Of a stretch of DNA of 64,000 nt, positions 1 to 64,000 are shown one piece after another (position 1 is the stretch's first letter; the number at the start of each line of letters is the position of its first letter). The position numbers and the translations under genes were made by a program. Under the pieces are notes generated by a model. The model was given only the letters and a program-made list of their open reading frames with translations. It was not told the origin of the DNA and searched no databases. Source of the DNA: Lachnospiraceae bacterium (GTDB lineage Bacteria > Bacillota > Clostridia > Lachnospirales > Lachnospiraceae); contig JAFSTN010000024.1 of assembly GCA_017450485.1 (NCBI GenBank), positions 1-64,000 on the forward strand, written 5' to 3'.

Positions 1-331
1 AGTAGGTCAGGCAATCAGCGTCATAGGGAAAACTGTTTATAAGGATAAGACATGGTATCTGCTACAAAATGATAATGAGAATCCAGACGAGAAGAGATTT
101 GTAAGTGGCAGTTTATTAAGTGAGAGCAAACCTAATTCAGGTAAAACAGGAGACAAAAAATCAATTGGTAATACAGGCACTACAAATCCAGCCCCAGCCC
201 CGCAGCCCAGTGACTGTGCAGTGGCAGATTGTGATGTATCTGATTGCGATTGGGGTGATTGTCTAAGCGGTATACCAAATGATTGTTTTGGTGGCAACTG
301 TTCGGCATCCTATTGTGCAGTAGCAGAATAA
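1..331 (+). CDS. SH3-domain protein with cysteine-rich C-terminal tail (5' partial), candidate rSAM substrate 1
   Basis: Open reading frame entering from the window edge (first full codon at position 2) and ending at TAA 329-331; 109 residues are visible. The first ~40 residues match the end of the SH3-like domain of the next gene (motifs VIGK, TWYLL, FVSGSLL). A Gly/Lys/Thr-rich linker and a NPAPAP spacer follow, then a 40-residue tail with seven Cys (visible residues 72, 77, 82, 87, 95, 100, 105). The intervals are 5,5,5,8,5,5, so five of six are C-X4-C. Each Cys is preceded by Asp, Asn or Tyr, and the first three repeats fit C-X3-D. The last residues are SYCAVAE. The N-terminus, and therefore any lipobox, lies outside the window. 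It is a tandem paralogue of the 347-1036 gene and a likely substrate of the 1133-2392 enzyme (inference). Confidence 0.8.
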   Translation, partial: VGQAISVIGKTVYKDKTWYLLQNDNENPDEKRFVSGSLLSESKPNSGKTGDKKSIGNTGTTNPAPAPQPSDCAVADCDVSDCDWGDCLSGIPNDCFGGNCSASYCAVAE

Positions 332-346
332 AGGATTATTACGCAT

Positions 347-1036
347 ATGAAAAGAAAAGAAATCGTATCAGCAATAGGTTTATCAATTTCATTAACGGTT
401 ACAGCTTGTGGTTCTACTGCTCCACAGCAAGAGCCTGTAGAAGAACCTGTAGCTGTCGAAGCAGAACAGCCTACAGAGGCACCAACGGAAGCACCTGAAC
501 CTAAGGAGAAAAAGGAAGAAACCCAAGAGCCAGTTGAGGACGAGGTAAAGGAACAACCGGAAGAAAAGAAAGAAGCACTTGTTGAAGAAGCATCTGAATA
601 TGATATAGAGCCTATGGACGATATAACTATGTGGGCTAAACAGGATTCCAATATAAGGAATAAACCTTATGTGGGTGGCAGTGAGGTCATAAGTTCTCTT
701 AAGACTGGACAGGAAGTCATTGTAATCGGCAAGGTTGTTTATAATGAAAAAACATGGTATGTACTGAAGCCTACAGAGGATTCAGAGGATAAAGAAACAG
801 AGTTTGTAAGCGGAAGCCTGTTAAGTACAAATAAGCCAACCAGCGGTGGCAACACTGGTCCCACCAAGCCCAGCACAGGCACAACAAATCCAGCTCCAGC
901 GCCAAGTGATTGTGCAGCATCATACTGTGAAAGTGACTGTGAAGGATATTGTAGTGCAGATTGCTTTAGTGATTGGACTCCATCCGATTGTGAAGCATCT
1001 TACTGCTCAGGTTCATACTGTGCAGCAGCAGAATAA
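347..1036 (+). CDS. Lipoprotein with SH3-like domain and Cys-rich tail, candidate rSAM substrate 2
   Basis: 229 residues. A short basic N-terminus and hydrophobic stretch end in a lipobox (VTAC, lipidated Cys21), so the protein should be exported and lipid-anchored. Residues 22-90 are a Glu/Pro-rich linker, residues ~93-160 an SH3-like wall-binding-type domain, and residues 161-186 a Thr/Gly/Pro linker. Residues 187-229 are a tail with eight Cys (189, 194, 198, 202, 206, 215, 220, 225; intervals 5,4,4,4,9,5,5). Every tail Cys follows Asp or Tyr, and the protein ends SYCAAAE, as its upstream paralogue ends SYCAVAE. The start is supported by AAAGGA upstream. It lies 15 bases after the first paralogue and upstream of a radical SAM/SPASM gene. 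Cys-rich tails beside SPASM enzymes usually mark ribosomal peptides that become thioether-crosslinked; that modification here is inference. Confidence 0.85.
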   Translation: MKRKEIVSAIGLSISLTVTACGSTAPQQEPVEEPVAVEAEQPTEAPTEAPEPKEKKEETQEPVEDEVKEQPEEKKEALVEEASEYDIEPMDDITMWAKQDSNIRNKPYVGGSEVISSLKTGQEVIVIGKVVYNEKTWYVLKPTEDSEDKETEFVSGSLLSTNKPTSGGNTGPTKPSTGTTNPAPAPSDCAASYCESDCEGYCSADCFSDWTPSDCEASYCSGSYCAAAE

Positions 1037-1084
1037 AGTTCATAACACAACTCCTGTGTTTATGGATAAAGTATTTACAAGTAG

Positions 1085-1118
1085 AAACAACCTGTCATGT
1101 TAAGTGACAGGTTGTTTT
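1085..1118 (+). terminator. Strong hairpin between the substrate genes and the rSAM gene (terminator/attenuator)
   Basis: A perfect 13-bp stem (1085-1097 with 1105-1117) with a 7-base loop, closed by a short T run, sits between the second Cys-tail gene and the maturase, whose ribosome-binding site follows at once. With no obvious separate promoter in the gap, it probably lets only part of the transcription reach the enzyme gene, giving many substrate and few enzyme transcripts. Confidence 0.75.
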
Positions 1119-1132
1119 GGGAGAAAGGCTGA

Positions 1133-2392
1133 ATGGAGCAATCATTATATAAGTATTCTCAATTCAATATAATAGTTGAGGAAACCAAGGAAAAGGTTCT
1201 ACTTTTCAATACATATAGTCTGCGATATAGATATCTGAACAGAGTGGATTTCCTAGACGTATATGGAAAGAACAATATTGACCTTGGAGATGTTCCTGTC
1301 AGCATCGCTGAAGATGGATTCATAGTCCCTGTATTATTAGATGAAATCCGGAGATTAAAAGATGATATACAGGCTCATCAGGAAAAAGCAGATTTCATGT
1401 TCGTTAGTATCTTTACAACGCTCGCCTGTAACTATTCCTGCGTATACTGTTTCGAGAGAGAACAAATATGTCAAAATGATTTCATGACCACAGATATAGC
1501 AGATGGAATCATAGCTTTCATACAAAGGCGGTACGCGGATCATGAGTTTAGCAAGCCATTAAAGATTAAATGGTTCGGTGGAGAGAGTCTACTCAATATG
1601 GATATCATAAGATACATTTCCAAGAAGCTTATCAGCAATAATATAGAATTTAGTGCTAAGCTATATACTAATGGTAGATTACTAACTAAAGAATTAGCAC
1701 AAGAATTAAAAGAGTTACACGTAACAGATGAAGTAGTAATTCCCATAGATGGTTTAGCTGATACATACTCAGCACTTAAAGGTTGTAAAGAGGAAGACTT
1801 TTATAAGACAATTCAAAATATCAAAGACGTAGAGGATATATTAAAAATAATCATTCATTTCAATGTGTCCGAAACAACAAAAGCTGATGTTGAACCCTTA
1901 ATGGAGCTATTAAGGGACGAGTATGAAATCAAATCTAACATCAAAGCAGTCAATGTAGCCCCACAGAATACTGATAAGATTACTGATGAGAACAGCATAT
2001 CTTTTGAGGATTTTCATAAAGCCTATGATATTCTGATGCAGTGCAAGGCTACTGGCATAAAAAGAACATATGGCTGTGAAGCTCGTCACCCGGAATACTA
2101 TGTAGTCGGAACCAAGGGAGAACTATATATCTGCGAGCATCTAATAGGTCAGGAACAATATGTTGTTGGCAATATCAAAGACCAATCAGGCAAAATTGAC
2201 AGGACAGCCACTATATGGGATACCAACAGGGTGATAGATGAATGTGGGGAATGCCCCTTGATACCCATTTGCTTAGGTCGATGTTCGAGCCAGAGATATA
2301 TAGATAATATAGATTGTGAAAGAGATAAGCGCATCGAGCTTACCAAGAAACGCATTTTAAGGCTGATGGCAGACAGGGAAAAGGAAGCGTGA
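1133..2392 (+). CDS. Radical SAM/SPASM domain protein, candidate Cys-tail maturase
   Basis: 419 residues. An N-terminal ~85-residue region resembles the recognition region seen ahead of the radical SAM core in peptide maturases. The CxxxCxxC [4Fe-4S]/SAM motif is at Cys99, Cys103 and Cys106 (CNYSCVYC), followed by a TIM-barrel-like core with a WFGGES glycine-rich motif. The C-terminal ~100 residues carry a complete SPASM pattern: a Cys, then GELYIC, then C-x2-C-x5-C-x3-C (ECGECPLIPICLGRC) and a last Cys, enough for two auxiliary Fe-S clusters. SPASM enzymes of this architecture install thioether or C-C crosslinks in ribosomal peptides (ranthipeptide and sactipeptide maturases) or activate sulfatases; no sulfatase is seen here. 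The adjacent Cys-tail proteins are the obvious substrates (inference). ATG at 1133 follows a GGGAGAAAGG site. Confidence 0.85.
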   Translation: MEQSLYKYSQFNIIVEETKEKVLLFNTYSLRYRYLNRVDFLDVYGKNNIDLGDVPVSIAEDGFIVPVLLDEIRRLKDDIQAHQEKADFMFVSIFTTLACNYSCVYCFEREQICQNDFMTTDIADGIIAFIQRRYADHEFSKPLKIKWFGGESLLNMDIIRYISKKLISNNIEFSAKLYTNGRLLTKELAQELKELHVTDEVVIPIDGLADTYSALKGCKEEDFYKTIQNIKDVEDILKIIIHFNVSETTKADVEPLMELLRDEYEIKSNIKAVNVAPQNTDKITDENSISFEDFHKAYDILMQCKATGIKRTYGCEARHPEYYVVGTKGELYICEHLIGQEQYVVGNIKDQSGKIDRTATIWDTNRVIDECGECPLIPICLGRCSSQRYIDNIDCERDKRIELTKKRILRLMADREKEA

Positions 2393-2510
2393 CCGGAGGG
2401 CTTGTTGGTTTGTGAATAATATATGAAGTCCTTGCAATCAGTCCCTGTTGCTCTATAATGTAGGTAGAGATAGTATACAAGCAACCTTGAAGAGAGGAGG
2501 CATGGAAGGT

Positions 2511-2789
2511 ATGACAGCTACAGCTAATGAGCAAGTGCAGAACGGGATATTTTTTTATGATACTCCGTTGAAAACAGATAGATATAAATTCCTGTATGAG
2601 CATCTTGACTGTGACAGTATCGTTGAAGCTGATGAGGATGCTGATGAAAGAATGGTAAGCGTTATAGCAAGGGCTATTGCAGGAGAGTTTAATAAAAGAC
2701 TGGAAGATCTGTTTTATGAACGTGGATATGAGGGAAGATACCTTATTATGCAGGGCATAGACAGCAAGGAGGTCAACAGCATTGACTAA
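2511..2789 (+). CDS. Small unknown protein in the rSAM locus
   Basis: I do not recognise this protein. The preferred start is ATG 2511, with GGAGG at 2496-2500 ten bases upstream, giving 92 residues. ATG 2502 is too close to that site, and an in-frame start at 2448 has none. It is soluble-looking, acidic and mostly helical, with an acidic patch EADEDADER near the middle; no membrane segment or Cys cluster is visible. It overlaps the next gene by 8 bases, so the two are probably translationally coupled and may act together. Position suggests a role in the Cys-tail system such as substrate recognition or protease partner; this is a guess from context. Confidence 0.7.
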   Translation: MTATANEQVQNGIFFYDTPLKTDRYKFLYEHLDCDSIVEADEDADERMVSVIARAIAGEFNKRLEDLFYERGYEGRYLIMQGIDSKEVNSID

Positions 2790-3285
2790 GGCTATCTATA
2801 CCGGCTCCGCCTACCACATGGCTGGAGGAAACATTGTTAAGAATAAGGTTCTGCATTTTAAGTTCGATACTAGTGCAACTTCCACCTTTGTTACATTAGG
2901 TGCACTGAATAAAGATATCAAACAAACCGAAGAGGAAATACAGAGAGTATTTAAAAGGTGCAGAGATAATGGTGTGATTGCAAACAATTATATATCCGCA
3001 TCAGGGCAGGAGATGTTTGCAGTCAAGTGTTATGCAGAAAATGTCACTATGGGAAAGATATTTCTGCCAAGGTTTTATTACTGGCTGTCACCTATGGTAG
3101 ATAACAGGAAGCTCCTGCTTGGGGATGATTTTATAAGATTCTGTGATTTTAAGCACGCTCCTGAGAGCGATATCATTATTGAGGATTTTAAGGTTGACGA
3201 TTATATCAGCTTTAACAGCAAGATAAACCCGACCGACTGTATTTCACAGAATGAGATACTTGATATGATTGCAAACGAGCAATAG
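2782..3285 (+). CDS. Retropepsin-like aspartic protease candidate
   Basis: 167 residues from TTG 2782, chosen because AAGGAGG at 2766-2772 is well spaced and no better start exists. Residues 27-33 read KFDTSAT, matching the D-[TS]-[GS]-A catalytic loop of retropepsin-fold (clan AA) proteases with catalytic Asp29. About 80 residues later LLGDDFI (112-118) matches the conserved hydrophobic-hydrophobic-Gly 'LLGxDFL' segment of the same fold. Length and order fit a single-domain bacterial retropepsin, which would act as a dimer. No signal peptide is seen, so it should be cytosolic. A protease beside a RiPP-like substrate and maturase could trim the tail or leader. The family call is by motif only; substitution of DTGA by DTSA is tolerated in the family. 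Confidence 0.55.
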   Translation: MTKAIYTGSAYHMAGGNIVKNKVLHFKFDTSATSTFVTLGALNKDIKQTEEEIQRVFKRCRDNGVIANNYISASGQEMFAVKCYAENVTMGKIFLPRFYYWLSPMVDNRKLLLGDDFIRFCDFKHAPESDIIIEDFKVDDYISFNSKINPTDCISQNEILDMIANEQ

Positions 3286-3315
3286 AAATATAATAAGACA
3301 TTATGATTGTTTGAT

Positions 3316-3343
3316 ACCCTGTCAGCATTGGCAGGGTGTTTTT
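3316..3343 (+). terminator. Rho-independent terminator ending the rSAM locus
   Basis: An 8-bp stem (ACCCTGTC with GGCAGGGT, one G-T pair) with a 6-base loop is followed by GTTTTT. It lies 30 bases after the protease stop and marks the end of the Cys-tail/rSAM transcript. Confidence 0.75.
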
Positions 3344-3501
3344 ATGTCCGTCAATCTCCCTAAAAATCAGCGCATTCAGGCGATAATCTCCTTGCATTAT
3401 CACATCTTGCTCTCCTCAATATGTCAGCGTTAGGATTGCCCTGCAATTAAGGGAATGGAATCATTTCCGTAACAGTTTGAATAATAATGGAGGGCTATGT
3501 T

Positions 3502-4083
3502 ATGTGTAAGATGAATGTGGTAGTAAACAGGGTTATGCTTGGCAACAGGGAGCTTGGCTGGGAGACTTGGAACGGCAAGAACATCGAGGAATACACCTCG
3601 AAGCAGTTGCAGGACATGATAAGGGGTGGCAAGGATAAGGTTTACGGTCTGTGCCTTGGCAAGGACGGAGAACTGGAAGCAGACGCTGAAGGCTTTTTTA
3701 CTACTTCTGTTATGGAACACAGGCACATAGGAAACTACAGACCTATGGACAGTGAGAGTCTTGTCAATATGGCCTATATCTGCTATGGAACGGATAAGGT
3801 TGAAGGCAAGACGGTTTATAAGTGCATTTCCAACAAGTTCGAGCAGGTGAACCTTACTGATGAACAGATTAAGGCTTACCTGACCTTAGGGGTGCTGACT
3901 GGTGGGGCAAGGCTTAAGGACGGTAGGATTGAGGTTGCAAAGGTTGAAGTTGTTGTGAAAAAACCGGAAGAGAAACCTGTTGAGCCTGCAAAGGATGTGA
4001 ATAAGCCTGAAGTGAAGAAAGATGATAAGAATGCTGTTACGCCTGTGACTAAGGATACAGCTAAGGGCAAAGGGGGTAAGTGA
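3502..4083 (+). CDS. Unknown element protein with charged Pro/Lys/Glu tail
   Basis: Not recognised. The start is placed at ATG 3502 because GGAGGG (3489-3494) lies seven bases before it; the longer frame from 3487 starts inside that site. 193 residues: a compact N-terminal ~150 residues rich in Gly, Tyr and Met, then a disordered Lys/Pro/Glu/Val tail (repeated KPEEKP, KPEVKK) ending GKGGK. No signal peptide or membrane segment is seen. Two bases separate it from the small membrane protein at 4086, so they form an operon. It probably belongs to the element's maintenance or accessory functions; no function can be assigned. Confidence 0.7.
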   Translation: MCKMNVVVNRVMLGNRELGWETWNGKNIEEYTSKQLQDMIRGGKDKVYGLCLGKDGELEADAEGFFTTSVMEHRHIGNYRPMDSESLVNMAYICYGTDKVEGKTVYKCISNKFEQVNLTDEQIKAYLTLGVLTGGARLKDGRIEVAKVEVVVKKPEEKPVEPAKDVNKPEVKKDDKNAVTPVTKDTAKGKGGK

Positions 4084-4085
4084 TT

Positions 4086-4232
4086 ATGGATGCAGTAGGA
4101 GTTATCATTATTATCACAGCTGTTCAGATATGGACGGTCTGCCAGCTGTATATCTTAAAGAACATTGCTCGTGTAGCAAGATGGTTCGTAAGAGTTGTGC
4201 TTAAGGACGAGGAGAATGCTGATAAGGGCTGA
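4086..4232 (+). CDS. 48-residue small membrane protein
   Basis: A short ORF starting at ATG 4086 and ending at TGA 4230-4232. A G-rich ribosome-binding site lies about nine bases upstream, in the end of the preceding gene. The protein has one hydrophobic segment at residues ~4-25 (VGVIIIITAVQIW onward) followed by a basic, amphipathic stretch and a short acidic end (KDEENADKG). It would sit in the membrane with a positively charged cytoplasmic side. A strong terminator follows, closing the two-gene unit. Function unknown; size and shape fit small holin-like or regulatory membrane peptides, but nothing specific supports either. Confidence 0.6.
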   Translation: MDAVGVIIIITAVQIWTVCQLYILKNIARVARWFVRVVLKDEENADKG

Positions 4233-4272
4233 ATTGTAGGTGCACTTACAAAAAATATCAATGAATAGTAAG

Positions 4273-4308
4273 TCCCACCTGATGAAAGACAAGTCAGGTG
4301 GGATTTTT
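4273..4308 (+). terminator. Rho-independent terminator
   Basis: A perfect 10-bp stem (TCCCACCTGA with TCAGGTGGGA) with an 11-base loop is followed by five T. It ends the 3502-4232 transcript. Confidence 0.85.
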
Positions 4309-4381
4309 CCATACATACAATAATTGCACTGATTAAGGCATACGAGTGAATTCAGATAAATTAAACGGAGGTAAGTAAGGC

Positions 4382-4636
4382 ATGAGGAAATATTGTTATC
4401 AGCAAGACCTGTCGGTAATGGATGAAAATGCAAATCCCATAAGCACACTGCGTTCAAGGATATATATTGATGCCATGAATATAGGTGAGGATGCTGTACT
4501 GGAGACGCTGGAGGAATACGGAAAGCATTTTGTTGGGCTGATAGGCAGGGATGTATTTTTAACAAAGGGTGATGATGATCTTAACCGGCTTAATGATATG
4601 CTTGGTTCGTGTGGGAATGGAGGTGTTGCGTTATGA
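4382..4636 (+). CDS. Small unknown element protein
   Basis: 84 residues from ATG 4382, preceded by GGAGG about ten bases away. A soluble alpha/beta-looking protein with no recognisable motif; the middle (GEDAVLETLEEYGKHFVGLIGRD) looks like helix followed by strand. Its last codons overlap the next gene in an ATGA arrangement, showing translational coupling. Not assigned to any family. It is probably an accessory or regulatory protein of the integrated element. Confidence 0.65.
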   Translation: MRKYCYQQDLSVMDENANPISTLRSRIYIDAMNIGEDAVLETLEEYGKHFVGLIGRDVFLTKGDDDLNRLNDMLGSCGNGGVAL

Positions 4637-4830
4637 GGGGCAACAGTTTCAGGCTTGTGCCAAAGATGATTGACAATGTCACGTTTGGCATATGGGCTGT
4701 TGATACCAGTGGATATTGTAAGCAGATAGGAGCATTCAACGTGCCTAATGACGGTCAGATGAACGACAACTTGGAAGCGGCGCAAGCAATATGTGATGTG
4801 TTAAAGAAACGGATTCGGAAGAGTGTTTAG
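4633..4830 (+). CDS. Small unknown element protein
   Basis: 65 residues. ATG 4633 is chosen over the longer frame from 4609 because GGAGG (4619-4623) is nine bases upstream and the start overlaps the previous stop (ATGA). The sequence has one compact domain (FGIWAVDTSGYCKQIGAF) and a basic C-terminal helix ending KKRIRKSV. It is coupled to the 84-residue gene and probably functions with it. No family recognised. Confidence 0.6.
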   Translation: MRGNSFRLVPKMIDNVTFGIWAVDTSGYCKQIGAFNVPNDGQMNDNLEAAQAICDVLKKRIRKSV

Positions 4831-4860
4831 CAGGACACCTGTGTTTGTATCCTCTGTATG

Positions 4861-4904
4861 AAGAGAGCGGTTGCATCGTTATGATGTTGACTGCTCTCTT
4901 TGTC
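4861..4904 (+). terminator. Hairpin, probable weak terminator
   Basis: An 11-bp stem (AAGAGAGCGGT with ACTGCTCTCTT, one G-T pair) lies 30 bases after the stop at 4830. The T run is short (TTTGT), so termination may be incomplete. Confidence 0.5.
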
Positions 4905-5410
4905 TGTAAAAATGGTATTACATAGGGAATAATTTTGTCTTGGATATTTGATTCTGGAGAGGATGACAAAGGGAAAAATATTTTTAGGGGACAATTTCGG
5001 TAGATTTTGATGGAAAATAGGGGGTATGGAAGATATATAAGGTATGAATGGTGCTGAAATTGGATACAGGCATAAAATGAACTGGTAGATAAATATAAGA
5101 AGCGTAAAGAGATTTTGTTCATAAAATATTAACAATTTTTCTCTTGACAAGCCCCAAACGAACATCATTGTAAAAACCCCATGATTCATTGATTTTTATG
5201 TTCATAAACGTCATTTTGACATGAGGACTCATTGAGCTAAATATATGAGGATTTTGAAAAACCCCAATTTGCTATGATGGTATCAGAGGAGCACAAGAAA
5301 GCACCTCAGAAAAAATCTTAATGCGCAGAGAGATTTTTATCACACACTGTTGACAGGGGATGGACGTAGCGGTACACTCCCACCCCATTTAGAAAGTGAG
5401 GATAAAAGTT
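4905..5410 (+). promoter_or_regulatory. Integrase upstream region with candidate promoters
   Basis: About 500 bases without a supported gene. Two exact TTGACA boxes occur at 5144-5149 and 5216-5221, each with only weak -10 candidates downstream (TTGTAA near 5168; AATATA near 5240). A short recurring word (AACCCCA) appears near 5176 and 5260. A stem of eight bases (AAAAATCT with AGATTTTT) lies around 5310-5338, shortly before the integrase, and could act as an attenuator or recombinase-arm site. The region fits an integrase control and arm-binding segment, but no single element is proven. Confidence 0.4.
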
Positions 5411-6757
5411 ATGATGAATAAGGTTTTATCGAATGAGCTTATGGTTTCACTCAATGGAATAGTAAACAAGGTGGATTTGGCTTATGAGGAGGTAGTGCCT
5501 GAAGTCAATGTTTACACAAATAACACCAAGACTTCATCAGGCAGAACAAGACTTACCATAGTAATAGGTCTGCATGATGCTGTAGGTTATCCTGACAGAG
5601 CAAGGTTCAGTGTTTCACTGCCTAAGGATACATCTGCCAAGGAAGTAAAGAACCAGCGTAAGATGATTGAGAGCAAATTATCTGATATTCTCAAAGAGAA
5701 GTATGATTCTTATGAGCATCATGATTTTCTGAAGTCCCTTGAATTATTTGTAGCTTCAAAAAGAGGGGAAATGAGGGACAGCAGTGTTGACAGCTATGAA
5801 TACAGAATGAAAAAGGTTGTACAGTATTTTAATCGGTTTCATTATTCTGTTGAGTCCATATCACCCAGGGTCATAAAGGAATTCATTGACTGGATGAAAA
5901 AATCAGGCAAGGGCAATAATACAGGTTTATCATACAGGACAATCAAGGATACGCATGGATTATTATATGGCTTCTTCAAAGACCAGATAAATCAGGAGGT
6001 CATAACCATTAACCCCTGTGAGCATACAGAACTTCCTCACGATAATAAGCCCAATGTGGAAGCAGATGATGTACGCTGGCTTAACCTTGATGAGTATAAT
6101 AACCTCATGGACTGGCTTGTGAAGTATAAGGATGATTACTCCTGCCCTTTTTGGAAGCTTTATGATATGATAAGGCTGACAATATATAGTGGAATGCGCA
6201 AGGAAGAAATACTTGCCTTACAGTGGGATGCTGTGGATTTTGAGGGTGGTCACTTTGAGATAAAAAGGACACGTACCAAGGGCAAGAAAATATATGATAT
6301 TGACGATGTCAAGAGCCCTGCAAGCCACAGGTCTTATCCCATTACAGAAGAGGTTGAGGACTTACTGCTCGGACTTAAGAAAAGGACTGAAGATGAGTGC
6401 AGCAACAGCAAGTATGTATTCAGCTGGTCAGAAAAAGACTCAAACCGTTGGGAAGGTCGTTCTGCAGGCAGTCCATATGACCCTGACTATATCAGTGACA
6501 TAATGAACAAGCTTATAAAGAGATACAAGAAAGAAACAGGAACTGACCTTGATGGTATTACGTTCCACAAACTCCGCCACAGCTGTTGTTCTATCCTTTA
6601 TGATAAGGGCTGGAGCCTTGGAGAGGTTCAGCAGTGGCTTGGACATGAAGATAGTGAAGTAACTAAGAGAATATATCTTCATAAGCAGGAAGCATGGAAA
6701 GACAGCAAGGCACAGGATTTGAAATTTCTTTGGAAAAAACACAATGAGGTGAACTGA
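5411..6757 (+). CDS. Tyrosine recombinase / site-specific integrase
   Basis: 448 residues from ATG 5411, nine bases after GAGG; a GTG at 5396 would start inside that site. There is an N-terminal arm-binding region, then a SAM-like core-binding domain (about residues 105-205: KSLELFVASKRGEMRDSSV onward), then the catalytic domain. The catalytic set is visible: Arg263 (SGMRKEE), H-x-L-R at His386/Arg389 (FHKLRHS), His412 (LGHED) and nucleophile Tyr422 (RIYLH). The enzyme catalyses integration and excision at the adjacent tRNA-Pro. Gene end, hairpin and tRNA 3' end lie within 26 bases, as expected for the attachment end of an integrated element. The set is complete, so the enzyme may be active. 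Confidence 0.9.
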   Translation: MMNKVLSNELMVSLNGIVNKVDLAYEEVVPEVNVYTNNTKTSSGRTRLTIVIGLHDAVGYPDRARFSVSLPKDTSAKEVKNQRKMIESKLSDILKEKYDSYEHHDFLKSLELFVASKRGEMRDSSVDSYEYRMKKVVQYFNRFHYSVESISPRVIKEFIDWMKKSGKGNNTGLSYRTIKDTHGLLYGFFKDQINQEVITINPCEHTELPHDNKPNVEADDVRWLNLDEYNNLMDWLVKYKDDYSCPFWKLYDMIRLTIYSGMRKEEILALQWDAVDFEGGHFEIKRTRTKGKKIYDIDDVKSPASHRSYPITEEVEDLLLGLKKRTEDECSNSKYVFSWSEKDSNRWEGRSAGSPYDPDYISDIMNKLIKRYKKETGTDLDGITFHKLRHSCCSILYDKGWSLGEVQQWLGHEDSEVTKRIYLHKQEAWKDSKAQDLKFLWKKHNEVN

Positions 6758-6774
6758 TTTTGTCACCTCATTGT
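6741..6774 (+). repeat. 12-bp inverted repeat spanning the integrase stop codon
   Basis: A perfect 12-bp stem (6741-6752 with 6763-6774) with a 10-base loop that contains the integrase TGA. There is no T run behind it, so it is unlikely to be a simple terminator. Sitting between the integrase and the tRNA 3' end, it may be an mRNA-stabilising end or part of the recombination site. Confidence 0.55.
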
Positions 6775-6782
6775 CACACGAG

Positions 6783-6856
6783 TCGGGGTGACGTGATTTG
6801 AACACGCGACCTCTTCGTCCCGAACGAAGCGCTCTACCAAGCTGAGCCACACCCCG
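6783..6856 (-). tRNA. tRNA-Pro (anticodon CGG)
   Basis: A 74-base cloverleaf read on the minus strand. The acceptor is CGGGGTG paired with CACCCCG plus discriminator A; the anticodon stem CTTCG/CGAAG encloses loop TTCGGGA, giving anticodon CGG (reads CCG). The T-arm GTTCAAATC is intact, and CCA is not encoded. Its 3' end faces the integrase, so this gene is the attachment site of the element. A promoter-like TTGATT-16-TATAAT lies just upstream on the same strand. Confidence 0.93.
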
Positions 6857-6872
6857 AATTGTTGATTTTATG

Positions 6873-6908
6873 GGCTTTCCAAGAGTTTTGGGAAGCCTTT
6901 TCTTTTTT
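6873..6908 (+). terminator. Plus-strand terminator beyond the tRNA
   Basis: An 8-bp stem (GGCTTTCC with GGGAAGCC, one G-T pair), 9-base loop and a run of eleven T/C bases. It would stop plus-strand transcription leaving the element before it crosses into the chromosome. Confidence 0.7.
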
Positions 6909-6910
6909 CA

Positions 6911-6938
6911 ATTATAGCACCGATATTGATGAAATCAA
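6911..6938 (-). promoter_or_regulatory. Promoter for tRNA-Pro
   Basis: On the minus strand TTGATT and TATAAT are separated by 16 bases and lie about 55 bases before the tRNA 5' end. The intact tRNA therefore seems to have its own promoter, separate from the two broken copies upstream. Confidence 0.55.
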
Positions 6939-6953
6939 TGCTGTGCCATTTAA

Positions 6954-6993
6954 GTCCCGAACGTAGCGCTCTACCAAACTGAGCCACGCCCCG
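6954..6993 (-). pseudogene. 5' half of a tRNA-Pro, broken after the anticodon loop
   Basis: Minus-strand sequence matches the tRNA-Pro 5' end (CGGGGCGTGGCTCAG), D-arm and 5' anticodon stem up to TTCGGGAC; the match then stops. The anticodon stem here is CTACG rather than CTTCG, so it comes from a variant copy. There is no 3' half within reach, so it cannot make a tRNA. The break at the anticodon loop is where many tyrosine recombinases cut. Confidence 0.8.
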
Positions 6994-7036
6994 ATGTTAA
7001 TTTTTATTCAGTTGTAAAGTGCGCCTTTAGCGCAAC

Positions 7037-7103
7037 GTCCCGAACGTAGCGTCTCTACTAGAGTTACGATGGAACATCGTAACTCTAACTGAGCCACGCC
7101 CCG
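7037..7103 (-). pseudogene. Second 5' half of tRNA-Pro with a palindrome inserted in the D-loop
   Basis: Same 5' end (CGGGGCGTGGCTCAG) and same variant stem ending TTCGGGACG, broken at the same place as the 6954-6993 copy. The D-loop is replaced by a perfect 13-bp inverted repeat (7059-7071 with 7075-7087) around a 3-base loop. It is non-functional as a tRNA. Confidence 0.8.
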
Positions 7104-7178
7104 ATGATCAACAAAGCATATATTATCAAAAACACCTGGCTTCTGTCAATTTACCTGTTCCGGATTCTGTCGGATCCT

Positions 7179-8006
7179 TTACCAATCGGAATCCCAGTCC
7201 GTTCCGCCCGAATCCCAGTCGGACCCGGAGTCCCAATCCCAATCGGAGTCGGATCCTGAATCATAGTCCGAATCGGATGAAGAGTGAGTCTCTTCATAGT
7301 AAACGCTGTCATCCCAGTCCGTTGCATTCATGTCCGTAGTCCAGTTATCGGACATATAGTAATCATCATATGATTCGGTTATTGCGCTTACGCCGGGATC
7401 ATATGTATCTGTCGTATACCAGTCATTGTAATAGTCATCGTAGTAATACCAGTTATTGTCATAGTTATAATATACGACATTATTATAGTTGTAATATCCG
7501 TCATGCTTATGACTGGCATAATTTAAGCCTACTGTCGCTGCCAGGATTGCTACGAATATGCCAAAACCCAATCTGGAACTCATATCGGAGAGAAAACTCG
7601 ATCTGCGACGCGACCCGGTATTACCGTGATTGCCCTGATTGGCCTTTTGATGAACAATCTCATCCTTGAGTTTCTGATACAGCTCGTTTACGGCATATTC
7701 CTCATCCATACCGCGGTATCTGACTGCACGGCTTCCGTCACCTTTATTCTTATAGACCACGTATTCCCCGCTCTGCGAATCCTTATATATTCCGAAAGCC
7801 TGCGGTCCCTGATGATCTATGCCGATAAAAAATCGCGTAGTCTCATAAGGCGGCAGATTACGATCCCTGTACCACTGCTGAAGCTCGGCTATGGTCTTTG
7901 GAGCGCCCTTTACCTGCTTATGTGAAGGATTCGGAGCTTCACAATACGGGCACTGGGGGAGCGTATCTTCATATGTATTATCACAATAATCACATTTGAT
8001 CTTCAT
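7179..8006 (-). CDS. Zinc-ribbon membrane protein with Tyr/Asp-rich tail
   Basis: 275 residues. The N-terminus is a zinc ribbon (CDYC near residue 5, CPYC near residue 19). A small folded region follows (~35-120: RDRNLPPYETTRFFIGIDHQG onward), then a basic linker and one membrane segment (~145-165: LGFGIFVAILAATVGLNYA). The rest is low-complexity: Tyr/Asn/Asp repeats, then repeated Asp-Ser-Gly-Trp units to the C-terminus. One membrane pass would place the cytoplasmic zinc ribbon and the acidic tail on opposite sides. The tail looks disordered and could bind cations or surface polymers. The ATG lies two bases after the panE stop, so they are co-transcribed. Function unknown. Confidence 0.75.
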   Translation of the reverse strand: MKIKCDYCDNTYEDTLPQCPYCEAPNPSHKQVKGAPKTIAELQQWYRDRNLPPYETTRFFIGIDHQGPQAFGIYKDSQSGEYVVYKNKGDGSRAVRYRGMDEEYAVNELYQKLKDEIVHQKANQGNHGNTGSRRRSSFLSDMSSRLGFGIFVAILAATVGLNYASHKHDGYYNYNNVVYYNYDNNWYYYDDYYNDWYTTDTYDPGVSAITESYDDYYMSDNWTTDMNATDWDDSVYYEETHSSSDSDYDSGSDSDWDWDSGSDWDSGGTDWDSDW

Positions 8007-8008
8007 CT

Positions 8009-8935
8009 TCAGTTTTCCTTTTTATCCGTATATTGTGCTTCTATCTCTTTCGCTCGTCTGTTCAGATAGCGGTTGACCGGCACCTGAATATCATGTCTGG
8101 CCGCAAGTCTTATAACCTCTCCCGAGAAAGCATCCACTTCTCCGGGTTTCCTGTTGATCCTGTCCTGCGCCATAGAAGGCATCTGATCGGGGCCCAGCGA
8201 TCTGATTATATCTACATAAGCGTTCAGATCGGCTTCCGTCAGTTTGACCCCTTCCGCATTTGCCACTGCTATAACCTCCCGCATAGCCGATATGAATATC
8301 AGATTGGGTTCACCCTCTTCGATCACACCCTTATATGTCGTATCATATACCATACAGGTCTGATTTACACCGACATTCAGCATAAATTTGCTCCACATAC
8401 GGAATATGATGTCTTCTTCCTCCACATATTCCAGCCCGGATCTTGCGAGCAGCTCCATAACCGCGTCAAGATTCTCTCTGGATCCTCTGGGGTACATTCC
8501 CAGTCGCAATGCACCGCTTAATGTATAGTTCATATTCGAACCGAACCTCACGGCGTCCATACCCTGTGCAACCGCATATATCATCTTGTCGGCACCGTAT
8601 CGTGCGGCGATCATGTCTTCACTGGAGATACCGTTCATTACAGACATGATCACCGTGCCCTCACCCACGCTGCCTGCTATATCTTCTATAGCCTGCTCTA
8701 ATCCGGGGTATTTCACGGCCACTATGACCAGATCAGCGGGTGTTGCTTCGCTTAACGGCACCATATTGAACTTACACTCGGCACCGTTGATGATATATCT
8801 CTGATCTCTGTATTTCTCGTACCGGTTCCGGTCCATAATGAATCGCACATTTTCATATCCGAGCGGATTCATCATGTTTCGGCCGTATAACATCCCCAAG
8901 GCACCGAGACCGATTATGTTTACGGTATTTATCAT
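8009..8935 (-). CDS. panE: 2-dehydropantoate 2-reductase (ketopantoate reductase family)
   Basis: 308 residues. The N-terminal Rossmann motif GLGALGMLYG binds NADPH; the substrate-binding region carries the conserved Lys in KFMLNVGVNQTC, which matches the family pattern (K-x3-N-x3-N). It reduces ketopantoate to pantoate for coenzyme A synthesis in the cytosol. Length is normal. It stands in a minus-strand run with the zinc-ribbon protein downstream and a small unknown protein upstream; no other pantothenate genes are nearby, so a related 2-oxoacid reductase role cannot be excluded. Confidence 0.85.
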   Translation of the reverse strand: MINTVNIIGLGALGMLYGRNMMNPLGYENVRFIMDRNRYEKYRDQRYIINGAECKFNMVPLSEATPADLVIVAVKYPGLEQAIEDIAGSVGEGTVIMSVMNGISSEDMIAARYGADKMIYAVAQGMDAVRFGSNMNYTLSGALRLGMYPRGSRENLDAVMELLARSGLEYVEEEDIIFRMWSKFMLNVGVNQTCMVYDTTYKGVIEEGEPNLIFISAMREVIAVANAEGVKLTEADLNAYVDIIRSLGPDQMPSMAQDRINRKPGEVDAFSGEVIRLAARHDIQVPVNRYLNRRAKEIEAQYTDKKEN

Positions 8936-8957
8936 ATCGCAGATCCCTCTTTTGCGG

Positions 8958-9257
8958 TTATTCCTCTTTTTGAGTCATCATCATGACTATGGCATTATAT
9001 GCCACGGAATAGTTCATGAATTGCTCCATAGCGGCATTATCTTTATCTGCCATGCTTCTGTAATAATCCTTCTGTCTCTGAAAAAAATCGAGCGCGGTCT
9101 CCACACTCGATTTGGATACGGCCATACCGTCGCAGTACAGTGTTCCCGTAGCCGCATCATATTTGGAGCCATCGAGTCTTGAATTATAGGTATCTGCCAT
9201 TCCAAAGGATGTGGCCAGCTGTCTGATCAGATCTCCGCTGTCTCTCTCATTTGCCAT
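8958..9257 (-). CDS. Small unknown protein (99 residues)
   Basis: Not recognised. 99 residues, soluble and largely helical, with a Met-rich C-terminal segment (YNAIVMMMTQKEE). A good ribosome-binding site (GGGAGGTAG) precedes ATG 9257. It lies between the histidine phosphatase and panE genes on the same strand with short gaps, so it is probably part of that transcript. No membrane segment, Cys pair or catalytic motif is visible. Confidence 0.65.
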   Translation of the reverse strand: MANERDSGDLIRQLATSFGMADTYNSRLDGSKYDAATGTLYCDGMAVSKSSVETALDFFQRQKDYYRSMADKDNAAMEQFMNYSVAYNAIVMMMTQKEE

Positions 9258-9290
9258 CGCACTACCTCCCGGTATATCAACTCATATACA

Positions 9291-10082
9291 TTAATGTCTC
9301 TGTTCCGTATTGGAATACACTTCTGCGAATCTGGCCGAAAAAGATGGTTCCAGCCCCTCCTTCTTGAGATGTGTCACATCTCCGATCTTCCAGGCGCGAA
9401 ATGATGCATATCCCTGTTGTCTCTCTTCAGTATACACCTCCGTAACGGATGTTGGCGCCAGACAAGTTCCATGCCATAGTCCGAAAGGCGACATATTCGT
9501 CAGATGACTCAGGATCACGCACGTTACCCCGAAATGGCAGAAACAGGCTATGGTCCCGGTGTACTCTTTCTCCACGCGATATCCGTAACCGTCCCTGACG
9601 TATCCGTATCCTGCAAGCAGTTCATCTATTCCTTTACATACACCATCATATTTTTCGGCGATATCGGTATCGTGTACGAGCTTAGTGTCCCGCCACCCCC
9701 ATGTCTCATATAATTCCGGGTGTTTATTCAGATATGCCGGCACTATATCCCAGCATATGCGCTTTCTCAGGCTTCCGTCCGGAAGCACGCTGTTCGGATA
9801 CGCTTCCAGATACTCGGGCATCGTGGGCATATCGACCACCGCATTGAACTCCTGCAGCCAGTCATAGGTTCTTGTTCTTACCATCTCATCCGTATCAAGC
9901 TCCATGGCCCGCATTGAATACATTGCAGTATCTCTGGCCCTTCCGAGAGGTGACAGATAAACCTCATCTATATCCCATTCGGATATGTGTTTTGCCAGAG
10001 CCTCCGCTTCCAGCTTTCCGGTTTCGGTCAGCGTATCATGCTCATAATCCGGATCTCCGTGTCTGATAAACAGTAATCTCAT
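9291..10082 (-). CDS. Histidine phosphatase family protein (phosphoglycerate mutase-like)
   Basis: 263 residues beginning MRLLFIRHGDPDYE: the RHG motif holds the catalytic His, and LSPLGRARDTA downstream supplies the second Arg region. CFCHFGVTCVI near residue 180 holds the second catalytic His (a histidine-phosphatase HxG-like position). The family removes phosphate from small molecules or proteins; the substrate cannot be read from sequence. It is longer than minimal family members because of an insertion around residues 95-150. The gene diverges from the TPP-riboswitch promoter of thiT. Confidence 0.85.
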   Translation of the reverse strand: MRLLFIRHGDPDYEHDTLTETGKLEAEALAKHISEWDIDEVYLSPLGRARDTAMYSMRAMELDTDEMVRTRTYDWLQEFNAVVDMPTMPEYLEAYPNSVLPDGSLRKRICWDIVPAYLNKHPELYETWGWRDTKLVHDTDIAEKYDGVCKGIDELLAGYGYVRDGYGYRVEKEYTGTIACFCHFGVTCVILSHLTNMSPFGLWHGTCLAPTSVTEVYTEERQQGYASFRAWKIGDVTHLKKEGLEPSFSARFAEVYSNTEQRH

Positions 10083-10111
10083 TTGACTTATCTCTTATAT
10101 AGCTATATATT
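10083..10111 (+). promoter_or_regulatory. Promoter of the TPP riboswitch-thiT transcript
   Basis: TTGACT (10083-10088) and TATATT (10106-10111) with 17-base spacing, placed just before the riboswitch. The -35 box begins right at the start of the divergent phosphatase gene. Confidence 0.6.
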
Positions 10112-10126
10112 ATCCTTTGTAATTAT

Positions 10127-10210
10127 TTGCTAGGGGTGCGAGCACGCTGAGAGTGGATTTGATCCTGACCCTCATCACCTGAACCGGATAATACCGGCGT
10201 AGGGAAGCAA
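10127..10210 (+). promoter_or_regulatory. TPP (THI-box) riboswitch
   Basis: Carries the conserved THI-element words in order: GGGGTGC, CGCTGAGAG, GACCCTCA, ACCTGA, CCGGATAATACCGGCGTAGGGAA. P1 pairs TTGCT (10127-10131) with AGCAA (10206-10210). It binds thiamine pyrophosphate and shuts off the downstream gene. It precedes a thiamine-transporter S component, the expected target. Confidence 0.95.
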
Positions 10211-10237
10211 CGGACTTACATAGTCTTATCGTGTCGC

Positions 10238-10256
10238 CCTCCTTATTCAAAGGAGG
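10238..10256 (+). promoter_or_regulatory. Shine-Dalgarno-sequestering hairpin of thiT
   Basis: CCTCCTT (10238-10244) pairs perfectly with AAGGAGG (10250-10256) around a 5-base loop. The right arm is the thiT ribosome-binding site, eight bases before ATG 10264. There is no T run, so the TPP switch probably acts on translation through this hairpin. Confidence 0.75.
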
Positions 10257-10263
10257 ATTTATT

Positions 10264-10839
10264 ATGTCTGAAACAACATCAACCAAAACCCGTTTTACTC
10301 CGAAGGTGATCACTTTCTCCGCTATCGCTCTGGCACTTGCCACGGTGATCGCAACATTTGTCAAATTCAAAGGCCCGTTCTGGTTTAACGGAGGCAGTAT
10401 TACCCTGTTTTCAATGCTGATCATCTGCATGATAGGCTATTGGTACGGCCCGGCAATCGGTCTGACCGCAGCCTTCGCATACAGTATCCTGCAGTTCATC
10501 ACAGGTCCGTATGTCATGCATCCGGCCCAGGTTATACTGGATTATCCTCTTGCCTTCACATCACTGGGATTATCCGGGTTCTTCTATAAGAAAAAGAACG
10601 GCCTTCTCATAGGGTATATCGTCAGCGTACTTGCCAGATTATTCTTCCATTGTGTATCCGGTGCCATCTTTTACACTGAATACTTCGGTACCGCGATCGA
10701 CAAACTGACGGCCCTGGGCGCCGGCATAGTCTATAATATGAGCTACATCATTCCGGAAATGATACTTACCATACTGCTCATCTCACTTCCGCCTGTCAAA
10801 AGCGCGATCGCCCGTGTAAAAGCTATGGCAACATCATAA
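10264..10839 (+). CDS. thiT: ECF-type thiamine transporter S component ThiT
   Basis: 191 residues, six hydrophobic segments. Family-like stretches include GGSITLFSML, YGPAIGLTAAFAYSILQFI and HPAQVILDYPLAF, which line the thiamine site in ThiT. It delivers thiamine into the cell together with the shared ECF energising module (EcfA/A'/T), which is not in this window. The start is ATG 10264, after the AAGGAGG site; a GTG at 10231 is within the regulatory hairpin leader. The TPP riboswitch upstream confirms thiamine as the substrate. It is one of the few plus-strand genes on this arm of the chromosome. Confidence 0.93.
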   Translation: MSETTSTKTRFTPKVITFSAIALALATVIATFVKFKGPFWFNGGSITLFSMLIICMIGYWYGPAIGLTAAFAYSILQFITGPYVMHPAQVILDYPLAFTSLGLSGFFYKKKNGLLIGYIVSVLARLFFHCVSGAIFYTEYFGTAIDKLTALGAGIVYNMSYIIPEMILTILLISLPPVKSAIARVKAMATS

Positions 10840-10845
10840 ATTTAT

Positions 10846-11901
10846 TTACTCTTTTCTACCCGTCACAAACAGGATTCTCGTATATCTGAATCTGAACAGC
10901 AGAATACTCACGATCAGGCATATCAGATATATGACCAAACCTGCCATCATATCCGAAACATCCGAATCGGGATAGCCCGGAAATATGTTTAGCAGGAGCG
11001 GATGTAACAGATATATCGGGAATCCCAGGACGGACAATCTCTTCCATATCCCCTTTGCGTCGGAAGGATTTACACACATCTTAAACGTCAAAAAGATCAG
11101 ACAGACGAACAGGCATCCTGTTATTCCCTTATCATCAAAGAATCTTCCGGATATTTCTTCGTGGATCCTGTCATAATATACTGTAGCCATATTGATGCAT
11201 ATAAACAGGATCATGCAGCAAACTGTAAGAATCGCACCGGTCTTTCTTTTTTTACTCTCATCATCCACCGAAAAATACGTGCCCAGCCCATAACCGAACA
11301 GATAGTAAAATATGTTTCCCGCCAGGGAAGATATATCAAACGAGAGTATCGTGTATTCAAATCTGTCGAAAAAGGCGGCTTCCCGTACCACAGGAAGGAT
11401 TATAGTGGCAATGAACGACAGGATCATCACATATACCGCACTTTTCCGATCCTGCATTACAGGATAAAGTATCGGAGTAAGGAGATATAATCCCATCAGT
11501 ACGAAAATAAACCAGACATGATAATGTCCAAACAGGATTTTTTTAACAAAAGCCCCGGCGATCGCTTTGACAGGAGCTCCGGCAAATGCCTGCTCACAGG
11601 CTGATGCCGTTCCGTATACTCCCATCCACATCACATACACGATAAGAAGGCGGGCAGCTGCCTTTACACATTCGGATGGTTCTCTTTTTCTGCGCAGCAT
11701 CCCGTAACCGCTGCACATAAAGAATAACGGAACTCCCTCTTTGGCCAGTGTCATAACCGCATTAACCACTGTCCACCCTGGCCCGTACATATCCGGCTGA
11801 AGCCATGCCGAAGCAAGACTATGCTGCAATACTATCAGAAAAGCACATATTACCTTCAGACAATCTATCCATGCTTCTCTCTTTTCTTCGGATTTAATCA
11901 T
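10846..11901 (-). CDS. Acyltransferase 3 family membrane protein
   Basis: 351 residues with about ten hydrophobic segments. The N-terminal REAWIDCLKVICAFLIVLQHS is the hallmark of the acyltransferase 3 family, with the catalytic His in LQHS, followed by PLFFMCSGYGMLRRK. Such proteins move acetyl or succinyl groups onto sugars of surface polymers across the membrane. It overlaps the upstream DUF6056-like gene by four bases (ATGA), so the two are coupled. The target polymer is unknown. Confidence 0.85.
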   Translation of the reverse strand: MIKSEEKREAWIDCLKVICAFLIVLQHSLASAWLQPDMYGPGWTVVNAVMTLAKEGVPLFFMCSGYGMLRRKREPSECVKAAARLLIVYVMWMGVYGTASACEQAFAGAPVKAIAGAFVKKILFGHYHVWFIFVLMGLYLLTPILYPVMQDRKSAVYVMILSFIATIILPVVREAAFFDRFEYTILSFDISSLAGNIFYYLFGYGLGTYFSVDDESKKRKTGAILTVCCMILFICINMATVYYDRIHEEISGRFFDDKGITGCLFVCLIFLTFKMCVNPSDAKGIWKRLSVLGFPIYLLHPLLLNIFPGYPDSDVSDMMAGLVIYLICLIVSILLFRFRYTRILFVTGRKE

Positions 11902-13415
11902 CTGATCACCGTAATACTGTTCTTATCGTAGTAATTGCACAGGGATACATTCTGCCAGTATCCCTCTTCTCCATCATAATTTCCGACATCCTCTTTAAAC
12001 AGCAGATACGGCTTCGCGTCATCGGTCAGGGCATAAATGGTTACATCCGGTTGAGAGGGATCGTTATACAGTTCAGACCGGGCTTTGTTTTGCTCATAGT
12101 ATCTCGAGGCTTCCCCTTTTACCAGAGAACGTACCGCAGATATGCTCGTATAAGTATTCTTATTCTCTGCAAAAATGAAAAGGAGCAGCACAGCGGTAAT
12201 TCCGGCTAAAACTATACCACGGGTATGCTTTAAACATAAGCCGGTCATGTTCTTCCAAAAGCCTGTTGCGGAGTCAGGGACTGTAACCTCTTTTGTTTGG
12301 ATATAGCCGCAGGCATTAACGATATTAATGAATATCATCAGGATCTCGGCCATATATATTATGTTCTTTACTCTGGCAGGCGCATCTTCACTGGTAGCAT
12401 AAAATGTCGGAGTAAACATTGCGGCAAAAACGCATGTTGTAACGACAAACATCAGCAACGGCGGCAGATATCTTCGAACAGCCTCTCTCGTAATAACACA
12501 TGAAAGGGCAAATACCGCTATCATGGCGGCGATGGTCATAGGACTGATCCATGTAAGTCCATGACTGATCCCCCAATAGAACGACAGAACTATGGCCTTT
12601 ATGGGATTCATCTGGGTTTCGACTTCCATGCGCTGATAGTTTCCCGGAGCGAGAATATTAACCAGATAACATGCAACGGTGATCAGAGCGGGAATCAGAA
12701 ACATCGCATATCCCCTGCGTTCTTCTTTATCTGTTCTGATAAACAAAAGTAAAAAAAGCGCGACCAGGATGCAAGCCTGAAGTCCGGTGATCAGATTGCC
12801 TCCTCCGACTATGATCCCCAGAACGGAAGCAATTACAACGCATAATATGCGCGGTCCGGTGCCTTTATTATGAAGCCCGTGCAGAATCAGTGAGATTTCG
12901 ATCAGCATAACGGATTCCATGAAAACATAGTGTACCGCCCCGTTAAACCAGAAAAAAGCCTCCAGAGGAACCGGGATTGTCTGAATGATCAGAAAGATAA
13001 GGATCATATTTATTATGCCTGTCAGATATCGGTTTTTTACCCCGATACAATCCGATATTACGATATGTATAAATATGCTGACAGAACATATGGTCACCGA
13101 TGTAAGAATAAACGGCACCAGAAAATAGTATTTCTCATTCCATATGCCGGGAAAGAAGCTCATAAGAAATATAGACGAATATGTAGCCTGTTTAACCTCA
13201 AAAAGATAGCCCACCTGCTCACAGGCTGCCATAAATACCGCTGCTGCGGAGTGTGTTTCCACCCAGGCGTGATGAGTGACCGCTCCGAAACCGAAATCAT
13301 CCAGACAGATCACGTCATATCTTCCCAGATACCATAACGGAAGGATCGTTGCCACCATAACCGCAAGCATTATCCGATATATCAGTTTGTAGGTCTTCTG
13401 CTGTTTGTCTTCCAC
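11898..13415 (-). CDS. Polytopic membrane protein, DUF6056-like (possible glycosyltransferase)
   Basis: 505 residues with about twelve hydrophobic segments. The first extracytoplasmic loop contains LDDFGFG, an acidic pair as in GT-C-type sugar transferases, then HHAWVETHS, and a Tyr/Ser-rich stretch (QATYSSIFLMSFFPG). This resembles the DUF6056 family, proposed to be lipid-linked sugar transferases; the name is from memory of the pattern. The C-terminal ~85 residues form a soluble outside domain. Four-base overlap with the acyltransferase and a four-base gap to the GtrA gene suggest one envelope-polysaccharide transcript. Confidence 0.65.
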   Translation of the reverse strand: MEDKQQKTYKLIYRIMLAVMVATILPLWYLGRYDVICLDDFGFGAVTHHAWVETHSAAAVFMAACEQVGYLFEVKQATYSSIFLMSFFPGIWNEKYYFLVPFILTSVTICSVSIFIHIVISDCIGVKNRYLTGIINMILIFLIIQTIPVPLEAFFWFNGAVHYVFMESVMLIEISLILHGLHNKGTGPRILCVVIASVLGIIVGGGNLITGLQACILVALFLLLFIRTDKEERRGYAMFLIPALITVACYLVNILAPGNYQRMEVETQMNPIKAIVLSFYWGISHGLTWISPMTIAAMIAVFALSCVITREAVRRYLPPLLMFVVTTCVFAAMFTPTFYATSEDAPARVKNIIYMAEILMIFINIVNACGYIQTKEVTVPDSATGFWKNMTGLCLKHTRGIVLAGITAVLLLFIFAENKNTYTSISAVRSLVKGEASRYYEQNKARSELYNDPSQPDVTIYALTDDAKPYLLFKEDVGNYDGEEGYWQNVSLCNYYDKNSITVIR

Positions 13416-13419
13416 CGGG

Positions 13420-13959
13420 TTATTCTTCCTCCGGGGTCTTGTCTTTATTCCTGAATACTATGAATTTGCTGAATATGTAATTCGCGATGACGACCAGCAC
13501 CGCTGCTATAAACGTTGCGATATAGAAGTTGATGCCCAGGATCGTATCCAGGATGAGCATGCACAGATACTCAAGAAAAAGCGTGGATATCCTGGAAGCC
13601 ACGAACTTACAGGCTTCGGGAAGCATCGGTGCATCGCTTTTGAACACATAAGCTCTGTTGGTGAAAAAAGAAAAAATAACCCCGGCTGTCCAGTCGATCA
13701 CGGTCAGTACGCCTGTCTGAAAAGAAGTATGCTCAACCGCTCCGCGATAGATCAGGATGTTTGCCAGAAACTTGGCGGTCCAGGCCACTACCGTGGTCAT
13801 TCCTCCCACAAACAGATACGTGATGATCTCTTCGTATTTCAGATACAGTTCCTGTATCTTAGGCCAGTGTCCCAGCCAGTCAGCGAATTTTTCCTCCAGA
13901 TTTTTTCTCTTTGGGGTATCTGCAAGGTTCTCTGCAGGTATCTCAGATTGTGTCATCAT
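13420..13959 (-). CDS. GtrA-family membrane protein
   Basis: 179 residues. After an Asp/Glu/Lys-rich cytoplasmic start, four hydrophobic segments follow with typical family features: YLFVGGMTTVVAW, then FFTNRAYVFKS, then ANYIFSKFIVFRNK at the end. GtrA-like proteins are thought to flip or help flip undecaprenyl-linked sugars in surface glycosylation. Its start lies inside the 3' end of the K+ channel gene (17-base overlap). The context with DUF6056-like and acyltransferase genes supports a surface-sugar modification unit. Confidence 0.88.
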   Translation of the reverse strand: MMTQSEIPAENLADTPKRKNLEEKFADWLGHWPKIQELYLKYEEIITYLFVGGMTTVVAWTAKFLANILIYRGAVEHTSFQTGVLTVIDWTAGVIFSFFTNRAYVFKSDAPMLPEACKFVASRISTLFLEYLCMLILDTILGINFYIATFIAAVLVVIANYIFSKFIVFRNKDKTPEEE

Positions 13960-14890
13960 AGTAAACCAGTGTATCTCCGTTTGTGATCCTTATATCATCC
14001 GTCGGTATCACCACCGCTCCGTCACGTATGATCACGAGTGGTAGGATACCGAAATCATTTGCCAACTGCTCTATACCCAGTCCTATCAGACCGGATTCGG
14101 GGGTGGCATTCAGAGCTATAGTTCCTCTGCCCTTCTGTTCTTCTCTCTGCATGCGGCTGTAATACTCAACGAAACCGGCAGATATGATACCCGTGGGGAT
14201 GGCGACGACACCCACACCCAGCACGGATATTATCACGGCCATGATCCTGCCTGCTACTGTTACCGGGTACATATCCCCGTAGCCTATGGTCAGTATCGTG
14301 GATACACTCCACCATATCCCGGAGAAAGCGTTATCAAATACTTCCGGCTGAACCTCATGCTCTGCGGAATACATGCATATGGAAGCCCCGAGTACGAGCA
14401 CGAACAGTATGAACAGCGATGAAAGTATCTGGTTTTTCTTTTCTTTCAGAACAGTGGTAATGACATTGAACGAATCATAATTTGCATTCAGTCTGAACAG
14501 GTGGAATATCCTGACTACCCTGAGCATCCTGAAAACCACAAATCCCGAAAGGAAGAAAAACGGTAATATGGTGAAAAGCTCAACTATACCGTCAAAACTG
14601 AAAATGAAGTTCGCAGCGGCACGTCCCCGTGAGACATCCGGATACAGATAATCCGAAGTCCATATCCTGAGAATGTATTCCACGGCAAAAAAGAGAATAC
14701 ATACTATCTCCAGGATCTCGAATACAAACCTGAATTCCTTAAGGGAATCGAATGTCTCGAATACCATGACCAGGATATTGACTACAATAACAAGAACAAG
14801 GACATAATCAAACACCTTGCTTGCAATGTCCCTGCTCTGTCCTATCTGTAGGATATCAAAAACTCTTTTTTTCTTATTCAACAGTAACAA
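13943..14890 (-). CDS. Voltage-gated-type potassium channel
   Basis: 315 residues: six membrane segments, an arginine-bearing S4-like helix (RMLRVVRIFHLFR, ~121-133), a pore loop and the K+ selectivity filter TIGYGD (201-206), then a cytoplasmic C-terminus. The last ~50 residues (LVIIRDGAVVIPTDDIRITNGDTLVYY) resemble a single TrkA-C-like ligand-binding lobe. It overlaps glmS by 17 bases and GtrA by 17 bases, so it is embedded in a tightly packed transcript. Likely role: K+ flux and membrane potential. Confidence 0.88.
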   Translation of the reverse strand: MLLLNKKKRVFDILQIGQSRDIASKVFDYVLVLVIVVNILVMVFETFDSLKEFRFVFEILEIVCILFFAVEYILRIWTSDYLYPDVSRGRAAANFIFSFDGIVELFTILPFFFLSGFVVFRMLRVVRIFHLFRLNANYDSFNVITTVLKEKKNQILSSLFILFVLVLGASICMYSAEHEVQPEVFDNAFSGIWWSVSTILTIGYGDMYPVTVAGRIMAVIISVLGVGVVAIPTGIISAGFVEYYSRMQREEQKGRGTIALNATPESGLIGLGIEQLANDFGILPLVIIRDGAVVIPTDDIRITNGDTLVYYDDTI

Positions 14891-16700
14891 CCTTTGCGAG
14901 ATTTCGCGGCTTATCTACATCAAATCCCTTATCGCTGGATACGTAATATGCCAGCAGCTGTAATGCGACCGAAGCCGGAAATACCATCAGCTCGTCCGGA
15001 AGATTGGGCAATACAAAGGTATCAAACTCTCTAGTACTCTGCTGCATCAGATCGGCTTTGATGAAAAGTGCTATCTGAGCTCCTCTGGACTTGACTTCCC
15101 GGATATTGGACAACTCCTTACTCATCAGTCTGGTCTGGGTAACCACCGCAACTACGGGGGTATTATCGGTGATCAGTGCGATGGGGCCGTGCTTGAGTTC
15201 TCCGGATGCATAAGCCTCAGAGTGAATATAGGATACCTCTTTCAGCTTAAGCGATCCCTCCTGAAGGATCGAATAATCCAGTCCTCTGCCTATCATAAAC
15301 AGGTCTTTGGCCTCGAGAACCCCTCTGGCTATGACATGGATCGCATTCTTTTCATCCAAAACACTGCCTATTACTTCGGGAACTCTCTTCAGGTTACGGA
15401 TGCACTCACGAACCTCATCATCATTCATAATGCCTCTGATATGAGCCATCTTATACACCAGCAGATAGAAGATCGACAGCTGGGTTGTATATGCCTTGGT
15501 ACTGGCAACCGCTATCTCCGGACCGGCATTGGTATATAATACATAGTCACTCTCCCGGGCGATCGACGATCCCTTGACATTGATGATCGCCAGGCTCTTT
15601 GCGCCTTTACGTCTGGCATATTTAAGCGCTTCGAGAGTATCTATGGTCTCACCGGACTGGGATACCGCTATCACGAGAGTCTTCTCATCTATAACAGGGT
15701 CGGAATACATGAATTCCGAAGCCAGTTCAACCTCAATATGCATATTCAGACGGGTCTTGACCAGCGACTGGAACACCAGTCCGGCATGCATTGCGGTACC
15801 GCAGGCCACTACACATATCCTCTCACACTCGGTAAAGAGGGAATCCGGGATCTGATCGGCCTCAAAGTTTGGAATGCCCGATTTGGTCCTGCCGGCTATG
15901 GTATCTCTGATAGCCTTGGGCTGCTCCATGATCTCCTTTTCCATATAGAAAGGATAGCCGTTCTTCTCGGCACTGTTCTTCTCCCAGCTCATGGTGAGGT
16001 ACTCGGGCTGCATCTCCTTACCGTCCAGACTCCACATGGTTATGCTGTCTTTATGGAGCTCGACGATGGTATACTCGGGAACCACGAAATACTGATCCGT
16101 AAACTGACACAGCGCTGTCAGGTCGGAAGCGAGCATGGCTCCCTCTTCACTGAGGGTGGCCACTATGGGACTGACATTCCTGATCGAATAGATCACGTCC
16201 GGAATATCACCGAACATTATTACCAGGGCAAAAGTACCCCTTAACCTCTTAACCGCCTTGGTTATGGCTTTCTTCGGATCATGAGTCTCATTGTAGTAAT
16301 AGTTCAGAACAGCGGCGGCAACCTCAGTATCGGTCTCGGACTTAAGAGATCCCTCCAGATTGAACTCGTCGATCAGATCCTTATAGTTCTCTATGATACC
16401 GTTATGAACCACAGTCACGTTACCCTGACTGTGCGGATGGGCATTTGCATCGCATACTCCGCCATGCGTGGCCCATCTGGTATGCCCTATTCCGCAGGTG
16501 GAATCGATGGTCTTGCTCTCGCATACCTTCTCCAGGTCCTTGACCCTGCCGGCACATTTGTATACATCCGTCCGGTTCAGTTTGGCATTGGTAACAGCCA
16601 TCCCGGCACTGTCATATCCTCTGTACTCCAGCGTGGTCAGTGCATCGATGATGATGGGCTCTACCTGTTTCTTACCGTTATATCCGATTATTCCGCACAT
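14874..16700 (-). CDS. glmS: Glutamine--fructose-6-phosphate aminotransferase (isomerizing)
   Basis: 608 residues, the standard length. The N-terminal glutamine amidotransferase domain begins MCGIIGYNG with nucleophile Cys2; two SIS sugar-isomerase domains follow (AVSQSGETIDT, STKAYTTQ, ELKHGPIALI) and the end is KPRNLAKVVTVE. It makes glucosamine-6-phosphate, the first committed precursor of peptidoglycan amino sugars. Directly upstream lies pgi, which supplies or competes for the same fructose-6-phosphate. I saw no glmS ribozyme in the short 18-base gap ahead of it. Confidence 0.97.
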   Translation of the reverse strand: MCGIIGYNGKKQVEPIIIDALTTLEYRGYDSAGMAVTNAKLNRTDVYKCAGRVKDLEKVCESKTIDSTCGIGHTRWATHGGVCDANAHPHSQGNVTVVHNGIIENYKDLIDEFNLEGSLKSETDTEVAAAVLNYYYNETHDPKKAITKAVKRLRGTFALVIMFGDIPDVIYSIRNVSPIVATLSEEGAMLASDLTALCQFTDQYFVVPEYTIVELHKDSITMWSLDGKEMQPEYLTMSWEKNSAEKNGYPFYMEKEIMEQPKAIRDTIAGRTKSGIPNFEADQIPDSLFTECERICVVACGTAMHAGLVFQSLVKTRLNMHIEVELASEFMYSDPVIDEKTLVIAVSQSGETIDTLEALKYARRKGAKSLAIINVKGSSIARESDYVLYTNAGPEIAVASTKAYTTQLSIFYLLVYKMAHIRGIMNDDEVRECIRNLKRVPEVIGSVLDEKNAIHVIARGVLEAKDLFMIGRGLDYSILQEGSLKLKEVSYIHSEAYASGELKHGPIALITDNTPVVAVVTQTRLMSKELSNIREVKSRGAQIALFIKADLMQQSTREFDTFVLPNLPDELMVFPASVALQLLAYYVSSDKGFDVDKPRNLAKVVTVE

Positions 16701-16718
16701 ATTATTCCTTTACTTAAA

Positions 16719-18068
16719 CTACTTAAGTCTGGCCTGAAGCTTCTCTCTCTGCTCCTCATATCCGGGCTTACCGAGAAGTGCAAACATATTTTTCTTGTAG
16801 CTCTCCACACCGGGCTGGTTGAAAGGATTGACCCCAAGGATATATCCGCTCACGCCGCATGCAAACTCAAACATATAGAACATCTCACCCAGGTAGTACT
16901 CATTGACCTCGGGAAGGGTAAGTACAAAGTTCGGTACGTCTCCGTCCGTATGAGCAAGTACCGTTCCCATCATTGCAGACTTGTTCACGAAATCAACGGT
17001 CTTGCCTGCCAGATAGTTAAGTCCGTCCAGATCCACACTCTCGCGGCCGATGATTATCTCCTCGCGTGACTTCTCGATCATAAGGACTGTCTCAAACAGG
17101 ATACGGTTACCGTCCTGAATATACTGTCCCATGGAATGCAGGTCTGTGGTCAGATCCACGCTTGCGGGGAATATACCCTTGCCGTCCTTGCCCTCGGACT
17201 CTCCGTAGAGCTGTTTCCACCACTCACATATATAGTGGAAGCAGGGACCGTAGTTAGCCAGGATCTCTATTTCCTTGCCCTTCTCACGCATGATATTACG
17301 CAGAACCGCATACTGCATTGCATCATTCTCGGCAAATTCATTCTCCAGTGCCATACGCCTGCCCTCGCGCGCACCCTCCATAAGCTTATCGATATTGGCT
17401 CCGCTGACTGCTATGGGCAACAGGCCGACTGCCGTAAGTACGGAGAAACGTCCGCCTACATCATCCGGTACCACAAATGTCTCATAGCCTTCTTCGGTAG
17501 CCAGGCTCTTCAATGCTCCTTTAGCCTTATCGGTAGTAGCATATATTCTCTTGGCAGCGCCGGCTTTGCCGTACTTTTTCTCCAAAAGCTCCTTGAAAAT
17601 CCTGAATGCAATGGCAGGCTCAGTCGTTGTCCCCGATTTGGATATGACATTAACTGAGAAATCACGGTCTCCTATCACATCGATCAGATGTCTTATATAT
17701 GTGGATCCGATGCAATGTCCCGCAAAATAAATCTCGGGAGTCTTGCGGATCGACTTGTCTACCTGATTATAGAAGCTGTGACGCAGGAACTCGATGGCAG
17801 CTCTGGAACCCAGGTATGATCCTCCGATACCAATTACGATCAGTACCTCAGAATCGGACTTGATCTTCTCGGCAGCTTTCTTGATGCGCCCGAACTCTTC
17901 CTTATCATAATCCTCCGGCAGATCAATCCATCCGAGGAAATCATTGCCGGCTCCCGACCTGGAAACCAGAGTCTCCTTTGCTTTCTCGGCTGTCTTAGCC
18001 ATTTTCTTGATCTCTGCTTCCGTTACGAAACTCATTGCTTTTGAATAGTCAAATGTTACTTTATCCAT
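16719..18068 (-). CDS. pgi: Glucose-6-phosphate isomerase
   Basis: 449 residues, the length of the Firmicutes form. Signature stretches are visible: [27 protein letters not shown], and [17 protein letters not shown] near the end. It interconverts glucose-6-phosphate and fructose-6-phosphate in glycolysis. Start MDKVTFDYS is preceded by AGGAGG. It is the first gene of a pgi-glmS pair with an 18-base gap, which fits coordinated flow from hexose phosphate to cell-wall precursors. Confidence 0.97.
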
Positions 18069-18143
18069 ACCGTCCTCCTAACGTAACTGATACTTACACA
18101 ATCGTAGTTAGTTTATCAAATTCGGGTTTATTCTTCAATATCA

Positions 18144-19208
18144 TCAGTCCGGATAATACTCTTTGATATATTCGTCTATGATCCTCTCGGACAGCTCATA
18201 CATCCCGTCCAGGACCTCATCGTAATTATCCTCCGTAAGCCGGTCCCGTCCCTGTATCAGACTGTCGCAGACATAATGATTGATGTCCTTGGAGAAATGG
18301 ATCGTATCCATATAATTATCCAGGTTCGTGATGATGTCGGCATCATCCTGATAGTAGTAAACCCGGGCATTTTCGTATCCGATCAGTTCTTCTATGCATA
18401 TCCTCTCGGCACTTAAGACCGCATCTCTTTCCCCGTTCCGATAGGCATTATCCCACCAGCACATTGAATACGGCGAGAAAAAGAATATGAATTCGGTCTC
18501 GGGATGTGCTTTCACCATGCCTGTAAGCAACGCGGTATTCTCTCGGGCAAGCTCATCATACATATGCTCATCCTGCATTTCGGCTACCTCGGGCAGTCTC
18601 TCATACATTGTCATGCACATCAGATGGTGGAACGTCTTCCACTGAGCCCAGTTATATGAATCCCCCTCGTCGTAACCGGACCGTGATTTGGCCAGCATAT
18701 AAGGGATCTTCTCCATCAGGACATCCTTGTTGAACAGGTATTTCCAGTCGTTCAGCGGATTATCGTCATACAGATATACCGGACATCCCGTCGACACGTA
18801 GGTGGTCTCCGTAGGTGAATACAGACTTGAAGGATCGATATTGTAGAAAACCTGCTTTACATCCCGGTGTTCATACGCCATATCCAGCAGATATACCAGA
18901 TCTGCGGTAGCTCCGTACGACCGGATGGCTTTTACGGAAGTACAGTCAAATCCCTCATCGAACCAGCCGTTGTTGAAGTTCTCACAGACACTGGATCCCG
19001 CTATCACCGCATCGTAATCAAAATGCTTAAGGGTTCCCGTACATTGATATTCCTTATCGTTAAGCACGGCTTTCAGTCCCGGTAGCGGTTTGTGATACAC
19101 GTAGAAAGGATCAAAAAGCACAACTATGCCCGCCACGATCAATAAACTGACTATAACCGCTGCCGCAAAGACTGGTATGAACTTTCTTTTCCCGTTATCC
19201 TTATGCAT
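18144..19208 (-). CDS. SGNH/DltD-like partner of the MBOAT acyltransferase
   Basis: 354 residues: one N-terminal membrane anchor (~11-33) and an outside domain. IAGSSVCENFNN (~70) resembles the Gly-x-Ser nucleophile block of AlgJ/DltD-type SGNH-like proteins, and DTIHFSKDINHYVCDSL near the end supplies the D-x2-H element. Its MBOAT partner ends seven bases upstream, the usual pairing in polymer O-acylation. MBOAT loads acyl groups across the membrane and the SGNH-like protein passes them on. The polymer (exopolysaccharide, wall polymer or teichoic acid) is not known; no dltA or dltC is seen, so D-alanylation is unlikely. Confidence 0.7.
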   Translation of the reverse strand: MHKDNGKRKFIPVFAAAVIVSLLIVAGIVVLFDPFYVYHKPLPGLKAVLNDKEYQCTGTLKHFDYDAVIAGSSVCENFNNGWFDEGFDCTSVKAIRSYGATADLVYLLDMAYEHRDVKQVFYNIDPSSLYSPTETTYVSTGCPVYLYDDNPLNDWKYLFNKDVLMEKIPYMLAKSRSGYDEGDSYNWAQWKTFHHLMCMTMYERLPEVAEMQDEHMYDELARENTALLTGMVKAHPETEFIFFFSPYSMCWWDNAYRNGERDAVLSAERICIEELIGYENARVYYYQDDADIITNLDNYMDTIHFSKDINHYVCDSLIQGRDRLTEDNYDEVLDGMYELSERIIDEYIKEYYPD

Positions 19209-19215
19209 ATTCGTC

Positions 19216-20721
19216 CTAGAAGTTAAAATACAGGAATGTGCTGACCTGATTGAGTGAGATGAAACACCATGTAAACAGAATGCCCATCAGGATACCGTCT
19301 CTGAGGGGATGATCGTTACGGGGTGCGATCTCATGGGAATTGGGCTTAAGTATTATGATAAAGCTGATGACAAGCATCACCGCGGCACAGGCCAGATGAA
19401 GTATATTCAGCACTCCTGCCGACATCATGCCTGCTGCCTCTTCGGCAACATAGAATTCGGGTGTCTTCAGGAAACTCAGGATCTCAAACAGTTTTCCGTT
19501 CCAGTTCACACAGAATATCGATTTGATCAGATGAAGCGCATCAGCTATGGTCGAACTTCTGAAGAAACACAGTGACAGCAGGAAAAAACAAAAAGTGAGA
19601 ACCTGACCGAGCTTTCTCGGTATATATATCCTGCACTCTCTTTTATAGTCACATCCCTTCACACCTATGAGGCATACGTTATCCCATACGACCAGTAATC
19701 CGTTGATAGCGCCCCAAAGCACATATGTCCATGCAGCCCCGTGCCAGAGTCCGCTCAAAACAAAGACAATGAATACGTTGACCAGCATCCTGCCGAATCC
19801 GCGCCGGGACCCGCCAAGCGGTATATACACATAAGTCGTAAAAAATCTGGACAGAGTGATATGCCATCTCTGCCACAGTTCCTTGACATTGGCGCTGGTA
19901 TAAGGAGAGTTAAAGTTCACGGGCAGGTCGATATTGAACATTTTCGCTATACCCGAAGCCATATCACAATAACCGCTGAAGTCAAAATACAGCTCAAACA
20001 TATACATGAGCATCACGATGATAACAGTCAGCGTATCCAGTTCACGAGGTGTTATAAAAGCCTGATTCACGGGACCGGCCATTACGTCCGCAAGCAGTAC
20101 TTTTTTGGCGAAACCGATCACGAAATATCTGACTCCGATACGCATATTCTCCGGATCGATCCGGCGGGCCCTCATATCGGTAAACTGCGGGATCATCTCA
20201 TCATAAGTGACTATCGGTCCGGCGATGAGCTGGGGAAAAAAAGTAACAAACATCATATATGTGATCAAATCGTAATGCGGCGCACGCCCTCTGCATCTGT
20301 CTACCACATATGACAGCTGCTGGAATGTAAAGAAACTGATACCGAGTGGCAAAAGAATATGACGGAGTGCTATATTACTGCCTGTTATCGCATTTATGTT
20401 TTCTATCAGGAAATCCGTATACTTGAAAACGATAAGCAGACCCAGATTTGCTGCTACGGAGATGATCGGAATGATTCTCGCCTGAGTATCCGCGTGATGC
20501 TTACGATATAGTTCCACGATCAGGCTGATGATATAGTTTATCGCAATGCTCCCTACGATCACGAACAGATAGGAAATATGAAAATATGCATAGAACCACA
20601 AAGAAATGCCCGTCAGAAATATGCCTGCGAGACGGTTGTGTCCAAAATAGTTTAAACCGAACCATCCGAGCAATGCGACGGGCAGAAGTATACATATGAA
20701 TATATATGAATTAAACAGCAT
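19216..20721 (-). CDS. MBOAT family O-acyltransferase (AlgI/DltB-like)
   Basis: 501 residues, about eleven hydrophobic segments. Family features are clear: LPLGISFFTFQQLSYVVDRCRG, FPQLIAGPIVTYDEM, ELWQRWHITLSRFFTTYVYIPLGG and FVLSGLWHGAAWTYVLWG with the catalytic His. It transfers acyl groups from the cytoplasm to an extracellular polymer. The stop of the preceding murG is one base away and the SGNH-like partner follows. The pair stands between pgi and murG, i.e. within cell-envelope genes. Confidence 0.93.
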   Translation of the reverse strand: MLFNSYIFICILLPVALLGWFGLNYFGHNRLAGIFLTGISLWFYAYFHISYLFVIVGSIAINYIISLIVELYRKHHADTQARIIPIISVAANLGLLIVFKYTDFLIENINAITGSNIALRHILLPLGISFFTFQQLSYVVDRCRGRAPHYDLITYMMFVTFFPQLIAGPIVTYDEMIPQFTDMRARRIDPENMRIGVRYFVIGFAKKVLLADVMAGPVNQAFITPRELDTLTVIIVMLMYMFELYFDFSGYCDMASGIAKMFNIDLPVNFNSPYTSANVKELWQRWHITLSRFFTTYVYIPLGGSRRGFGRMLVNVFIVFVLSGLWHGAAWTYVLWGAINGLLVVWDNVCLIGVKGCDYKRECRIYIPRKLGQVLTFCFFLLSLCFFRSSTIADALHLIKSIFCVNWNGKLFEILSFLKTPEFYVAEEAAGMMSAGVLNILHLACAAVMLVISFIIILKPNSHEIAPRNDHPLRDGILMGILFTWCFISLNQVSTFLYFNF

Positions 20722-20722
20722 A

Positions 20723-21793
20723 TCAGGTTTTGACTTTGCTCAATATCAGTTCCATGATGGCTGATATGGCATCTCTCTGCTTACTCTCCTCCATGGCCTG
20801 TATATATTTATCCCTTGTCTCATACAGTTCGTGTATCTTGGAGATCAGAAGTTTGGATGTCATATCCTCCTCACTTAAAACCATGCTGAAACCCTGGTCC
20901 TCATAGGATTTCGCATTCATGATCTGGTCACCGCGGCTGGATGCCGACGGGAGCGGTATCAGCAGATTGGGTTTACGAAGTGCCAGCAGCTCTCCTATCG
21001 CATTTGCTCCGGATCTGGACACTACGATGTCCGCCATGGCAAATATATCCGGAAGCTCATCGGTTATATATTCGTATTGCTTATATCCATCAACGGTCAG
21101 GAGCATGTTATCCATCTTGTCCTTCCCTGTCAGATGTACGATATTGAAATCTTTCAGCAGCTCACCCAGCGAATCACGGATGGCTCCGTTGATCGCTGCC
21201 GAACCCTGGCTGCCCCCTATGACCATGATCACAGGCTTATCATCGGTAAATCCCACGAATCTGCGTCCTGCTTCGCGATCACCCTTAAACAGCTCATCCC
21301 TGATCGGGGAACCGGTCAGATGCGCCTTCTCGGGCGGGATCAGGTCAAATGTCTCCGGGAAATTGCAGCATACTATGTCGGCTGCAGGTATGCACAGCCT
21401 GTTGGCAAGTCCCGGAGTGATGTCGGATTCATGGATAATACAAGGTATTTTCAGAGAAGCCGCGGCCCTGACTACCGGAACAGCCACGAAGCCTCCTTTT
21501 GAGAAAACGACATCGGGACGTATGTCCTTAAGTATCTTTCTGGCCTGGAAAAAGCCTTTTATAACTCTGAACGGATCGGAAAAGTTCTTCGGATCGAAGT
21601 AACGCCTGAGTTTTCCGACGGCAATTCCGTAATAAGTAAGACCGGCATCTTCCGCCAGACCCTTTTCTATTCCGTCCACGGATCCTATATATGTAACGTC
21701 AAAACCGGCTTTTTTGAGAGAAGGAAGCAGTGCGAGATTAGGTGTTACATGACCGGCAGTACCTCCGCCGGTGAGGATTATCTTATGATCCAT
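20723..21793 (-). CDS. murG: UDP-N-acetylglucosamine--lipid II-precursor transferase MurG
   Basis: 356 residues. N-terminal GGTAGHVTPNLAL is the glycine-rich lipid-substrate loop; VIGGSQGSAAINGAI and the SRSGANAIGELLALRKPNLLIPLP block form the UDP-GlcNAc site of this GT-B family. It adds GlcNAc to lipid I to form lipid II on the inner membrane face. Its position away from a dcw cluster but near glmS is unusual, though clostridial genomes often have a solitary murG. It overlaps the antiporter stop by one base. Confidence 0.95.
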   Translation of the reverse strand: MDHKIILTGGGTAGHVTPNLALLPSLKKAGFDVTYIGSVDGIEKGLAEDAGLTYYGIAVGKLRRYFDPKNFSDPFRVIKGFFQARKILKDIRPDVVFSKGGFVAVPVVRAAASLKIPCIIHESDITPGLANRLCIPAADIVCCNFPETFDLIPPEKAHLTGSPIRDELFKGDREAGRRFVGFTDDKPVIMVIGGSQGSAAINGAIRDSLGELLKDFNIVHLTGKDKMDNMLLTVDGYKQYEYITDELPDIFAMADIVVSRSGANAIGELLALRKPNLLIPLPSASSRGDQIMNAKSYEDQGFSMVLSEEDMTSKLLISKIHELYETRDKYIQAMEESKQRDAISAIMELILSKVKT

Positions 21794-23007
21794 TATTTGT
21801 CGCCCTTTCTGCGCACTACGCTGTAATTGACCTCAGGTGCCGGATCTTTAGAATACAGGTACTTGAGTACTATGGGTGTACATATCGATGATACTATTAT
21901 AAGCAATATGACGGATGTGAAATAGACCGAAGTTATGAACCCCTCAGCCAGACCTTTCTGTGCGACGATCAGAGCAACCTCTCCTCTGGTCATCATTCCT
22001 ACACCGATCTTCATCGAATCATGTCCCGAGAACCCGCAGCCTAAGCCCATCAGTCCGCAGCCTATGATCTTACAGAGTATGGCCACTGCAACGAAACCAA
22101 GCGAAAACCACAGGATCTGCATGTTCATATTATCCAGATTGGTCTTGATACCGATGCTGGCAAAGAATATCGGACCAAACAGCATATAGGAATTGATATC
22201 CACTTTTTCATCCACATAATGTGAATCCTGGATCGAACACAGTATGATACCGGCCACATAAGCACCGGTGATATCAGCGATCCCGAATACTTCTTCAGCT
22301 ATGTATGCGAGAGAAAAGCACAACGCCAGTGCCGCTATCGGAATGCGACGGGTATGGGGATACTTTCTATCTACCCAGGCAAATATCTTATAACAGATAA
22401 AACCGACTCCCACGGCAAGTGCAAAAAACGCGACCGTGGAAAGCAGTACCATACCGATGCTGGATTCCGGATTCTTGAAACCGATAACGATGGTCAGTAC
22501 CACTATACCAATGACATCGTCTATGATAGCTGCGCTTACGATCGTGGTTCCAACCTCATCGGAGAGCTTACCCATCTCCTTCAGGGCCTGAACAGTGATA
22601 CTTACACTGGTTGCCGTCATGATGGTTCCGATAAATACCGCTTTATAGAACTCTTCCGACCCCCACGGAGCTGAACCGTAGAATCCCATATACAGCAAAG
22701 TTCCGCCGACCAGAGGTACAAAAACCCCTGCTGTAGCGATAAGCGCGGCTTTAGGACCGATCTTGATAAGCTGCTTTAAGTCAGTCTCAAGACCCGCTGA
22801 GAACATGAGCAGGATTACGCCTATCTCGGCCATCTGTGCCAGAAAATCCGTCTGGGATACGAATCCCAGTATGCTCGGCCCTATCAGAAGGCCGGCAACT
22901 ATCTCACCGACTACCTGCGGTGCTTTCAGCTTTCTGGCCAGGATCCCGAAGAATTTAGCCGCTATTATGATTATTGCAAGATCTCTGAGTATGGAATAAG
23001 ATTCCAT
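21793..23007 (-). CDS. Cation:proton antiporter (CPA2/KefB-type membrane domain)
   Basis: 404 residues, about twelve membrane segments. GEIVAGLLIGPSILGF, the VSAAIIDDVIGIVVLTI motif (paired acidic residues for cation and proton binding) and GMMTRGEVALIVAQKGL are typical of the Na+(K+)/H+ exchanger family. No RCK/TrkA-N domain is attached. It probably helps Na+ or K+ and pH balance. It lies downstream of gyrA behind a 27-base terminator-like palindrome and ahead of murG. Confidence 0.92.
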   Translation of the reverse strand: MESYSILRDLAIIIIAAKFFGILARKLKAPQVVGEIVAGLLIGPSILGFVSQTDFLAQMAEIGVILLMFSAGLETDLKQLIKIGPKAALIATAGVFVPLVGGTLLYMGFYGSAPWGSEEFYKAVFIGTIMTATSVSITVQALKEMGKLSDEVGTTIVSAAIIDDVIGIVVLTIVIGFKNPESSIGMVLLSTVAFFALAVGVGFICYKIFAWVDRKYPHTRRIPIAALALCFSLAYIAEEVFGIADITGAYVAGIILCSIQDSHYVDEKVDINSYMLFGPIFFASIGIKTNLDNMNMQILWFSLGFVAVAILCKIIGCGLMGLGCGFSGHDSMKIGVGMMTRGEVALIVAQKGLAEGFITSVYFTSVILLIIVSSICTPIVLKYLYSKDPAPEVNYSVVRRKGDK

Positions 23008-23062
23008 AATCTCACCTTCTTTCTTACCTATAAGATTTATTTCATGTCATTATTCATAGTAA

Positions 23063-23089
23063 ACCCTGTCGAATAATATTCGACAGGGT
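23063..23089 (-). terminator. Perfect 12-bp palindrome after gyrA
   Basis: ACCCTGTCGAAT and ATTCGACAGGGT around AAT, between the gyrA stop and the antiporter start. On the minus strand it is followed by TTTACT, so it is a plausible, if T-poor, terminator for the gyrB-gyrA transcript. Confidence 0.6.
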
Positions 23090-23121
23090 AACTGTTGCTA
23101 TATCCGATAATGTAAACGGGA

Positions 23122-25701
23122 TCACTCGTCTTCGTCGGAATCCTCTACCGGAAGAGTGACTTCCTCGTCATCATCGTAATTCATCTCACTCTCGGGAATA
23201 TCCTCCATGGCATCTTCCACTTCGTCATATTCCTTTGAACCGTCGCTTACCTTCTCTCTGACCTTGGCGATCTTCACCACCTTGATATCATCATCCAGGT
23301 TGATCAGCTTAACGCCGGATGTTATACGTCCGAGTGTGTTTACATCTTCCATACGTATCTGGATAATGGTGCCGGCACTGGTGATGAGCATCAGCTCATG
23401 ATCGTCATTAACGGCTTTCACACCCACTACATATCCCGTTTTCTCGGTGATCTTATAACACTTGAGTCCCTTTCCGCCACGCTTCTGCAGAGTGAACTCG
23501 TTTATGTTGGTACGTTTACCCATACCGTTCTCGGATGCGATCAACAGGCTTCCGCCCTGGGTATTGAGCTGCATTCCGACGATCTCATCATCATAGTCGA
23601 GATTCATACCCTTGACACCCATGGTGTTTCGTCCGGTATTTCTTACATCCGATTCCTTGAAATGGATACACATACCGTTCTTCGTAACCATGAATATCTC
23701 CGTATCAGGTACGGTCAGCTTCACTTCGATAAGCTCATCATCGTCTTTTAAGTTCATGGCGATGATGCCGCCCTTTCTGATATGAGCGAATTCCTCGATG
23801 CTGGTCTTCTTGATGATACCGGTCTTGGTGACCATGAACAGCGACTTGTTGAAGTCATCCTCGGTAACCGGCATAGGTATCGGGATCATGGCCGTGATCT
23901 TTTCATCAGGTGACAGCTGCAGAAGATTTACGATCGCGGTACCCCTGGACGTACGTCCGGATTCGGGTATCTGATAAGCTCTCAGTCTGTAGCATCTGCC
24001 GAAATTCGTAAAGAAGATCACATCATGGTGAGTGGTGGTCATCAGCAGATCTTCGATATAGTCGTCTTCTATGATCGACATACCTTTGATACCCTTGCCG
24101 CCACGATGCTGTGATTTGAAGTTATCCACGGTCATACGTTTGATATAACCTAAGTTCGTCATGGCAATGACTGTATTTTCATTGGGTATGAGGTCTTCCA
24201 TATTGATGTCGTAGACATCATATCCTATCTGTGAACGACGGTCATCACCGAACTTATCTGATACTTCGATAAGCTCTTTCTTAATGACTCCGAGCAAAAG
24301 CTTCTCATCACCCAGTATAGCCTTGAGCTCTGCGATAAGCTTTATCAGCTCCTGATGCTCGGTCTCGATCTTCTCACGCTCCAAACCTGTCAGAGCACGC
24401 AGCCTCATGTCTACGATTGCCTGAGCCTGAGGATCGGTCAGTCCGAATCTGGCCATCAGGTTATCTTTTGCTTCCTGGGTATTCGCACTTCCCCTGATGA
24501 TCTGGATCACTTCATCGATATTATCGAGAGCGATAAGTAATCCCTGCAGGATATGATCGCGCTCTTCGGCTTTGTTTAAGTCATATTTGGTCCTGCGCGT
24601 TACCACATCTTCCTGATGCTTCAGGTAATATGTGAGCATATCCAGCAGATTCATGACCTTGGGCTCGTTATTTACCAGAGCCAGCATGATCACACCGAAC
24701 GAATCCTGAAGCTGTGTATGCTTATAGAGCTGATTGAGTATTATATTGGCATTGGCATCCCGTCTGAGTTCTATGACGATACGCATACCTTCACGGCTGG
24801 ACTCATCTCTCAGATCCGTGATACCGTCTATCTTTTTGATCTTTACCAGATCTGCGATCTTTGTTATCAGATTGGCTTTATTTACCAGATAAGGCAGCTC
24901 GGTCACGATTATACGTGTCTTTCCGTTTTCCATGGTCTCGACATCCGTCACTGCACGTACTCTGACCTTGCCTCGTCCGGTCCTGTATGCTTCTTCGGAT
25001 CCTCTGGTACCGAGGATGATACCGCCGGTAGGAAAATCCGGAGCCTTGACCAGATCGATGAGTTCTTCGATATCTGTCTCTCTGTCCTCTTCTACTCTGT
25101 TGTCTATGATCTTGACTACAGCCGAAGTGACTTCACGCAGATTGTGGGGAGGGATATTTGTAGCCATACCTACGGCTATACCCGTAGTACCGTTAACCAG
25201 AAGATTTGGGTATCTGGACGGAAGAACCGTAGGCTCCGACTCGGTTCCGTCGAAGTTATCCACGAAATCGACCGTATCCTTCTTGATATCAGCTACCATT
25301 TCCATGGATATCTTGCTCAGTCTGGCCTCGGTATATCGCATGGCAGCGGCGCCGTCACCGTCGACCGAACCGAAGTTGCCGTGACCATCCACAAGAGGAT
25401 ATCTCATGGACCATTCCTGAGCCATATTTACCAGAGATCCGTAGATCGAACTGTCACCGTGAGGATGGTATTTACCCATCGTATCACCGACGATACGGGC
25501 GCTCTTACGATGTGGCTTATCGGGGCCGTTATTCAGCTCGACCATCGAGTACAGGACTCTCCTCTGTACTGGCTTGAGTCCGTCTCTGACATCGGGAAGT
25601 GCACGTGCCGCGATAACGCTCATGGCGTAATCAATGTACGAGTCTTCCATCTTTTTCTTTAAGTCTACTTCTTCGATCTTATCAAAGATCTTGTCGTCCA
25701 T
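23122..25701 (-). CDS. gyrA: DNA gyrase subunit A
   Basis: 859 residues. The N-terminal breakage-reunion domain has [18 protein letters not shown] and catalytic Tyr123 (MRYTEARLS); the C-terminal six-bladed wrapping domain holds the GyrA box QKRGGKG and ends in an acidic tail (PVEDSDEDE). With GyrB it introduces negative supercoils. In the quinolone-binding loop, Ser84 (E. coli Ser83 position) is kept, but the acidic residue expected at the E. coli Asp87 position is Gly88 (HGDSSIYG). It starts 26 bases after gyrB ends in the usual origin order. Confidence 0.98.
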
Positions 25702-25727
25702 TGCGTGATCCTCTTACTAAATCCGGC

Positions 25728-28752
<3,025 letters not shown>

Positions 28753-28756
<4 letters not shown>

Positions 28757-28977
28757 AATCGACCTTCCATGCTTACAACTTTGAATTCCTCACCGTTATA
28801 AGCAAAGACATCTCCGTCGTATAATTTGCGTCCCCGACGGAGTTCTGTCTCACCGTTAACCCTGATCAGACCTTCCTGTACTTCCATCTTTGCATCGGCA
28901 CCGTTTTCACATATACCGGCTAACTTAAGCGCCTGACCGAGCTTTATATATTCATCTTTTATCGTAACATCAGTCAT
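28753..28977 (-). CDS. yaaA: S4-domain RNA-binding protein (YaaA/YlmN-like)
   Basis: 74 residues, a single S4 domain: IKLGQALKLAGICENGADAKMEVQEGLIRVNGE then RGRKL. It matches the small S4 protein nearly always found between dnaN and recF in Firmicutes; a role in ribosome biology has been suggested for the family. It starts ten bases after the dnaN stop and overlaps recF by four. Confidence 0.95.
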
Positions 28978-28987
28978 AAACTGTTAT

Positions 28988-30097
28988 TTATGATACTGTC
29001 GTAAAGTTAATGGGCAGAACCAGATAAATATAACTGTCATTATCATCTCTGATAAAGCAGGGTGACTTGGGATTGACCATATACATATTTATCTCGTCAC
29101 TGTCTATGACTTTAAGGACATCCATAACAAACTTGGGATTGAAGCCTATCATGATATCCTTGCCTTCTTTGGTTATATCTATCTCTTCATCCATGCTTCC
29201 GAATGTGGAGTTGATCTTTAACTCAAGGCTTCCTTCTCTGATATCAACGATGATAGGTCTCTTATCACCTTCTTTGACCAGAAGAGTGGATCTGTCTATA
29301 CAATCAAACAGGTCTTTCTTGGATACGGTAACCTTGGTCTCATAATCCTTGGTTATCATCTGATCAACATTGAAATACTCACCTTCTATAAGTCTGGACA
29401 GAACCACGGTATTATCAAATTCAAAGAGAATATGATTCGGTGTAAAGAATATACTTACATTTTTGTCGGTATCATCACCGATTATCTTACTTATCTCGCT
29501 TAAGCTCTTACCGGGCACAACTACCTTTTTGGGTGAATACACATTTTTAAGCTTCACATTTCTTATAGAGATCCTGTGTCCGTCAAGAGATGCGACTCTC
29601 AGATTATCTTCATTGATATCAAAAAGCTCACCTGTCATCAAAGGACTGTTATCATTATCGGATATGGAGAATATTGTCTGTCTGATCACTTCTTTAAGTG
29701 TATATTGAGAAAGAGTGATACTGTCAGAATGATCAAGCTGTGCAAGAACCGGGAATTCATCGGCAGGCTTACCGATAATGTTAAACTTGGATTTCTCACA
29801 GCTTATATTTGCCTTAAGAGAAGCATCCGTAGTGATCGTTATATCACTGTCAGGGAGTTTTCTTATAATATCAAAAAGCATTCTGGCATCCAGAGCTATT
29901 TTTCCTTTTTCAGCTATATCTCCCTTAATAACGGTTTCTATACCCAGTTCCATATCATTCGCAACAAGCTTTATCTGATCAGCTTCCGCATCTATCAATA
30001 TGCACTGAAGTATTGACATGGTTGTTTTTGAAGGAACAGCTTTTGATACGATCGATACTCCGTTTAACAGTTCTGACTTTGTACAAATGATCTTCAT
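28988..30097 (-). CDS. dnaN: DNA polymerase III beta subunit (sliding clamp)
   Basis: 369 residues from ATG 30097, the typical length. Three clamp domains are recognisable, beginning MKIICTKSELLNGVSIVSKAV and ending in the YLVLPINF-type C-terminus used for partner binding. It encircles DNA and tethers polymerases. It follows dnaA by 168 bases, in the standard order. Confidence 0.98.
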   Translation of the reverse strand: MKIICTKSELLNGVSIVSKAVPSKTTMSILQCILIDAEADQIKLVANDMELGIETVIKGDIAEKGKIALDARMLFDIIRKLPDSDITITTDASLKANISCEKSKFNIIGKPADEFPVLAQLDHSDSITLSQYTLKEVIRQTIFSISDNDNSPLMTGELFDINEDNLRVASLDGHRISIRNVKLKNVYSPKKVVVPGKSLSEISKIIGDDTDKNVSIFFTPNHILFEFDNTVVLSRLIEGEYFNVDQMITKDYETKVTVSKKDLFDCIDRSTLLVKEGDKRPIIVDIREGSLELKINSTFGSMDEEIDITKEGKDIMIGFNPKFVMDVLKVIDSDEINMYMVNPKSPCFIRDDNDSYIYLVLPINFTTVS

Positions 30098-30265
30098 GGA
30101 TGAGCCTTTCTGTTTTTGTTTATTGATTAGATAAAAGTAATAATATTATTAGAGCGTGTATATATGTGTATAACCTTTAACATTATACTAAATATCAACT
30201 AAAATTGGAACTTTTAGTTGTTAATAACAGGTTGGATAAGTATCACTTTATCCATATTCTTCCGA
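30098..30265 (-). promoter_or_regulatory. dnaA-dnaN intergenic region
   Basis: 168 AT-rich bases. It contains a 9-bp perfect hairpin (CAACTAAAA 30196-30204 with TTTTAGTTG 30212-30220) and one near-consensus DnaA box TTATCCATA at 30248-30256 (one mismatch), with a looser GTTGGATAA at 30231-30239. It may hold the dnaN promoter; many Clostridia also have DnaA-box clusters here. Confidence 0.45.
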
Positions 30266-31621
30266 TCAGCTTTCGGTTATCCTTGATTTTATTGATTTTA
30301 TCCTTGTTGATAACTCTTCTTCGGATTTGATCCTTTCTTCGATATCATTAACTCCGTGCATGATGGTCGTATGATCCCTGTTGCTTAAGAGCTTACCTAT
30401 ATCCGAAAGTGATGCATCTGTCAGTTCCCTGCACAGATACATGACTATGAATCTGGGTTCCACGAACTTCGCATTTCTCTTTTTTCCGGTTACATCTTCA
30501 ACGAGTACATTATAATCATCACATACTTCCTTTAATATATAGGAAGGAGTGATCTCTTTGGGCTTATCGGGATATATGATGTCTTTCAGAGCTTCTTCGG
30601 CATTAGTCATGTTTATATCCACATTATTAAGCTTTGAGTAAGCCACTATCTTATTGAATGCACCTTCAAGCTCTCTGATATTTGATTTTATATTTGTAGC
30701 TATATAATTGAAAACTTCTTCATCTATATCCCTGCCTATCGATTTGGCTTTTTCGGCCAATATTGCCATCCTTGTCTCATAATCGGGCGGCTGGATATCG
30801 GCTATCAGCCCCATTCCGAATCTTGATCTGAATCTTTCATCCAGAGTTTCCATTTCTTTTGGAGGTTTATCCGATGACAGGATTATCTGTTTTCCGTTTT
30901 GATGAAGAGTATTGAATGTATTGAAAAACTCTTCCTGAGTGGATTCTTTTCCTATAATAAATTGAATATCATCTATTATAAGTACATCCACATATCTGTA
31001 TTTATCTCTTAATTTCTTGGTTGACGCCGGATTACCGCTTCTGATCGAATCGATGACCTCATTTGTAAACTGTTCTGAAGTAACATACAGTATCTTGGCA
31101 TTTGGATTGTTTTCCAATATAAAATGTCCGATGGAATGCATCAGATGAGTTTTGCCCAGACCCGCTCCTCCGTATAAAAACAAAGGATTATATATCTGTC
31201 CCGGAGATTCCGCTACAGCCAGACATGCCGAATGAGCCAGTTTATTGCTGCCACCGACTACGAATGAATTAAATTTATACTTGGGATTAAGATTTGCGGT
31301 CTCATAATTCAGGTTATATACGGGATCCTGACCTGCTCTCATAACATTTGACAGATCGGAATCCTTTTCGAGTCTGAAATTAATCTCATATATCCTGTCA
31401 AACATTTCGGATATGGTGACCTGGAAAAACCCCTTATATTTACTGGAAATATAATTAAGAGCATGGGACTGGTCCGATGGTATCAGTATGGTAACACTGT
31501 CATCGGTAACGGGACCTATCTTAAGAGGTTCGATCCATGTCGAATATGATACGTCTGAAAGTCCGTATTCATCCGCTATTTTTTCTTTAATCTGATCCCA
31601 GGAATCTTTAATATTATTCAT
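30266..31621 (-). CDS. dnaA: Chromosomal replication initiator DnaA
   Basis: 451 residues. Domain I (~1-75), a linker, the AAA+ domain with Walker A GGAGLGKT (151-158), Walker B LIIDDIQF and arginine-finger region ETLDERFRSRFGMG, then the domain IV helix-turn-helix with the DNA-binding signature DHTTIMHGVNDIE near the C-terminus. Binds TTATCCACA boxes and opens the origin. Transcribed away from the box cluster at 31.7-31.9 kb. Confidence 0.98.
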   Translation of the reverse strand: MNNIKDSWDQIKEKIADEYGLSDVSYSTWIEPLKIGPVTDDSVTILIPSDQSHALNYISSKYKGFFQVTISEMFDRIYEINFRLEKDSDLSNVMRAGQDPVYNLNYETANLNPKYKFNSFVVGGSNKLAHSACLAVAESPGQIYNPLFLYGGAGLGKTHLMHSIGHFILENNPNAKILYVTSEQFTNEVIDSIRSGNPASTKKLRDKYRYVDVLIIDDIQFIIGKESTQEEFFNTFNTLHQNGKQIILSSDKPPKEMETLDERFRSRFGMGLIADIQPPDYETRMAILAEKAKSIGRDIDEEVFNYIATNIKSNIRELEGAFNKIVAYSKLNNVDINMTNAEEALKDIIYPDKPKEITPSYILKEVCDDYNVLVEDVTGKKRNAKFVEPRFIVMYLCRELTDASLSDIGKLLSNRDHTTIMHGVNDIEERIKSEEELSTRIKSIKSRITES

Positions 31622-31650
31622 ATCGGTTACCTCAAAACGCTTTGAAACCT

Positions 31651-31679
31651 ATCTTACCTTAATGAAATTGATTTTTCAA
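31651..31679 (-). promoter_or_regulatory. dnaA promoter
   Basis: On the minus strand TTGAAA and TAAGAT with 17-base spacing, about 30 bases before the dnaA ATG. Two perfect DnaA boxes lie directly upstream (31699-31720), a layout that allows DnaA to control its own gene. Confidence 0.6.
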
Positions 31680-31955
31680 TGAAGTGATACCCACATAATG
31701 TGGATAACTTTTGTGGATAACTTGTATAAGTTTACATATATGATCATTTGTTATCGGATTATGTTTATCATGCTCAATAAAAGATAATCACCTTGCAAAC
31801 CCTTAAAATAAGGCATTTTATCAAATAATTAACAAAGTATAAACTTTTAATCAACCAGTTATCCACCCAGTTATCCACATAATGGGGATAAAATTATGGA
31901 AACCGAACACACTGTCTTAACATGTGTTTTTATAGCGATTTATAGGAATTATTTG
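31680..31955. other. oriC: oriC: DnaA-box cluster and AT-rich unwinding region
   Basis: Between dnaA and rpmH. Perfect 9-mers TGTGGATAA lie at 31699-31707 and 31712-31720 (13 bases apart, same orientation) and TTATCCACA at 31871-31879 (opposite orientation). Single-mismatch boxes lie at 31859-31867 (TTATCCACC) and 31883-31891 (TGGGGATAA). Between the two groups about 130 bases are strongly AT-rich (31740-31858), a good unwinding element. Genes diverge from here in both directions. Strand-skew reversal, which I could not compute, would confirm it. Confidence 0.85.
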
Positions 31956-31984
31956 TTGACTTAACGAAATCCTTTATATATAAT
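31956..31984 (+). promoter_or_regulatory. rpmH promoter
   Basis: TTGACT (31956-31961) and TATAAT (31979-31984), 17-base spacing, 45 bases before rpmH. It lies at the right edge of oriC. Confidence 0.75.
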
Positions 31985-32029
31985 CGGTTTGTTATCCTTT
32001 GGACATTATGTAAAGGAGGTGGATTACTT

Positions 32030-32164
32030 ATGAAGATGACATTTCAGCCCAAGAAGCGTCAGCGCAATAAAGTTCATGGATTCAGATCCAGAATGAGCTC
32101 TGCAGGCGGACGTAAAGTTCTGGCTTCAAGAAGAGCTAAGGGAAGACATAAATTAACAGTCTAA
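32030..32164 (+). CDS. rpmH: 50S ribosomal protein L34
   Basis: 44 residues, starting [12 protein letters not shown] and ending GRHKLTV, with the family core [26 protein letters not shown]. Very basic, exits the ribosome core region. ATG 32030 follows AAAGGAGGT at about eight bases. It is the first gene on the right arm from oriC, as in most bacteria. Confidence 0.98.
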
Positions 32165-32181
32165 CATCAGCGAAGCTTTTA

Positions 32182-32212
32182 GGCCGCATATGTATGTGGC
32201 CTTTTTTATATT
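32182..32212 (+). terminator. Terminator between rpmH and rnpA
   Basis: An 8-bp stem (GGCCGCAT with ATGTGGCC, one G-T pair) with a 4-base loop, followed by TTTTTTATATTTT. It begins 17 bases after the rpmH stop and ends just before the rnpA start, so it may hold rnpA expression below that of L34. Confidence 0.8.
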
Positions 32213-32217
32213 TTGTA

Positions 32218-32553
32218 TTGAAGAAAACAGAGTCGCTTAAAAACTCATACCAATTCGGATCCGTATACAAAAATGGCAGGTCTCGTGCCGACAAGTATTT
32301 AGTAATGTATGTCCTGGATAACCATACGGGATCAAACAGATTGGGAATCTCTGTCAGCAAAAAAGTAGGCAACAGCGTAGTGCGCCACCGTTTATGCCGG
32401 TTGATCAGAGAAGCTTACAGACTGCATGAGGATATGTTCAATAGTGGTTTGGACATAGCAGTGGTTGTGCGCAGGGGAGCATCGGATTGTGATTATCACA
32501 CCATAGAGAACTCCCTGATGCATCTGGCTAAGATTCATCATGTATCCGGGTGA
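32218..32553 (+). CDS. rnpA: Ribonuclease P protein component
   Basis: 111 residues from TTG 32218; the longer frame from ATG 32194 starts inside the terminator hairpin and is less likely. No clear ribosome-binding site precedes either. The start reads MKKTESLKNSYQFGSVYKNGRS, and the RNA-binding RNR motif region is GNSVVRHRLCRLIREAYR, with the middle Asn of RNR replaced by His. It binds RNase P RNA to mature tRNA 5' ends. It ends four bases before yidD. Confidence 0.93.
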   Translation: MKKTESLKNSYQFGSVYKNGRSRADKYLVMYVLDNHTGSNRLGISVSKKVGNSVVRHRLCRLIREAYRLHEDMFNSGLDIAVVVRRGASDCDYHTIENSLMHLAKIHHVSG

Positions 32554-32557
32554 TTAA

Positions 32558-32770
32558 ATGATGAAAAGATTTATTATTCAGATGATAAAGTTTTACAGAA
32601 AGTATCTTTCTCCGCTTAAGAGAACTAAATGTCCGTATTATCCCACATGTTCGGAATACGGGCTTGAGGCTGTTGAAAAATACGGAGCAGTCAAAGGAAG
32701 TGCCCTTGCAATGTGGAGAATTATGAGATGTAATCCTTTTTCAAAAGGAGGATATGATCCGGTTCCGTGA
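32558..32770 (+). CDS. yidD: Membrane protein insertion efficiency factor YidD
   Basis: 70 residues with the invariant block FYRKYLSPLKRTKCPYYPTCSEYGLEAVEKYG, including the Cys pair, and the ending NPFSKGGYDPVP. A small amphipathic membrane-associated protein that helps YidC. It is placed between rnpA and yidC, as usual. Confidence 0.96.
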   Translation: MMKRFIIQMIKFYRKYLSPLKRTKCPYYPTCSEYGLEAVEKYGAVKGSALAMWRIMRCNPFSKGGYDPVP

Positions 32771-32799
32771 TCTATCCATGATTGATCGGAGGTATTGAT

Positions 32800-34155
32800 T
32801 TGTCAGGAATCTTACTTACTCCCTATTCAGGAGCTATCCTCGGACCTATAGCGAAGGTTCTGGGATATCTGATGAATGGGATTTTTATTTTACTTGATAA
32901 GATCGGTTTGCCGAATATCGGTCTGACGATCATTATATTTACTATAGTGATCTATGGTCTGCTCACTCCATTAACCGTCAAGCAGCAGAAGTTTTCAAAA
33001 CTTTCCGCAAAGATGAATCCGGAGATCCAGGCTATACAGGCTAAATATAAAGATAAGAGGGATACCGAATCTTCCATGGCTATGCAGCAGGAGACCAAGG
33101 CTGTATATGCCAAATACGGTGTGTCTCCCTCGGGCAGTTGTGTTCAGTTACTGATTCAGATGCCCATTCTTTTTGCTCTTTACCGTGTTATCTATTCCAT
33201 ACCCGCATATGTTACAGAAGTCGGTAATACATTCAGAGTTCTGGCTGAGAAAATAGTTGGTCAGGATCAGGGCAGTTTTATAATGAATGCTTCGGTCGAT
33301 GACCTGAAGAGTGTGGCATCTGCGGTCGGTCAGTATTCCAAGAATCTTGAGCTGGATGGCAATCTGACCAACGGTATCATAGATGTACTCAATAAAGTAT
33401 CCACTGCAGATATGGCTGCACTTTCAGATCATTACGGACTTGCCAATCTTCAGTACAATGCCCAGAACATATTAAGTACATTTGATTCCGCAGGAAATAT
33501 GGTCAGTAAAGGTCTGATCGATACATATAATTATTTCCTCGGATTGAATATTGCGAATTCACCTCAGTATATGTTTACTGAAGGCTGGACTGATCACAGG
33601 TTCGGTCTGTGTCTGGGAGCCATACTTATACCTATTCTGGCTGCTCTTACCCAGTGGCTGAATGTTAAGCTTATGCCTCAGGCTGCTGATAATAACAATA
33701 ATTCAAATGCCGCTTCAGGTGATACCGGAGCTGCCATGCAGCAGTCCATGAAGACCATGAATATGATGATGCCTCTTATGTCGGCAGTCTTCTGTTTCAC
33801 TCTTCCCTCCGGTATGGGTATCTACTGGATCGCCGGTTCAGTGATCCGTACCATACAGCAGATATTCATCAATAAGCACATAGATAAGATGGATATTGAT
33901 GAGATCATCAGGAAAAATGAAGCCAAGGCCAAGAAGAAGATCGAGAAAGCAGGTGTTACCGCTCAGAAAATGCAGCAGTATGCTTCAATGAATACCAGAA
34001 GCATAAGTGACAGAGCCAATATCGGTTCCAAAGCTTCATCTGATTCTTCATCAGACAGCTCGTCCGCAGGCACGGGTAGCTATAAGCCGGCACCCGGGAG
34101 CCTGGCAGCCAAAGCCAATATGGTCAAGGAATATAACGAAAGAAACAATAAGTGA
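32800..34155 (+). CDS. yidC: Membrane protein insertase YidC/Oxa1
   Basis: 451 residues from TTG 32800, seven bases after GGAGG (32788-32792). A TTG at 32782 lies in front of that site, so it is less likely. Five hydrophobic segments of the Oxa1 core are visible: IGLTIIIFTIVIYGLLTPLTVKQQ, PSGSCVQLLIQMPILFALYRVI and PSGMGIYWIAGSVIRTIQQIFI. Between the second and later segments is an extra ~100-residue outside loop (VGQDQGSFIMNASVDDLKS onward), longer than in B. subtilis. The cytoplasmic C-terminus is Lys/Ser-rich. It inserts membrane proteins with or without SecYEG. Confidence 0.96.
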   Translation: MSGILLTPYSGAILGPIAKVLGYLMNGIFILLDKIGLPNIGLTIIIFTIVIYGLLTPLTVKQQKFSKLSAKMNPEIQAIQAKYKDKRDTESSMAMQQETKAVYAKYGVSPSGSCVQLLIQMPILFALYRVIYSIPAYVTEVGNTFRVLAEKIVGQDQGSFIMNASVDDLKSVASAVGQYSKNLELDGNLTNGIIDVLNKVSTADMAALSDHYGLANLQYNAQNILSTFDSAGNMVSKGLIDTYNYFLGLNIANSPQYMFTEGWTDHRFGLCLGAILIPILAALTQWLNVKLMPQAADNNNNSNAASGDTGAAMQQSMKTMNMMMPLMSAVFCFTLPSGMGIYWIAGSVIRTIQQIFINKHIDKMDIDEIIRKNEAKAKKKIEKAGVTAQKMQQYASMNTRSISDRANIGSKASSDSSSDSSSAGTGSYKPAPGSLAAKANMVKEYNERNNK

Positions 34156-34173
34156 TCGGAGGATTATATTGAT

Positions 34174-34860
34174 ATGGAATACGTTGAATTTACCGGCAAA
34201 ACCATAGAAGAAGCACTTACAGCTGCGTGTGAGCAGTTCTGTGCTACCAGTGATAAAGTTGAATACCATGTAGTTGAAGAAGGTGCTTCCGGTTTTCTCG
34301 GAATAGGTGCCAAGCAGGCTGTTATCAAGGCCAGAGTTAAGGATTCGGATGTAGTCAGCAAGGCAAAGAGCTTCCTTAATGATATATTTGCTTCCATGCA
34401 GATGGCTGTTGATACGGAAGCGGTTTATGATGATGTTGAAAAAGAGCTCTCCATAGAATTGTCGGGTGATGAAATGGGAGTACTGATCGGTAAGAGAGGT
34501 CAGACACTTGATTCTCTGCAGTATCTGGTTTCACTTGTTGTAAATAAGGGTGAAGATGAATATATCAGAGTCAAGGTCGATACCGAGAATTATCGTGAGC
34601 GTCGTAAACAGACACTTGAGAATCTTGCTAAGAATATGGCTTTCAAGGTTAAGAGATCACGCCGTGCCGTTTCTCTTGAGCCCATGAATCCTTATGAGAG
34701 AAGAGTTATACATTCCGTTCTTCAGGATGATAAATATGTTGAAACTCATTCAGAGGGTGAGGAGCCTTACAGATATGTAGTGATCACTCCCAAAAAGGGA
34801 GAATATTACAGCGATACCAGATCCGGCAGAGGTTACGGATCCAGAGGTCGCAGGTATTGA
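34174..34860 (+). CDS. jag: Jag / SpoIIIJ-associated RNA-binding protein
   Basis: 228 residues: an N-terminal Jag_N domain (EYVEFTGKTIEEALTAACEQF, GFLGIGAKQAVIKAR), a KH domain with the GxxG loop in LIGKRGQTLDSLQYLV, and an R3H domain with RRAVSLEPMNPYERRVIHSVL, ending in a Gly/Arg/Tyr tail. An RNA-binding protein (KhpB-like) tied to YidC in position and often in cell-envelope control. It starts 18 bases after yidC. Confidence 0.95.
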   Translation: MEYVEFTGKTIEEALTAACEQFCATSDKVEYHVVEEGASGFLGIGAKQAVIKARVKDSDVVSKAKSFLNDIFASMQMAVDTEAVYDDVEKELSIELSGDEMGVLIGKRGQTLDSLQYLVSLVVNKGEDEYIRVKVDTENYRERRKQTLENLAKNMAFKVKRSRRAVSLEPMNPYERRVIHSVLQDDKYVETHSEGEEPYRYVVITPKKGEYYSDTRSGRGYGSRGRRY

Positions 34861-34897
34861 TCTGTTGATCTGATCCGGATTTTGATCCGGTCGGGAT

Positions 34898-35629
34898 TCA
34901 GAGAGGTTTTTTATTCGGAAGACCTGCCTTACGCGGATATTTATCCGGTGTGGGACAGGTCTTTTTGATATTTATGAGTGTTCTGGTGATGTTCGAGTCG
35001 GGTAGAGTAAAGGTATTGACATCAGCAATTTCTCCGCCGAGTATCTTAACAGCGTTTTCCGCGGCCGATATTTCTTCGACGGCATTATCTCCCTTATAGG
35101 ATATGAATGATCCTCCGATCTTTACATATGGAAGTGCATATTCGGCGAGGATATTCAGTCCCGCTACGGCTCTGGATACCACGAGATCATAGGATTCGCG
35201 GATACCGGGTTCCTTGACATAGTCTTCCGCACGCATATCTACAGTATATATGCTGCCTGTATCGTTTAACTTAAGCTTCCCGATAACTTCATTCAGGAAC
35301 CTGATCCTTTTGGACAGAGAGTCAAGTAATGTGATATGGATATATGGATATGCTATCTTAAGCGGTATTCCGGGAAATCCCGCGCCCGTACCGATATCGA
35401 GGATACGGATATTCTGAATGTCAGACAGATTCGCTTCTTTTATCAGAGACAGTGAGTCGGCATAATGCTTGATGCAGCTCTCATTAAAATCCGTGATAGC
35501 TGTAAGATTCATAACTTTATTTGTCTTGATCAGCATGTCATGATACTTCAGAAACAGGGATATCTGATCATCCGTAAGCTCTATATTCAATTTTGACAGA
35601 GGTTCCGTGAGTTTTTTTATATTATTCAT
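34898..35629 (-). CDS. rsmG: 16S rRNA (guanine-527-N7) methyltransferase
   Basis: 243 residues. SAM-binding motif [20 protein letters not shown], then the family block [14 protein letters not shown] and [21 protein letters not shown]. Methylates G527 of 16S rRNA. It ends convergent to jag with 37 bases between them, and overlaps mnmG by eight bases. The usual orientation would be the same as jag; here the whole block is flipped. Confidence 0.96.
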
Positions 35630-37556
35630 TATGATCCGGATTTTGGTAAGTCATATTTTTGAGAGCTACGAGAAGTACCGCTATGTCTGACGGAGACACT
35701 CCCGATATTCTGGAAGCCTGTCCTATATTTTCGGGTCTTATGGCTTTGAGCTTCTGTCGGGCTTCGAGACGCAGACTTTCGACTTTATCATAATCCATAT
35801 CAGACGGGATTCGTTTCTTCTCGTTCTTTTTGAATTCTTCTATCTGACTGTTCTGCCTCTCTATATATCCGCGGTATTTGATCTCTATCTCAACCTGCTC
35901 TATGACGTCACGGGGAAGGACCGGTCTGTCCGGATCCAGTTCCGCGAGGCTTTCATAATCAAGCTCGGGTCTGCACATGAGTTCTGCCAGTGTAAAAGCG
36001 GTTTTAAGTGGTGCGGATCCGTGTTTATCCATAAATTCCTGAACCGAAGCTTTACCGCCTACACTGACTGAATTAAGTCTTTCTATCTCGGATTCTATGA
36101 GTAATGCTTTGGTCATCGTTTTCTCATAATCCTCTTTTGATACCAGACCGGTTTCATATCCTGTCTTTCTGAGTCTGAGATCGGCATTATCCTGTCTGAG
36201 TATCAGTCTGTACTCCGCTCTGGATGTCATCATGCGGTATGGTTCATTGTTTTCTTTGGTTACGAGGTCATCTATCAATACTCCGATATAAGCCTGTGAT
36301 CTGTCGAGGATCACAGGATCCAGACCTTTAAGTTTGCGGGATGCATTGATACCTGCCATAAGCCCCTGTGCGGCAGCTTCTTCATAACCCGAGCTTCCGT
36401 TGAACTGTCCTGCGCAGAATAGTCCGGATATATCACGTAACTCCAGAGAAAGGGTGAGTTGTCCCGGACACAGGCAGTCATATTCTATAGCATAGGCGTT
36501 TCTGACCATATGACAGTGTTCCAGACCCGGCAGAGTTCTGTACATCTGTATCTGTACATCTTCGGGAAGGGATGATGACATTCCGCTTAGGTACATTTCA
36601 TTTGTATAGAGTCCTTCGGGTTCAATAAAAATCTGGTGTCTGTCCTTATCGGCAAATTTGACTACCTTATCTTCTATGGACGGACAATATCTGGGTCCTG
36701 TTCCTTCTATTACTCCGGCATAAATGGGTGATCTGTCGAGATTGGCTCTGATGATCTCATGTGTTTTCTCATTTGTATAAGTCAGGTAGCAGCTGACCTG
36801 TTCTTTTTGTATGGAATCGGGATCTGTGCTGTATGAGAAAGGAATTATGGGAACATCACCTTTCTGTTCTTCCATTTTGGAGAAATCCAGACTTCTCGCA
36901 TCCATTCTGGCTGGTGTACCGGTCTTGAATCGGCGCAGCTTCACACCTATATCGGTAAGTGCGGAGCTTAAATGGGTGGCTGCCTGTAATCCGTTCGGTC
37001 CGGTATAGGTTATGGCTTCACCGCAGAGACACCTGGCATTTAAGTAAGTTCCTGTAGCTATGATGACCGCCTGACAGTGATATACCGTTCCGTTAAATGT
37101 TTTGACTCCGGTTATTTTTTTTCTGTTTTGATCCTGATCATATTCTGTCAGTATCTCACAGACTTCTCCCTGTCTGATGTAGAGATTCTGCTGATTCTCC
37201 AAAACCTTGCGCATCGACTTTGAGTATTCCGATTTATCGGCCTGTGCTCTGAGAGAATGTACTGCGGGACCTTTTGAAGCATTGAGCATACGTGACTGGA
37301 TGAAGGTCTTGTCTATATTTTTGCCCATTTCACCACCCAGCGCATCGAGCTCTCTGACCAGGTGTCCTTTGGAGGTCCCGCCTATATTGGGGTTGCACGG
37401 CATCATTGCTATAGATTCGATAGAAACGGTAAATATGACGGTTTCAAATCCGAGTCTTGAGCATGCAAGTGCGGCTTCGCATCCGGCATGACCTGCTCCT
37501 ATGACACATACATCGGTATAGTATTCGGTTCTGTTTTCCAGGTATTCACACTTCAT
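35622..37556 (-). CDS. mnmG: tRNA uridine-5-carboxymethylaminomethyl modification enzyme MnmG
   Basis: 644 residues. The N-terminal FAD-binding motif [19 protein letters not shown] is followed by [22 protein letters not shown]-like sequence and the [21 protein letters not shown] segment, then a helical C-terminus. With MnmE it modifies U34 of several tRNAs. It lies 25 bases downstream of mnmE on the minus strand. Overlap with rsmG is eight bases. Confidence 0.97.
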
Positions 37557-37581
37557 TGCTGTAATCTGTTCTGTTTATTGA

Positions 37582-38991
37582 TCATTTTCCCATGCAGAAC
37601 TTTGAGAAGATCTCATTCACTATGTCCTCGTTTACTTCCGCTCCCGTGATACGGGCAAGCGCTCTGTATGCATCGGTTAAGTCTATGCAATACAGATCTT
37701 CGGAAACTCCCGCTTCGATGGATGATCTTACTTTATCCAGTGAGATAATGGCTTCTTTGAGACATTCCACATGTCTGAGATTGGTGATGATCATCTGATG
37801 ATCGGATTTCAGATCACCGTTGTAGAACATTTCTCTGATCGCGGACTTAAGTTCCGACAGACCTTCCATGGTGATCATGGATGTAGACAGTATCACATCC
37901 GGATCGATATCATGCTTTGCGAATTCTTCTTTGATCTGGTTTGCGTGATCTGCGGAATCAGAGTTGTCTGTCAGATCACATTTGTTTAGCAGGAGTATCA
38001 GTCCGGATGATCTGAGCAGTTCACACAGTGTCGGGTCCTCGAGATTTAAATCGGTAGATGCGTCTGCCACATATATGATCAGGTCTGAGTCTCTGGCTGA
38101 ATCTATTGCCCGTTTTACCCCGATCCTTTCGATCTCATCATCGGTTTCCCTGATACCGGCAGTATCAGTCAGAATGATGGTAACATCATCCAGTCTGACG
38201 GTTTCGGTCAGTGTATCTCTGGTAGTGCCGGGTACATTGGTTACTATAGCTCTGTTATCTCCGTAGAGCAGATTCATCAATGATGATTTTCCGGCATTCG
38301 GATTACCCAGTATGCTTGTACGGATTCCTTCTGTCAGCAGTCTTCCCTCATCATAGGATTTGATCAGTTTCCGTATATCCGATGAAATCCGGTCGATCTT
38401 TGCAGACAGTTCATCACTGTAATCATTTATGTCATAACTGTCCGGATCGTCCAGCACCGCTTCTATGTGAGCGATTTCATATAATATATCAGAACATATG
38501 TTATCTAATAGTCGGTACAGTTCGCCTCTTAACTGACGGACTGACTGGTCCAGGGCTGTATCGGATGAAGCCCTGATAGTATCCATTACTGCTTCCGCTC
38601 TGGTCAGATCCAGACGTCCGTTCAAGAATGCCCTCTTCGTAAACTCACCTGGATCTGCTAAACGCGCCCCGGTGTTAAGAACTGTATCCAATATGTTCCG
38701 ACACATCCTTACTCCGCCATGACAGTTGATCTCTACCACATCTTCCCTGGTATATGAGTTGGGTGCTTTCATGACGGAGATCATGACTTCGTCCATGATC
38801 TCTCCGTTGTCGTTAACTATATATCCGTAGTGTATGGTGTGAGATTTCTGTGACTTGAGATTATGTATGCCGTTCTTATTTGTATAGATCCGATCTGCTA
38901 TGCTGATCGCATCCTGTCCGCTGATCCTTATGATACCTATACCGGATTCGGACAGGGCAGTCGAGATAGATGCAATGGTATCTTTATTCAT
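37582..38991 (-). CDS. mnmE: tRNA modification GTPase MnmE
   Basis: 469 residues. N-terminal formyl-THF-binding-type domain (STALSESGIGIIRISG), a central G domain with P-loop GNPNAGKSSLMNLL, NVPGTTRDT switch region, DTAGIRETDD and NKCD, and the C-terminal catalytic end FCMGK (C-x-G-K). It works with MnmG on the tRNA wobble uridine. It overlaps the upstream hydrolase gene by eight bases. Confidence 0.97.
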   Translation of the reverse strand: MNKDTIASISTALSESGIGIIRISGQDAISIADRIYTNKNGIHNLKSQKSHTIHYGYIVNDNGEIMDEVMISVMKAPNSYTREDVVEINCHGGVRMCRNILDTVLNTGARLADPGEFTKRAFLNGRLDLTRAEAVMDTIRASSDTALDQSVRQLRGELYRLLDNICSDILYEIAHIEAVLDDPDSYDINDYSDELSAKIDRISSDIRKLIKSYDEGRLLTEGIRTSILGNPNAGKSSLMNLLYGDNRAIVTNVPGTTRDTLTETVRLDDVTIILTDTAGIRETDDEIERIGVKRAIDSARDSDLIIYVADASTDLNLEDPTLCELLRSSGLILLLNKCDLTDNSDSADHANQIKEEFAKHDIDPDVILSTSMITMEGLSELKSAIREMFYNGDLKSDHQMIITNLRHVECLKEAIISLDKVRSSIEAGVSEDLYCIDLTDAYRALARITGAEVNEDIVNEIFSKFCMGK

Positions 38992-39958
38992 TACTCAGGA
39001 ATACCTCAACATTGCTGATAATCTCTTCGGGGCGTTCAATCTGAGGCAGATGTGATGTACCGGATATGATGACCGACTCTATGGCACTGTTATAGTAATT
39101 ATAGTTTTCTATATTATCAGTGATGTTGGGTTCAGCTTCTCCGCCGATGATCAACATGGAGTGATCCGTTTCCTGCAGTTCGCTTAAGATGGAGCATGTC
39201 ATATACTGGGAGAGGTAGCTGGCATAAGCATGCTTGGAAAAAACACCTCTCTCATGTGCGGCACGATAGTAGTCTGAAACTATATCATTGAGGCGCTCGG
39301 TATCAAATGAATCCGGGTCAGCGAGATAATCTTTGATGAAGAGCTCCTCTATAGAAGATCGGTTGGACATCATATTATATATGAAGGTTCCGATCACGGG
39401 TATGTTGATCAGGATCTTGAGCAGTTTGGTCTGTGTTGACGGGATTAGGTTCTGGTCATACAGTCCCAGCGGATTGATCATTATTATATTTCTGATGAGC
39501 TTCGGATTATCATGTGCCAGCTTGATCACTATGGGAGCTGTTGCACCGGTTGCTATTATATCTGTCTTGATCTTGATGACATTCTTAATAAAATCGGTGA
39601 CCAGATCTTCATATGTTGAAGCGGTATATGTCATTACCGGTTTATCCGATATTCCGTAACCCAACAGATCCGGAATGAAGACTTTTTTATTCTTGCTCAG
39701 TTCATCATAAATATATTTATACTCTGATTTGCTGCTGCCTATAGTCAGATCGTGAAGGAGCAAAAGAGGAGAACCATACCCTTTGACTTTATAATCGATA
39801 ATGCCATAACGCCAATTGTATGTTTTATCTTCTCTGGTACGAACAGGTTTCTCACTACAAGCCGAACCGGTTTCTATTCTGTTGATCACATGGATGGCTG
39901 CCACAGATAAACCGGTTAATATAGTTATGTTTCTTATCAGTCCGGATGCTTTAGACAT
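38984..39958 (-). CDS. Alpha/beta hydrolase with N-terminal membrane anchor
   Basis: 324 residues. An N-terminal hydrophobic segment (~9-25: NITILTGLSVAAIHVI) is followed by an alpha/beta hydrolase fold: LLLHDLTIGSSKSE (oxyanion loop), IPDLLGYGISDKP, a nucleophile region at IIATGATAPIVIKLAHDN where the usual G-x-S-x-G reads G-A-T-A-P, and a late GTSHLPQIERPEEI with the catalytic-type His. The apparent lack of the Ser nucleophile questions classic esterase activity. It is the lead gene of the inverted mnmE-mnmG-rsmG transcript. Substrate unknown. Confidence 0.75.
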   Translation of the reverse strand: MSKASGLIRNITILTGLSVAAIHVINRIETGSACSEKPVRTREDKTYNWRYGIIDYKVKGYGSPLLLLHDLTIGSSKSEYKYIYDELSKNKKVFIPDLLGYGISDKPVMTYTASTYEDLVTDFIKNVIKIKTDIIATGATAPIVIKLAHDNPKLIRNIIMINPLGLYDQNLIPSTQTKLLKILINIPVIGTFIYNMMSNRSSIEELFIKDYLADPDSFDTERLNDIVSDYYRAAHERGVFSKHAYASYLSQYMTCSILSELQETDHSMLIIGGEAEPNITDNIENYNYYNSAIESVIISGTSHLPQIERPEEIISNVEVFLSNE

Positions 39959-40096
39959 AAGGTGCTCCTTTCTTCATATCATTTTAACCCATTTGTATAT
40001 TTTTTTGTACTTTTATTTTGATGTTCAATCGTGTACAATAGCATTTGTGCCTTGAAAAACGAGTATGTTTTAACTATCGCTATAATTAGTATTTAT

Positions 40097-40112
40097 TGTT
40101 TCACGTGAAACA
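40097..40112. promoter_or_regulatory. parS site 1
   Basis: The perfect 16-bp palindrome TGTTTCACGTGAAACA, the ParB-binding consensus, 292 bases before parA. ParB loads here and spreads or slides to organise the origin region. Confidence 0.97.
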
Positions 40113-40404
40113 ATATATTGTGGGCGACATAATATTAATTTGTGATTCCCGGTATTTTCATCTTTTTCATGAATTCGAATTTGCCAATTTGCCCTCTTAA
40201 TATAGCGTTGAGTTCTAAAAAAATATGCCGGATTGTTTCACGTGAAACAATTGTGTTATCAAAGGTATCAGGTACAACATAATGATTTCTCAGAAAAATC
40301 ATGACACTAGATTTTGTAGAATTAAGTGTGAAACATCAATTTAGACAGAGTGTGAAACAATAAACAATGATTTCACGTACAATATAACAGAAGTGAGGAG
40401 TAAA
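40113..40404 (+). promoter_or_regulatory. parA upstream region with half-parS motifs
   Basis: AT-rich, no supported gene. Besides parS site 2 there are two copies of AGTGTGAAACA (about 40325 and 40349, 24 bases apart) and a TTTCACGTAC half-palindrome near 40371, immediately before a -10-like TACAAT (40378-40383). The half sites overlapping the presumed parA promoter suggest ParB or ParA autoregulation. Confidence 0.5.
40234..40249. promoter_or_regulatory. parS site 2
   Basis: A second perfect copy of TGTTTCACGTGAAACA, 137 bases from the first and 156 bases before the parA start. Confidence 0.97.
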
Positions 40405-41163
40405 ATGGGAAAAACAATAGCTATTACAAACCAAAAAGGCGGTGTGGGTAAGACCACAACAGCAATCAACCTGTCAGCAGCCATGGCAGAACTCGGAAAG
40501 AAAATATTGGTGATCGATACTGATCCCCAGGGGAATATGACGAGCGGCTTTGGTGTAAATAAAAACGAAGTGGAGAATACTGTTTATGAGCTGATGCTCG
40601 GAAGCTGTTCCACGGAAGAAGCCATTATCAAAAACGTAAAAGACGGCATAGATATGATAGCATCAAATGTCAATCTGGCCGCAGTCGAAATCGAATTGAT
40701 CGATGACGAAAACAGGAACTTCGTATTAAGAAATGAAGTGGAATGGGTCAAGGATAAATATGATTACATTATCATAGATTGTCCTCCTTCGTTGAGTATG
40801 CTGACGGTAAATGCTATGACCACTGCGGATACGGTATTGGTTCCGATCCAGTGTGAGTATTATGCATTGGAGGGTTTAAGTCAGTTGATCCATACGGTAA
40901 ATCTGGTAAAGAGCGGATTAAATCCCGACCTGGACATGGAGGGAGTCGTATTCACCATGTATGATTCCAGAACCAATCTCTCAGCTCAGGTAGTAAATAA
41001 CGTAAAATCAAATATACAGACACGAGTTTACGAGACTGTCATCCCCAGAAATATCAGACTTGCGGAGGCACCGAGTTATGGTCAGCCTATATCGGAGTAC
41101 GATCCCAAGTCGGCAGGAGCAGAAGCTTACATTAATCTTGCAAAAGAAGTGATCAGAGGATAA
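40405..41163 (+). CDS. parA: Chromosome partitioning ATPase ParA/Soj
   Basis: 252 residues from ATG 40405, after GAGGAG; an upstream ATG at 40393 has no site. MinD/ParA deviant Walker A KGGVGKTTTAINL, then IDTDPQGNMTSGFG and IIIDCPPSLSMLTVNAM. It moves parS-ParB complexes and, in Firmicutes, influences DnaA. Two parS sites lie upstream and parB follows 14 bases downstream. Confidence 0.97.
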   Translation: MGKTIAITNQKGGVGKTTTAINLSAAMAELGKKILVIDTDPQGNMTSGFGVNKNEVENTVYELMLGSCSTEEAIIKNVKDGIDMIASNVNLAAVEIELIDDENRNFVLRNEVEWVKDKYDYIIIDCPPSLSMLTVNAMTTADTVLVPIQCEYYALEGLSQLIHTVNLVKSGLNPDLDMEGVVFTMYDSRTNLSAQVVNNVKSNIQTRVYETVIPRNIRLAEAPSYGQPISEYDPKSAGAEAYINLAKEVIRG

Positions 41164-41177
41164 GAGGAGGAAACATA

Positions 41178-42083
41178 ATGGCACCCAAAGGAAAAGGCGG
41201 ATTAGGTAAAGGATTGGACGCGTTGATCCCTACTACCGGGAAGAACGGCAGTAAAGCGGATGCGGTACCTTCCATACTTGATGCGAAAGAAGGAGAGGCA
41301 ATCGTCAAAGTTAAATGGGGAAAGGTTGAGCCAAACCGTGATCAGCCCCGTAAGACCTTTAACGAAGACGAACTTCAGGAATTATCTGATTCCATCAAGC
41401 AGTATGGCATACTTAACCCTATCATAGTTCAGGATAGAAAAGACCATTATGAGATAGTAGCCGGAGAGCGCAGGTGGCGTGCCGCTCAGATAGCAGGACT
41501 CAAAGAGATCCCTGTCATTATCAGAAACTACACCGAACAGGAATTAGCTATCATAGCTCTAATAGATAATGAGCAGCGTGAAGACCTGAATGAAATAGAA
41601 GAGGCCATGCATATCAAGAAGCTGATCGAAGGGTACTCGATGACACAGGATGAGCTGGCAGACAAATTATCCATGAGCAGGGCTGCATTGACAAATAAGC
41701 TTCGTCTTCTGAAGCTTTGCTCGGAAGTACAACAGATGATCATAGATGAAAAGATCACCGGTGGTGCAGCCAGAGCACTTGTTACAGTACAGGATGAAGC
41801 ACTCCAGATAGAACTGGCAGAGAGAATCTTTGATGAGAAGCTCAGCGTACGCGAGGTCGAGAAGATCGTCAGGGATATAGGTAAGACTACGCCCAAGAAG
41901 AAACCGGGCAAAAAAGACGAGGCGCTCGACACCATATATCGGGAGTATGAGGAGAAACTCAAGAAAGCAGTCGGAACCAAGGTAGGTATCACCGCGAAGG
42001 GTGACGGAACAGGCAAGCTTGAGATAGATTTTTACTCACATGATGATCTTGACAGGATCACTTCACTTTTGACTTCCAAATAA
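41178..42083 (+). CDS. parB: Chromosome partitioning protein ParB/Spo0J
   Basis: 301 residues. N-terminal GLGKGLDALIPT (ParA-stimulating peptide region), ParB/Srx CTPase core with VEPNRDQPRKTFNEDELQELSDSI and GERRWRAAQIAGL, the helix-turn-helix (YSMTQDELADKLSMSRAALTNKLRLLKL) and a C-terminal dimer domain. It is a CTP-dependent clamp loaded at parS. Confidence 0.97.
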   Translation: MAPKGKGGLGKGLDALIPTTGKNGSKADAVPSILDAKEGEAIVKVKWGKVEPNRDQPRKTFNEDELQELSDSIKQYGILNPIIVQDRKDHYEIVAGERRWRAAQIAGLKEIPVIIRNYTEQELAIIALIDNEQREDLNEIEEAMHIKKLIEGYSMTQDELADKLSMSRAALTNKLRLLKLCSEVQQMIIDEKITGGAARALVTVQDEALQIELAERIFDEKLSVREVEKIVRDIGKTTPKKKPGKKDEALDTIYREYEEKLKKAVGTKVGITAKGDGTGKLEIDFYSHDDLDRITSLLTSK

Positions 42084-42104
42084 TACGGATATATCGGAGT
42101 AAAC

Positions 42105-42629
42105 ATGAAATATACTTTATTTGAAAATATGGGTCTGGCAAATATGGATCTGAGCATCCTGCTCATCATCCTTTCTGTATTGGTACTTGCCCTCTTGGCT
42201 TTATCGATGGTACTCCTGGTCAAGACCATAAATCTGACCAAGAAATACAGGAAGTTCATGACAGGGAAAAATGTGAAGAGTCTGGAGACGGAGATCGTAG
42301 GTCTGTTCGAAGACAATAAAACGATGAAGGAACAGATCAATGATAATCGCAGAGACATCCGTTCAATCTTCAAGCAGATGCGGGGAGTTTACCAGAAGTG
42401 CTCGATAAACAGGTATGATGCATTTAAGGAAATGGGTGGTAAGCTCAGCTTTTGTCTGACCTTGCTCGATGAGGACAATAACGGATTTATACTTAACTCT
42501 ATACACAGTTCGGCCGGATGCTATAATTATCTCAAGCAGATAAGGGGCGGAAGATGTGAAATCGATTTGGGCGCAGAAGAACAGGAGTCCCTGGACTGCG
42601 CACTTAACGGAGGAAAAGGAGAGGAATAA
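42105..42629 (+). CDS. DUF4446 family membrane protein
   Basis: 174 residues. One N-terminal membrane segment (~18-44: LSILLIILSVLVLALLALSMVLLV), a predicted coiled coil (LTKKYRKFMTGKNVKSLETEIVGLFEDNKTMKEQINDNRRDIRSI) and a C-terminal block with family-like YDAFKEMGGKLSFCLTLLDEDNNGFILNSIHS. DUF4446 proteins usually sit next to parB and serS in Clostridia; function unknown. It starts 21 bases after parB and overlaps the HD-GYP start by one base. Confidence 0.88.
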   Translation: MKYTLFENMGLANMDLSILLIILSVLVLALLALSMVLLVKTINLTKKYRKFMTGKNVKSLETEIVGLFEDNKTMKEQINDNRRDIRSIFKQMRGVYQKCSINRYDAFKEMGGKLSFCLTLLDEDNNGFILNSIHSSAGCYNYLKQIRGGRCEIDLGAEEQESLDCALNGGKGEE

Positions 42630-43681
42630 TGAGATTAACACCGGTTGAAGATCTCAAAGAATCCGATATACTGGCTATCGATGTGCTTAACTCGGACTAT
42701 ACTGTCCTGCTTGCCGCTGAAACTTCATTAACCGTGGATATCATAGCGAGACTAAAGCAAAGTAACGTAACCGAAGTCTATATCAGAACAGAGGACATCC
42801 CCGGTGAGGTCGAGATACTCAAGCAGGATGTTCGTGAGGAAGTCCATAATACACTTCAATCAGTTATAGAGAAGCACAATTTTACAGATAATTCCGAACT
42901 GTCACGCTTAAGCGAGACAGCCGATGTTATCATAACCAATATCCTTGAGGAAGATGATGTAGTCGAGAAGCTTTACGATATCAGGAGAAGAAGCGCGGAT
43001 ATATATGAGCATTGTATATCCGTATGCTCGATATCAACTCTGATAGCACTCAAGCGTGGCTTGAAAGAGGAGCAGGTGCATGACATCGGTGTAGCATGTC
43101 TTCTGCATGAAATCGGTCTCAAAGATCTGCGGATCGATTATGAGAATATAGAGATCTATGATATGAAGGAAGAGGATGCCGAAACGTACAGGAAGCATCC
43201 GAACATAGGTTATCGGATAGTTAAGGATGAGAGCTGGCTGTCGGAAGCAGCTAAGGACATGATCCGATACCACCATGAGAGGATAGACGGAAGCGGATAT
43301 CCGAACAAGGTCACCGGAGTCGATACCAGTGAATCATGCAAGATCATCCAGACCTGCGATGTATTTGACGAGCTTATATGCGGTATAGGCTGTGAGCGTG
43401 TTAAGGTCTACGAAGCTCTTGAATACCTGAAGATATATAAGGGAACGAAGTTCGAAAAGGATATAGTGGATGATTTCCTCGCACTGATCGCGGTATATCC
43501 TGTGGGCAGCTATGTGCGTACCAGCGACGGAGAAGTAGCTGTAGTGCTCAGACAGAACCGCGAGTTCCCCGACAGACCGGTTATCCGGATCATCAAGAGC
43601 AAAGACGGCAATCCTGTAAAAAACATTATCATCAAGGATCTGCTGAAATATACAACACTGTTTATAGAAGATATCAGCTGA
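42629..43681 (+). CDS. HD-GYP domain protein with altered HD motif
   Basis: 350 residues. An N-terminal ~100 residues of unknown fold precede an HD-GYP region: HDIGVACLLHEIGLKDL (~150), HHERIDGSGYPNKV (~210), then IIQTCDVFDELICG. The GYP motif and the later Asp are intact, but the metal-binding His-Asp is His-Glu and the usual following Lys is Leu. HD-GYP proteins hydrolyse cyclic-di-GMP; this one could be slowed, inactive or altered in substrate. The C-terminal segment (PVGSYVRTSDGEVAVVLRQN) is a small beta domain often attached to this family. Confidence 0.82.
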   Translation: MRLTPVEDLKESDILAIDVLNSDYTVLLAAETSLTVDIIARLKQSNVTEVYIRTEDIPGEVEILKQDVREEVHNTLQSVIEKHNFTDNSELSRLSETADVIITNILEEDDVVEKLYDIRRRSADIYEHCISVCSISTLIALKRGLKEEQVHDIGVACLLHEIGLKDLRIDYENIEIYDMKEEDAETYRKHPNIGYRIVKDESWLSEAAKDMIRYHHERIDGSGYPNKVTGVDTSESCKIIQTCDVFDELICGIGCERVKVYEALEYLKIYKGTKFEKDIVDDFLALIAVYPVGSYVRTSDGEVAVVLRQNREFPDRPVIRIIKSKDGNPVKNIIIKDLLKYTTLFIEDIS

Positions 43682-43731
43682 CATATTCCCAATCGGTCAG
43701 CAAACTATATTAAAGATGAGGAGTGAGTAAA

Positions 43732-45021
43732 ATGATAGACATCAAGTTTTTACGTGAAAACCCTGACGCAGTTAAGGAAAATATCAAAAAGAAATTCCAG
43801 GATGACAAGCTTCCCCTGGTAGATGAAGTGATCGAGCTCGATGCAAAGAGCCGCGCCACACAGCAGGAAGCCGACGACATCAGATCCAATCGTAATAAGA
43901 TATCCAAGGAGATCGGTGCACTGATGGCTCAGGGCAAAAAAGAAGAGGCTGAAGCACTGAAGGCAAAAGTAGCCGCTAATGCAGAGAGACTTACACAACT
44001 GGAGGCAGATGAAACCGAGCTGTCAGAGAAGATCCGTAAGATTATGCTCACCATCCCCAATATCATTGATCCTTCTGTACCGATAGGTAAGGATGATACC
44101 GAGAATGTTGAGATCACCAGATATGGCGATCCTGTTGTTCCGGACTTCGAGATACCTTATCATACCGAGATCATGGAGAGATTTAATGGCATCGATATGG
44201 ATGCCGCTGGCAGAGTTGCCGGTAACGGATTCTATTATCTGATGGGCGATATCGCCAGACTGCATTCGGCAGTACTCGCTTATGCCCGTGACTTCATGAT
44301 AGACAGAGGCTTTAAGTACTGCATTCCTCCCTTTATGATCAGAAGTGCTGTAGTTGACGGAGTTATGAGCTTCGCTGAGATGGATGCCATGATGTATAAG
44401 ATCGAGGGTGAAGATCTCTATCTGATCGGAACTTCCGAGCATTCCATGATAGGTAAGTTCATCGATCAGCTGATCCCCGAAGAACAGCTTCCCCAGACTC
44501 TCACCAGCTATTCGCCCTGCTTTCGTAAGGAAAAAGGAGCTCACGGCATAGAGGAGAGAGGTGTTTACCGTATACATCAGTTCGAGAAGCAGGAGATGAT
44601 CGTGGTATGTAAGCCCGAGGAATCACCTATGTGGTTTGACAAGCTGTGGCAGAATACCGTTGATCTCTTCAGATCCATGGATATACCGGTAAGAACGATC
44701 GAGTGCTGCTCCGGTGACCTCGCCGATCTGAAGGTTAAATCTTACGATGTGGAAGCATGGTCTCCCAGACAGCAGAAATACTTTGAGGTCGGCAGCTGCT
44801 CCAACCTGGGAGACGCTCAGGCCAGAAGGCTTCGCATCAGGATCAAAGGCGAGAACGGAGAGAAATATTTCGCACATACACTGAACAATACCGTTGTAGC
44901 ACCTCCGAGGATGCTGATCGCATTCCTTGAGAATAACCTGCGTGCAGACGGATCGGTTGCTATACCCGAGGTACTCAGACCATACATGGGTGGCAAGGAA
45001 GCACTTATACCTGAGAAATAA
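43732..45021 (+). CDS. serS: Serine--tRNA ligase
   Basis: 429 residues from ATG 43732, after GAGGAG; the frame extends upstream to a GTG inside the ribosome-binding site. N-terminal helical arm (DIKFLRENPDAVKENIKKK onward), then class II catalytic core with motif 2 (SPCFRKEKGAHGIEERGVYRIHQFEK) and motif 3 (NNTVVAPPRMLIAFLENN). Charges tRNA-Ser. The order parB-DUF4446-serS-DUF3881 is typical of Lachnospiraceae. Confidence 0.98.
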   Translation: MIDIKFLRENPDAVKENIKKKFQDDKLPLVDEVIELDAKSRATQQEADDIRSNRNKISKEIGALMAQGKKEEAEALKAKVAANAERLTQLEADETELSEKIRKIMLTIPNIIDPSVPIGKDDTENVEITRYGDPVVPDFEIPYHTEIMERFNGIDMDAAGRVAGNGFYYLMGDIARLHSAVLAYARDFMIDRGFKYCIPPFMIRSAVVDGVMSFAEMDAMMYKIEGEDLYLIGTSEHSMIGKFIDQLIPEEQLPQTLTSYSPCFRKEKGAHGIEERGVYRIHQFEKQEMIVVCKPEESPMWFDKLWQNTVDLFRSMDIPVRTIECCSGDLADLKVKSYDVEAWSPRQQKYFEVGSCSNLGDAQARRLRIRIKGENGEKYFAHTLNNTVVAPPRMLIAFLENNLRADGSVAIPEVLRPYMGGKEALIPEK

Positions 45022-45043
45022 TTTCTCATCATAGAGGATACAT

Positions 45044-45928
45044 ATGCATAAATTCATGCGAGCGGTAGGGTTTGCGGGATTATCCGACAGAAAAGACCAG
45101 CAGAAGCTGATTACGGATGTTATCCTGAATCCTACACGCAGAGCTTATACTACATATGGAGAGGATGAGTTCCTGGCCGAGTTCGATAAAGATTTCGCTC
45201 CCGGCCTGGGTGTGGGAGTTTGTGGCATGTTCGACGGTGAGGAGAATTTCTCATACGACTATTACTATCCGTATCTGTCCGGTACCCAGATCAGTTCACT
45301 CGAGGACATAACCGTAGAGAGGCATGCCAGTCAGCTGTCTTTTGCCGGTATATGTGATGATTATAAGATCGGAGTATCACTGATCTTTTATCTTCAGAAT
45401 ATGATTCCCTATGTGAAGATCCTGAATTCGGACAAGCTGCCTCTTCTCGGCACGTCACTCAGCCTGTCGGGTTTATCCGTACAGGGTTCGATCATTCTGC
45501 CTATCGCCAAGAACGAGAGAGATATGCGCAAGATCCGCAGGGCATCTCTCGAGAGACTTCAGCTGCTCAATAAAGCAAAGGATGGAGACGAAGAGGCGAT
45601 CGACACCATTACCATGGAAGACATGGACAGATATGCCGCACTGAAGGACCGCATCCGTGAAACGGATGTATTCTCCCTGGTGGATTCGTATTTTATGCCC
45701 TATGGAGTGGAGTGTGATCAATACTCCATATTGGGAGAGATCATACAATGTGATCAGGTGGAAAACTCTCTGACCGGTGAGAAGATCTGGAAACTGGTAG
45801 TCCTGGTCAACGATATGAATATGGATGTCTGTATCAATGAGCAGGATCTGGTTGGTGAACCCGCGGAAGGCCGGCGGTTCAAGGGATCGATATGGCTTCA
45901 GGGTGCGGTGCTGCATCCTGAATTGTAA
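45044..45928 (+). CDS. DUF3881 family protein
   Basis: 294 residues, soluble, beginning MHKFMRAVGFAGLSDRKDQQKLI and containing YTTYGEDEFLAEFDKDFAPGLGVGVCG. I recognise it as the DUF3881 family, found mainly in Lachnospiraceae beside serS; no function is known. It follows serS by 22 bases in the same transcript. Confidence 0.85.
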   Translation: MHKFMRAVGFAGLSDRKDQQKLITDVILNPTRRAYTTYGEDEFLAEFDKDFAPGLGVGVCGMFDGEENFSYDYYYPYLSGTQISSLEDITVERHASQLSFAGICDDYKIGVSLIFYLQNMIPYVKILNSDKLPLLGTSLSLSGLSVQGSIILPIAKNERDMRKIRRASLERLQLLNKAKDGDEEAIDTITMEDMDRYAALKDRIRETDVFSLVDSYFMPYGVECDQYSILGEIIQCDQVENSLTGEKIWKLVVLVNDMNMDVCINEQDLVGEPAEGRRFKGSIWLQGAVLHPEL

Positions 45929-45947
45929 ATTCCTTCTGTTTACGGTG

Positions 45948-45976
45948 TTGTCAAATACCGATTATTTGTGTAAGAT
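45948..45976 (+). promoter_or_regulatory. Promoter of tRNA-Arg
   Basis: TTGTCA (45948-45953) and TAAGAT (45971-45976) with 17-base spacing, 40 bases before the tRNA 5' end. A small hairpin (CCGTC with GACGG) lies in the short leader. Confidence 0.6.
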
Positions 45977-46015
45977 AATGCTTGTGCTCCGTCGGTAACA
46001 GACGGGACGCAATCT

Positions 46016-46087
46016 GTTCCCTTAGTTAAATGGATATAACAGGAGCCTCCTAAGCCCCAGTTGTGAGTTCGATTCTCGCAGGGAACA
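46016..46087 (+). tRNA. tRNA-Arg (anticodon CCU)
   Basis: A 72-base cloverleaf: acceptor GTTCCCT with AGGGAAC plus discriminator A, D-arm TAGTTAAATGGATATAACA, anticodon loop CTCCTAA giving CCU (reads AGG), T-arm GAGTTCGATTCTC. The anticodon stem has one mismatch (A-C). CCA is not encoded. A strong terminator follows within four bases. Confidence 0.92.
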
Positions 46088-46090
46088 TTA

Positions 46091-46116
46091 AAGAAGCCCA
46101 TGAAGGCTTCTTTTTT
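46091..46116 (+). terminator. Terminator of tRNA-Arg
   Basis: Perfect 8-bp stem AAGAAGCC/GGCTTCTT, 6-base loop, then TTTT immediately after the right arm. Confidence 0.88.
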
Positions 46117-46145
46117 CTTATTCAGTTCTCATTTCTTTTCCAATT

Positions 46146-46194
46146 ACCGCATAGACTTAATTACCGAATAAACGCAAAAATCGACCGAATAAAC
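46146..46194 (+). promoter_or_regulatory. Three direct repeats upstream of the LytTR operon (candidate operator)
   Basis: ACCGCATAGAC (46146-46156), ACCGAATAAAC (46163-46173) and ACCGAATAAAC (46184-46194): two identical copies 21 bases apart and a 9/11 match 17 bases before them. They lie upstream of the only good -10 box. LytTR proteins bind direct repeats spaced about two helical turns, so autoregulation is plausible. Confidence 0.55.
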
Positions 46195-46224
46195 ACGCCC
46201 TCGGCAGAGTCAGAACGGATAACT

Positions 46225-46230
46225 TATAAT
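46225..46230 (+). promoter_or_regulatory. -10 box of the LytTR/phosphorelay operon
   Basis: A perfect TATAAT 38 bases before the first ATG, with no recognisable -35 box at the right distance. This fits an activator-dependent promoter served by the repeats at 46146-46194. Confidence 0.5.
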
Positions 46231-46267
46231 ATACTAGTCATATTTTCAACATACGGACGGTGAACAG

Positions 46268-46750
46268 ATGAAAGACATGGTAGAGATCGAGGTGGTCCTT
46301 GATGAACATTATGCAGATCCGCTTGTTACGATCAGGACTAAATCCAACACACAGCAGGTTGAGAATATTATATGCGCCATAGAAGACGCTTCACACAGTG
46401 ATTTTCCGCAGATAGCGGCCGTAAAGGATGACGCGGTTACGTTTGTTTCCCAGCGGGATATCGTAAGGGTGCATACGGAGGGCCGTAAGACCGTAATACA
46501 GACGGAAGAAAACGTATTCACGGTTAAAAGGACTCTTGCCGGTCTTGAGGATGTGCTTAATCCCACCCGGTTTTTAAGAATCTCCCAGTCGGAGATCATT
46601 AATCTTTATAAGGTTAAGAGCTTCGATTTTAATCTGGCCGGAACGATCGGGGTTGAGTTTGACTGTGGGATCAAATCATGGGCATCAAGAAGCCGTGTCA
46701 AACAGATCAAGACGATTCTGAAGCAGAACAGTATTAAGGGGATTGACTGA
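46268..46750 (+). CDS. LytTR-family DNA-binding regulator without receiver domain
   Basis: 160 residues. The N-terminal ~50 residues are a small alpha/beta region; residues ~55-155 form the LytTR DNA-binding domain (VTFVSQRDIVRVHTEGRKTVIQTEENVFTVKRTLAGLEDVL onward, with FLRISQSEIINLYKV). There is no phosphorylation domain; such short LytTR regulators are typically controlled by a membrane partner. The next gene, a DUF3021 protein overlapping by one base, is that partner in many Firmicutes. It likely regulates its own operon through the three repeats upstream. Confidence 0.9.
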   Translation: MKDMVEIEVVLDEHYADPLVTIRTKSNTQQVENIICAIEDASHSDFPQIAAVKDDAVTFVSQRDIVRVHTEGRKTVIQTEENVFTVKRTLAGLEDVLNPTRFLRISQSEIINLYKVKSFDFNLAGTIGVEFDCGIKSWASRSRVKQIKTILKQNSIKGID

Positions 46751-47166
46751 TGGAACTGAAAAACAGATTTCTCATAAACTCACTTATAGGCATCATAGCC
46801 GGTATGATCATCGGGATCATCATCTGGATGCTACAGTCAGGGAACCCGGAAGGAAGAAGTTTTGTACTTCATATTGTCATGTCCGGTCTGCACGGTCTGA
46901 TCCCATACGGGGCGGCTACGGTATATTCCATAGAAAGCTGGGGCCTGACCAAGTCAACGGTAGTCCATGCAACGATAACACTTGCCACGATACTTGCTAT
47001 CGAGCTCCCGATGAAATGGTTTGAGTGGAACAGGGTATTTGCCATCATGATGGTCATCTATGTCATCATTTATACGCTCATCTGGGCCGGGAATTATTTA
47101 TATTGGAAACACACTATCAAAAAGATCAACGATGAGCTGAAGGATTATCAGAAAGACGAAGTATAA
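46750..47166 (+). CDS. DUF3021 family membrane protein
   Basis: 138 residues with four hydrophobic segments (~10-32, ~40-62, ~72-90, ~98-118), a short cytoplasmic end rich in Lys/Asp. The LytTR-DUF3021 pair is common in Firmicutes; the membrane protein is thought to hold or inhibit the regulator. It overlaps the LytTR stop by one base (TGATGG), so the two are made together. The next gene starts 20 bases downstream. Confidence 0.85.
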   Translation: MELKNRFLINSLIGIIAGMIIGIIIWMLQSGNPEGRSFVLHIVMSGLHGLIPYGAATVYSIESWGLTKSTVVHATITLATILAIELPMKWFEWNRVFAIMMVIYVIIYTLIWAGNYLYWKHTIKKINDELKDYQKDEV

Positions 47167-47186
47167 AATCATGGGATGGATAAGAT

Positions 47187-47993
47187 ATGCAGTTAAAAGT
47201 ACTGGTTACCGGAAAAAACCGCAAAGTTGCCACGGATATCTGTGAGCATCTGGAGACAGACAGAGGATATGTGACGATCAAATGTGATCCGAACAAAACG
47301 ACCCTTTTCGATATCATGATATCGGAACTGCCCAAGGTAGTAATCATATGCCTCGGGGATGAGTCATCGGCCACGGTCCAGGCATACAACGTGCTGAGAA
47401 CGGCTCTGAAACAGGGAAGCATCACCACGATCGTCATTACGGATGATGAGAACGAGAAACTGTTTATGAAATATACGGAACTGGACAGGGTCTTATTCTT
47501 CTCCCGCCCGGTTTCCCTGTATGCACTGTATGAAAAACTCTCCGAGATCGAAAAGACCCTGGATCAGGAAAGTGAAAGTCGTTCTTCTTTCCGGGAATTT
47601 GTAAATGAGAACAAAGAAGGCAGATACAGGAGAAAGCAGATCCTCGTCGTGGATGATGATACCGAGCAGCTGGTCCATATCAAGGAGCAGCTTGAGGAAT
47701 TCTATGATGTGACCTGTGTTAAAAACGGTGAAGCTGCTTTCCGTTTTCTCGTAAATAAGCGCCCCGATCTGATCCTGCTTGATTACATGATGCCCGTCAT
47801 AGACGGTCCCGAAGTTCTGAAGAAAATCTGGAAAACGAAAGGATGGGAGGATATCCCCGTCATTTTCCTGACAGGGGTATCGGAAAAAGAAAAAGTGCTT
47901 CGCACGCTCTCGGAGCTGCGCCCTCAGGGTTATCTCATCAAACCGTCCAAAAAATCCGAACTGGTTGCAAAGATCATTGATGTTATTGGGTAA
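47187..47993 (+). CDS. Double-receiver protein (degenerate plus complete REC domain)
   Basis: 268 residues. The first ~125 residues have the receiver fold layout (LKVLVTGKNRKVATDIC, then VVIICLGD, then FFSRPVSLYALYEKL) but lack the acidic pair and phospho-Asp, so it is a pseudo-receiver. Residues ~150-268 form a complete receiver: ILVVDDDTEQL acidic pocket, phospho-acceptor Asp199 in LILLDYMMP, Thr in VIFLTG and Lys in GYLIKPS. No output domain follows, so it passes phosphate or works by binding. It lies between the DUF3021 and Hpt genes in a tight operon. Confidence 0.88.
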   Translation: MQLKVLVTGKNRKVATDICEHLETDRGYVTIKCDPNKTTLFDIMISELPKVVIICLGDESSATVQAYNVLRTALKQGSITTIVITDDENEKLFMKYTELDRVLFFSRPVSLYALYEKLSEIEKTLDQESESRSSFREFVNENKEGRYRRKQILVVDDDTEQLVHIKEQLEEFYDVTCVKNGEAAFRFLVNKRPDLILLDYMMPVIDGPEVLKKIWKTKGWEDIPVIFLTGVSEKEKVLRTLSELRPQGYLIKPSKKSELVAKIIDVIG

Positions 47994-47999
47994 GTGAAT

Positions 48000-48596
48000 A
48001 TGGATATTACATGGATGAATGAAGCCGGGCTTGATACCCAGACGGGTATCTCCTATACCGGAAACAGCGATAAATATGCATCGGCCGTACAGCGGTTTTA
48101 TAAGAATCATGAAAAAAACCGGGCAAAAGTCGAAGAATACTTTGCCGCTAAAGACTATGAAAACTTCATGATCACCGTACATGCGCTGAAAAGTAACGCC
48201 AAAATGATCGGTGCCATGAACCTGTCCGGTCGTTTCGAAGCCCTTGAGAATGCAGCAAGAGAGCAGGATACGGCAACGATAGAAGAATTAACCCCCGTGG
48301 CTTTAAAGGAATATGCCGAGCTCATTGAGAAGCTGAAACCTGTCGGCGAGATGGGGGATGTTAAAGCTGCGGATGAGATCCCGGCTGATATCGCCAGAAC
48401 TACGGTGGAACGGCTCCTTGCGGCACTTGATGATTTTGATGATGAAGAAGCAAAGAAACAGGCCAAAGTACTTTCCGGATATCCTTTCAGACTGACACAG
48501 GCCGAGAAGCTTAAGGAGGCAGCTGCGTTCATAGAGGATTTTATGTACGACGAGGCCGCCGACATTATCAGACAGATCGCCACGGCGATAGAATAG
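48000..48596 (+). CDS. Hpt-domain phosphotransfer protein
   Basis: 198 residues from ATG 48000; a GTG six bases earlier is also possible. Residues ~20-105 form a helical Hpt domain with phospho-accepting His61 in VHALKSNAKMIGA. The second half is a separate four-helix-like segment (RTTVERLLAALDDFDDEEAKKQAKVLSGYP) that resembles the C-terminal regulatory segment often attached to such proteins. It would shuttle phosphate between hybrid kinases and the double-receiver protein encoded beside it. Confidence 0.9.
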   Translation: MDITWMNEAGLDTQTGISYTGNSDKYASAVQRFYKNHEKNRAKVEEYFAAKDYENFMITVHALKSNAKMIGAMNLSGRFEALENAAREQDTATIEELTPVALKEYAELIEKLKPVGEMGDVKAADEIPADIARTTVERLLAALDDFDDEEAKKQAKVLSGYPFRLTQAEKLKEAAAFIEDFMYDEAADIIRQIATAIE

Positions 48597-48606
48597 GCTG
48601 CAGATA

Positions 48607-51099
48607 TTGAAGAAGATTCAAACGATCCTTGCGATCATACTCATATCCGTATTCGGATATATAATAGCCGGCGAGATATTCATGCCGGCAAATACTCCCG
48701 TGAACGGCAATGTCTGTGATACGATTCCGGGTAATCAATGGGAAAAGGTCAATCCGGACGGGACAAAAGAGGCATTTGCCGTCCCCGGAAGGACTGATTC
48801 CGACATTACTCTTGAAACCATTCTCCCAGAACATTTCGACAAAGATTACAACGTATTGTGCTTCCGCGGAATGGACATGGAGGTCTTTGTAGGCGACGAG
48901 TTAAGAGCGGTATATAAAACAGAAGATTACCGTCTGCTCGGAGACAGGTCCGCCGAATGCTATGTAATGGCTTCGATATATCCCGAAGATGCAGGGAAAG
49001 TGCTCCGCGTACACTATGAGTACAATTCCGGAATGGTATATGAGGTATATATCGGAACAAGGCTGGGAATACTCGCATATCTGTTCAGAGCGTACGGACT
49101 GGAACTGTTTGTCGGGATGGCACTCCTGCTTCTGGGTGCCATATGCCTGATCGCGGCTGTAGCATACAAGCTTATCCACAAAAAATATCTGGAGATGGAG
49201 CACCTGTCCATCGGTGTCATAATAGGTGCCTGCTGGGTATTGTCCAACTCTATATTCAGGCAGCTTTATACAAGGAATATTTCGGTCATGTCCGATATAC
49301 CTTTTTTGATGGTAATGGTCATGCCGCTGCCGTTCTTCGTTTTTTTGAATTCGCTCCAAAAGGGGCGTTACGCAAAACCGCTCGGATGTGCTGCGGTCGT
49401 TGTGATGCTGAATTTTGCTGTCTGCTCAATTCTTTTCATATCAGGGAAAGTACCGCTTGTTGGCAGTTTCCTGAGTTCCGCCGTATGTGCACTCGTCGGG
49501 ATCATCATAATGTTTGCCACGCTGCTCATCGATCTGAAAAAACATCTGCTGACATCATACAGGTTTGTGGCAGCAGGCTTTGTTGTTCTGGCTATTGCGG
49601 CGACCATTCAGATATTTGCTTATGCATTTGCTCACAACGGTGTGTTTTCCGGACTGTTCATGGCGCTTGGTCTGTTCGGATTCATGATCTGCTCCATAAT
49701 ACATACGATCAAACAGCTCATCGGCATACGACTTGAGGCAAACGAGCTTATTCATATAAACAAGGCCAAGGATGATTTCCTGGCAAATATGTCCCATGAG
49801 ATCAGGACTCCGCTTAACGGGATACTCGGGATGGACGAGATGATCATCAGGGATACGAAGGAGAGCAGAATCAGGGAATATGCTTTTGAGATCAAGAGCG
49901 CAGGCAACACGCTGCTTTCGATAATCAACGATATTCTGGATCTTTCCAAGATTGAATCCGGCAATTTTGAGATCGTTCCGGGGGAATACGACATAGCCTC
50001 GGTCCTGAATGATGTACTCAATATGACAAAACACAGAGCCGAAAAGAAAGGTCTTGCTTTTGACATAAACATATCCGAATCGATTCCGTCAGTCCTTGAA
50101 GGCGATGAGATCAGGATCCGTCAGATAATGCTCAACATCATCAACAATGCCATCAAGTATACACAGGAGGGCAGTGTTTCGGTGGATGTATCTTCGGAAC
50201 CGATAATGATGGGCAATTCCATCAATCTGCTGGTCAGGGTAGCGGATACCGGAATGGGCATAAAGGAAGAGGACAGGGACAAGCTTTTCAAGAGTTTTCA
50301 GAGGCTTGACGAGAGAAAAAACCACAGCATAGAAGGACCAGGACTTGGGCTTCATATCACAAGCAGCCTTCTTCAGATGATGGATGGAAATATTTCCTTT
50401 GAGAGTGAGTATGGTAAAGGAAGCGTATTTTGCATTACGGTACCTCAGAAAGTAATCAAGGCTGCGCCGATAGGAGAGTTTTCAAAAGCGGTCAGGGAGT
50501 ATCTCGGGAACATGGATACGGATGAGGTCGGATTGTACGCCCCCTCAGCGCGACTGCTGGTTGTCGATGATAATGAAATGAACCTTGAGGTAATGGAAGG
50601 GCTGCTTCGGGATACAAAGATCCCCACCGATTATGTGGAGTCCGGAGCTGCATGCATTGAAAAGGTTCAAAGCACCAAATATGACTGTATCCTTCTCGAC
50701 CAGATGATGCCGGGCATGAGCGGGGAGGAGGCCTTGAACGAGATGGTAAGGCTGGATATCCTGAAAGGTACTCCTGTCATCGCACTTACAGCGGACGCGA
50801 TCATCGGCGCCAAGGAAAGTTATCTAGCCAAAGGTTTTACTGATTATATATCGAAACCCGTAAAATATGAAGTTCTGGAAGCGGTCCTTAAAGAGTATAT
50901 ACCGAAGGAAAAACAACTGTCTCCGAGCGGTGTGGATGAGCTCCCGGTAATGCTCATATGGGGCGATGATCCCGAAAAACTGAAGCAGGAAAAAACAAGA
51001 CTCGACGGTATATATAAATGCGTATGCGTGGTCGGGGAAGCCGCAAAGGATAAATATCTTAAGACACATGAGGCCGCGGGGATCATGAACGTTGTGTAG
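48607..51099 (+). CDS. Hybrid histidine kinase with 7TM-type sensor
   Basis: 830 residues from TTG 48607, needed to include the first membrane segment; no strong ribosome-binding site. An outside sensor region (~28-160) is followed by seven hydrophobic segments (~165-375), a 7TMR-DISM-like layout. The HisKA dimerisation helix has phospho-His397 ([12 protein letters not shown]); the ATPase has the N box ([10 protein letters not shown]), DTGMGI and a G2 box reading GPGLGL. The receiver has phospho-Asp698 ([10 protein letters not shown]). About 50 residues remain after the receiver, resembling the start of another receiver. It is one of two kinases in the operon. Confidence 0.9.
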
Positions 51100-51113
51100 A
51101 AAGGCATGTGAAC

Positions 51114-53507
51114 ATGGATAAAGATGTCCGCATAAAAGAGCATATAAAGTCAGGCGATTACAGAAAGTCAGGAATGATCATACCCATGATCTTTCTGTTC
51201 ATATTTATGACAGTCATGGTCATATATACATCAAATCTTATGTATAACGTGGCCGTATCCAATTCGAATGCCGTAATGGAGGACAGGATACTGACGGTAT
51301 CTGCGATGATCAACAATCATCTGAACACTGCGGAGAATGTACTTCATGTTGCCGGTGACAGTGTCCACCACATGCTCGTAAGCGGAACCACCTCGGCAAG
51401 GATACATGAATTCCTTGTAGATGAAACGGGAACTGTAGCCGAGCAGTTCGATGAGAATTATACGGGTATTTACGGTTATATAATGGGTAAATATCTTGAT
51501 GGTCTTAACTGGGTACCGCCGGAAGACTACGACCCGAAGAGTCGTGACTGGTTCATTGAGGCAATGGCTGCCGAAGGGAGTGTTGTATTTACTTTGCCCT
51601 ATGTCGATGCACAGACCGGCAACCTGATCGTCTCGGCATGCAGAATGCTGCCGGACAGGCAGAGTGTTATAGCGCTCGATGTCCAGCTAAAGGGAATACA
51701 GTCAATGATGAACGAACTCACGCTTAACGGAAAGGGATATGGGTTCGTTGTCAGCGATGACGGCATGATCATCGCTCATCGTGATGAGACCAGAAAGGGA
51801 ACGAATATATGTGATATACCGGGTGGCGGCGAATTCCTGGAAGCGATCAGGACGGCTGATTCCGGTAGTTTTACATATACATGGGACGGTGAGCCTAATA
51901 CAGTCTATGTAAACAGGATCGCAAATGACTGGAATACGGTAATGGTCGTGAGCGATCGGGATCTGTATTCGGAAGTCAGAATCCAGCGTGTGATCATAAT
52001 CGTGATCTGTGCCCTCATATTCCTGATGATCACTGCGATCTATTATGTAGGACACAGGAATGAACAGAAGTATAACAAAGAGATGGAGGAGATGAAGCTC
52101 GAAGAACAAAAGACCGCATATGAACGCAGGGTTCTCGAACTTGAGAAAGATGCGGCGGATGCTTCGAACAAGGCGAAGAGTGATTTCCTGGCAAATATGT
52201 CTCATGAGATAAGAACACCGATGAATGCGATCATCGGAATGGATGAGATGATACTTCGTGAAAAGGTATCCGATAAGGTCCGCAAATACGCTCTTGATAT
52301 TCAAAGCGCCGGCAAAACATTGCTGTCGATAATCAACGATATACTTGATTTCTCCAAGATCGAATCCGGCAAAATGGAACTTGTCCCGGTTGAATACGGA
52401 TTTGCATCCGTGATGAACGATGTCGTAAATATGACCATGAAGAAAGCGCAGGACAAGGGTCTTACATACGAACTTAAAGTATCAAAAGATATTCCCTCGA
52501 TTCTTCACGGTGATGAGATAAGGGTACGTCAGGTCATGCTGAATCTGATCAATAACGCGATCAAGTATACTCACGAGGGATCGGTATCCGTTGATGTTTC
52601 GTATGATAATGACACAAGCATGATGAAGGTGATAGTCTCCGATACCGGAATAGGTATCAAAAATGAGGATCTCGGAAAACTGTTCGGATCCTTCCAGAGA
52701 CTCGATGAGGATAAGAACAGGAATATAGAAGGTACCGGACTCGGTCTTAATATAACGATGCGCCTTGTAAAGATGATGGACGGAACGATCGGTGTCAGCA
52801 GCAAATACGGAGAAGGAACGACGTTTACGGCTACGATGAAACAGGAGACGGTAGACGTGACACCGGTTGGAGATTTTGCAGACAATCTTTCGAGAATGCA
52901 GGATTCCGGGAAAGAGTATAAACCGGCGCTTATCGCTCCGAAGGCCAGAATACTTGTTGTTGATGATAACGCCATGAACCTTGAGGTCTTTGCGGCGCTT
53001 CTTGAAGATACAAAGATACGGGTCACAACAGTCGAATCGGGTAAGGAGTGTATGGAAATCCTCAGAGAAGAGTCATTTGATCTGATATTCCTTGATCAGA
53101 TGATGCCCGGTATGTCAGGAATTCAGACGCTTGAGGGTATACGCAGTGAGCATCTTGCGGATGATACGAAGGTTATAGCACTTACCGCAGATGCGATCGT
53201 CGGGGCGAAGGAAAATTATATAAGAGAAGGATTCTCGGATTATCTGAGCAAACCCGTTATGTACGAGGCTCTTGAAGAGATGCTGATCAAATACCTTGAT
53301 CCGTCGCTGATACAAAAAGAGGATGAGAAGAGTGATAGTGCCCTTAAAGAGAATGTGCCGGATGAGGAAAAACCGGTCGTCATCGCAGTTTCGGGATCAT
53401 CCGATAGATTACGGGCTCTTAAGGAACTGCTTGGCGGCGATTATAAGGGAGTATTCGTTAAGGATATGGACAGTGCGGCAAAGTTTGTTGAAAAGAACAG
53501 GAAATAA
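51114..53507 (+). CDS. Hybrid histidine kinase with Cache-type sensor
   Basis: 798 residues from ATG 51114, eight bases after AAAGG. Membrane segments at ~22-45 and ~290-310 flank a dCache_1-like outside domain ([31 protein letters not shown]), which binds small ligands. A short coiled coil leads to HisKA with phospho-His364 ([12 protein letters not shown]), an ATPase ([22 protein letters not shown]) and a receiver with phospho-Asp661 ([10 protein letters not shown]). The last ~55 residues resemble the beginning of a second receiver, as in the neighbouring kinase. The sensor type matches that of the chemoreceptor at 55032. Confidence 0.92.
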
Positions 53508-53534
53508 TATAACATCCATCAGGGAGGAACTATT

Positions 53535-54830
53535 ATGAAAAAGATTATCGGTATTGTAATGGCAATGTTACTCGTTATTTCGATAACAGCCTGTGGCAGC
53601 TCAAATGAAGCGGGATCTGTAACACAGGATACTCAGGAAGAGATTCAGGCTTCAGAAGCAGACACAGTTGAAGAATCCGCAGATGAGGAGTCGCCGGCAC
53701 AGTCTGAAGATGATGAAGAAGATTTTCGTATAGGTATCGTTACGGGATCGTTCTCACAGTCCGAGGATGACAGACGCGGTGCAGAGGCTTTCCAGGAAAA
53801 ATACGGATTCGACAAAGTTACGCTCGCCATTTATCCCGACAATTTCACCGATGAGTTTGAGACAACGGTAAGTGTCATGACAGGGCTGGCCGATGATCCC
53901 AAAATGAAAGCCATCGTTGTCAATCAGGCAGTTGAAGGAACGGATGAAGCTTTTCGAAGGATAAAGGAGAAAAGGCCTGATATCCTGTGTATTGCCGGAG
54001 AGACATATGATGTTTTCGAGGATATGGGTGATGTGGCGGATCTCGTGGTCAATAATGACTTTGTTTCCCGTGGATATCTGATGATACGTACCGCGCATGA
54101 ACTCGGTTGTGATACGTTTGTCCATATCTCGTTCCCCAGACATCTCTCATATGAAACATATGCAAGGCGCGTAAATATAATGAAAGCTGCATGTGAAGAA
54201 TTCGGAATGAAGTTTGCCATGGAAGAAGCACCCGATCCCACTACCGAGGTCGGAGTCCCGGGGGCGCAGGAATATGTAACTCAGCATGTACCCGAGTGGG
54301 TTAAAAAGTACGGACAAAACAGTGCGTACTTCTGTACGAACGATGCTCACACCGAGCCGCTCATCAAGGGACTTATCGAAAACGGAGGATACTTTATCGA
54401 AGCGGATCTGCCGTCTCCGCTCATGGGATACCCGGGAGCACTCGATCTGGATTTTACCGGTGCAGGCGGAGATTTCGGCAAGATAACATCTGAAGTGGAG
54501 GAAGCGATAGTTTCAGCAGGCGGGGCAGGCAGATTCGGTACATGGACGTCTTCATACGGATTTGCGAATTCTGCGGGGCTTGCAGAACACGCACGGAATG
54601 TTCTTTTGGGAAAATCGGAGCTTACCGATCTGAATGCGATCAGAGAAGCCTATAAGATCTATACACCCGAGACCGAATGGAACGGTGCAAAGTATACAGT
54701 TGCCGAGACCGGAGAAGTATTTGACAATATATTTTTGGTTTATCAGGATACGTACATTTTCGGAGATCCCGGCCGTTATATGGGAGTAACAAGTGTAGCT
54801 GTTCCGGAAGAATACTATTCGATCGAATAA
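53535..54830 (+). CDS. DUF3798 family substrate-binding lipoprotein
   Basis: 431 residues. Signal peptide with lipobox ITAC (lipidated Cys20), an acidic Ser/Glu-rich linker to about residue 60, then a periplasmic-binding-protein fold starting FRIGIVTGSFSQSEDDRRGAEAF with the family blocks DPKMKAIVVNQAVEGTDEA and FVHISFPRHLSYETYARR. DUF3798 proteins are extracellular binding proteins of unknown ligand. As last gene of the phosphorelay operon (27 bases after the second kinase) it probably presents a ligand to one of the membrane sensors; this is inference. The ribosome-binding site (AGGGAGGA) is strong. Confidence 0.88.
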   Translation: MKKIIGIVMAMLLVISITACGSSNEAGSVTQDTQEEIQASEADTVEESADEESPAQSEDDEEDFRIGIVTGSFSQSEDDRRGAEAFQEKYGFDKVTLAIYPDNFTDEFETTVSVMTGLADDPKMKAIVVNQAVEGTDEAFRRIKEKRPDILCIAGETYDVFEDMGDVADLVVNNDFVSRGYLMIRTAHELGCDTFVHISFPRHLSYETYARRVNIMKAACEEFGMKFAMEEAPDPTTEVGVPGAQEYVTQHVPEWVKKYGQNSAYFCTNDAHTEPLIKGLIENGGYFIEADLPSPLMGYPGALDLDFTGAGGDFGKITSEVEEAIVSAGGAGRFGTWTSSYGFANSAGLAEHARNVLLGKSELTDLNAIREAYKIYTPETEWNGAKYTVAETGEVFDNIFLVYQDTYIFGDPGRYMGVTSVAVPEEYYSIE

Positions 54831-54831
54831 A

Positions 54832-54855
54832 ACAGATCTTATACCATCTGTTTGT
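54832..54855 (+). terminator. Weak terminator after the DUF3798 gene
   Basis: A 7-bp stem AACAGAT/ATCTGTT with an 8-base loop followed by TGTTAT; the T run is poor. Confidence 0.4.
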
Positions 54856-54947
54856 TATAGCTGTGACAGCATATGATCTACGACTCCCTGCATCTTAATG
54901 AAAAAGAGTGATATTGTAGGGAATAAGATGTATTATAATTATACAAC
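54852..54947 (-). pseudogene. Remnant of a second capA 3' end
   Basis: On the minus strand a reading frame ends MQGVVDHMLSQL and a stop codon. This matches the C-terminal MQGVVDHMLSQ of the CapA protein at 57075. The 31 bases 54863-54893 equal 57102-57132 except for two changes, both silent. Upstream residues (ILFPTISLFF) loosely follow CapA (IIYPLSLTYT), then similarity fades. It is probably the decayed end of a former capA copy, separated from the living one by the chemoreceptor gene. Confidence 0.65.
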
Positions 54948-55031
54948 CGGGTTAATACAGAATATTAACCTGACCGTTTTTGCGAGAAGGAACAAAGATT
55001 AAATGTATATCAGGAGGTTGTAGAACAGGAA

Positions 55032-57038
55032 ATGAAGAAACTAAACAGTATCAAAAGTAAGCTGATAGCCATCATGGCACTGCTTGTCCTTGTGCCGGTT
55101 ATCGTGCTTACCGTCATCAGTATGGTTGAATCCATTGATCAGGGTAAGGCCGCAGCTGATGAGGTCAACCGGGTCCAGGCATCTTTGGTCAGCGAAGAAC
55201 TGGAGAAGATTTACGCGAGGAACATAGAGGCACTCAGATCCTTCGCGGCATCGCCCACGGTAATTGAGTACCTTGAAAAGGGTGAGCCCGACGAGACTGC
55301 CGAGGCAGAGATCCTTAAACAGCTTCTTGCAGTTGATTCCAATATGAATGACGGAAATGCCACGGCACTTACGGATGCTACAGGCGAGCAGAGAGTCAGG
55401 ACGGTAGGAAAGCTTGTCAATGTTGCGGAGCGTGAGTATTTCAAGGTTCCTATGTCAGGTGCGCCTTACTATGTATCCGATCTGATCATTTCCAAATCAA
55501 CCGGGACCGCAATTACAACCATATCTGTTCCGGTGTATGGTTCTGACGGAAGCACTATTCTTGGTATCGTACAGAGAAACTATGACTGTGGTGTATTGCA
55601 TGACCTGCTTGTAAGCGATGTTATACAGGATCGACAGGAAATCCTTATTGTCGACAGAACAGGTACCATAGTAGCACACTCAGCCAGAGAAGTTAATGTA
55701 GAGGATCCTGAGAAGCAGGATCAGAATCCATTCTATACGGATTCAAGAGGTGATAAGGTAAGCGGTGATTATGTTGCTCCCTGGGCCGGAGACACATGGA
55801 TCATTTCCTGGGAGAAGCTTCCTACCAGTGAGTGGATCGTAGCGTCCTGTCGTGTTCAGGAGGTTGCCCTTGCATCAGTGTACAGGGTTGTTGTGATGCA
55901 GGCTGTTTTGGGTGTTGTGTTTATTATAGTGGGAATACTGGTAGCATATTTGTTTTCCAGATCCATCACGAAGCCCCTCATCTCCGTCGACAAATCTCTT
56001 TCAGCTCTGGCGGATGGATCATTTGAGAAGATCAACGGCTATGAGAACCGAACTGATGAACTCGGAGAAATCATACATAATACCAATGGTGTTGTGGATA
56101 AACTGCAGGAGATAGTGGGTAAGATCATAAACGGTGCCAGAGAGGTTGATAAGTCATCTCAGGAGCTGGCAAGCATGTCTTCTCAGATATCGGATAACGC
56201 CAATGGTGTATCAAATGCCGTTCAGGAGATAGCTGAGGGAGCGACCAGACAGGCGGATGAACTCCAGACAGCTACCCTAAGTGTTACCAGGATAGAGGAT
56301 GCAGCGGGCAGTGTTCAGGATTCCTCATCGGAACTCTCACAGCTGGCTGTACGTATGCAGGATGCTTCTGCTGAGTCGGCCAGGAGCCTCGAGGATCTGA
56401 AGAAGAGCTCCGAGGATATGAACGGTGCCATCAATAATATCTCCGAGAAGATCAGCGCAACCAGTGATTCCGTAGAGAAAATAAATGAAATGGTGGAGGC
56501 CATCTCAAATATCGCGAGTCAGACGAATCTTTTGTCTCTCAACGCTTCCATAGAGGCAGCCAGAGCAGGAGAGGCAGGACGCGGATTTGCTGTTGTAGCG
56601 GAAGAAATAGGTAAGCTTGCTCTTGACTCAAATCATTCGGCAGACACTATCAGAACAGAGATGGAAGCACTGCTTGCAGAGTCACAGGCAGCTGTAAGTA
56701 TGGCAGATACCGTTCAGAAGAACAACGTACGCCAGCAGGAGGTTATAGAGTCTACCTTTGACGCGGTGAACAGGATGATCGAGGATATCAGAGTTACGTC
56801 CAACGGTGTCAGCGCCATCTCCGGAAATGCCGATGCCTGCGTGGGTGCCAAGGATGAGGTAGTTGACGTGATTGCTTCGCTTTCCGGCATATCAGAGGAG
56901 AATGCCGCATCAAGCCAGGAGACAGGTGCTTCCATGCAGGAACTCTCCGCGACAGTAGCGACTCTTTCGGAGAGCGCAAGGTCTCTGAAAGATGTTTCAT
57001 CAACGCTTCTGGAAGAAATGAGTTTCTTTAAGGGATGA
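55032..57038 (+). CDS. Methyl-accepting chemotaxis protein (dCache sensor)
   Basis: 668 residues. Membrane segments at ~11-33 and ~285-305 flank a dCache_1-like outside sensor ([31 protein letters not shown]); a HAMP domain follows (~305-360), then a long signalling coiled coil with the CheA/CheW-binding tip [35 protein letters not shown]. The start is preceded by AGGAGG. It directs motility through CheA, not encoded here. It stands apart from the kinase operon by 200 bases. A hairpin terminator follows. Confidence 0.95.
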
Positions 57039-57049
57039 TGTTAATCAAG

Positions 57050-57078
57050 GCGGTTCGGTTTTCCGAACCGCCATTTAT
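57050..57078 (+). terminator. Terminator of the chemoreceptor gene
   Basis: Perfect 10-bp stem GGCGGTTCGG/CCGAACCGCC, TTTT loop, then ATTTATTT. Its end touches the 3' end of the convergent capA gene. The stem core GGCGGTTCG recurs in the terminator at 59200-59233. Confidence 0.8.
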
Positions 57079-58265
57079 TTGTCTGACGGGCAGGATATCT
57101 GTGACAGCATATGATCCACAACTCCCTGCATTCCTGCAGGAACGTGTACATCGCCTGTATAGGTCAAAGACAGGGGATAGATGATCTGCATGTCGAGTGT
57201 CTCGCCGGGGACGCGGCCGCTTCTGAGCGGTTCATAGAAATTTCGAACGAAATCATCCTCAGATGCATTTGCAAATTCGCCGGGCTTCATATAGCGAAGC
57301 TGGCGTTTGGTGTTCTCGATGAGAACTCTGGCGGCAAGGCCTTTTAGTTCTTCGTATGCATCTGCAGGCACATCCGTAAACACCGGCAGCATATCTTCGG
57401 AAACGATCTGTTCCGTGTTCCGGTCGATCTTTATGCAAAGAGGCTCAAAAGAGAAGGCCTCATCTGTGAATCTTATCTTAAGCAGCACACCGTATTCCGT
57501 GTACATCTGACTACGTTGATAATCCGTGTCAAAAATGAAATTCCCGAGGGAATAGAATATGGCTTTGTCTCCGATGAGCTCATAATTGTTGACTACATGC
57601 GGATGGTGAGCCACAACGATGTCAGCCCCCATATCGAGAAATGAGATGTACCTGTCCCTCGTGTACGGTGACGGCAGAGCCGTAAACTCTTCGCCGGCAT
57701 GTGCAACTACGATGCACCAGCGGCAGGTTTCCTTTATCCCGGATATCCGTCTTCTTATAAGATCTGTATCACTCCAGGAAAAACACCCCGGTGTTTCATC
57801 ATCTGCTTTTCTGCAGGCACGTTGATAACCGACACCTATCATTCCTATTCCGCCGGCTTCATTCAGGATGACGGGAGCAGATGCGGCCTCGATGTTCATA
57901 CCTGCACCGAGAGTATGTGCATTGCAGTCGGCAGCAAGTTTAAGTGTGCTTTCCATGCCGACGGCACCGGCATCCATTATGTGGTTATTGCATATGTTCC
58001 AGATATCCGATCCGATCCCGCTTAAGAATTGACTTACTCCCGGATCCATGCTGTGCATGAGCGCCGCCGCCGCGGCATCCCTGCAGCCCGGATCAGACGA
58101 GCTGCCGTCATAGAGCGGACCTTCCACGTTTGTTATGACGTGGTCGCTGTCCCTGATAAATGAAGAAACCTCCTCCGAAAGAAGATCCGTACATTTCCAT
58201 TTATCTTTCATATATTTATCGAATCCGATATCACCGGTGAAGGTAAGTACTGAACTGTTCTTCAT
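57075..58265 (-). CDS. CapA/PgsA family metallophosphatase-like protein
   Basis: 396 residues from ATG 58265; a TTG 36 bases earlier is less likely. FTGDIGFD near the start, ITNVEGPL, NICNNHIMDAG and AHHPHVVNNYELIGDKAIFYSLGNFIFDT are the metal-binding motifs of the CapA (poly-gamma-glutamate synthesis accessory) calcineurin-like fold. No signal peptide is seen, so it may be cytosolic, unlike secreted CapA. No pgsB/pgsC is seen, so capsule synthesis is not implied. The gene is convergent with the chemoreceptor and diverges from the flagellin-like gene. Confidence 0.88.
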   Translation of the reverse strand: MKNSSVLTFTGDIGFDKYMKDKWKCTDLLSEEVSSFIRDSDHVITNVEGPLYDGSSSDPGCRDAAAAALMHSMDPGVSQFLSGIGSDIWNICNNHIMDAGAVGMESTLKLAADCNAHTLGAGMNIEAASAPVILNEAGGIGMIGVGYQRACRKADDETPGCFSWSDTDLIRRRISGIKETCRWCIVVAHAGEEFTALPSPYTRDRYISFLDMGADIVVAHHPHVVNNYELIGDKAIFYSLGNFIFDTDYQRSQMYTEYGVLLKIRFTDEAFSFEPLCIKIDRNTEQIVSEDMLPVFTDVPADAYEELKGLAARVLIENTKRQLRYMKPGEFANASEDDFVRNFYEPLRSGRVPGETLDMQIIYPLSLTYTGDVHVPAGMQGVVDHMLSQISCPSDK

Positions 58266-58294
58266 GCCACATATTGTAGCAAACTGCGAAGAAG

Positions 58295-58323
58295 TTGACA
58301 AATTGTCAGAAAATTAATATAAT
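58295..58323 (+). promoter_or_regulatory. Consensus sigma-A promoter of the flagellin-like gene
   Basis: Exact TTGACA (58295-58300) and exact TATAAT (58318-58323) with 17-base spacing, about 60 bases before ATG 58384. This is the strongest promoter match I saw. No sigma-28 type box was seen. Confidence 0.85.
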
Positions 58324-58383
58324 TAAGTTTCCAAAGGAAGAATTGACTCAACAGTTGTATTGTATATATTCGGAGGAAACGAT

Positions 58384-59154
58384 ATGAGTGGGGTAAATGG
58401 AATAGGTCCCGGTTCGCAGGGATATGTATACTCTGCATTATCCAGCGGAAGCAGAGTAAATACTGCGGCGCAGGGTGCATCCGAGATGGCTATCCTTCAG
58501 GAGGAGCAGCGCCAGATCGGCGGTTATAATGCCGGCACCGAGAATATGCAGTCAGCCAAGAATGCACTTAACATCGCAGACGGCGCTACAGCTGAGATCA
58601 CAGAGAACCTGCAGAGAATGCGTGAGCTTGCAATCAAGGCAAGTAACGGACTTCTCTCCAATGAAGACAAGTCATATATTCAGGAAGAGATCAATGGATT
58701 AAAGCAGGGTATCGCTGATATCGCCGACAGAACCAATTATAACGGAGTACCGCTTCTGGACAACGAAGAGGGCAAGGTATTCCAGCTTGCATCGGATGCG
58801 AACGGTACACAGCGTGACTTTAAGACCGTGAACGCTACACTTGATGCACTCGGGATCGCCGATTTCGATGTAACGAAGAGTTTCGATATCAAGACTCTCG
58901 ATAATGCCATGAACATGATCAGCAAGGGTCGTGCATCAATGGGTGCCCAGACCAATGCTTTTGATGTAGCCATCAATTACAACAACACCGTTACCTATAA
59001 CACTACTGCTGCTCAGAGCACTACAGGTGATACAGAGTACGGTGAGTATATCCAGAAGCTTAAGAAGCAGAATACTTTAAATGACGTCCAGATGGAGATG
59101 CAGAAGAAGCGTCAGGAAGATGAAGAGCGCAGGAAACTCAGTCTCTTCCAGTGA
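58384..59154 (+). CDS. Short divergent flagellin-like protein
   Basis: 256 residues from ATG 58384, after GGAGGAA. The N-terminal ~140 residues follow the flagellin D0/D1 pattern (SGSRVNTAAQGASEMAILQEEQRQIGG, NIADGATAEITENLQRMRELAIKASNG, YIQEEINGLKQGIADIADRTNYNGVPLL). The C-terminal half keeps LDNAMNMISKGRASMGAQTNAFDVAI, but the last ~35 residues, where flagellins have the export/polymerisation helix, are highly charged (QKKRQEDEERRKLSLFQ), with only the final LSLFQ flagellin-like. It is smaller than typical flagellin and lacks a variable outer domain. It may be a minor filament or cap-junction protein or a non-assembling relative. Confidence 0.85.
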   Translation: MSGVNGIGPGSQGYVYSALSSGSRVNTAAQGASEMAILQEEQRQIGGYNAGTENMQSAKNALNIADGATAEITENLQRMRELAIKASNGLLSNEDKSYIQEEINGLKQGIADIADRTNYNGVPLLDNEEGKVFQLASDANGTQRDFKTVNATLDALGIADFDVTKSFDIKTLDNAMNMISKGRASMGAQTNAFDVAINYNNTVTYNTTAAQSTTGDTEYGEYIQKLKKQNTLNDVQMEMQKKRQEDEERRKLSLFQ

Positions 59155-59199
59155 TAGGTGATTCGGTTTTTGATCAGACACATATATCAGACATTATTA

Positions 59200-59233
59200 A
59201 AGGCGGTTCGATGATTCGAACCGCCTTGTTTTT
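59200..59233 (+). terminator. Terminator of the flagellin-like gene
   Basis: Perfect 11-bp stem AAGGCGGTTCG/CGAACCGCCTT, 6-base loop, then GTTTTT. Confidence 0.88.
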
Positions 59234-59263
59234 CTGTTGATAAATACCGGATATCCGGATGTA

Positions 59264-60946
59264 TTATGACTTGAAGAAACTTAGAGCATCTTTCAGCTTA
59301 TCGGCGAGAGTGTTGATATCGTTCATGCTGGATGTCACGGAGTTGACGTTAGTTGAAACAAGCGAGGTAGAAGCCGTAACCTGCTGATTGGTAGCACTGG
59401 TTTCCTCGGATACCGCCGACAGATCGGATATTGCATTGACGATCGTATCTTTGATGGTACCGAGCTGATCGGTGATCCCCTCCACTGTTTCTATATTCTG
59501 TACGGAAGCAGCTATCTCATTGTCCAGGGTATCGAACTGGCTCTTGGCCTGATTAAGCATTTCCTGCTCATCCAGGATCAACTTCTTAACCGAATCGGCC
59601 TGTTCCACACAGGCATTCGACAGTTTACTAATCTCTCCTACGACTACGTTTATCTCGTCAGCGGAATCGTTTGACTGGGAAGCCAGATTTTTGATGTTAT
59701 CGGCTACGACCGCAAATCCTTTTCCGGCTTCTCCTGCACGTGCTGCCTCGATGGATGCGTTGAGTGCCAGCAGATTGGTCTGTGATGCTATCTCTGAGAT
59801 CAGATTGACCATTTCGGTGATCTTTTTGACCGCATCATTGGTCTCCCGGATGCTTTCAGTGATGTTTTCAACTGCCATCGCGGATTTCTCGGAGCTGCCG
59901 GCGATATCATTGATGCACTTCAGAGCATCTGCATTGGCGGCTTCCATATTCTTCGAACTCTCGGTAAGTCCGCGGACCGTAGTCTGTGCATCTTCCACTA
60001 TCGATCCCATATCGACCACATTTGCATTGATATCCTGTACCGATTCGGCCATCATCTCGGTAGAGTTGGCCAGGCCGTCCATCGCTTCGGATATCTGATC
60101 CGTTGATTCGGATGCGTCACCCGAGAGAGTTGTGGTCTTCCCTATGATCGCATACAGGGAATCCATAGCTTCCTGAATCTGCGATACTATAGCGGAGAGA
60201 TTATCTGTGAGACTGGTACTGGAATCGATCAGAGTGGTGGTCTCCAGGATATCGGAATGTGCATCTATCCGGACGTTTACATCTCCTTCGGAAAGTTTGC
60301 GCATCCCTTCGGCCACTTCCTTGATAGGATTAGCCACCTTGACCGCCAGCAGCAGGGAAATGATGATGAACAAGACCACAAACACTGCGCTGATAGCTGT
60401 TACCAGCAGGATCATATGTCTTTCAGCTGCCTGGATCGTGGTGGCCTCTATGCCGGAAAATGCCATCCCATAGACTTTCTGCCCGTCTGTGAGAGGCATA
60501 TAGTATACGTAGTAATCCTTGCCGCCTATTACCACGTCATCGGAATAGTAATCCTCGCCTTTGCTGACAGCTGCCCATACCGCATCGGAAGCAGTGGTTC
60601 CTTCATTACGTGAGCCGTCTGCATTTCTCAAGGATGTCATGAAACGGACATTATCCCTGAACAGTGTCAGATCAACGCCGGATGCGTCATGTATCTTATC
60701 AATATAGAGCTCCGGTTCATAATCAACGAATCCGTCCACCAGATCGTTATCATAGATGATGTCGTATTCATAGTATTCACGTAGCCCCTGAGCGGCCACC
60801 TTTAATTCTTCCAGAGTGTTCTGCTCGAGGTTATCGATCATTATCCTGGATGAAACGATCGCCAGTACAACGGCTACGGTGATCATCGGCACCATGGCGA
60901 ATAATATGAGCATCATACGCAGGCTGAGTTTTTTCTTTTGTTTCAT
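59264..60946 (-). CDS. Methyl-accepting chemotaxis protein (sCache/dCache sensor)
   Basis: 560 residues from ATG 60946, preceded by AAAGGA; the frame extends upstream without a site. Membrane segments at ~10-32 and ~180-202 flank an outside sensor of ~150 residues resembling a single Cache domain (GEDYYSDDVVIGGKDYYVYYMPLTDG). HAMP and signalling domains follow with the tip [35 protein letters not shown]. It is convergent with the flagellin-like gene and diverges from the 61075 gene. Confidence 0.94.
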   Translation of the reverse strand: MKQKKKLSLRMMLILFAMVPMITVAVVLAIVSSRIMIDNLEQNTLEELKVAAQGLREYYEYDIIYDNDLVDGFVDYEPELYIDKIHDASGVDLTLFRDNVRFMTSLRNADGSRNEGTTASDAVWAAVSKGEDYYSDDVVIGGKDYYVYYMPLTDGQKVYGMAFSGIEATTIQAAERHMILLVTAISAVFVVLFIIISLLLAVKVANPIKEVAEGMRKLSEGDVNVRIDAHSDILETTTLIDSSTSLTDNLSAIVSQIQEAMDSLYAIIGKTTTLSGDASESTDQISEAMDGLANSTEMMAESVQDINANVVDMGSIVEDAQTTVRGLTESSKNMEAANADALKCINDIAGSSEKSAMAVENITESIRETNDAVKKITEMVNLISEIASQTNLLALNASIEAARAGEAGKGFAVVADNIKNLASQSNDSADEINVVVGEISKLSNACVEQADSVKKLILDEQEMLNQAKSQFDTLDNEIAASVQNIETVEGITDQLGTIKDTIVNAISDLSAVSEETSATNQQVTASTSLVSTNVNSVTSSMNDINTLADKLKDALSFFKS

Positions 60947-61074
60947 AGCAGAGTCCTTTCTTAAATTGAAACAGGTCAGCATTTCCATTCACAATTATAT
61001 CAAATCTTATTATAATTAGAAAGAAAACGTTAAACGAATTTAGTGGTCAACGGGATAATAGAAGGGAAGGCATC

Positions 61075-61431
61075 ATGGATTTCGGATCGATCCTTACAAT
61101 GATCATAGGCGGGATGGTTTCAGCCGTTCTTATCATTATAGGCGTAGTGCAGATAAGAAAAAAAGACCCTACGGGTTTCTATACGAGGGAAACACCTCCT
61201 CTTGCCTCCAAGCTTAAGAGCGTGCGCGGATGGAACACCGGACACGGACTGCTTTGGATAAGCTACGGAGTAATAATGCTTATATGTTTTGTCATAGCCG
61301 TTTTCACCACGACGGATCCGCTGTATAAGACCCTCCTTTTATTTGGGGGAACCATAATTCCCACGCTTCTGCTGGTTTTGGGTCATCACCTGCTGATCAG
61401 GAAGTATCTGCATGGAAAAAAATCTGACTGA
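61075..61431 (+). CDS. Small membrane protein (118 residues)
   Basis: Three to four hydrophobic segments (~5-25, ~58-80, ~85-107) with a conserved-looking central GWNTGHGLLWISYGV. It belongs to a group of small membrane proteins beside transporters; I do not recognise the family with confidence. Its end overlaps the MATE gene by 20 bases, so they are co-expressed. Confidence 0.7.
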   Translation: MDFGSILTMIIGGMVSAVLIIIGVVQIRKKDPTGFYTRETPPLASKLKSVRGWNTGHGLLWISYGVIMLICFVIAVFTTTDPLYKTLLLFGGTIIPTLLLVLGHHLLIRKYLHGKKSD

Positions 61432-62746
61432 GGGCAGCATACTCAAAAACATAATCAGGTTTTCTTTGCCCTTTCTGCTCTCATATCTCCTGCAGACCCT
61501 GTATGGACTGGCTGACCTGTTCATCATCGGTCAGTTCGATCCGACGAGCAGTACAACCGCAGTGTCTATAGGCAGCCAGGTCATGCATATGCTGACTGTT
61601 ATGATCGTTGGACTCGCAATGGGAGCGACAGTATTGATCGGCAGAGCAGTGGGAAGCGGGGATCGCCCGCTCAGAAACCGGGCGATCGGCAACACAATTA
61701 CTTTGTTTCTGATCTTATCCGTCGTCCTGACGGCGGTATTGCTGATCATGACCGGACCGATAGTCAGAGTCATGTCGACACCGGATGATGCGGTCCGGGG
61801 AACGCGCGATTATCTGGTGATATGTTTCGCCGGTGTGCCGTTCATCGTGATGTACAATATCATATGTTCGATCTGCCGTGGTATGGGTGACTCCCGCAGT
61901 CCGATGTATTATGTGGCGATCGCGTGCGTATGTAACATTATCCTGGATTATATATTCATAGGTGCATGCAGGCTCGGCCCTGCCGGGGCGGCATTGGGCA
62001 CTACACTGGCACAGGCTCTCAGCGTGATTATTGCACTGACAGCCATTGTCCGCAGGGATATGATCGCAGGTATCAAAGCCTCAGACTTCAAGCCCGACCG
62101 GGATACCGTTTCGAACATACTCCGCGTCGGCATACCGGTATCGGCACAGGACGGGTTTATCCAGATATCCTTTATAGTGATCACGGTCTTTGCAAATCGC
62201 AGGGGATTAAACGACTCGGCAGCTGTCGGCATCGTAGAGAAGCTTATCGGCATACTTTTCCTGGTTCCGTCGACGCTTCTTGCCTCCGTATCGGCGATCT
62301 GTGCTCAGAATATCGGAGCAGGGGCATATGACCGGGCCCGCAGGACCATGTGGGATGCCGTGATGATCGCGGCGGGATGCGGACTTGTGTTTGCGGTCGC
62401 TTTTCAGTTTCTGGCAGCAGGCGCGGTCGGGCTCTTTTCTTCGGACCCGGAAGTGATCAGACTCGGCGATCAGTATATGCGTTCTTATGTATGGGATTGC
62501 ATACCGGCAGGCATGCATTTCGTTTTCAGCGGATACTTCTGTGCGCGCAGCCGGTCCGAACTGTCCTTCGTACACAATCTGGTCTCGATAGTATGTGCCA
62601 GAATCCCGATCGCATACTTTACTTCCGTGAGATATCCTGATACGCTCTATCCTATGGGGTGGGCGGCGCCGGTCGGTTCGCTGGTGTCGGTGATCATATG
62701 TGTGATCATGTACATGAGCCTGCGAGAGAAAAGGAGAGATAGATAA
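61412..62746 (+). CDS. MATE family efflux transporter
   Basis: 444 residues with twelve hydrophobic segments. Start-type MATE sequence GSILKNIIRFSLPFLLSYLLQTLYGLADLFIIGQF, GAAALGTTLAQALSV and the second-half repeat IPVSAQDGFIQISFIVI. Exports cations, drugs or metabolites using an ion gradient. It overlaps the small membrane protein upstream and shares one base with the next miniprotein (TAATG). Confidence 0.94.
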   Translation: MEKNLTEGSILKNIIRFSLPFLLSYLLQTLYGLADLFIIGQFDPTSSTTAVSIGSQVMHMLTVMIVGLAMGATVLIGRAVGSGDRPLRNRAIGNTITLFLILSVVLTAVLLIMTGPIVRVMSTPDDAVRGTRDYLVICFAGVPFIVMYNIICSICRGMGDSRSPMYYVAIACVCNIILDYIFIGACRLGPAGAALGTTLAQALSVIIALTAIVRRDMIAGIKASDFKPDRDTVSNILRVGIPVSAQDGFIQISFIVITVFANRRGLNDSAAVGIVEKLIGILFLVPSTLLASVSAICAQNIGAGAYDRARRTMWDAVMIAAGCGLVFAVAFQFLAAGAVGLFSSDPEVIRLGDQYMRSYVWDCIPAGMHFVFSGYFCARSRSELSFVHNLVSIVCARIPIAYFTSVRYPDTLYPMGWAAPVGSLVSVIICVIMYMSLREKRRDR

Positions 62747-62913
62747 TGTGCGATGAATGTGCATTCTATATATATGATGAAGATATGGAGGAGTATGTCT
62801 GTGACGCCGATATGGACGAGGATGATTACGGTGCGCTGATGAGAGAAGGTTTTAAGCAGTGCCCGTTTTTCCAGAACGGTGATGAGTATCTGGTAGTCAG
62901 ACATCAGATGTGA
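62746..62913 (+). CDS. 55-residue Cys-containing miniprotein, DUF6472-like
   Basis: ATG 62746 overlaps the MATE stop by one base; stop TGA 62911-62913. Sequence pattern MCDECAFYIYDED, then YVCDADMDEDD, then KQCPFFQNGDEY and the ending VVRHQM. The C-x2-C plus two further Cys suggest a small zinc- or iron-binding fold. It resembles the DUF6472 miniproteins of Lachnospiraceae (identification from memory of the pattern). Very acidic. It is co-transcribed with MATE and ddh. Confidence 0.75.
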   Translation: MCDECAFYIYDEDMEEYVCDADMDEDDYGALMREGFKQCPFFQNGDEYLVVRHQM

Positions 62914-62934
62914 TCAAACAAACGGAGGAGATCA

Positions 62935-63912
62935 ATGAAAGCAGGAATCTTAGGTTACGGTAATCTGGGCAGAGGTGTGGAAGCAGCCATCGCAAGATGC
63001 GATGACATAGAGCTCAAGGCGGTATATACACGTCGTGATCCCGCGGGTCTGTCCATAGCTACTCCCGGAGCGGCGGTCAAGAGCGCGGCTGAGCTCGACA
63101 AGGGGCTTGAGGATATAGATGTGCTCATCATCTGCGGCGGCAGTGCGACCGACCTGCCGGAGATGACACCGAAATACGCGGCGCTGTATAACGTTGTGGA
63201 CTCTTTTGACACTCATGCGAACATCCCGACACATTTTGCAAATGTGGATGCGGCAGCTAAAAAGGGCGGCCGGATAGGCCTGATCTCCTGCGGATGGGAT
63301 CCCGGAATGTTTTCACTGAACCGTCTGTATGCGACATCGATCCTGCCCGGTGGACACGACTATACTTTCTGGGGAAAAGGTGTAAGCCAGGGTCACTCCG
63401 ATGCGATCCGTCGTATAGAAGGCGTACTTGATGCCCGTCAGTATACGATCCCCGTGGAAGCTGCTGTAGATAAGGTCAGGAGCGGATCAAACCCCACACT
63501 CACCACCAGAGAAAAGCACACCAGAGAGTGCTTCGTGGTAGCGGCCGATGATGCGGATAAGGCAAGGATCGAAGAAGAGATCAAGACCATGCCGAATTAT
63601 TTCGCAGACTATGATACTACCGTACATTTCATTACCGCAGAGGAAATGAAGCGTGATCACAGCGGACTTCCTCACGGCGGATCCGTGATATACAGTGGAG
63701 AGACCGGTTCAAACGGTAATAAGCACGTGATCGAGTATAAGCTGAATCTCGATTCAAACCCTGAGTTTACAGGAGCCGTGCTTACCGCCTATGCGAGAGC
63801 GATCGTAAGACTGAATGCCGAAGGCGTGACCGGAGGCAAGACCGTATTCGATATAGCACCCGCTTACCTGTCACCCGTATCCGGCGAGGAGTTGAGGGCT
63901 CATTATCTGTAA
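62935..63912 (+). CDS. ddh: Meso-diaminopimelate D-dehydrogenase
   Basis: 325 residues. N-terminal Rossmann motif GILGYGNLGRGVE, then the YTRRDP NADPH phosphate-binding region and the family blocks SFDTHANIPTHF and SCGWDPGMFSLNRLYATSILP. It reductively aminates tetrahydrodipicolinate to meso-DAP, the one-step lysine/peptidoglycan branch found in some Firmicutes. A strong GGAGGAG site precedes ATG 62935. It follows the miniprotein by 21 bases. Confidence 0.95.
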   Translation: MKAGILGYGNLGRGVEAAIARCDDIELKAVYTRRDPAGLSIATPGAAVKSAAELDKGLEDIDVLIICGGSATDLPEMTPKYAALYNVVDSFDTHANIPTHFANVDAAAKKGGRIGLISCGWDPGMFSLNRLYATSILPGGHDYTFWGKGVSQGHSDAIRRIEGVLDARQYTIPVEAAVDKVRSGSNPTLTTREKHTRECFVVAADDADKARIEEEIKTMPNYFADYDTTVHFITAEEMKRDHSGLPHGGSVIYSGETGSNGNKHVIEYKLNLDSNPEFTGAVLTAYARAIVRLNAEGVTGGKTVFDIAPAYLSPVSGEELRAHYL

Positions 63913-63913
63913 A

Positions 63914-64000
63914 ATGATACCTGATCATATCTGCGGACTGACCTTCGCTCCGTTTGTACCGGCGGGGGTCATCTCAACCGAAAAAGCAAAACAAAGCCTG
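63914..64000 (+). CDS. Start of an unidentified ORF (3' cut by window)
   Basis: Open frame from ATG 63914, one base after ddh, for 29 codons without stop: begins MIPDHICGLTFAPFVPAG. No clear ribosome-binding site is visible apart from GAGG within the ddh end. Too short to assign. Confidence 0.45.
   Translation, partial: MIPDHICGLTFAPFVPAGVISTEKAKQSL

What the first reader, a model, noticed from the sequence alone, without database searches (positions are those of the whole stretch)
1..3285. Candidate new RiPP-like system: SH3 proteins with Cys-rich tails, SPASM enzyme and retropepsin-like protease
The sequence shows two tandem proteins with SH3-like domains and periodic Cys tails, then a radical SAM enzyme with a full SPASM pattern, then a small coupled protein and a DTSA/LLGDD retropepsin-like protein, on an integrated element. 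Established: SPASM maturases beside Cys-repeat peptides make thioether-linked ribosomal peptides (ranthipeptides such as freyrasin, SCIFF peptides). Unusual here: the modifiable segment is the tail of a ~230-residue lipoprotein instead of a short leader-core peptide, and a retropepsin candidate is in the operon. Inference: the tail is crosslinked to make a rigid surface display or a releasable toxin/signal.
Basis: partly seen in the sequence, partly recalled or inferred. Interest (0 to 1): 0.87.

Follow-up and report, generated by a model that had tools for sequence, protein, structure and literature searches.

The report
Cysteine-tailed lipoproteins with radical-SAM maturase
A rumen bacterium's mobile element encodes surface lipoproteins that end in a variable cysteine-rich tail, next to a dedicated radical-SAM enzyme that probably staples that tail, so a crosslinking chemistry known from small peptides may be used here to build the tip of a whole surface protein.

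Summary
The core observation is real. Two tandem proteins (229 aa when complete) have a lipobox, an acidic stalk, an SH3 domain and a 40-43-residue Cys tail. A hairpin and a 419-aa radical SAM enzyme with a complete SPASM Cys set follow. Orthologous enzymes (52-70% identical) were found in eight other Lachnospiraceae assemblies. All nine loci (window copy counted once) carry an SH3 protein with a Cys tail ending in Ala-Glu. Among 397 family genomes, enzyme orthologue and full-length tail protein occur in the same three.

Of 82 tail cysteines, 52 follow Asp and 26 an aromatic residue, never matched in 2000 shuffles. Best reading: the enzyme installs thioether crosslinks in the tail, which stays on the exported lipoprotein as a rigid display tip. 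The modification itself is untested.

The 95-aa and retropepsin-like proteins are probably not part of it: neither has a detectable relative in the other eight loci.

The enzyme scores below the cut-offs of all listed NCBIfam maturase families. The closest annotated kind is CefA/TIGR04463 (a 679-aa lectin with a Cys tail). A separate clade of phage maturases lies directly behind tail-type genes in 8 of 8 contigs, 7 with Cys-rich tips: a likely independent parallel.

The parts
2..331 (+). Tail lipoprotein A, 5' end cut by the contig start (complete 229-aa form in L019:6510-7199, lipobox Cys 20)
209..328 (+). Cys tail of protein A, 40 aa, 7 Cys, ends C-A-V-A-E
347..1036 (+). Tail lipoprotein B, 229 aa: signal peptide with lipobox VTAC (Cys 21), acidic stalk, SH3 domain, Gly/Pro linker, Cys tail
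650..826 (+). SH3_3 domain of protein B (residues 102-160)
905..1033 (+). Cys tail of protein B, 43 aa, 8 Cys, no Lys/Arg, ends C-A-A-A-E
1085..1117 (+). Hairpin between substrate gene and enzyme gene (-19.6 kcal/mol, z -5.6); possible attenuating terminator; not listed by the terminator pattern scan; hairpins also lie behind the tail gene in L021 and L020 (the two others folded)
1133..2392 (+). Radical SAM/SPASM maturase, 419 aa
5408..6757 (+). Tyrosine integrase of the element (context)
6782..6856 (-). tRNA-Pro (cgg) beside the integrase, probable element boundary (context)
   Evidence: no second copy of its 3' end found

Best explanation
A protein-scale, RiPP-like modification system. The SPASM maturase acts in the cytoplasm on the C-terminal Cys tail of the newly made lipoprotein and forms several thioether (ranthionine-type) links from tail Cys to neighbouring residues; the Asp/aromatic residue in front of the next Cys, or the final Glu, is the most likely acceptor. 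The protein is then exported by Sec, lipidated at the lipobox Cys and anchored. Stalk plus SH3 domain hold the stapled, acidic tail out at or beyond the cell wall, where it works as a variable recognition or adhesion tip. Nothing is cleaved off. Shown: gene pairing, domain layout, lipobox, tail pattern, complete SPASM Cys set, tails that vary separately from scaffold and enzyme. Inferred: that the tail is the substrate (about 0.8), that the product is thioether (about 0.65), that the function is recognition or adhesion (about 0.4).
For: Pairing: enzyme orthologues in 9 loci (L019 is the window's twin), each with a family lipoprotein on the same strand within about 4 kb, ending in Ala-Glu. In 397 family genomes, enzyme hits above 590 bits and full-length tail-protein hits (model 1-235) both fall in exactly G000, G193 and G233; seven further genomes have weaker enzyme relatives (143.8 bits or less). 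SH3 lipoproteins in five other genomes match only stalk and SH3 (to model position 133-193); three end in other modules (by eye: phosphodiester glycosidase, SGNH hydrolase, CAP-like), one in a Pro/Gly stretch, one is cut by its contig. Tail pattern: 82 Cys in 11 tails, 52 after Asp (13.8 expected), 26 after Tyr/Phe/Trp/His (9.9 expected), 0 of 2000 shuffles each; 7 of 11 tails end C-x3-E; no Lys/Arg in 10 of 11. No short Cys-rich ORF recurs within 3 kb of the enzyme as another candidate substrate. Enzyme: complete SPASM; nearest models are maturases of Cys-rich RiPPs (TIGR04463, CefB, geopeptide, Clo7bot, PapB, SCIFF); nearest solved structure is 5wgg, named only 'Radical SAM domain protein' there and recalled as CteB, a ranthipeptide synthase. 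Chemistry precedent: PapB links Cys-X3-Asp/Glu and accepts Cys-Xn-Asp with n=0-6 (PMC9413430, passages); QhpD makes S-Cbeta/S-Cgamma links in quinohemoprotein amine dehydrogenase (PMC8326336, passages). Same layout in CefA/TIGR04463.
Against: No chemistry is shown. Asp or an aromatic sits before Cys, whereas PapB did not act on an Asp-before-Cys peptide. The +4 Asp/Glu excess is modest (27 vs 18.1 expected) and partly follows from the Cys spacing. The tails are related to one another, so the shuffles overstate independence. L026 has only 4 tail Cys and has lost the P-S-D-C start. L023 has no lipobox. In L026, L020, L023 and L027 the tail gene lies 1.8-3.9 kb from the enzyme.
Confidence: 0.6

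Rival explanations
1. The tail is modified by the enzyme but serves as a tethered antagonistic or signalling peptide (contact-dependent bacteriocin or exclusion factor of the element), perhaps released by a protease.
For: Located on mobile elements (integrases in L019, L021, L023, L027; resolvase family in L019, L020, L021); tails vary separately from the scaffold; related SPASM families include bacteriocin-like ones (model names). ABC-transporter genes lie in L023 and L024.
Against: No immunity, exporter or protease family recurs beside the pair; only the integrase reaches 4 of 9 loci. The retropepsin-like gene is, among the nine loci, detectable only in this one.
Confidence: 0.2
2. The Cys/Asp tails are unmodified metal-binding or disulfide-forming tips, and the enzyme acts on something else in the element.
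For: Acidic, Cys-rich tails almost free of Lys/Arg would bind metals (inference).
Against: Enzyme and tail protein are together in 9 of 9 loci and in the same 3 of 397 genomes; no other candidate substrate recurs.
Confidence: 0.12
3. The enzyme makes another bond: Cys to an aromatic residue, or C-C/C-O links between Asp/Tyr/Trp residues, not a ranthionine.
For: Aromatics (His counted) stand in place of Asp in front of Cys at 26 of 82 sites; radical SAM RiPP enzymes also make C-C and C-O links (PMC8326336, passages).
Against: The nearest model families are those of Cys-rich peptides.
Confidence: 0.2

Closest known systems
CefA (NF038108) with TIGR04463/CefB maturase, Methylomagnum ishizawai plasmid NZ_AP019784.1
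   Same: Large protein with N-terminal binding domains (ricin-type lectin, crystallin) and a C-terminal Cys-repeat tail, directly before a SPASM maturase; TIGR04463 and CefB are the best models for the window enzyme
   Different: Window enzyme 132.7/124.7 bits against cut-offs 525/600; none of 8 tail proteins tested (of 11) matches the CefA model at E<=5; tail pattern there is A-C-G-A-D (Asp at +3), here D/aromatic-C; no SH3 scaffold; a C-methyltransferase-type rSAM follows there
Ranthipeptides: freyrasin/PapB, SCIFF/CteB
   Same: SPASM enzyme and Cys near Asp/Glu (PMC9413430 and PMC8326336, passages)
   Different: Short leader-core peptides there; window enzyme 93.3 vs 340 (PapB) and 77.3 vs 425 bits (SCIFF); bond type unknown here
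Clo7bot peptides with ctpM (NZ_CP094934.1)
   Same: Cys-rich substrates and a related maturase, several substrate genes before the enzyme
   Different: 41-50-aa annotated peptides and a neighbouring ABC transporter; 112.3 vs 600 bits
QhpD and anaerobic sulfatase maturases
   Same: SPASM-type enzymes acting on whole proteins (QhpD and anSME: PMC8326336, passages; sulfatase export after modification is recalled)
   Different: Other substrates; sulfatase-maturase model 49.3 vs 349.45 bits, QhpD-type model TIGR03906 54.7 vs 453 bits
TIGR04133/TIGR04134 rSAM with lipoprotein (annotation families)
   Same: By model name, an rSAM/SPASM protein paired with a lipoprotein
   Different: TIGR04133 is not among the 25 best of 48 models listed for the window enzyme; no TIGR04134 match in 8 tail proteins at E<=5 nor in 11 genomes (control silent)
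Phage tail-protein plus rSAM/SPASM pairs found here
   Same: C-terminal tip of a large surface protein, rich in Cys in 7 of 8 contigs, directly before a SPASM enzyme
   Different: Separate 100/100 clade (6 of 8 phage enzymes in the tree); Gly/Ser/Asp-rich tips without the D/aromatic-Cys rule

Membership tests
Radical SAM/SPASM enzymes | CX3CX2C and two auxiliary-cluster Cys sets | tested here: met
   Invariant in 9 of 9 orthologues; PF04055 E 2.7e-12; TIGR04085 49.8 bits over cut-off 27. PF13186 SPASM itself is under its cut-off, 15.2 vs 21.5
RiPP (classical) | Short leader-core precursor whose core is cleaved off and exported | tested here: not met
   Precursors 229-562 aa with lipobox in 10 of 11 (9 by pattern, L026 by eye); no recurring protease or exporter within the held flanks
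Ranthipeptide | Cys S to non-alpha carbon thioether | not testable with these tools
   Needs MS/NMR
Ranthipeptide | Maturase passes PapB or SCIFF model cut-off | tested here: not met
   93.3 vs 340; 77.3 vs 425 bits
CefA/CefB/TIGR04463 | Maturase passes TIGR04463 or NF038107 cut-off | tested here: not met
   132.7 vs 525; 124.7 vs 600 bits
CefA/CefB/TIGR04463 | Precursor passes NF038108 (Cys every fifth) | tested here: not met
   0 of 8 tail proteins tested (of 11) at E<=5; positive control P0018 60.7 bits over 30
CefA/CefB/TIGR04463 | Large N-terminal part plus C-terminal Cys tail beside SPASM enzyme (layout, seen in one CefA locus) | tested here: met
Anaerobic sulfatase maturase | Passes TIGR03942 | tested here: not met
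   49.3 vs 349.45 bits
Retropepsin-like protease (2782-3285) | Match to an aspartyl protease family | tested here: inconclusive
   PF13975 E 0.12, 13.4 vs 28.2 bits; best PDB hit E 0.2, an amylase; DTSA and LLGDD present in the sequence
RRE-containing maturase | N-terminal winged-helix RRE | not tested
   Structure prediction off

The most novel reading that the evidence does not exclude
Radical SAM/SPASM stapling of the C-terminal tip is a recurrent way to build rigid recognition tips on large surface proteins: it arose separately on cell-surface SH3 lipoproteins of mobile elements, on lectin-type CefA proteins, and on phage tail spikes whose maturase gene follows the spike gene. In the lipoprotein branch, tail cassettes are swapped between elements independently of the scaffold and the enzyme.
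Probability: 0.35. Interest if true: 0.88.

Novelty: new variant of a known kind. Interest (0 to 1): 0.66.

Why it matters
If true, RiPP-type radical crosslinking is not only for small secreted peptides: it is also a way to finish the exposed end of a full-size surface protein, kept on the protein with no leader removal. It gives nine concrete enzyme/substrate loci for test, a D/aromatic-Cys code that differs from the Cys-X3-Asp of freyrasin, natural tail variants for binder engineering, and, through the phage contigs, a directly testable claim that some phage tail proteins carry enzyme-made crosslinks.

Tried and rejected
Sulfatase maturase or another named SPASM family: rejected by NCBIfam scores. 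The 95-aa and retropepsin-like genes as parts: rejected; the L020 DTG protein (14974-15594) is not detectably related to the window one and has no Pfam match. Orthologues in the plasmid or phage-record collections: none; all hits 21-27% identity. TIGR04463 and CefB in the same phylum: no hit in 199 and 149 genomes at 1e-100 and 1e-80 (TIGR04463 rang in 2 of 14 controls, under its cut-off; the CefB control was silent). TIGR04134: 0 of 11 genomes, control silent. A short Cys-rich peptide as the true substrate: no recurring ORF of 20-90 aa with 4 or more Cys within 3 kb on the enzyme's strand; a few scattered ones, 0-4 per locus. Attachment site: no second copy of the tRNA 3' end; one search used a wrong, tRNA-like pattern and found nothing. 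Separate evolution rests on few pairs: SH3 and enzyme identities are also uncorrelated (Spearman -0.05, 55 pairs), so the tail is not alone in this. More distant viral relatives do not show the tail-protein pairing: L052 and L053 (preceding proteins with 0 to 4 Cys in the last 60) and L069 and L070 (L069 has a 70-aa Cys-rich ORF 1.6 kb downstream). Two more expansions of the phage set gave no new close contig. Papers: searches gave 0, 0, 0, 1 (unrelated) and 0 papers. Searches listed 23 (of 24), 3, 19 and 4 papers; I judged these from titles and abstract starts only, apart from passages of PMC9413430, PMC11002830, PMC8326336 and PMC8939145. I saw no report of this pairing in them; subscription papers are not covered.

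Full report
What is there. The window starts at base 1 of contig C9 of its assembly, so the first gene is cut. A public contig, JAFPVA010000016.1 (Butyrivibrio sp. RGIG1500, goat abomasum; L019), is identical to window 1-6962 without a mismatch and gives the complete first protein, 229 aa. Genes in order: two lipoproteins of 229 aa (2-331 cut; 347-1036), a 419-aa radical SAM/SPASM enzyme (1133-2392), a 95-aa protein (2502-2789) and a 167-aa DTSA protein (2782-3285). An integrase (5408-6757, Pfam E 4e-25) lies next to tRNA-Pro at 6782-6856; no second attachment copy was found.

The proteins. The tail proteins have a signal peptide, a lipobox, an acidic stalk, an SH3 domain (PF08239 in 11 of 11 members at E<=0.01), a linker and a Cys tail. 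A lipobox pattern matched 9 of 11; L026 has LMGC by eye and L023 has none. Tails are 40-60 aa with 4-12 Cys, no Lys/Arg in 10 of 11, and all 11 end in Ala-Glu. Among 82 Cys, 52 follow Asp (13.8 expected), 26 follow Tyr/Phe/Trp/His (9.9 expected) and 4 follow anything else; none of 2000 within-tail shuffles reached either value. Leaving out two near-duplicate tails (L022, L027) changes little: 43 and 21 of 68, again 0 of 2000. The tails are related, so this is not 82 independent events. Against a simple freyrasin-like code: Asp/Glu at +4 is only modestly in excess (27 vs 18.1).

The enzyme. CX3CX2C and the SPASM Cys set are invariant in 9 of 9 orthologues. The best NCBIfam models are maturases of Cys-rich peptides: TIGR04463 132.7, CefB 124.7, geopeptide 122.8, Clo7bot 112.3, PapB 93.3, SCIFF 77.3 bits, all far below their cut-offs (525, 600, 400, 600, 340, 425). 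These six models match all nine members. The nearest solved structure is 5wgg (E 4e-21), named there only 'Radical SAM domain protein'; that it is CteB is recalled.

Distribution. One scan of the 84,980-species genome collection, which sees only contigs holding one of two short conserved patterns, gave ten loci: nine orthologues (52-100% identity, all titled Lachnospiraceae or Butyrivibrio; goat, sheep, rabbit by name where given; L019 is the window's twin) and one remote Lentisphaerae hit (29%, partial), which I dropped from the counts. The number is therefore a lower bound. All nine orthologous loci hold a family lipoprotein on the same strand; the window/L019 and L021 have two, L022 two almost identical copies. 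It ends 80-540 bp upstream of the enzyme in L019, L021, L022 and L024; 1.4-3.4 kb upstream in L025 (with a second maturase between), L026 and L027; and it lies 1.9-3.9 kb downstream in L023 and L020. In 397 family genomes, enzyme orthologues (above 590 bits) are in G000, G193 and G233; seven more genomes have weaker relatives at 143.8 bits or less. Full-length tail-protein hits (model 1-235) are in the same three. Five other genomes have SH3 lipoproteins that match only to model position 133-193: read through, G175, G349 and G184 end in other modules (by eye phosphodiester glycosidase-, SGNH-hydrolase- and CAP-like), G228 in a Pro/Gly stretch, and G143 is cut by its contig. So the tail stands where other relatives carry a different C-terminal module. 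In 392 genomes drawn from the order (overlapping that set) no further hit reached 200 bits.

What does not belong. The 95-aa protein and the DTSA protein have no blastp relative in the other eight loci at E 1e-4. In 220 family genomes each, the 95-aa protein was found only in the window's own genome; the DTSA protein has a 32% relative elsewhere in its own genome and two weak ones in G029. Its protease assignment is weak (PF13975 E 0.12; best PDB hit E 0.2). In the held flanks (up to 8 kb each side) the only other gene family seen in more than 3 of 9 loci is the tyrosine integrase, in L019, L021, L023 and L027, which supports mobile elements. ABC-transporter genes occur singly in L023 and L024. 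No short Cys-rich ORF recurs within 3 kb.

Evolution. The nine enzymes form one clade (100/100), with the second enzymes of L025 and L027 as sisters (99/94) and G012's enzyme next (96/92, long branch). G012's enzyme has a 40-aa Cys-rich peptide ORF next to it (L017:1910-2032), which hints, no more, that a short-peptide system came first. Window protein B and the L027 protein share 88% of the tail (182 nt at 87% identity) but 41% of SH3 and 51% of the enzyme; L022 and L024 share 96-97% of enzyme and SH3 but 77% of the tail. Tail, SH3 and enzyme identities are not correlated over 55 pairs, which fits exchange of parts between elements; SH3 and enzyme are uncorrelated too.

A parallel in phages. 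Scans with this enzyme and then with its phage relatives gave eight IMG/VR contigs with a close group of maturases (27-43% identical to the window's in the aligned parts of L014, L029 and L030). In 8 of 8 the gene directly before it encodes a larger protein of 431-867 aa. Seven match PF06605 Prophage_tail above its cut-off; L014's does not and has only weak PHROG matches, one of them 'tail'. The last 110 residues hold 6-15 Cys in 7 of 8, and an Asp/Ser/Gly repeat with 2 Cys in L014. These eight are not fully independent: L046 and L047 have nearly the same tip, and three contigs come from one sample number. Six of the eight enzymes were put in the tree and form a separate 100/100 clade; the deep forks are weak (61/80), so an independent origin of the pairing is likely, not shown. 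Four more distant viral hits (L052, L053, L069, L070) lack it.

Mechanism proposed. The maturase staples the tail in the cytoplasm, by thioether links as PapB does (Cys-X3-Asp/Glu, n = 0-6 tolerated, Asp-before-Cys not; PMC9413430, passages). The protein is exported and lipidated, and SH3 and stalk carry a rigid acidic tip outward. A hairpin after the tail gene (-19.6 kcal/mol, z -5.6; also L021 and L020) may give more substrate than enzyme; the simple terminator scan did not list it. Recognition or adhesion is favoured over a released toxin because nothing for release, export or immunity recurs and because the look-alikes sit on a lectin (CefA) and on phage tail proteins. This last step is inference.

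Novelty. CefA, a 679-aa lectin with a Cys-every-fifth tail before a TIGR04463 maturase, is already annotated, so a large Cys-tailed substrate is not wholly new; 'Cys-every-fifth' occurs in none of the papers searched. New here as far as these searches show: the enzyme clade, the SH3-lipoprotein scaffold on mobile elements, the D/aromatic-Cys rule, the conserved Ala-Glu end, and the phage tail-protein parallel. Verdict: new variant of a known kind, with the chemistry still to be shown.

Noticed in passing
L029:3810-7399, L030/L049, L046, L047, L048, L050, L051, L014 (IMG/VR): Phage tail-type genes (7 of 8 match PF06605), 7 of 8 with Cys-rich C-terminal tips, followed directly by a SPASM maturase in 8 of 8 contigs; a separate enzyme clade. 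No report seen in the listings of searches.
   Followed up: partly
L014:2525-3820: Protein with a C-terminal Asp/Ser/Gly repeat (SDGES, DGDT) and only 2 Cys in the last 110 residues, before an rSAM cut by the contig end: a different crosslink chemistry?
   Followed up: no
L027:7995-10493 and L025:6686-9275: Second, diverged maturase: fused in one 853-aa ORF in L027, tandem separate gene in L025.
   Followed up: partly
L022:176-4620: Two almost identical tail lipoproteins with a 93-aa remnant of a maturase start between them: recent tandem duplication (or assembly effect).
   Followed up: no
L017:1910-3321 (G012): Sister-lineage maturase with a 40-aa Cys-rich peptide ORF next to it.
   Followed up: no
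L018:7717-10295 (G272): Maturase near a 250-aa protein with a Cys-pair-rich N-terminus, beside genes that look like a type III CRISPR module (by eye).
   Followed up: no
L028:5607-7276 (Lentisphaerae): rSAM/SPASM-like gene followed by a 136-aa protein with Cys-rich repeats.
   Followed up: no
G175, G228, G349, G184 (L041, L042, L043, L040): Same acidic stalk and SH3 scaffold carrying other C-terminal modules: a modular surface scaffold in this family.
   Followed up: partly
L023:12213-12353 and L027:4702-4840: About 140 bp stretch, 83% identical, behind the tail gene in two otherwise different loci.
   Followed up: no
window 7179-8006, minus strand: 275-aa protein with an Asp/Ser/Trp-rich C-terminal repeat (DSGSDWDSGGTDWDSDW), beyond the tRNA-Pro.
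   Followed up: no
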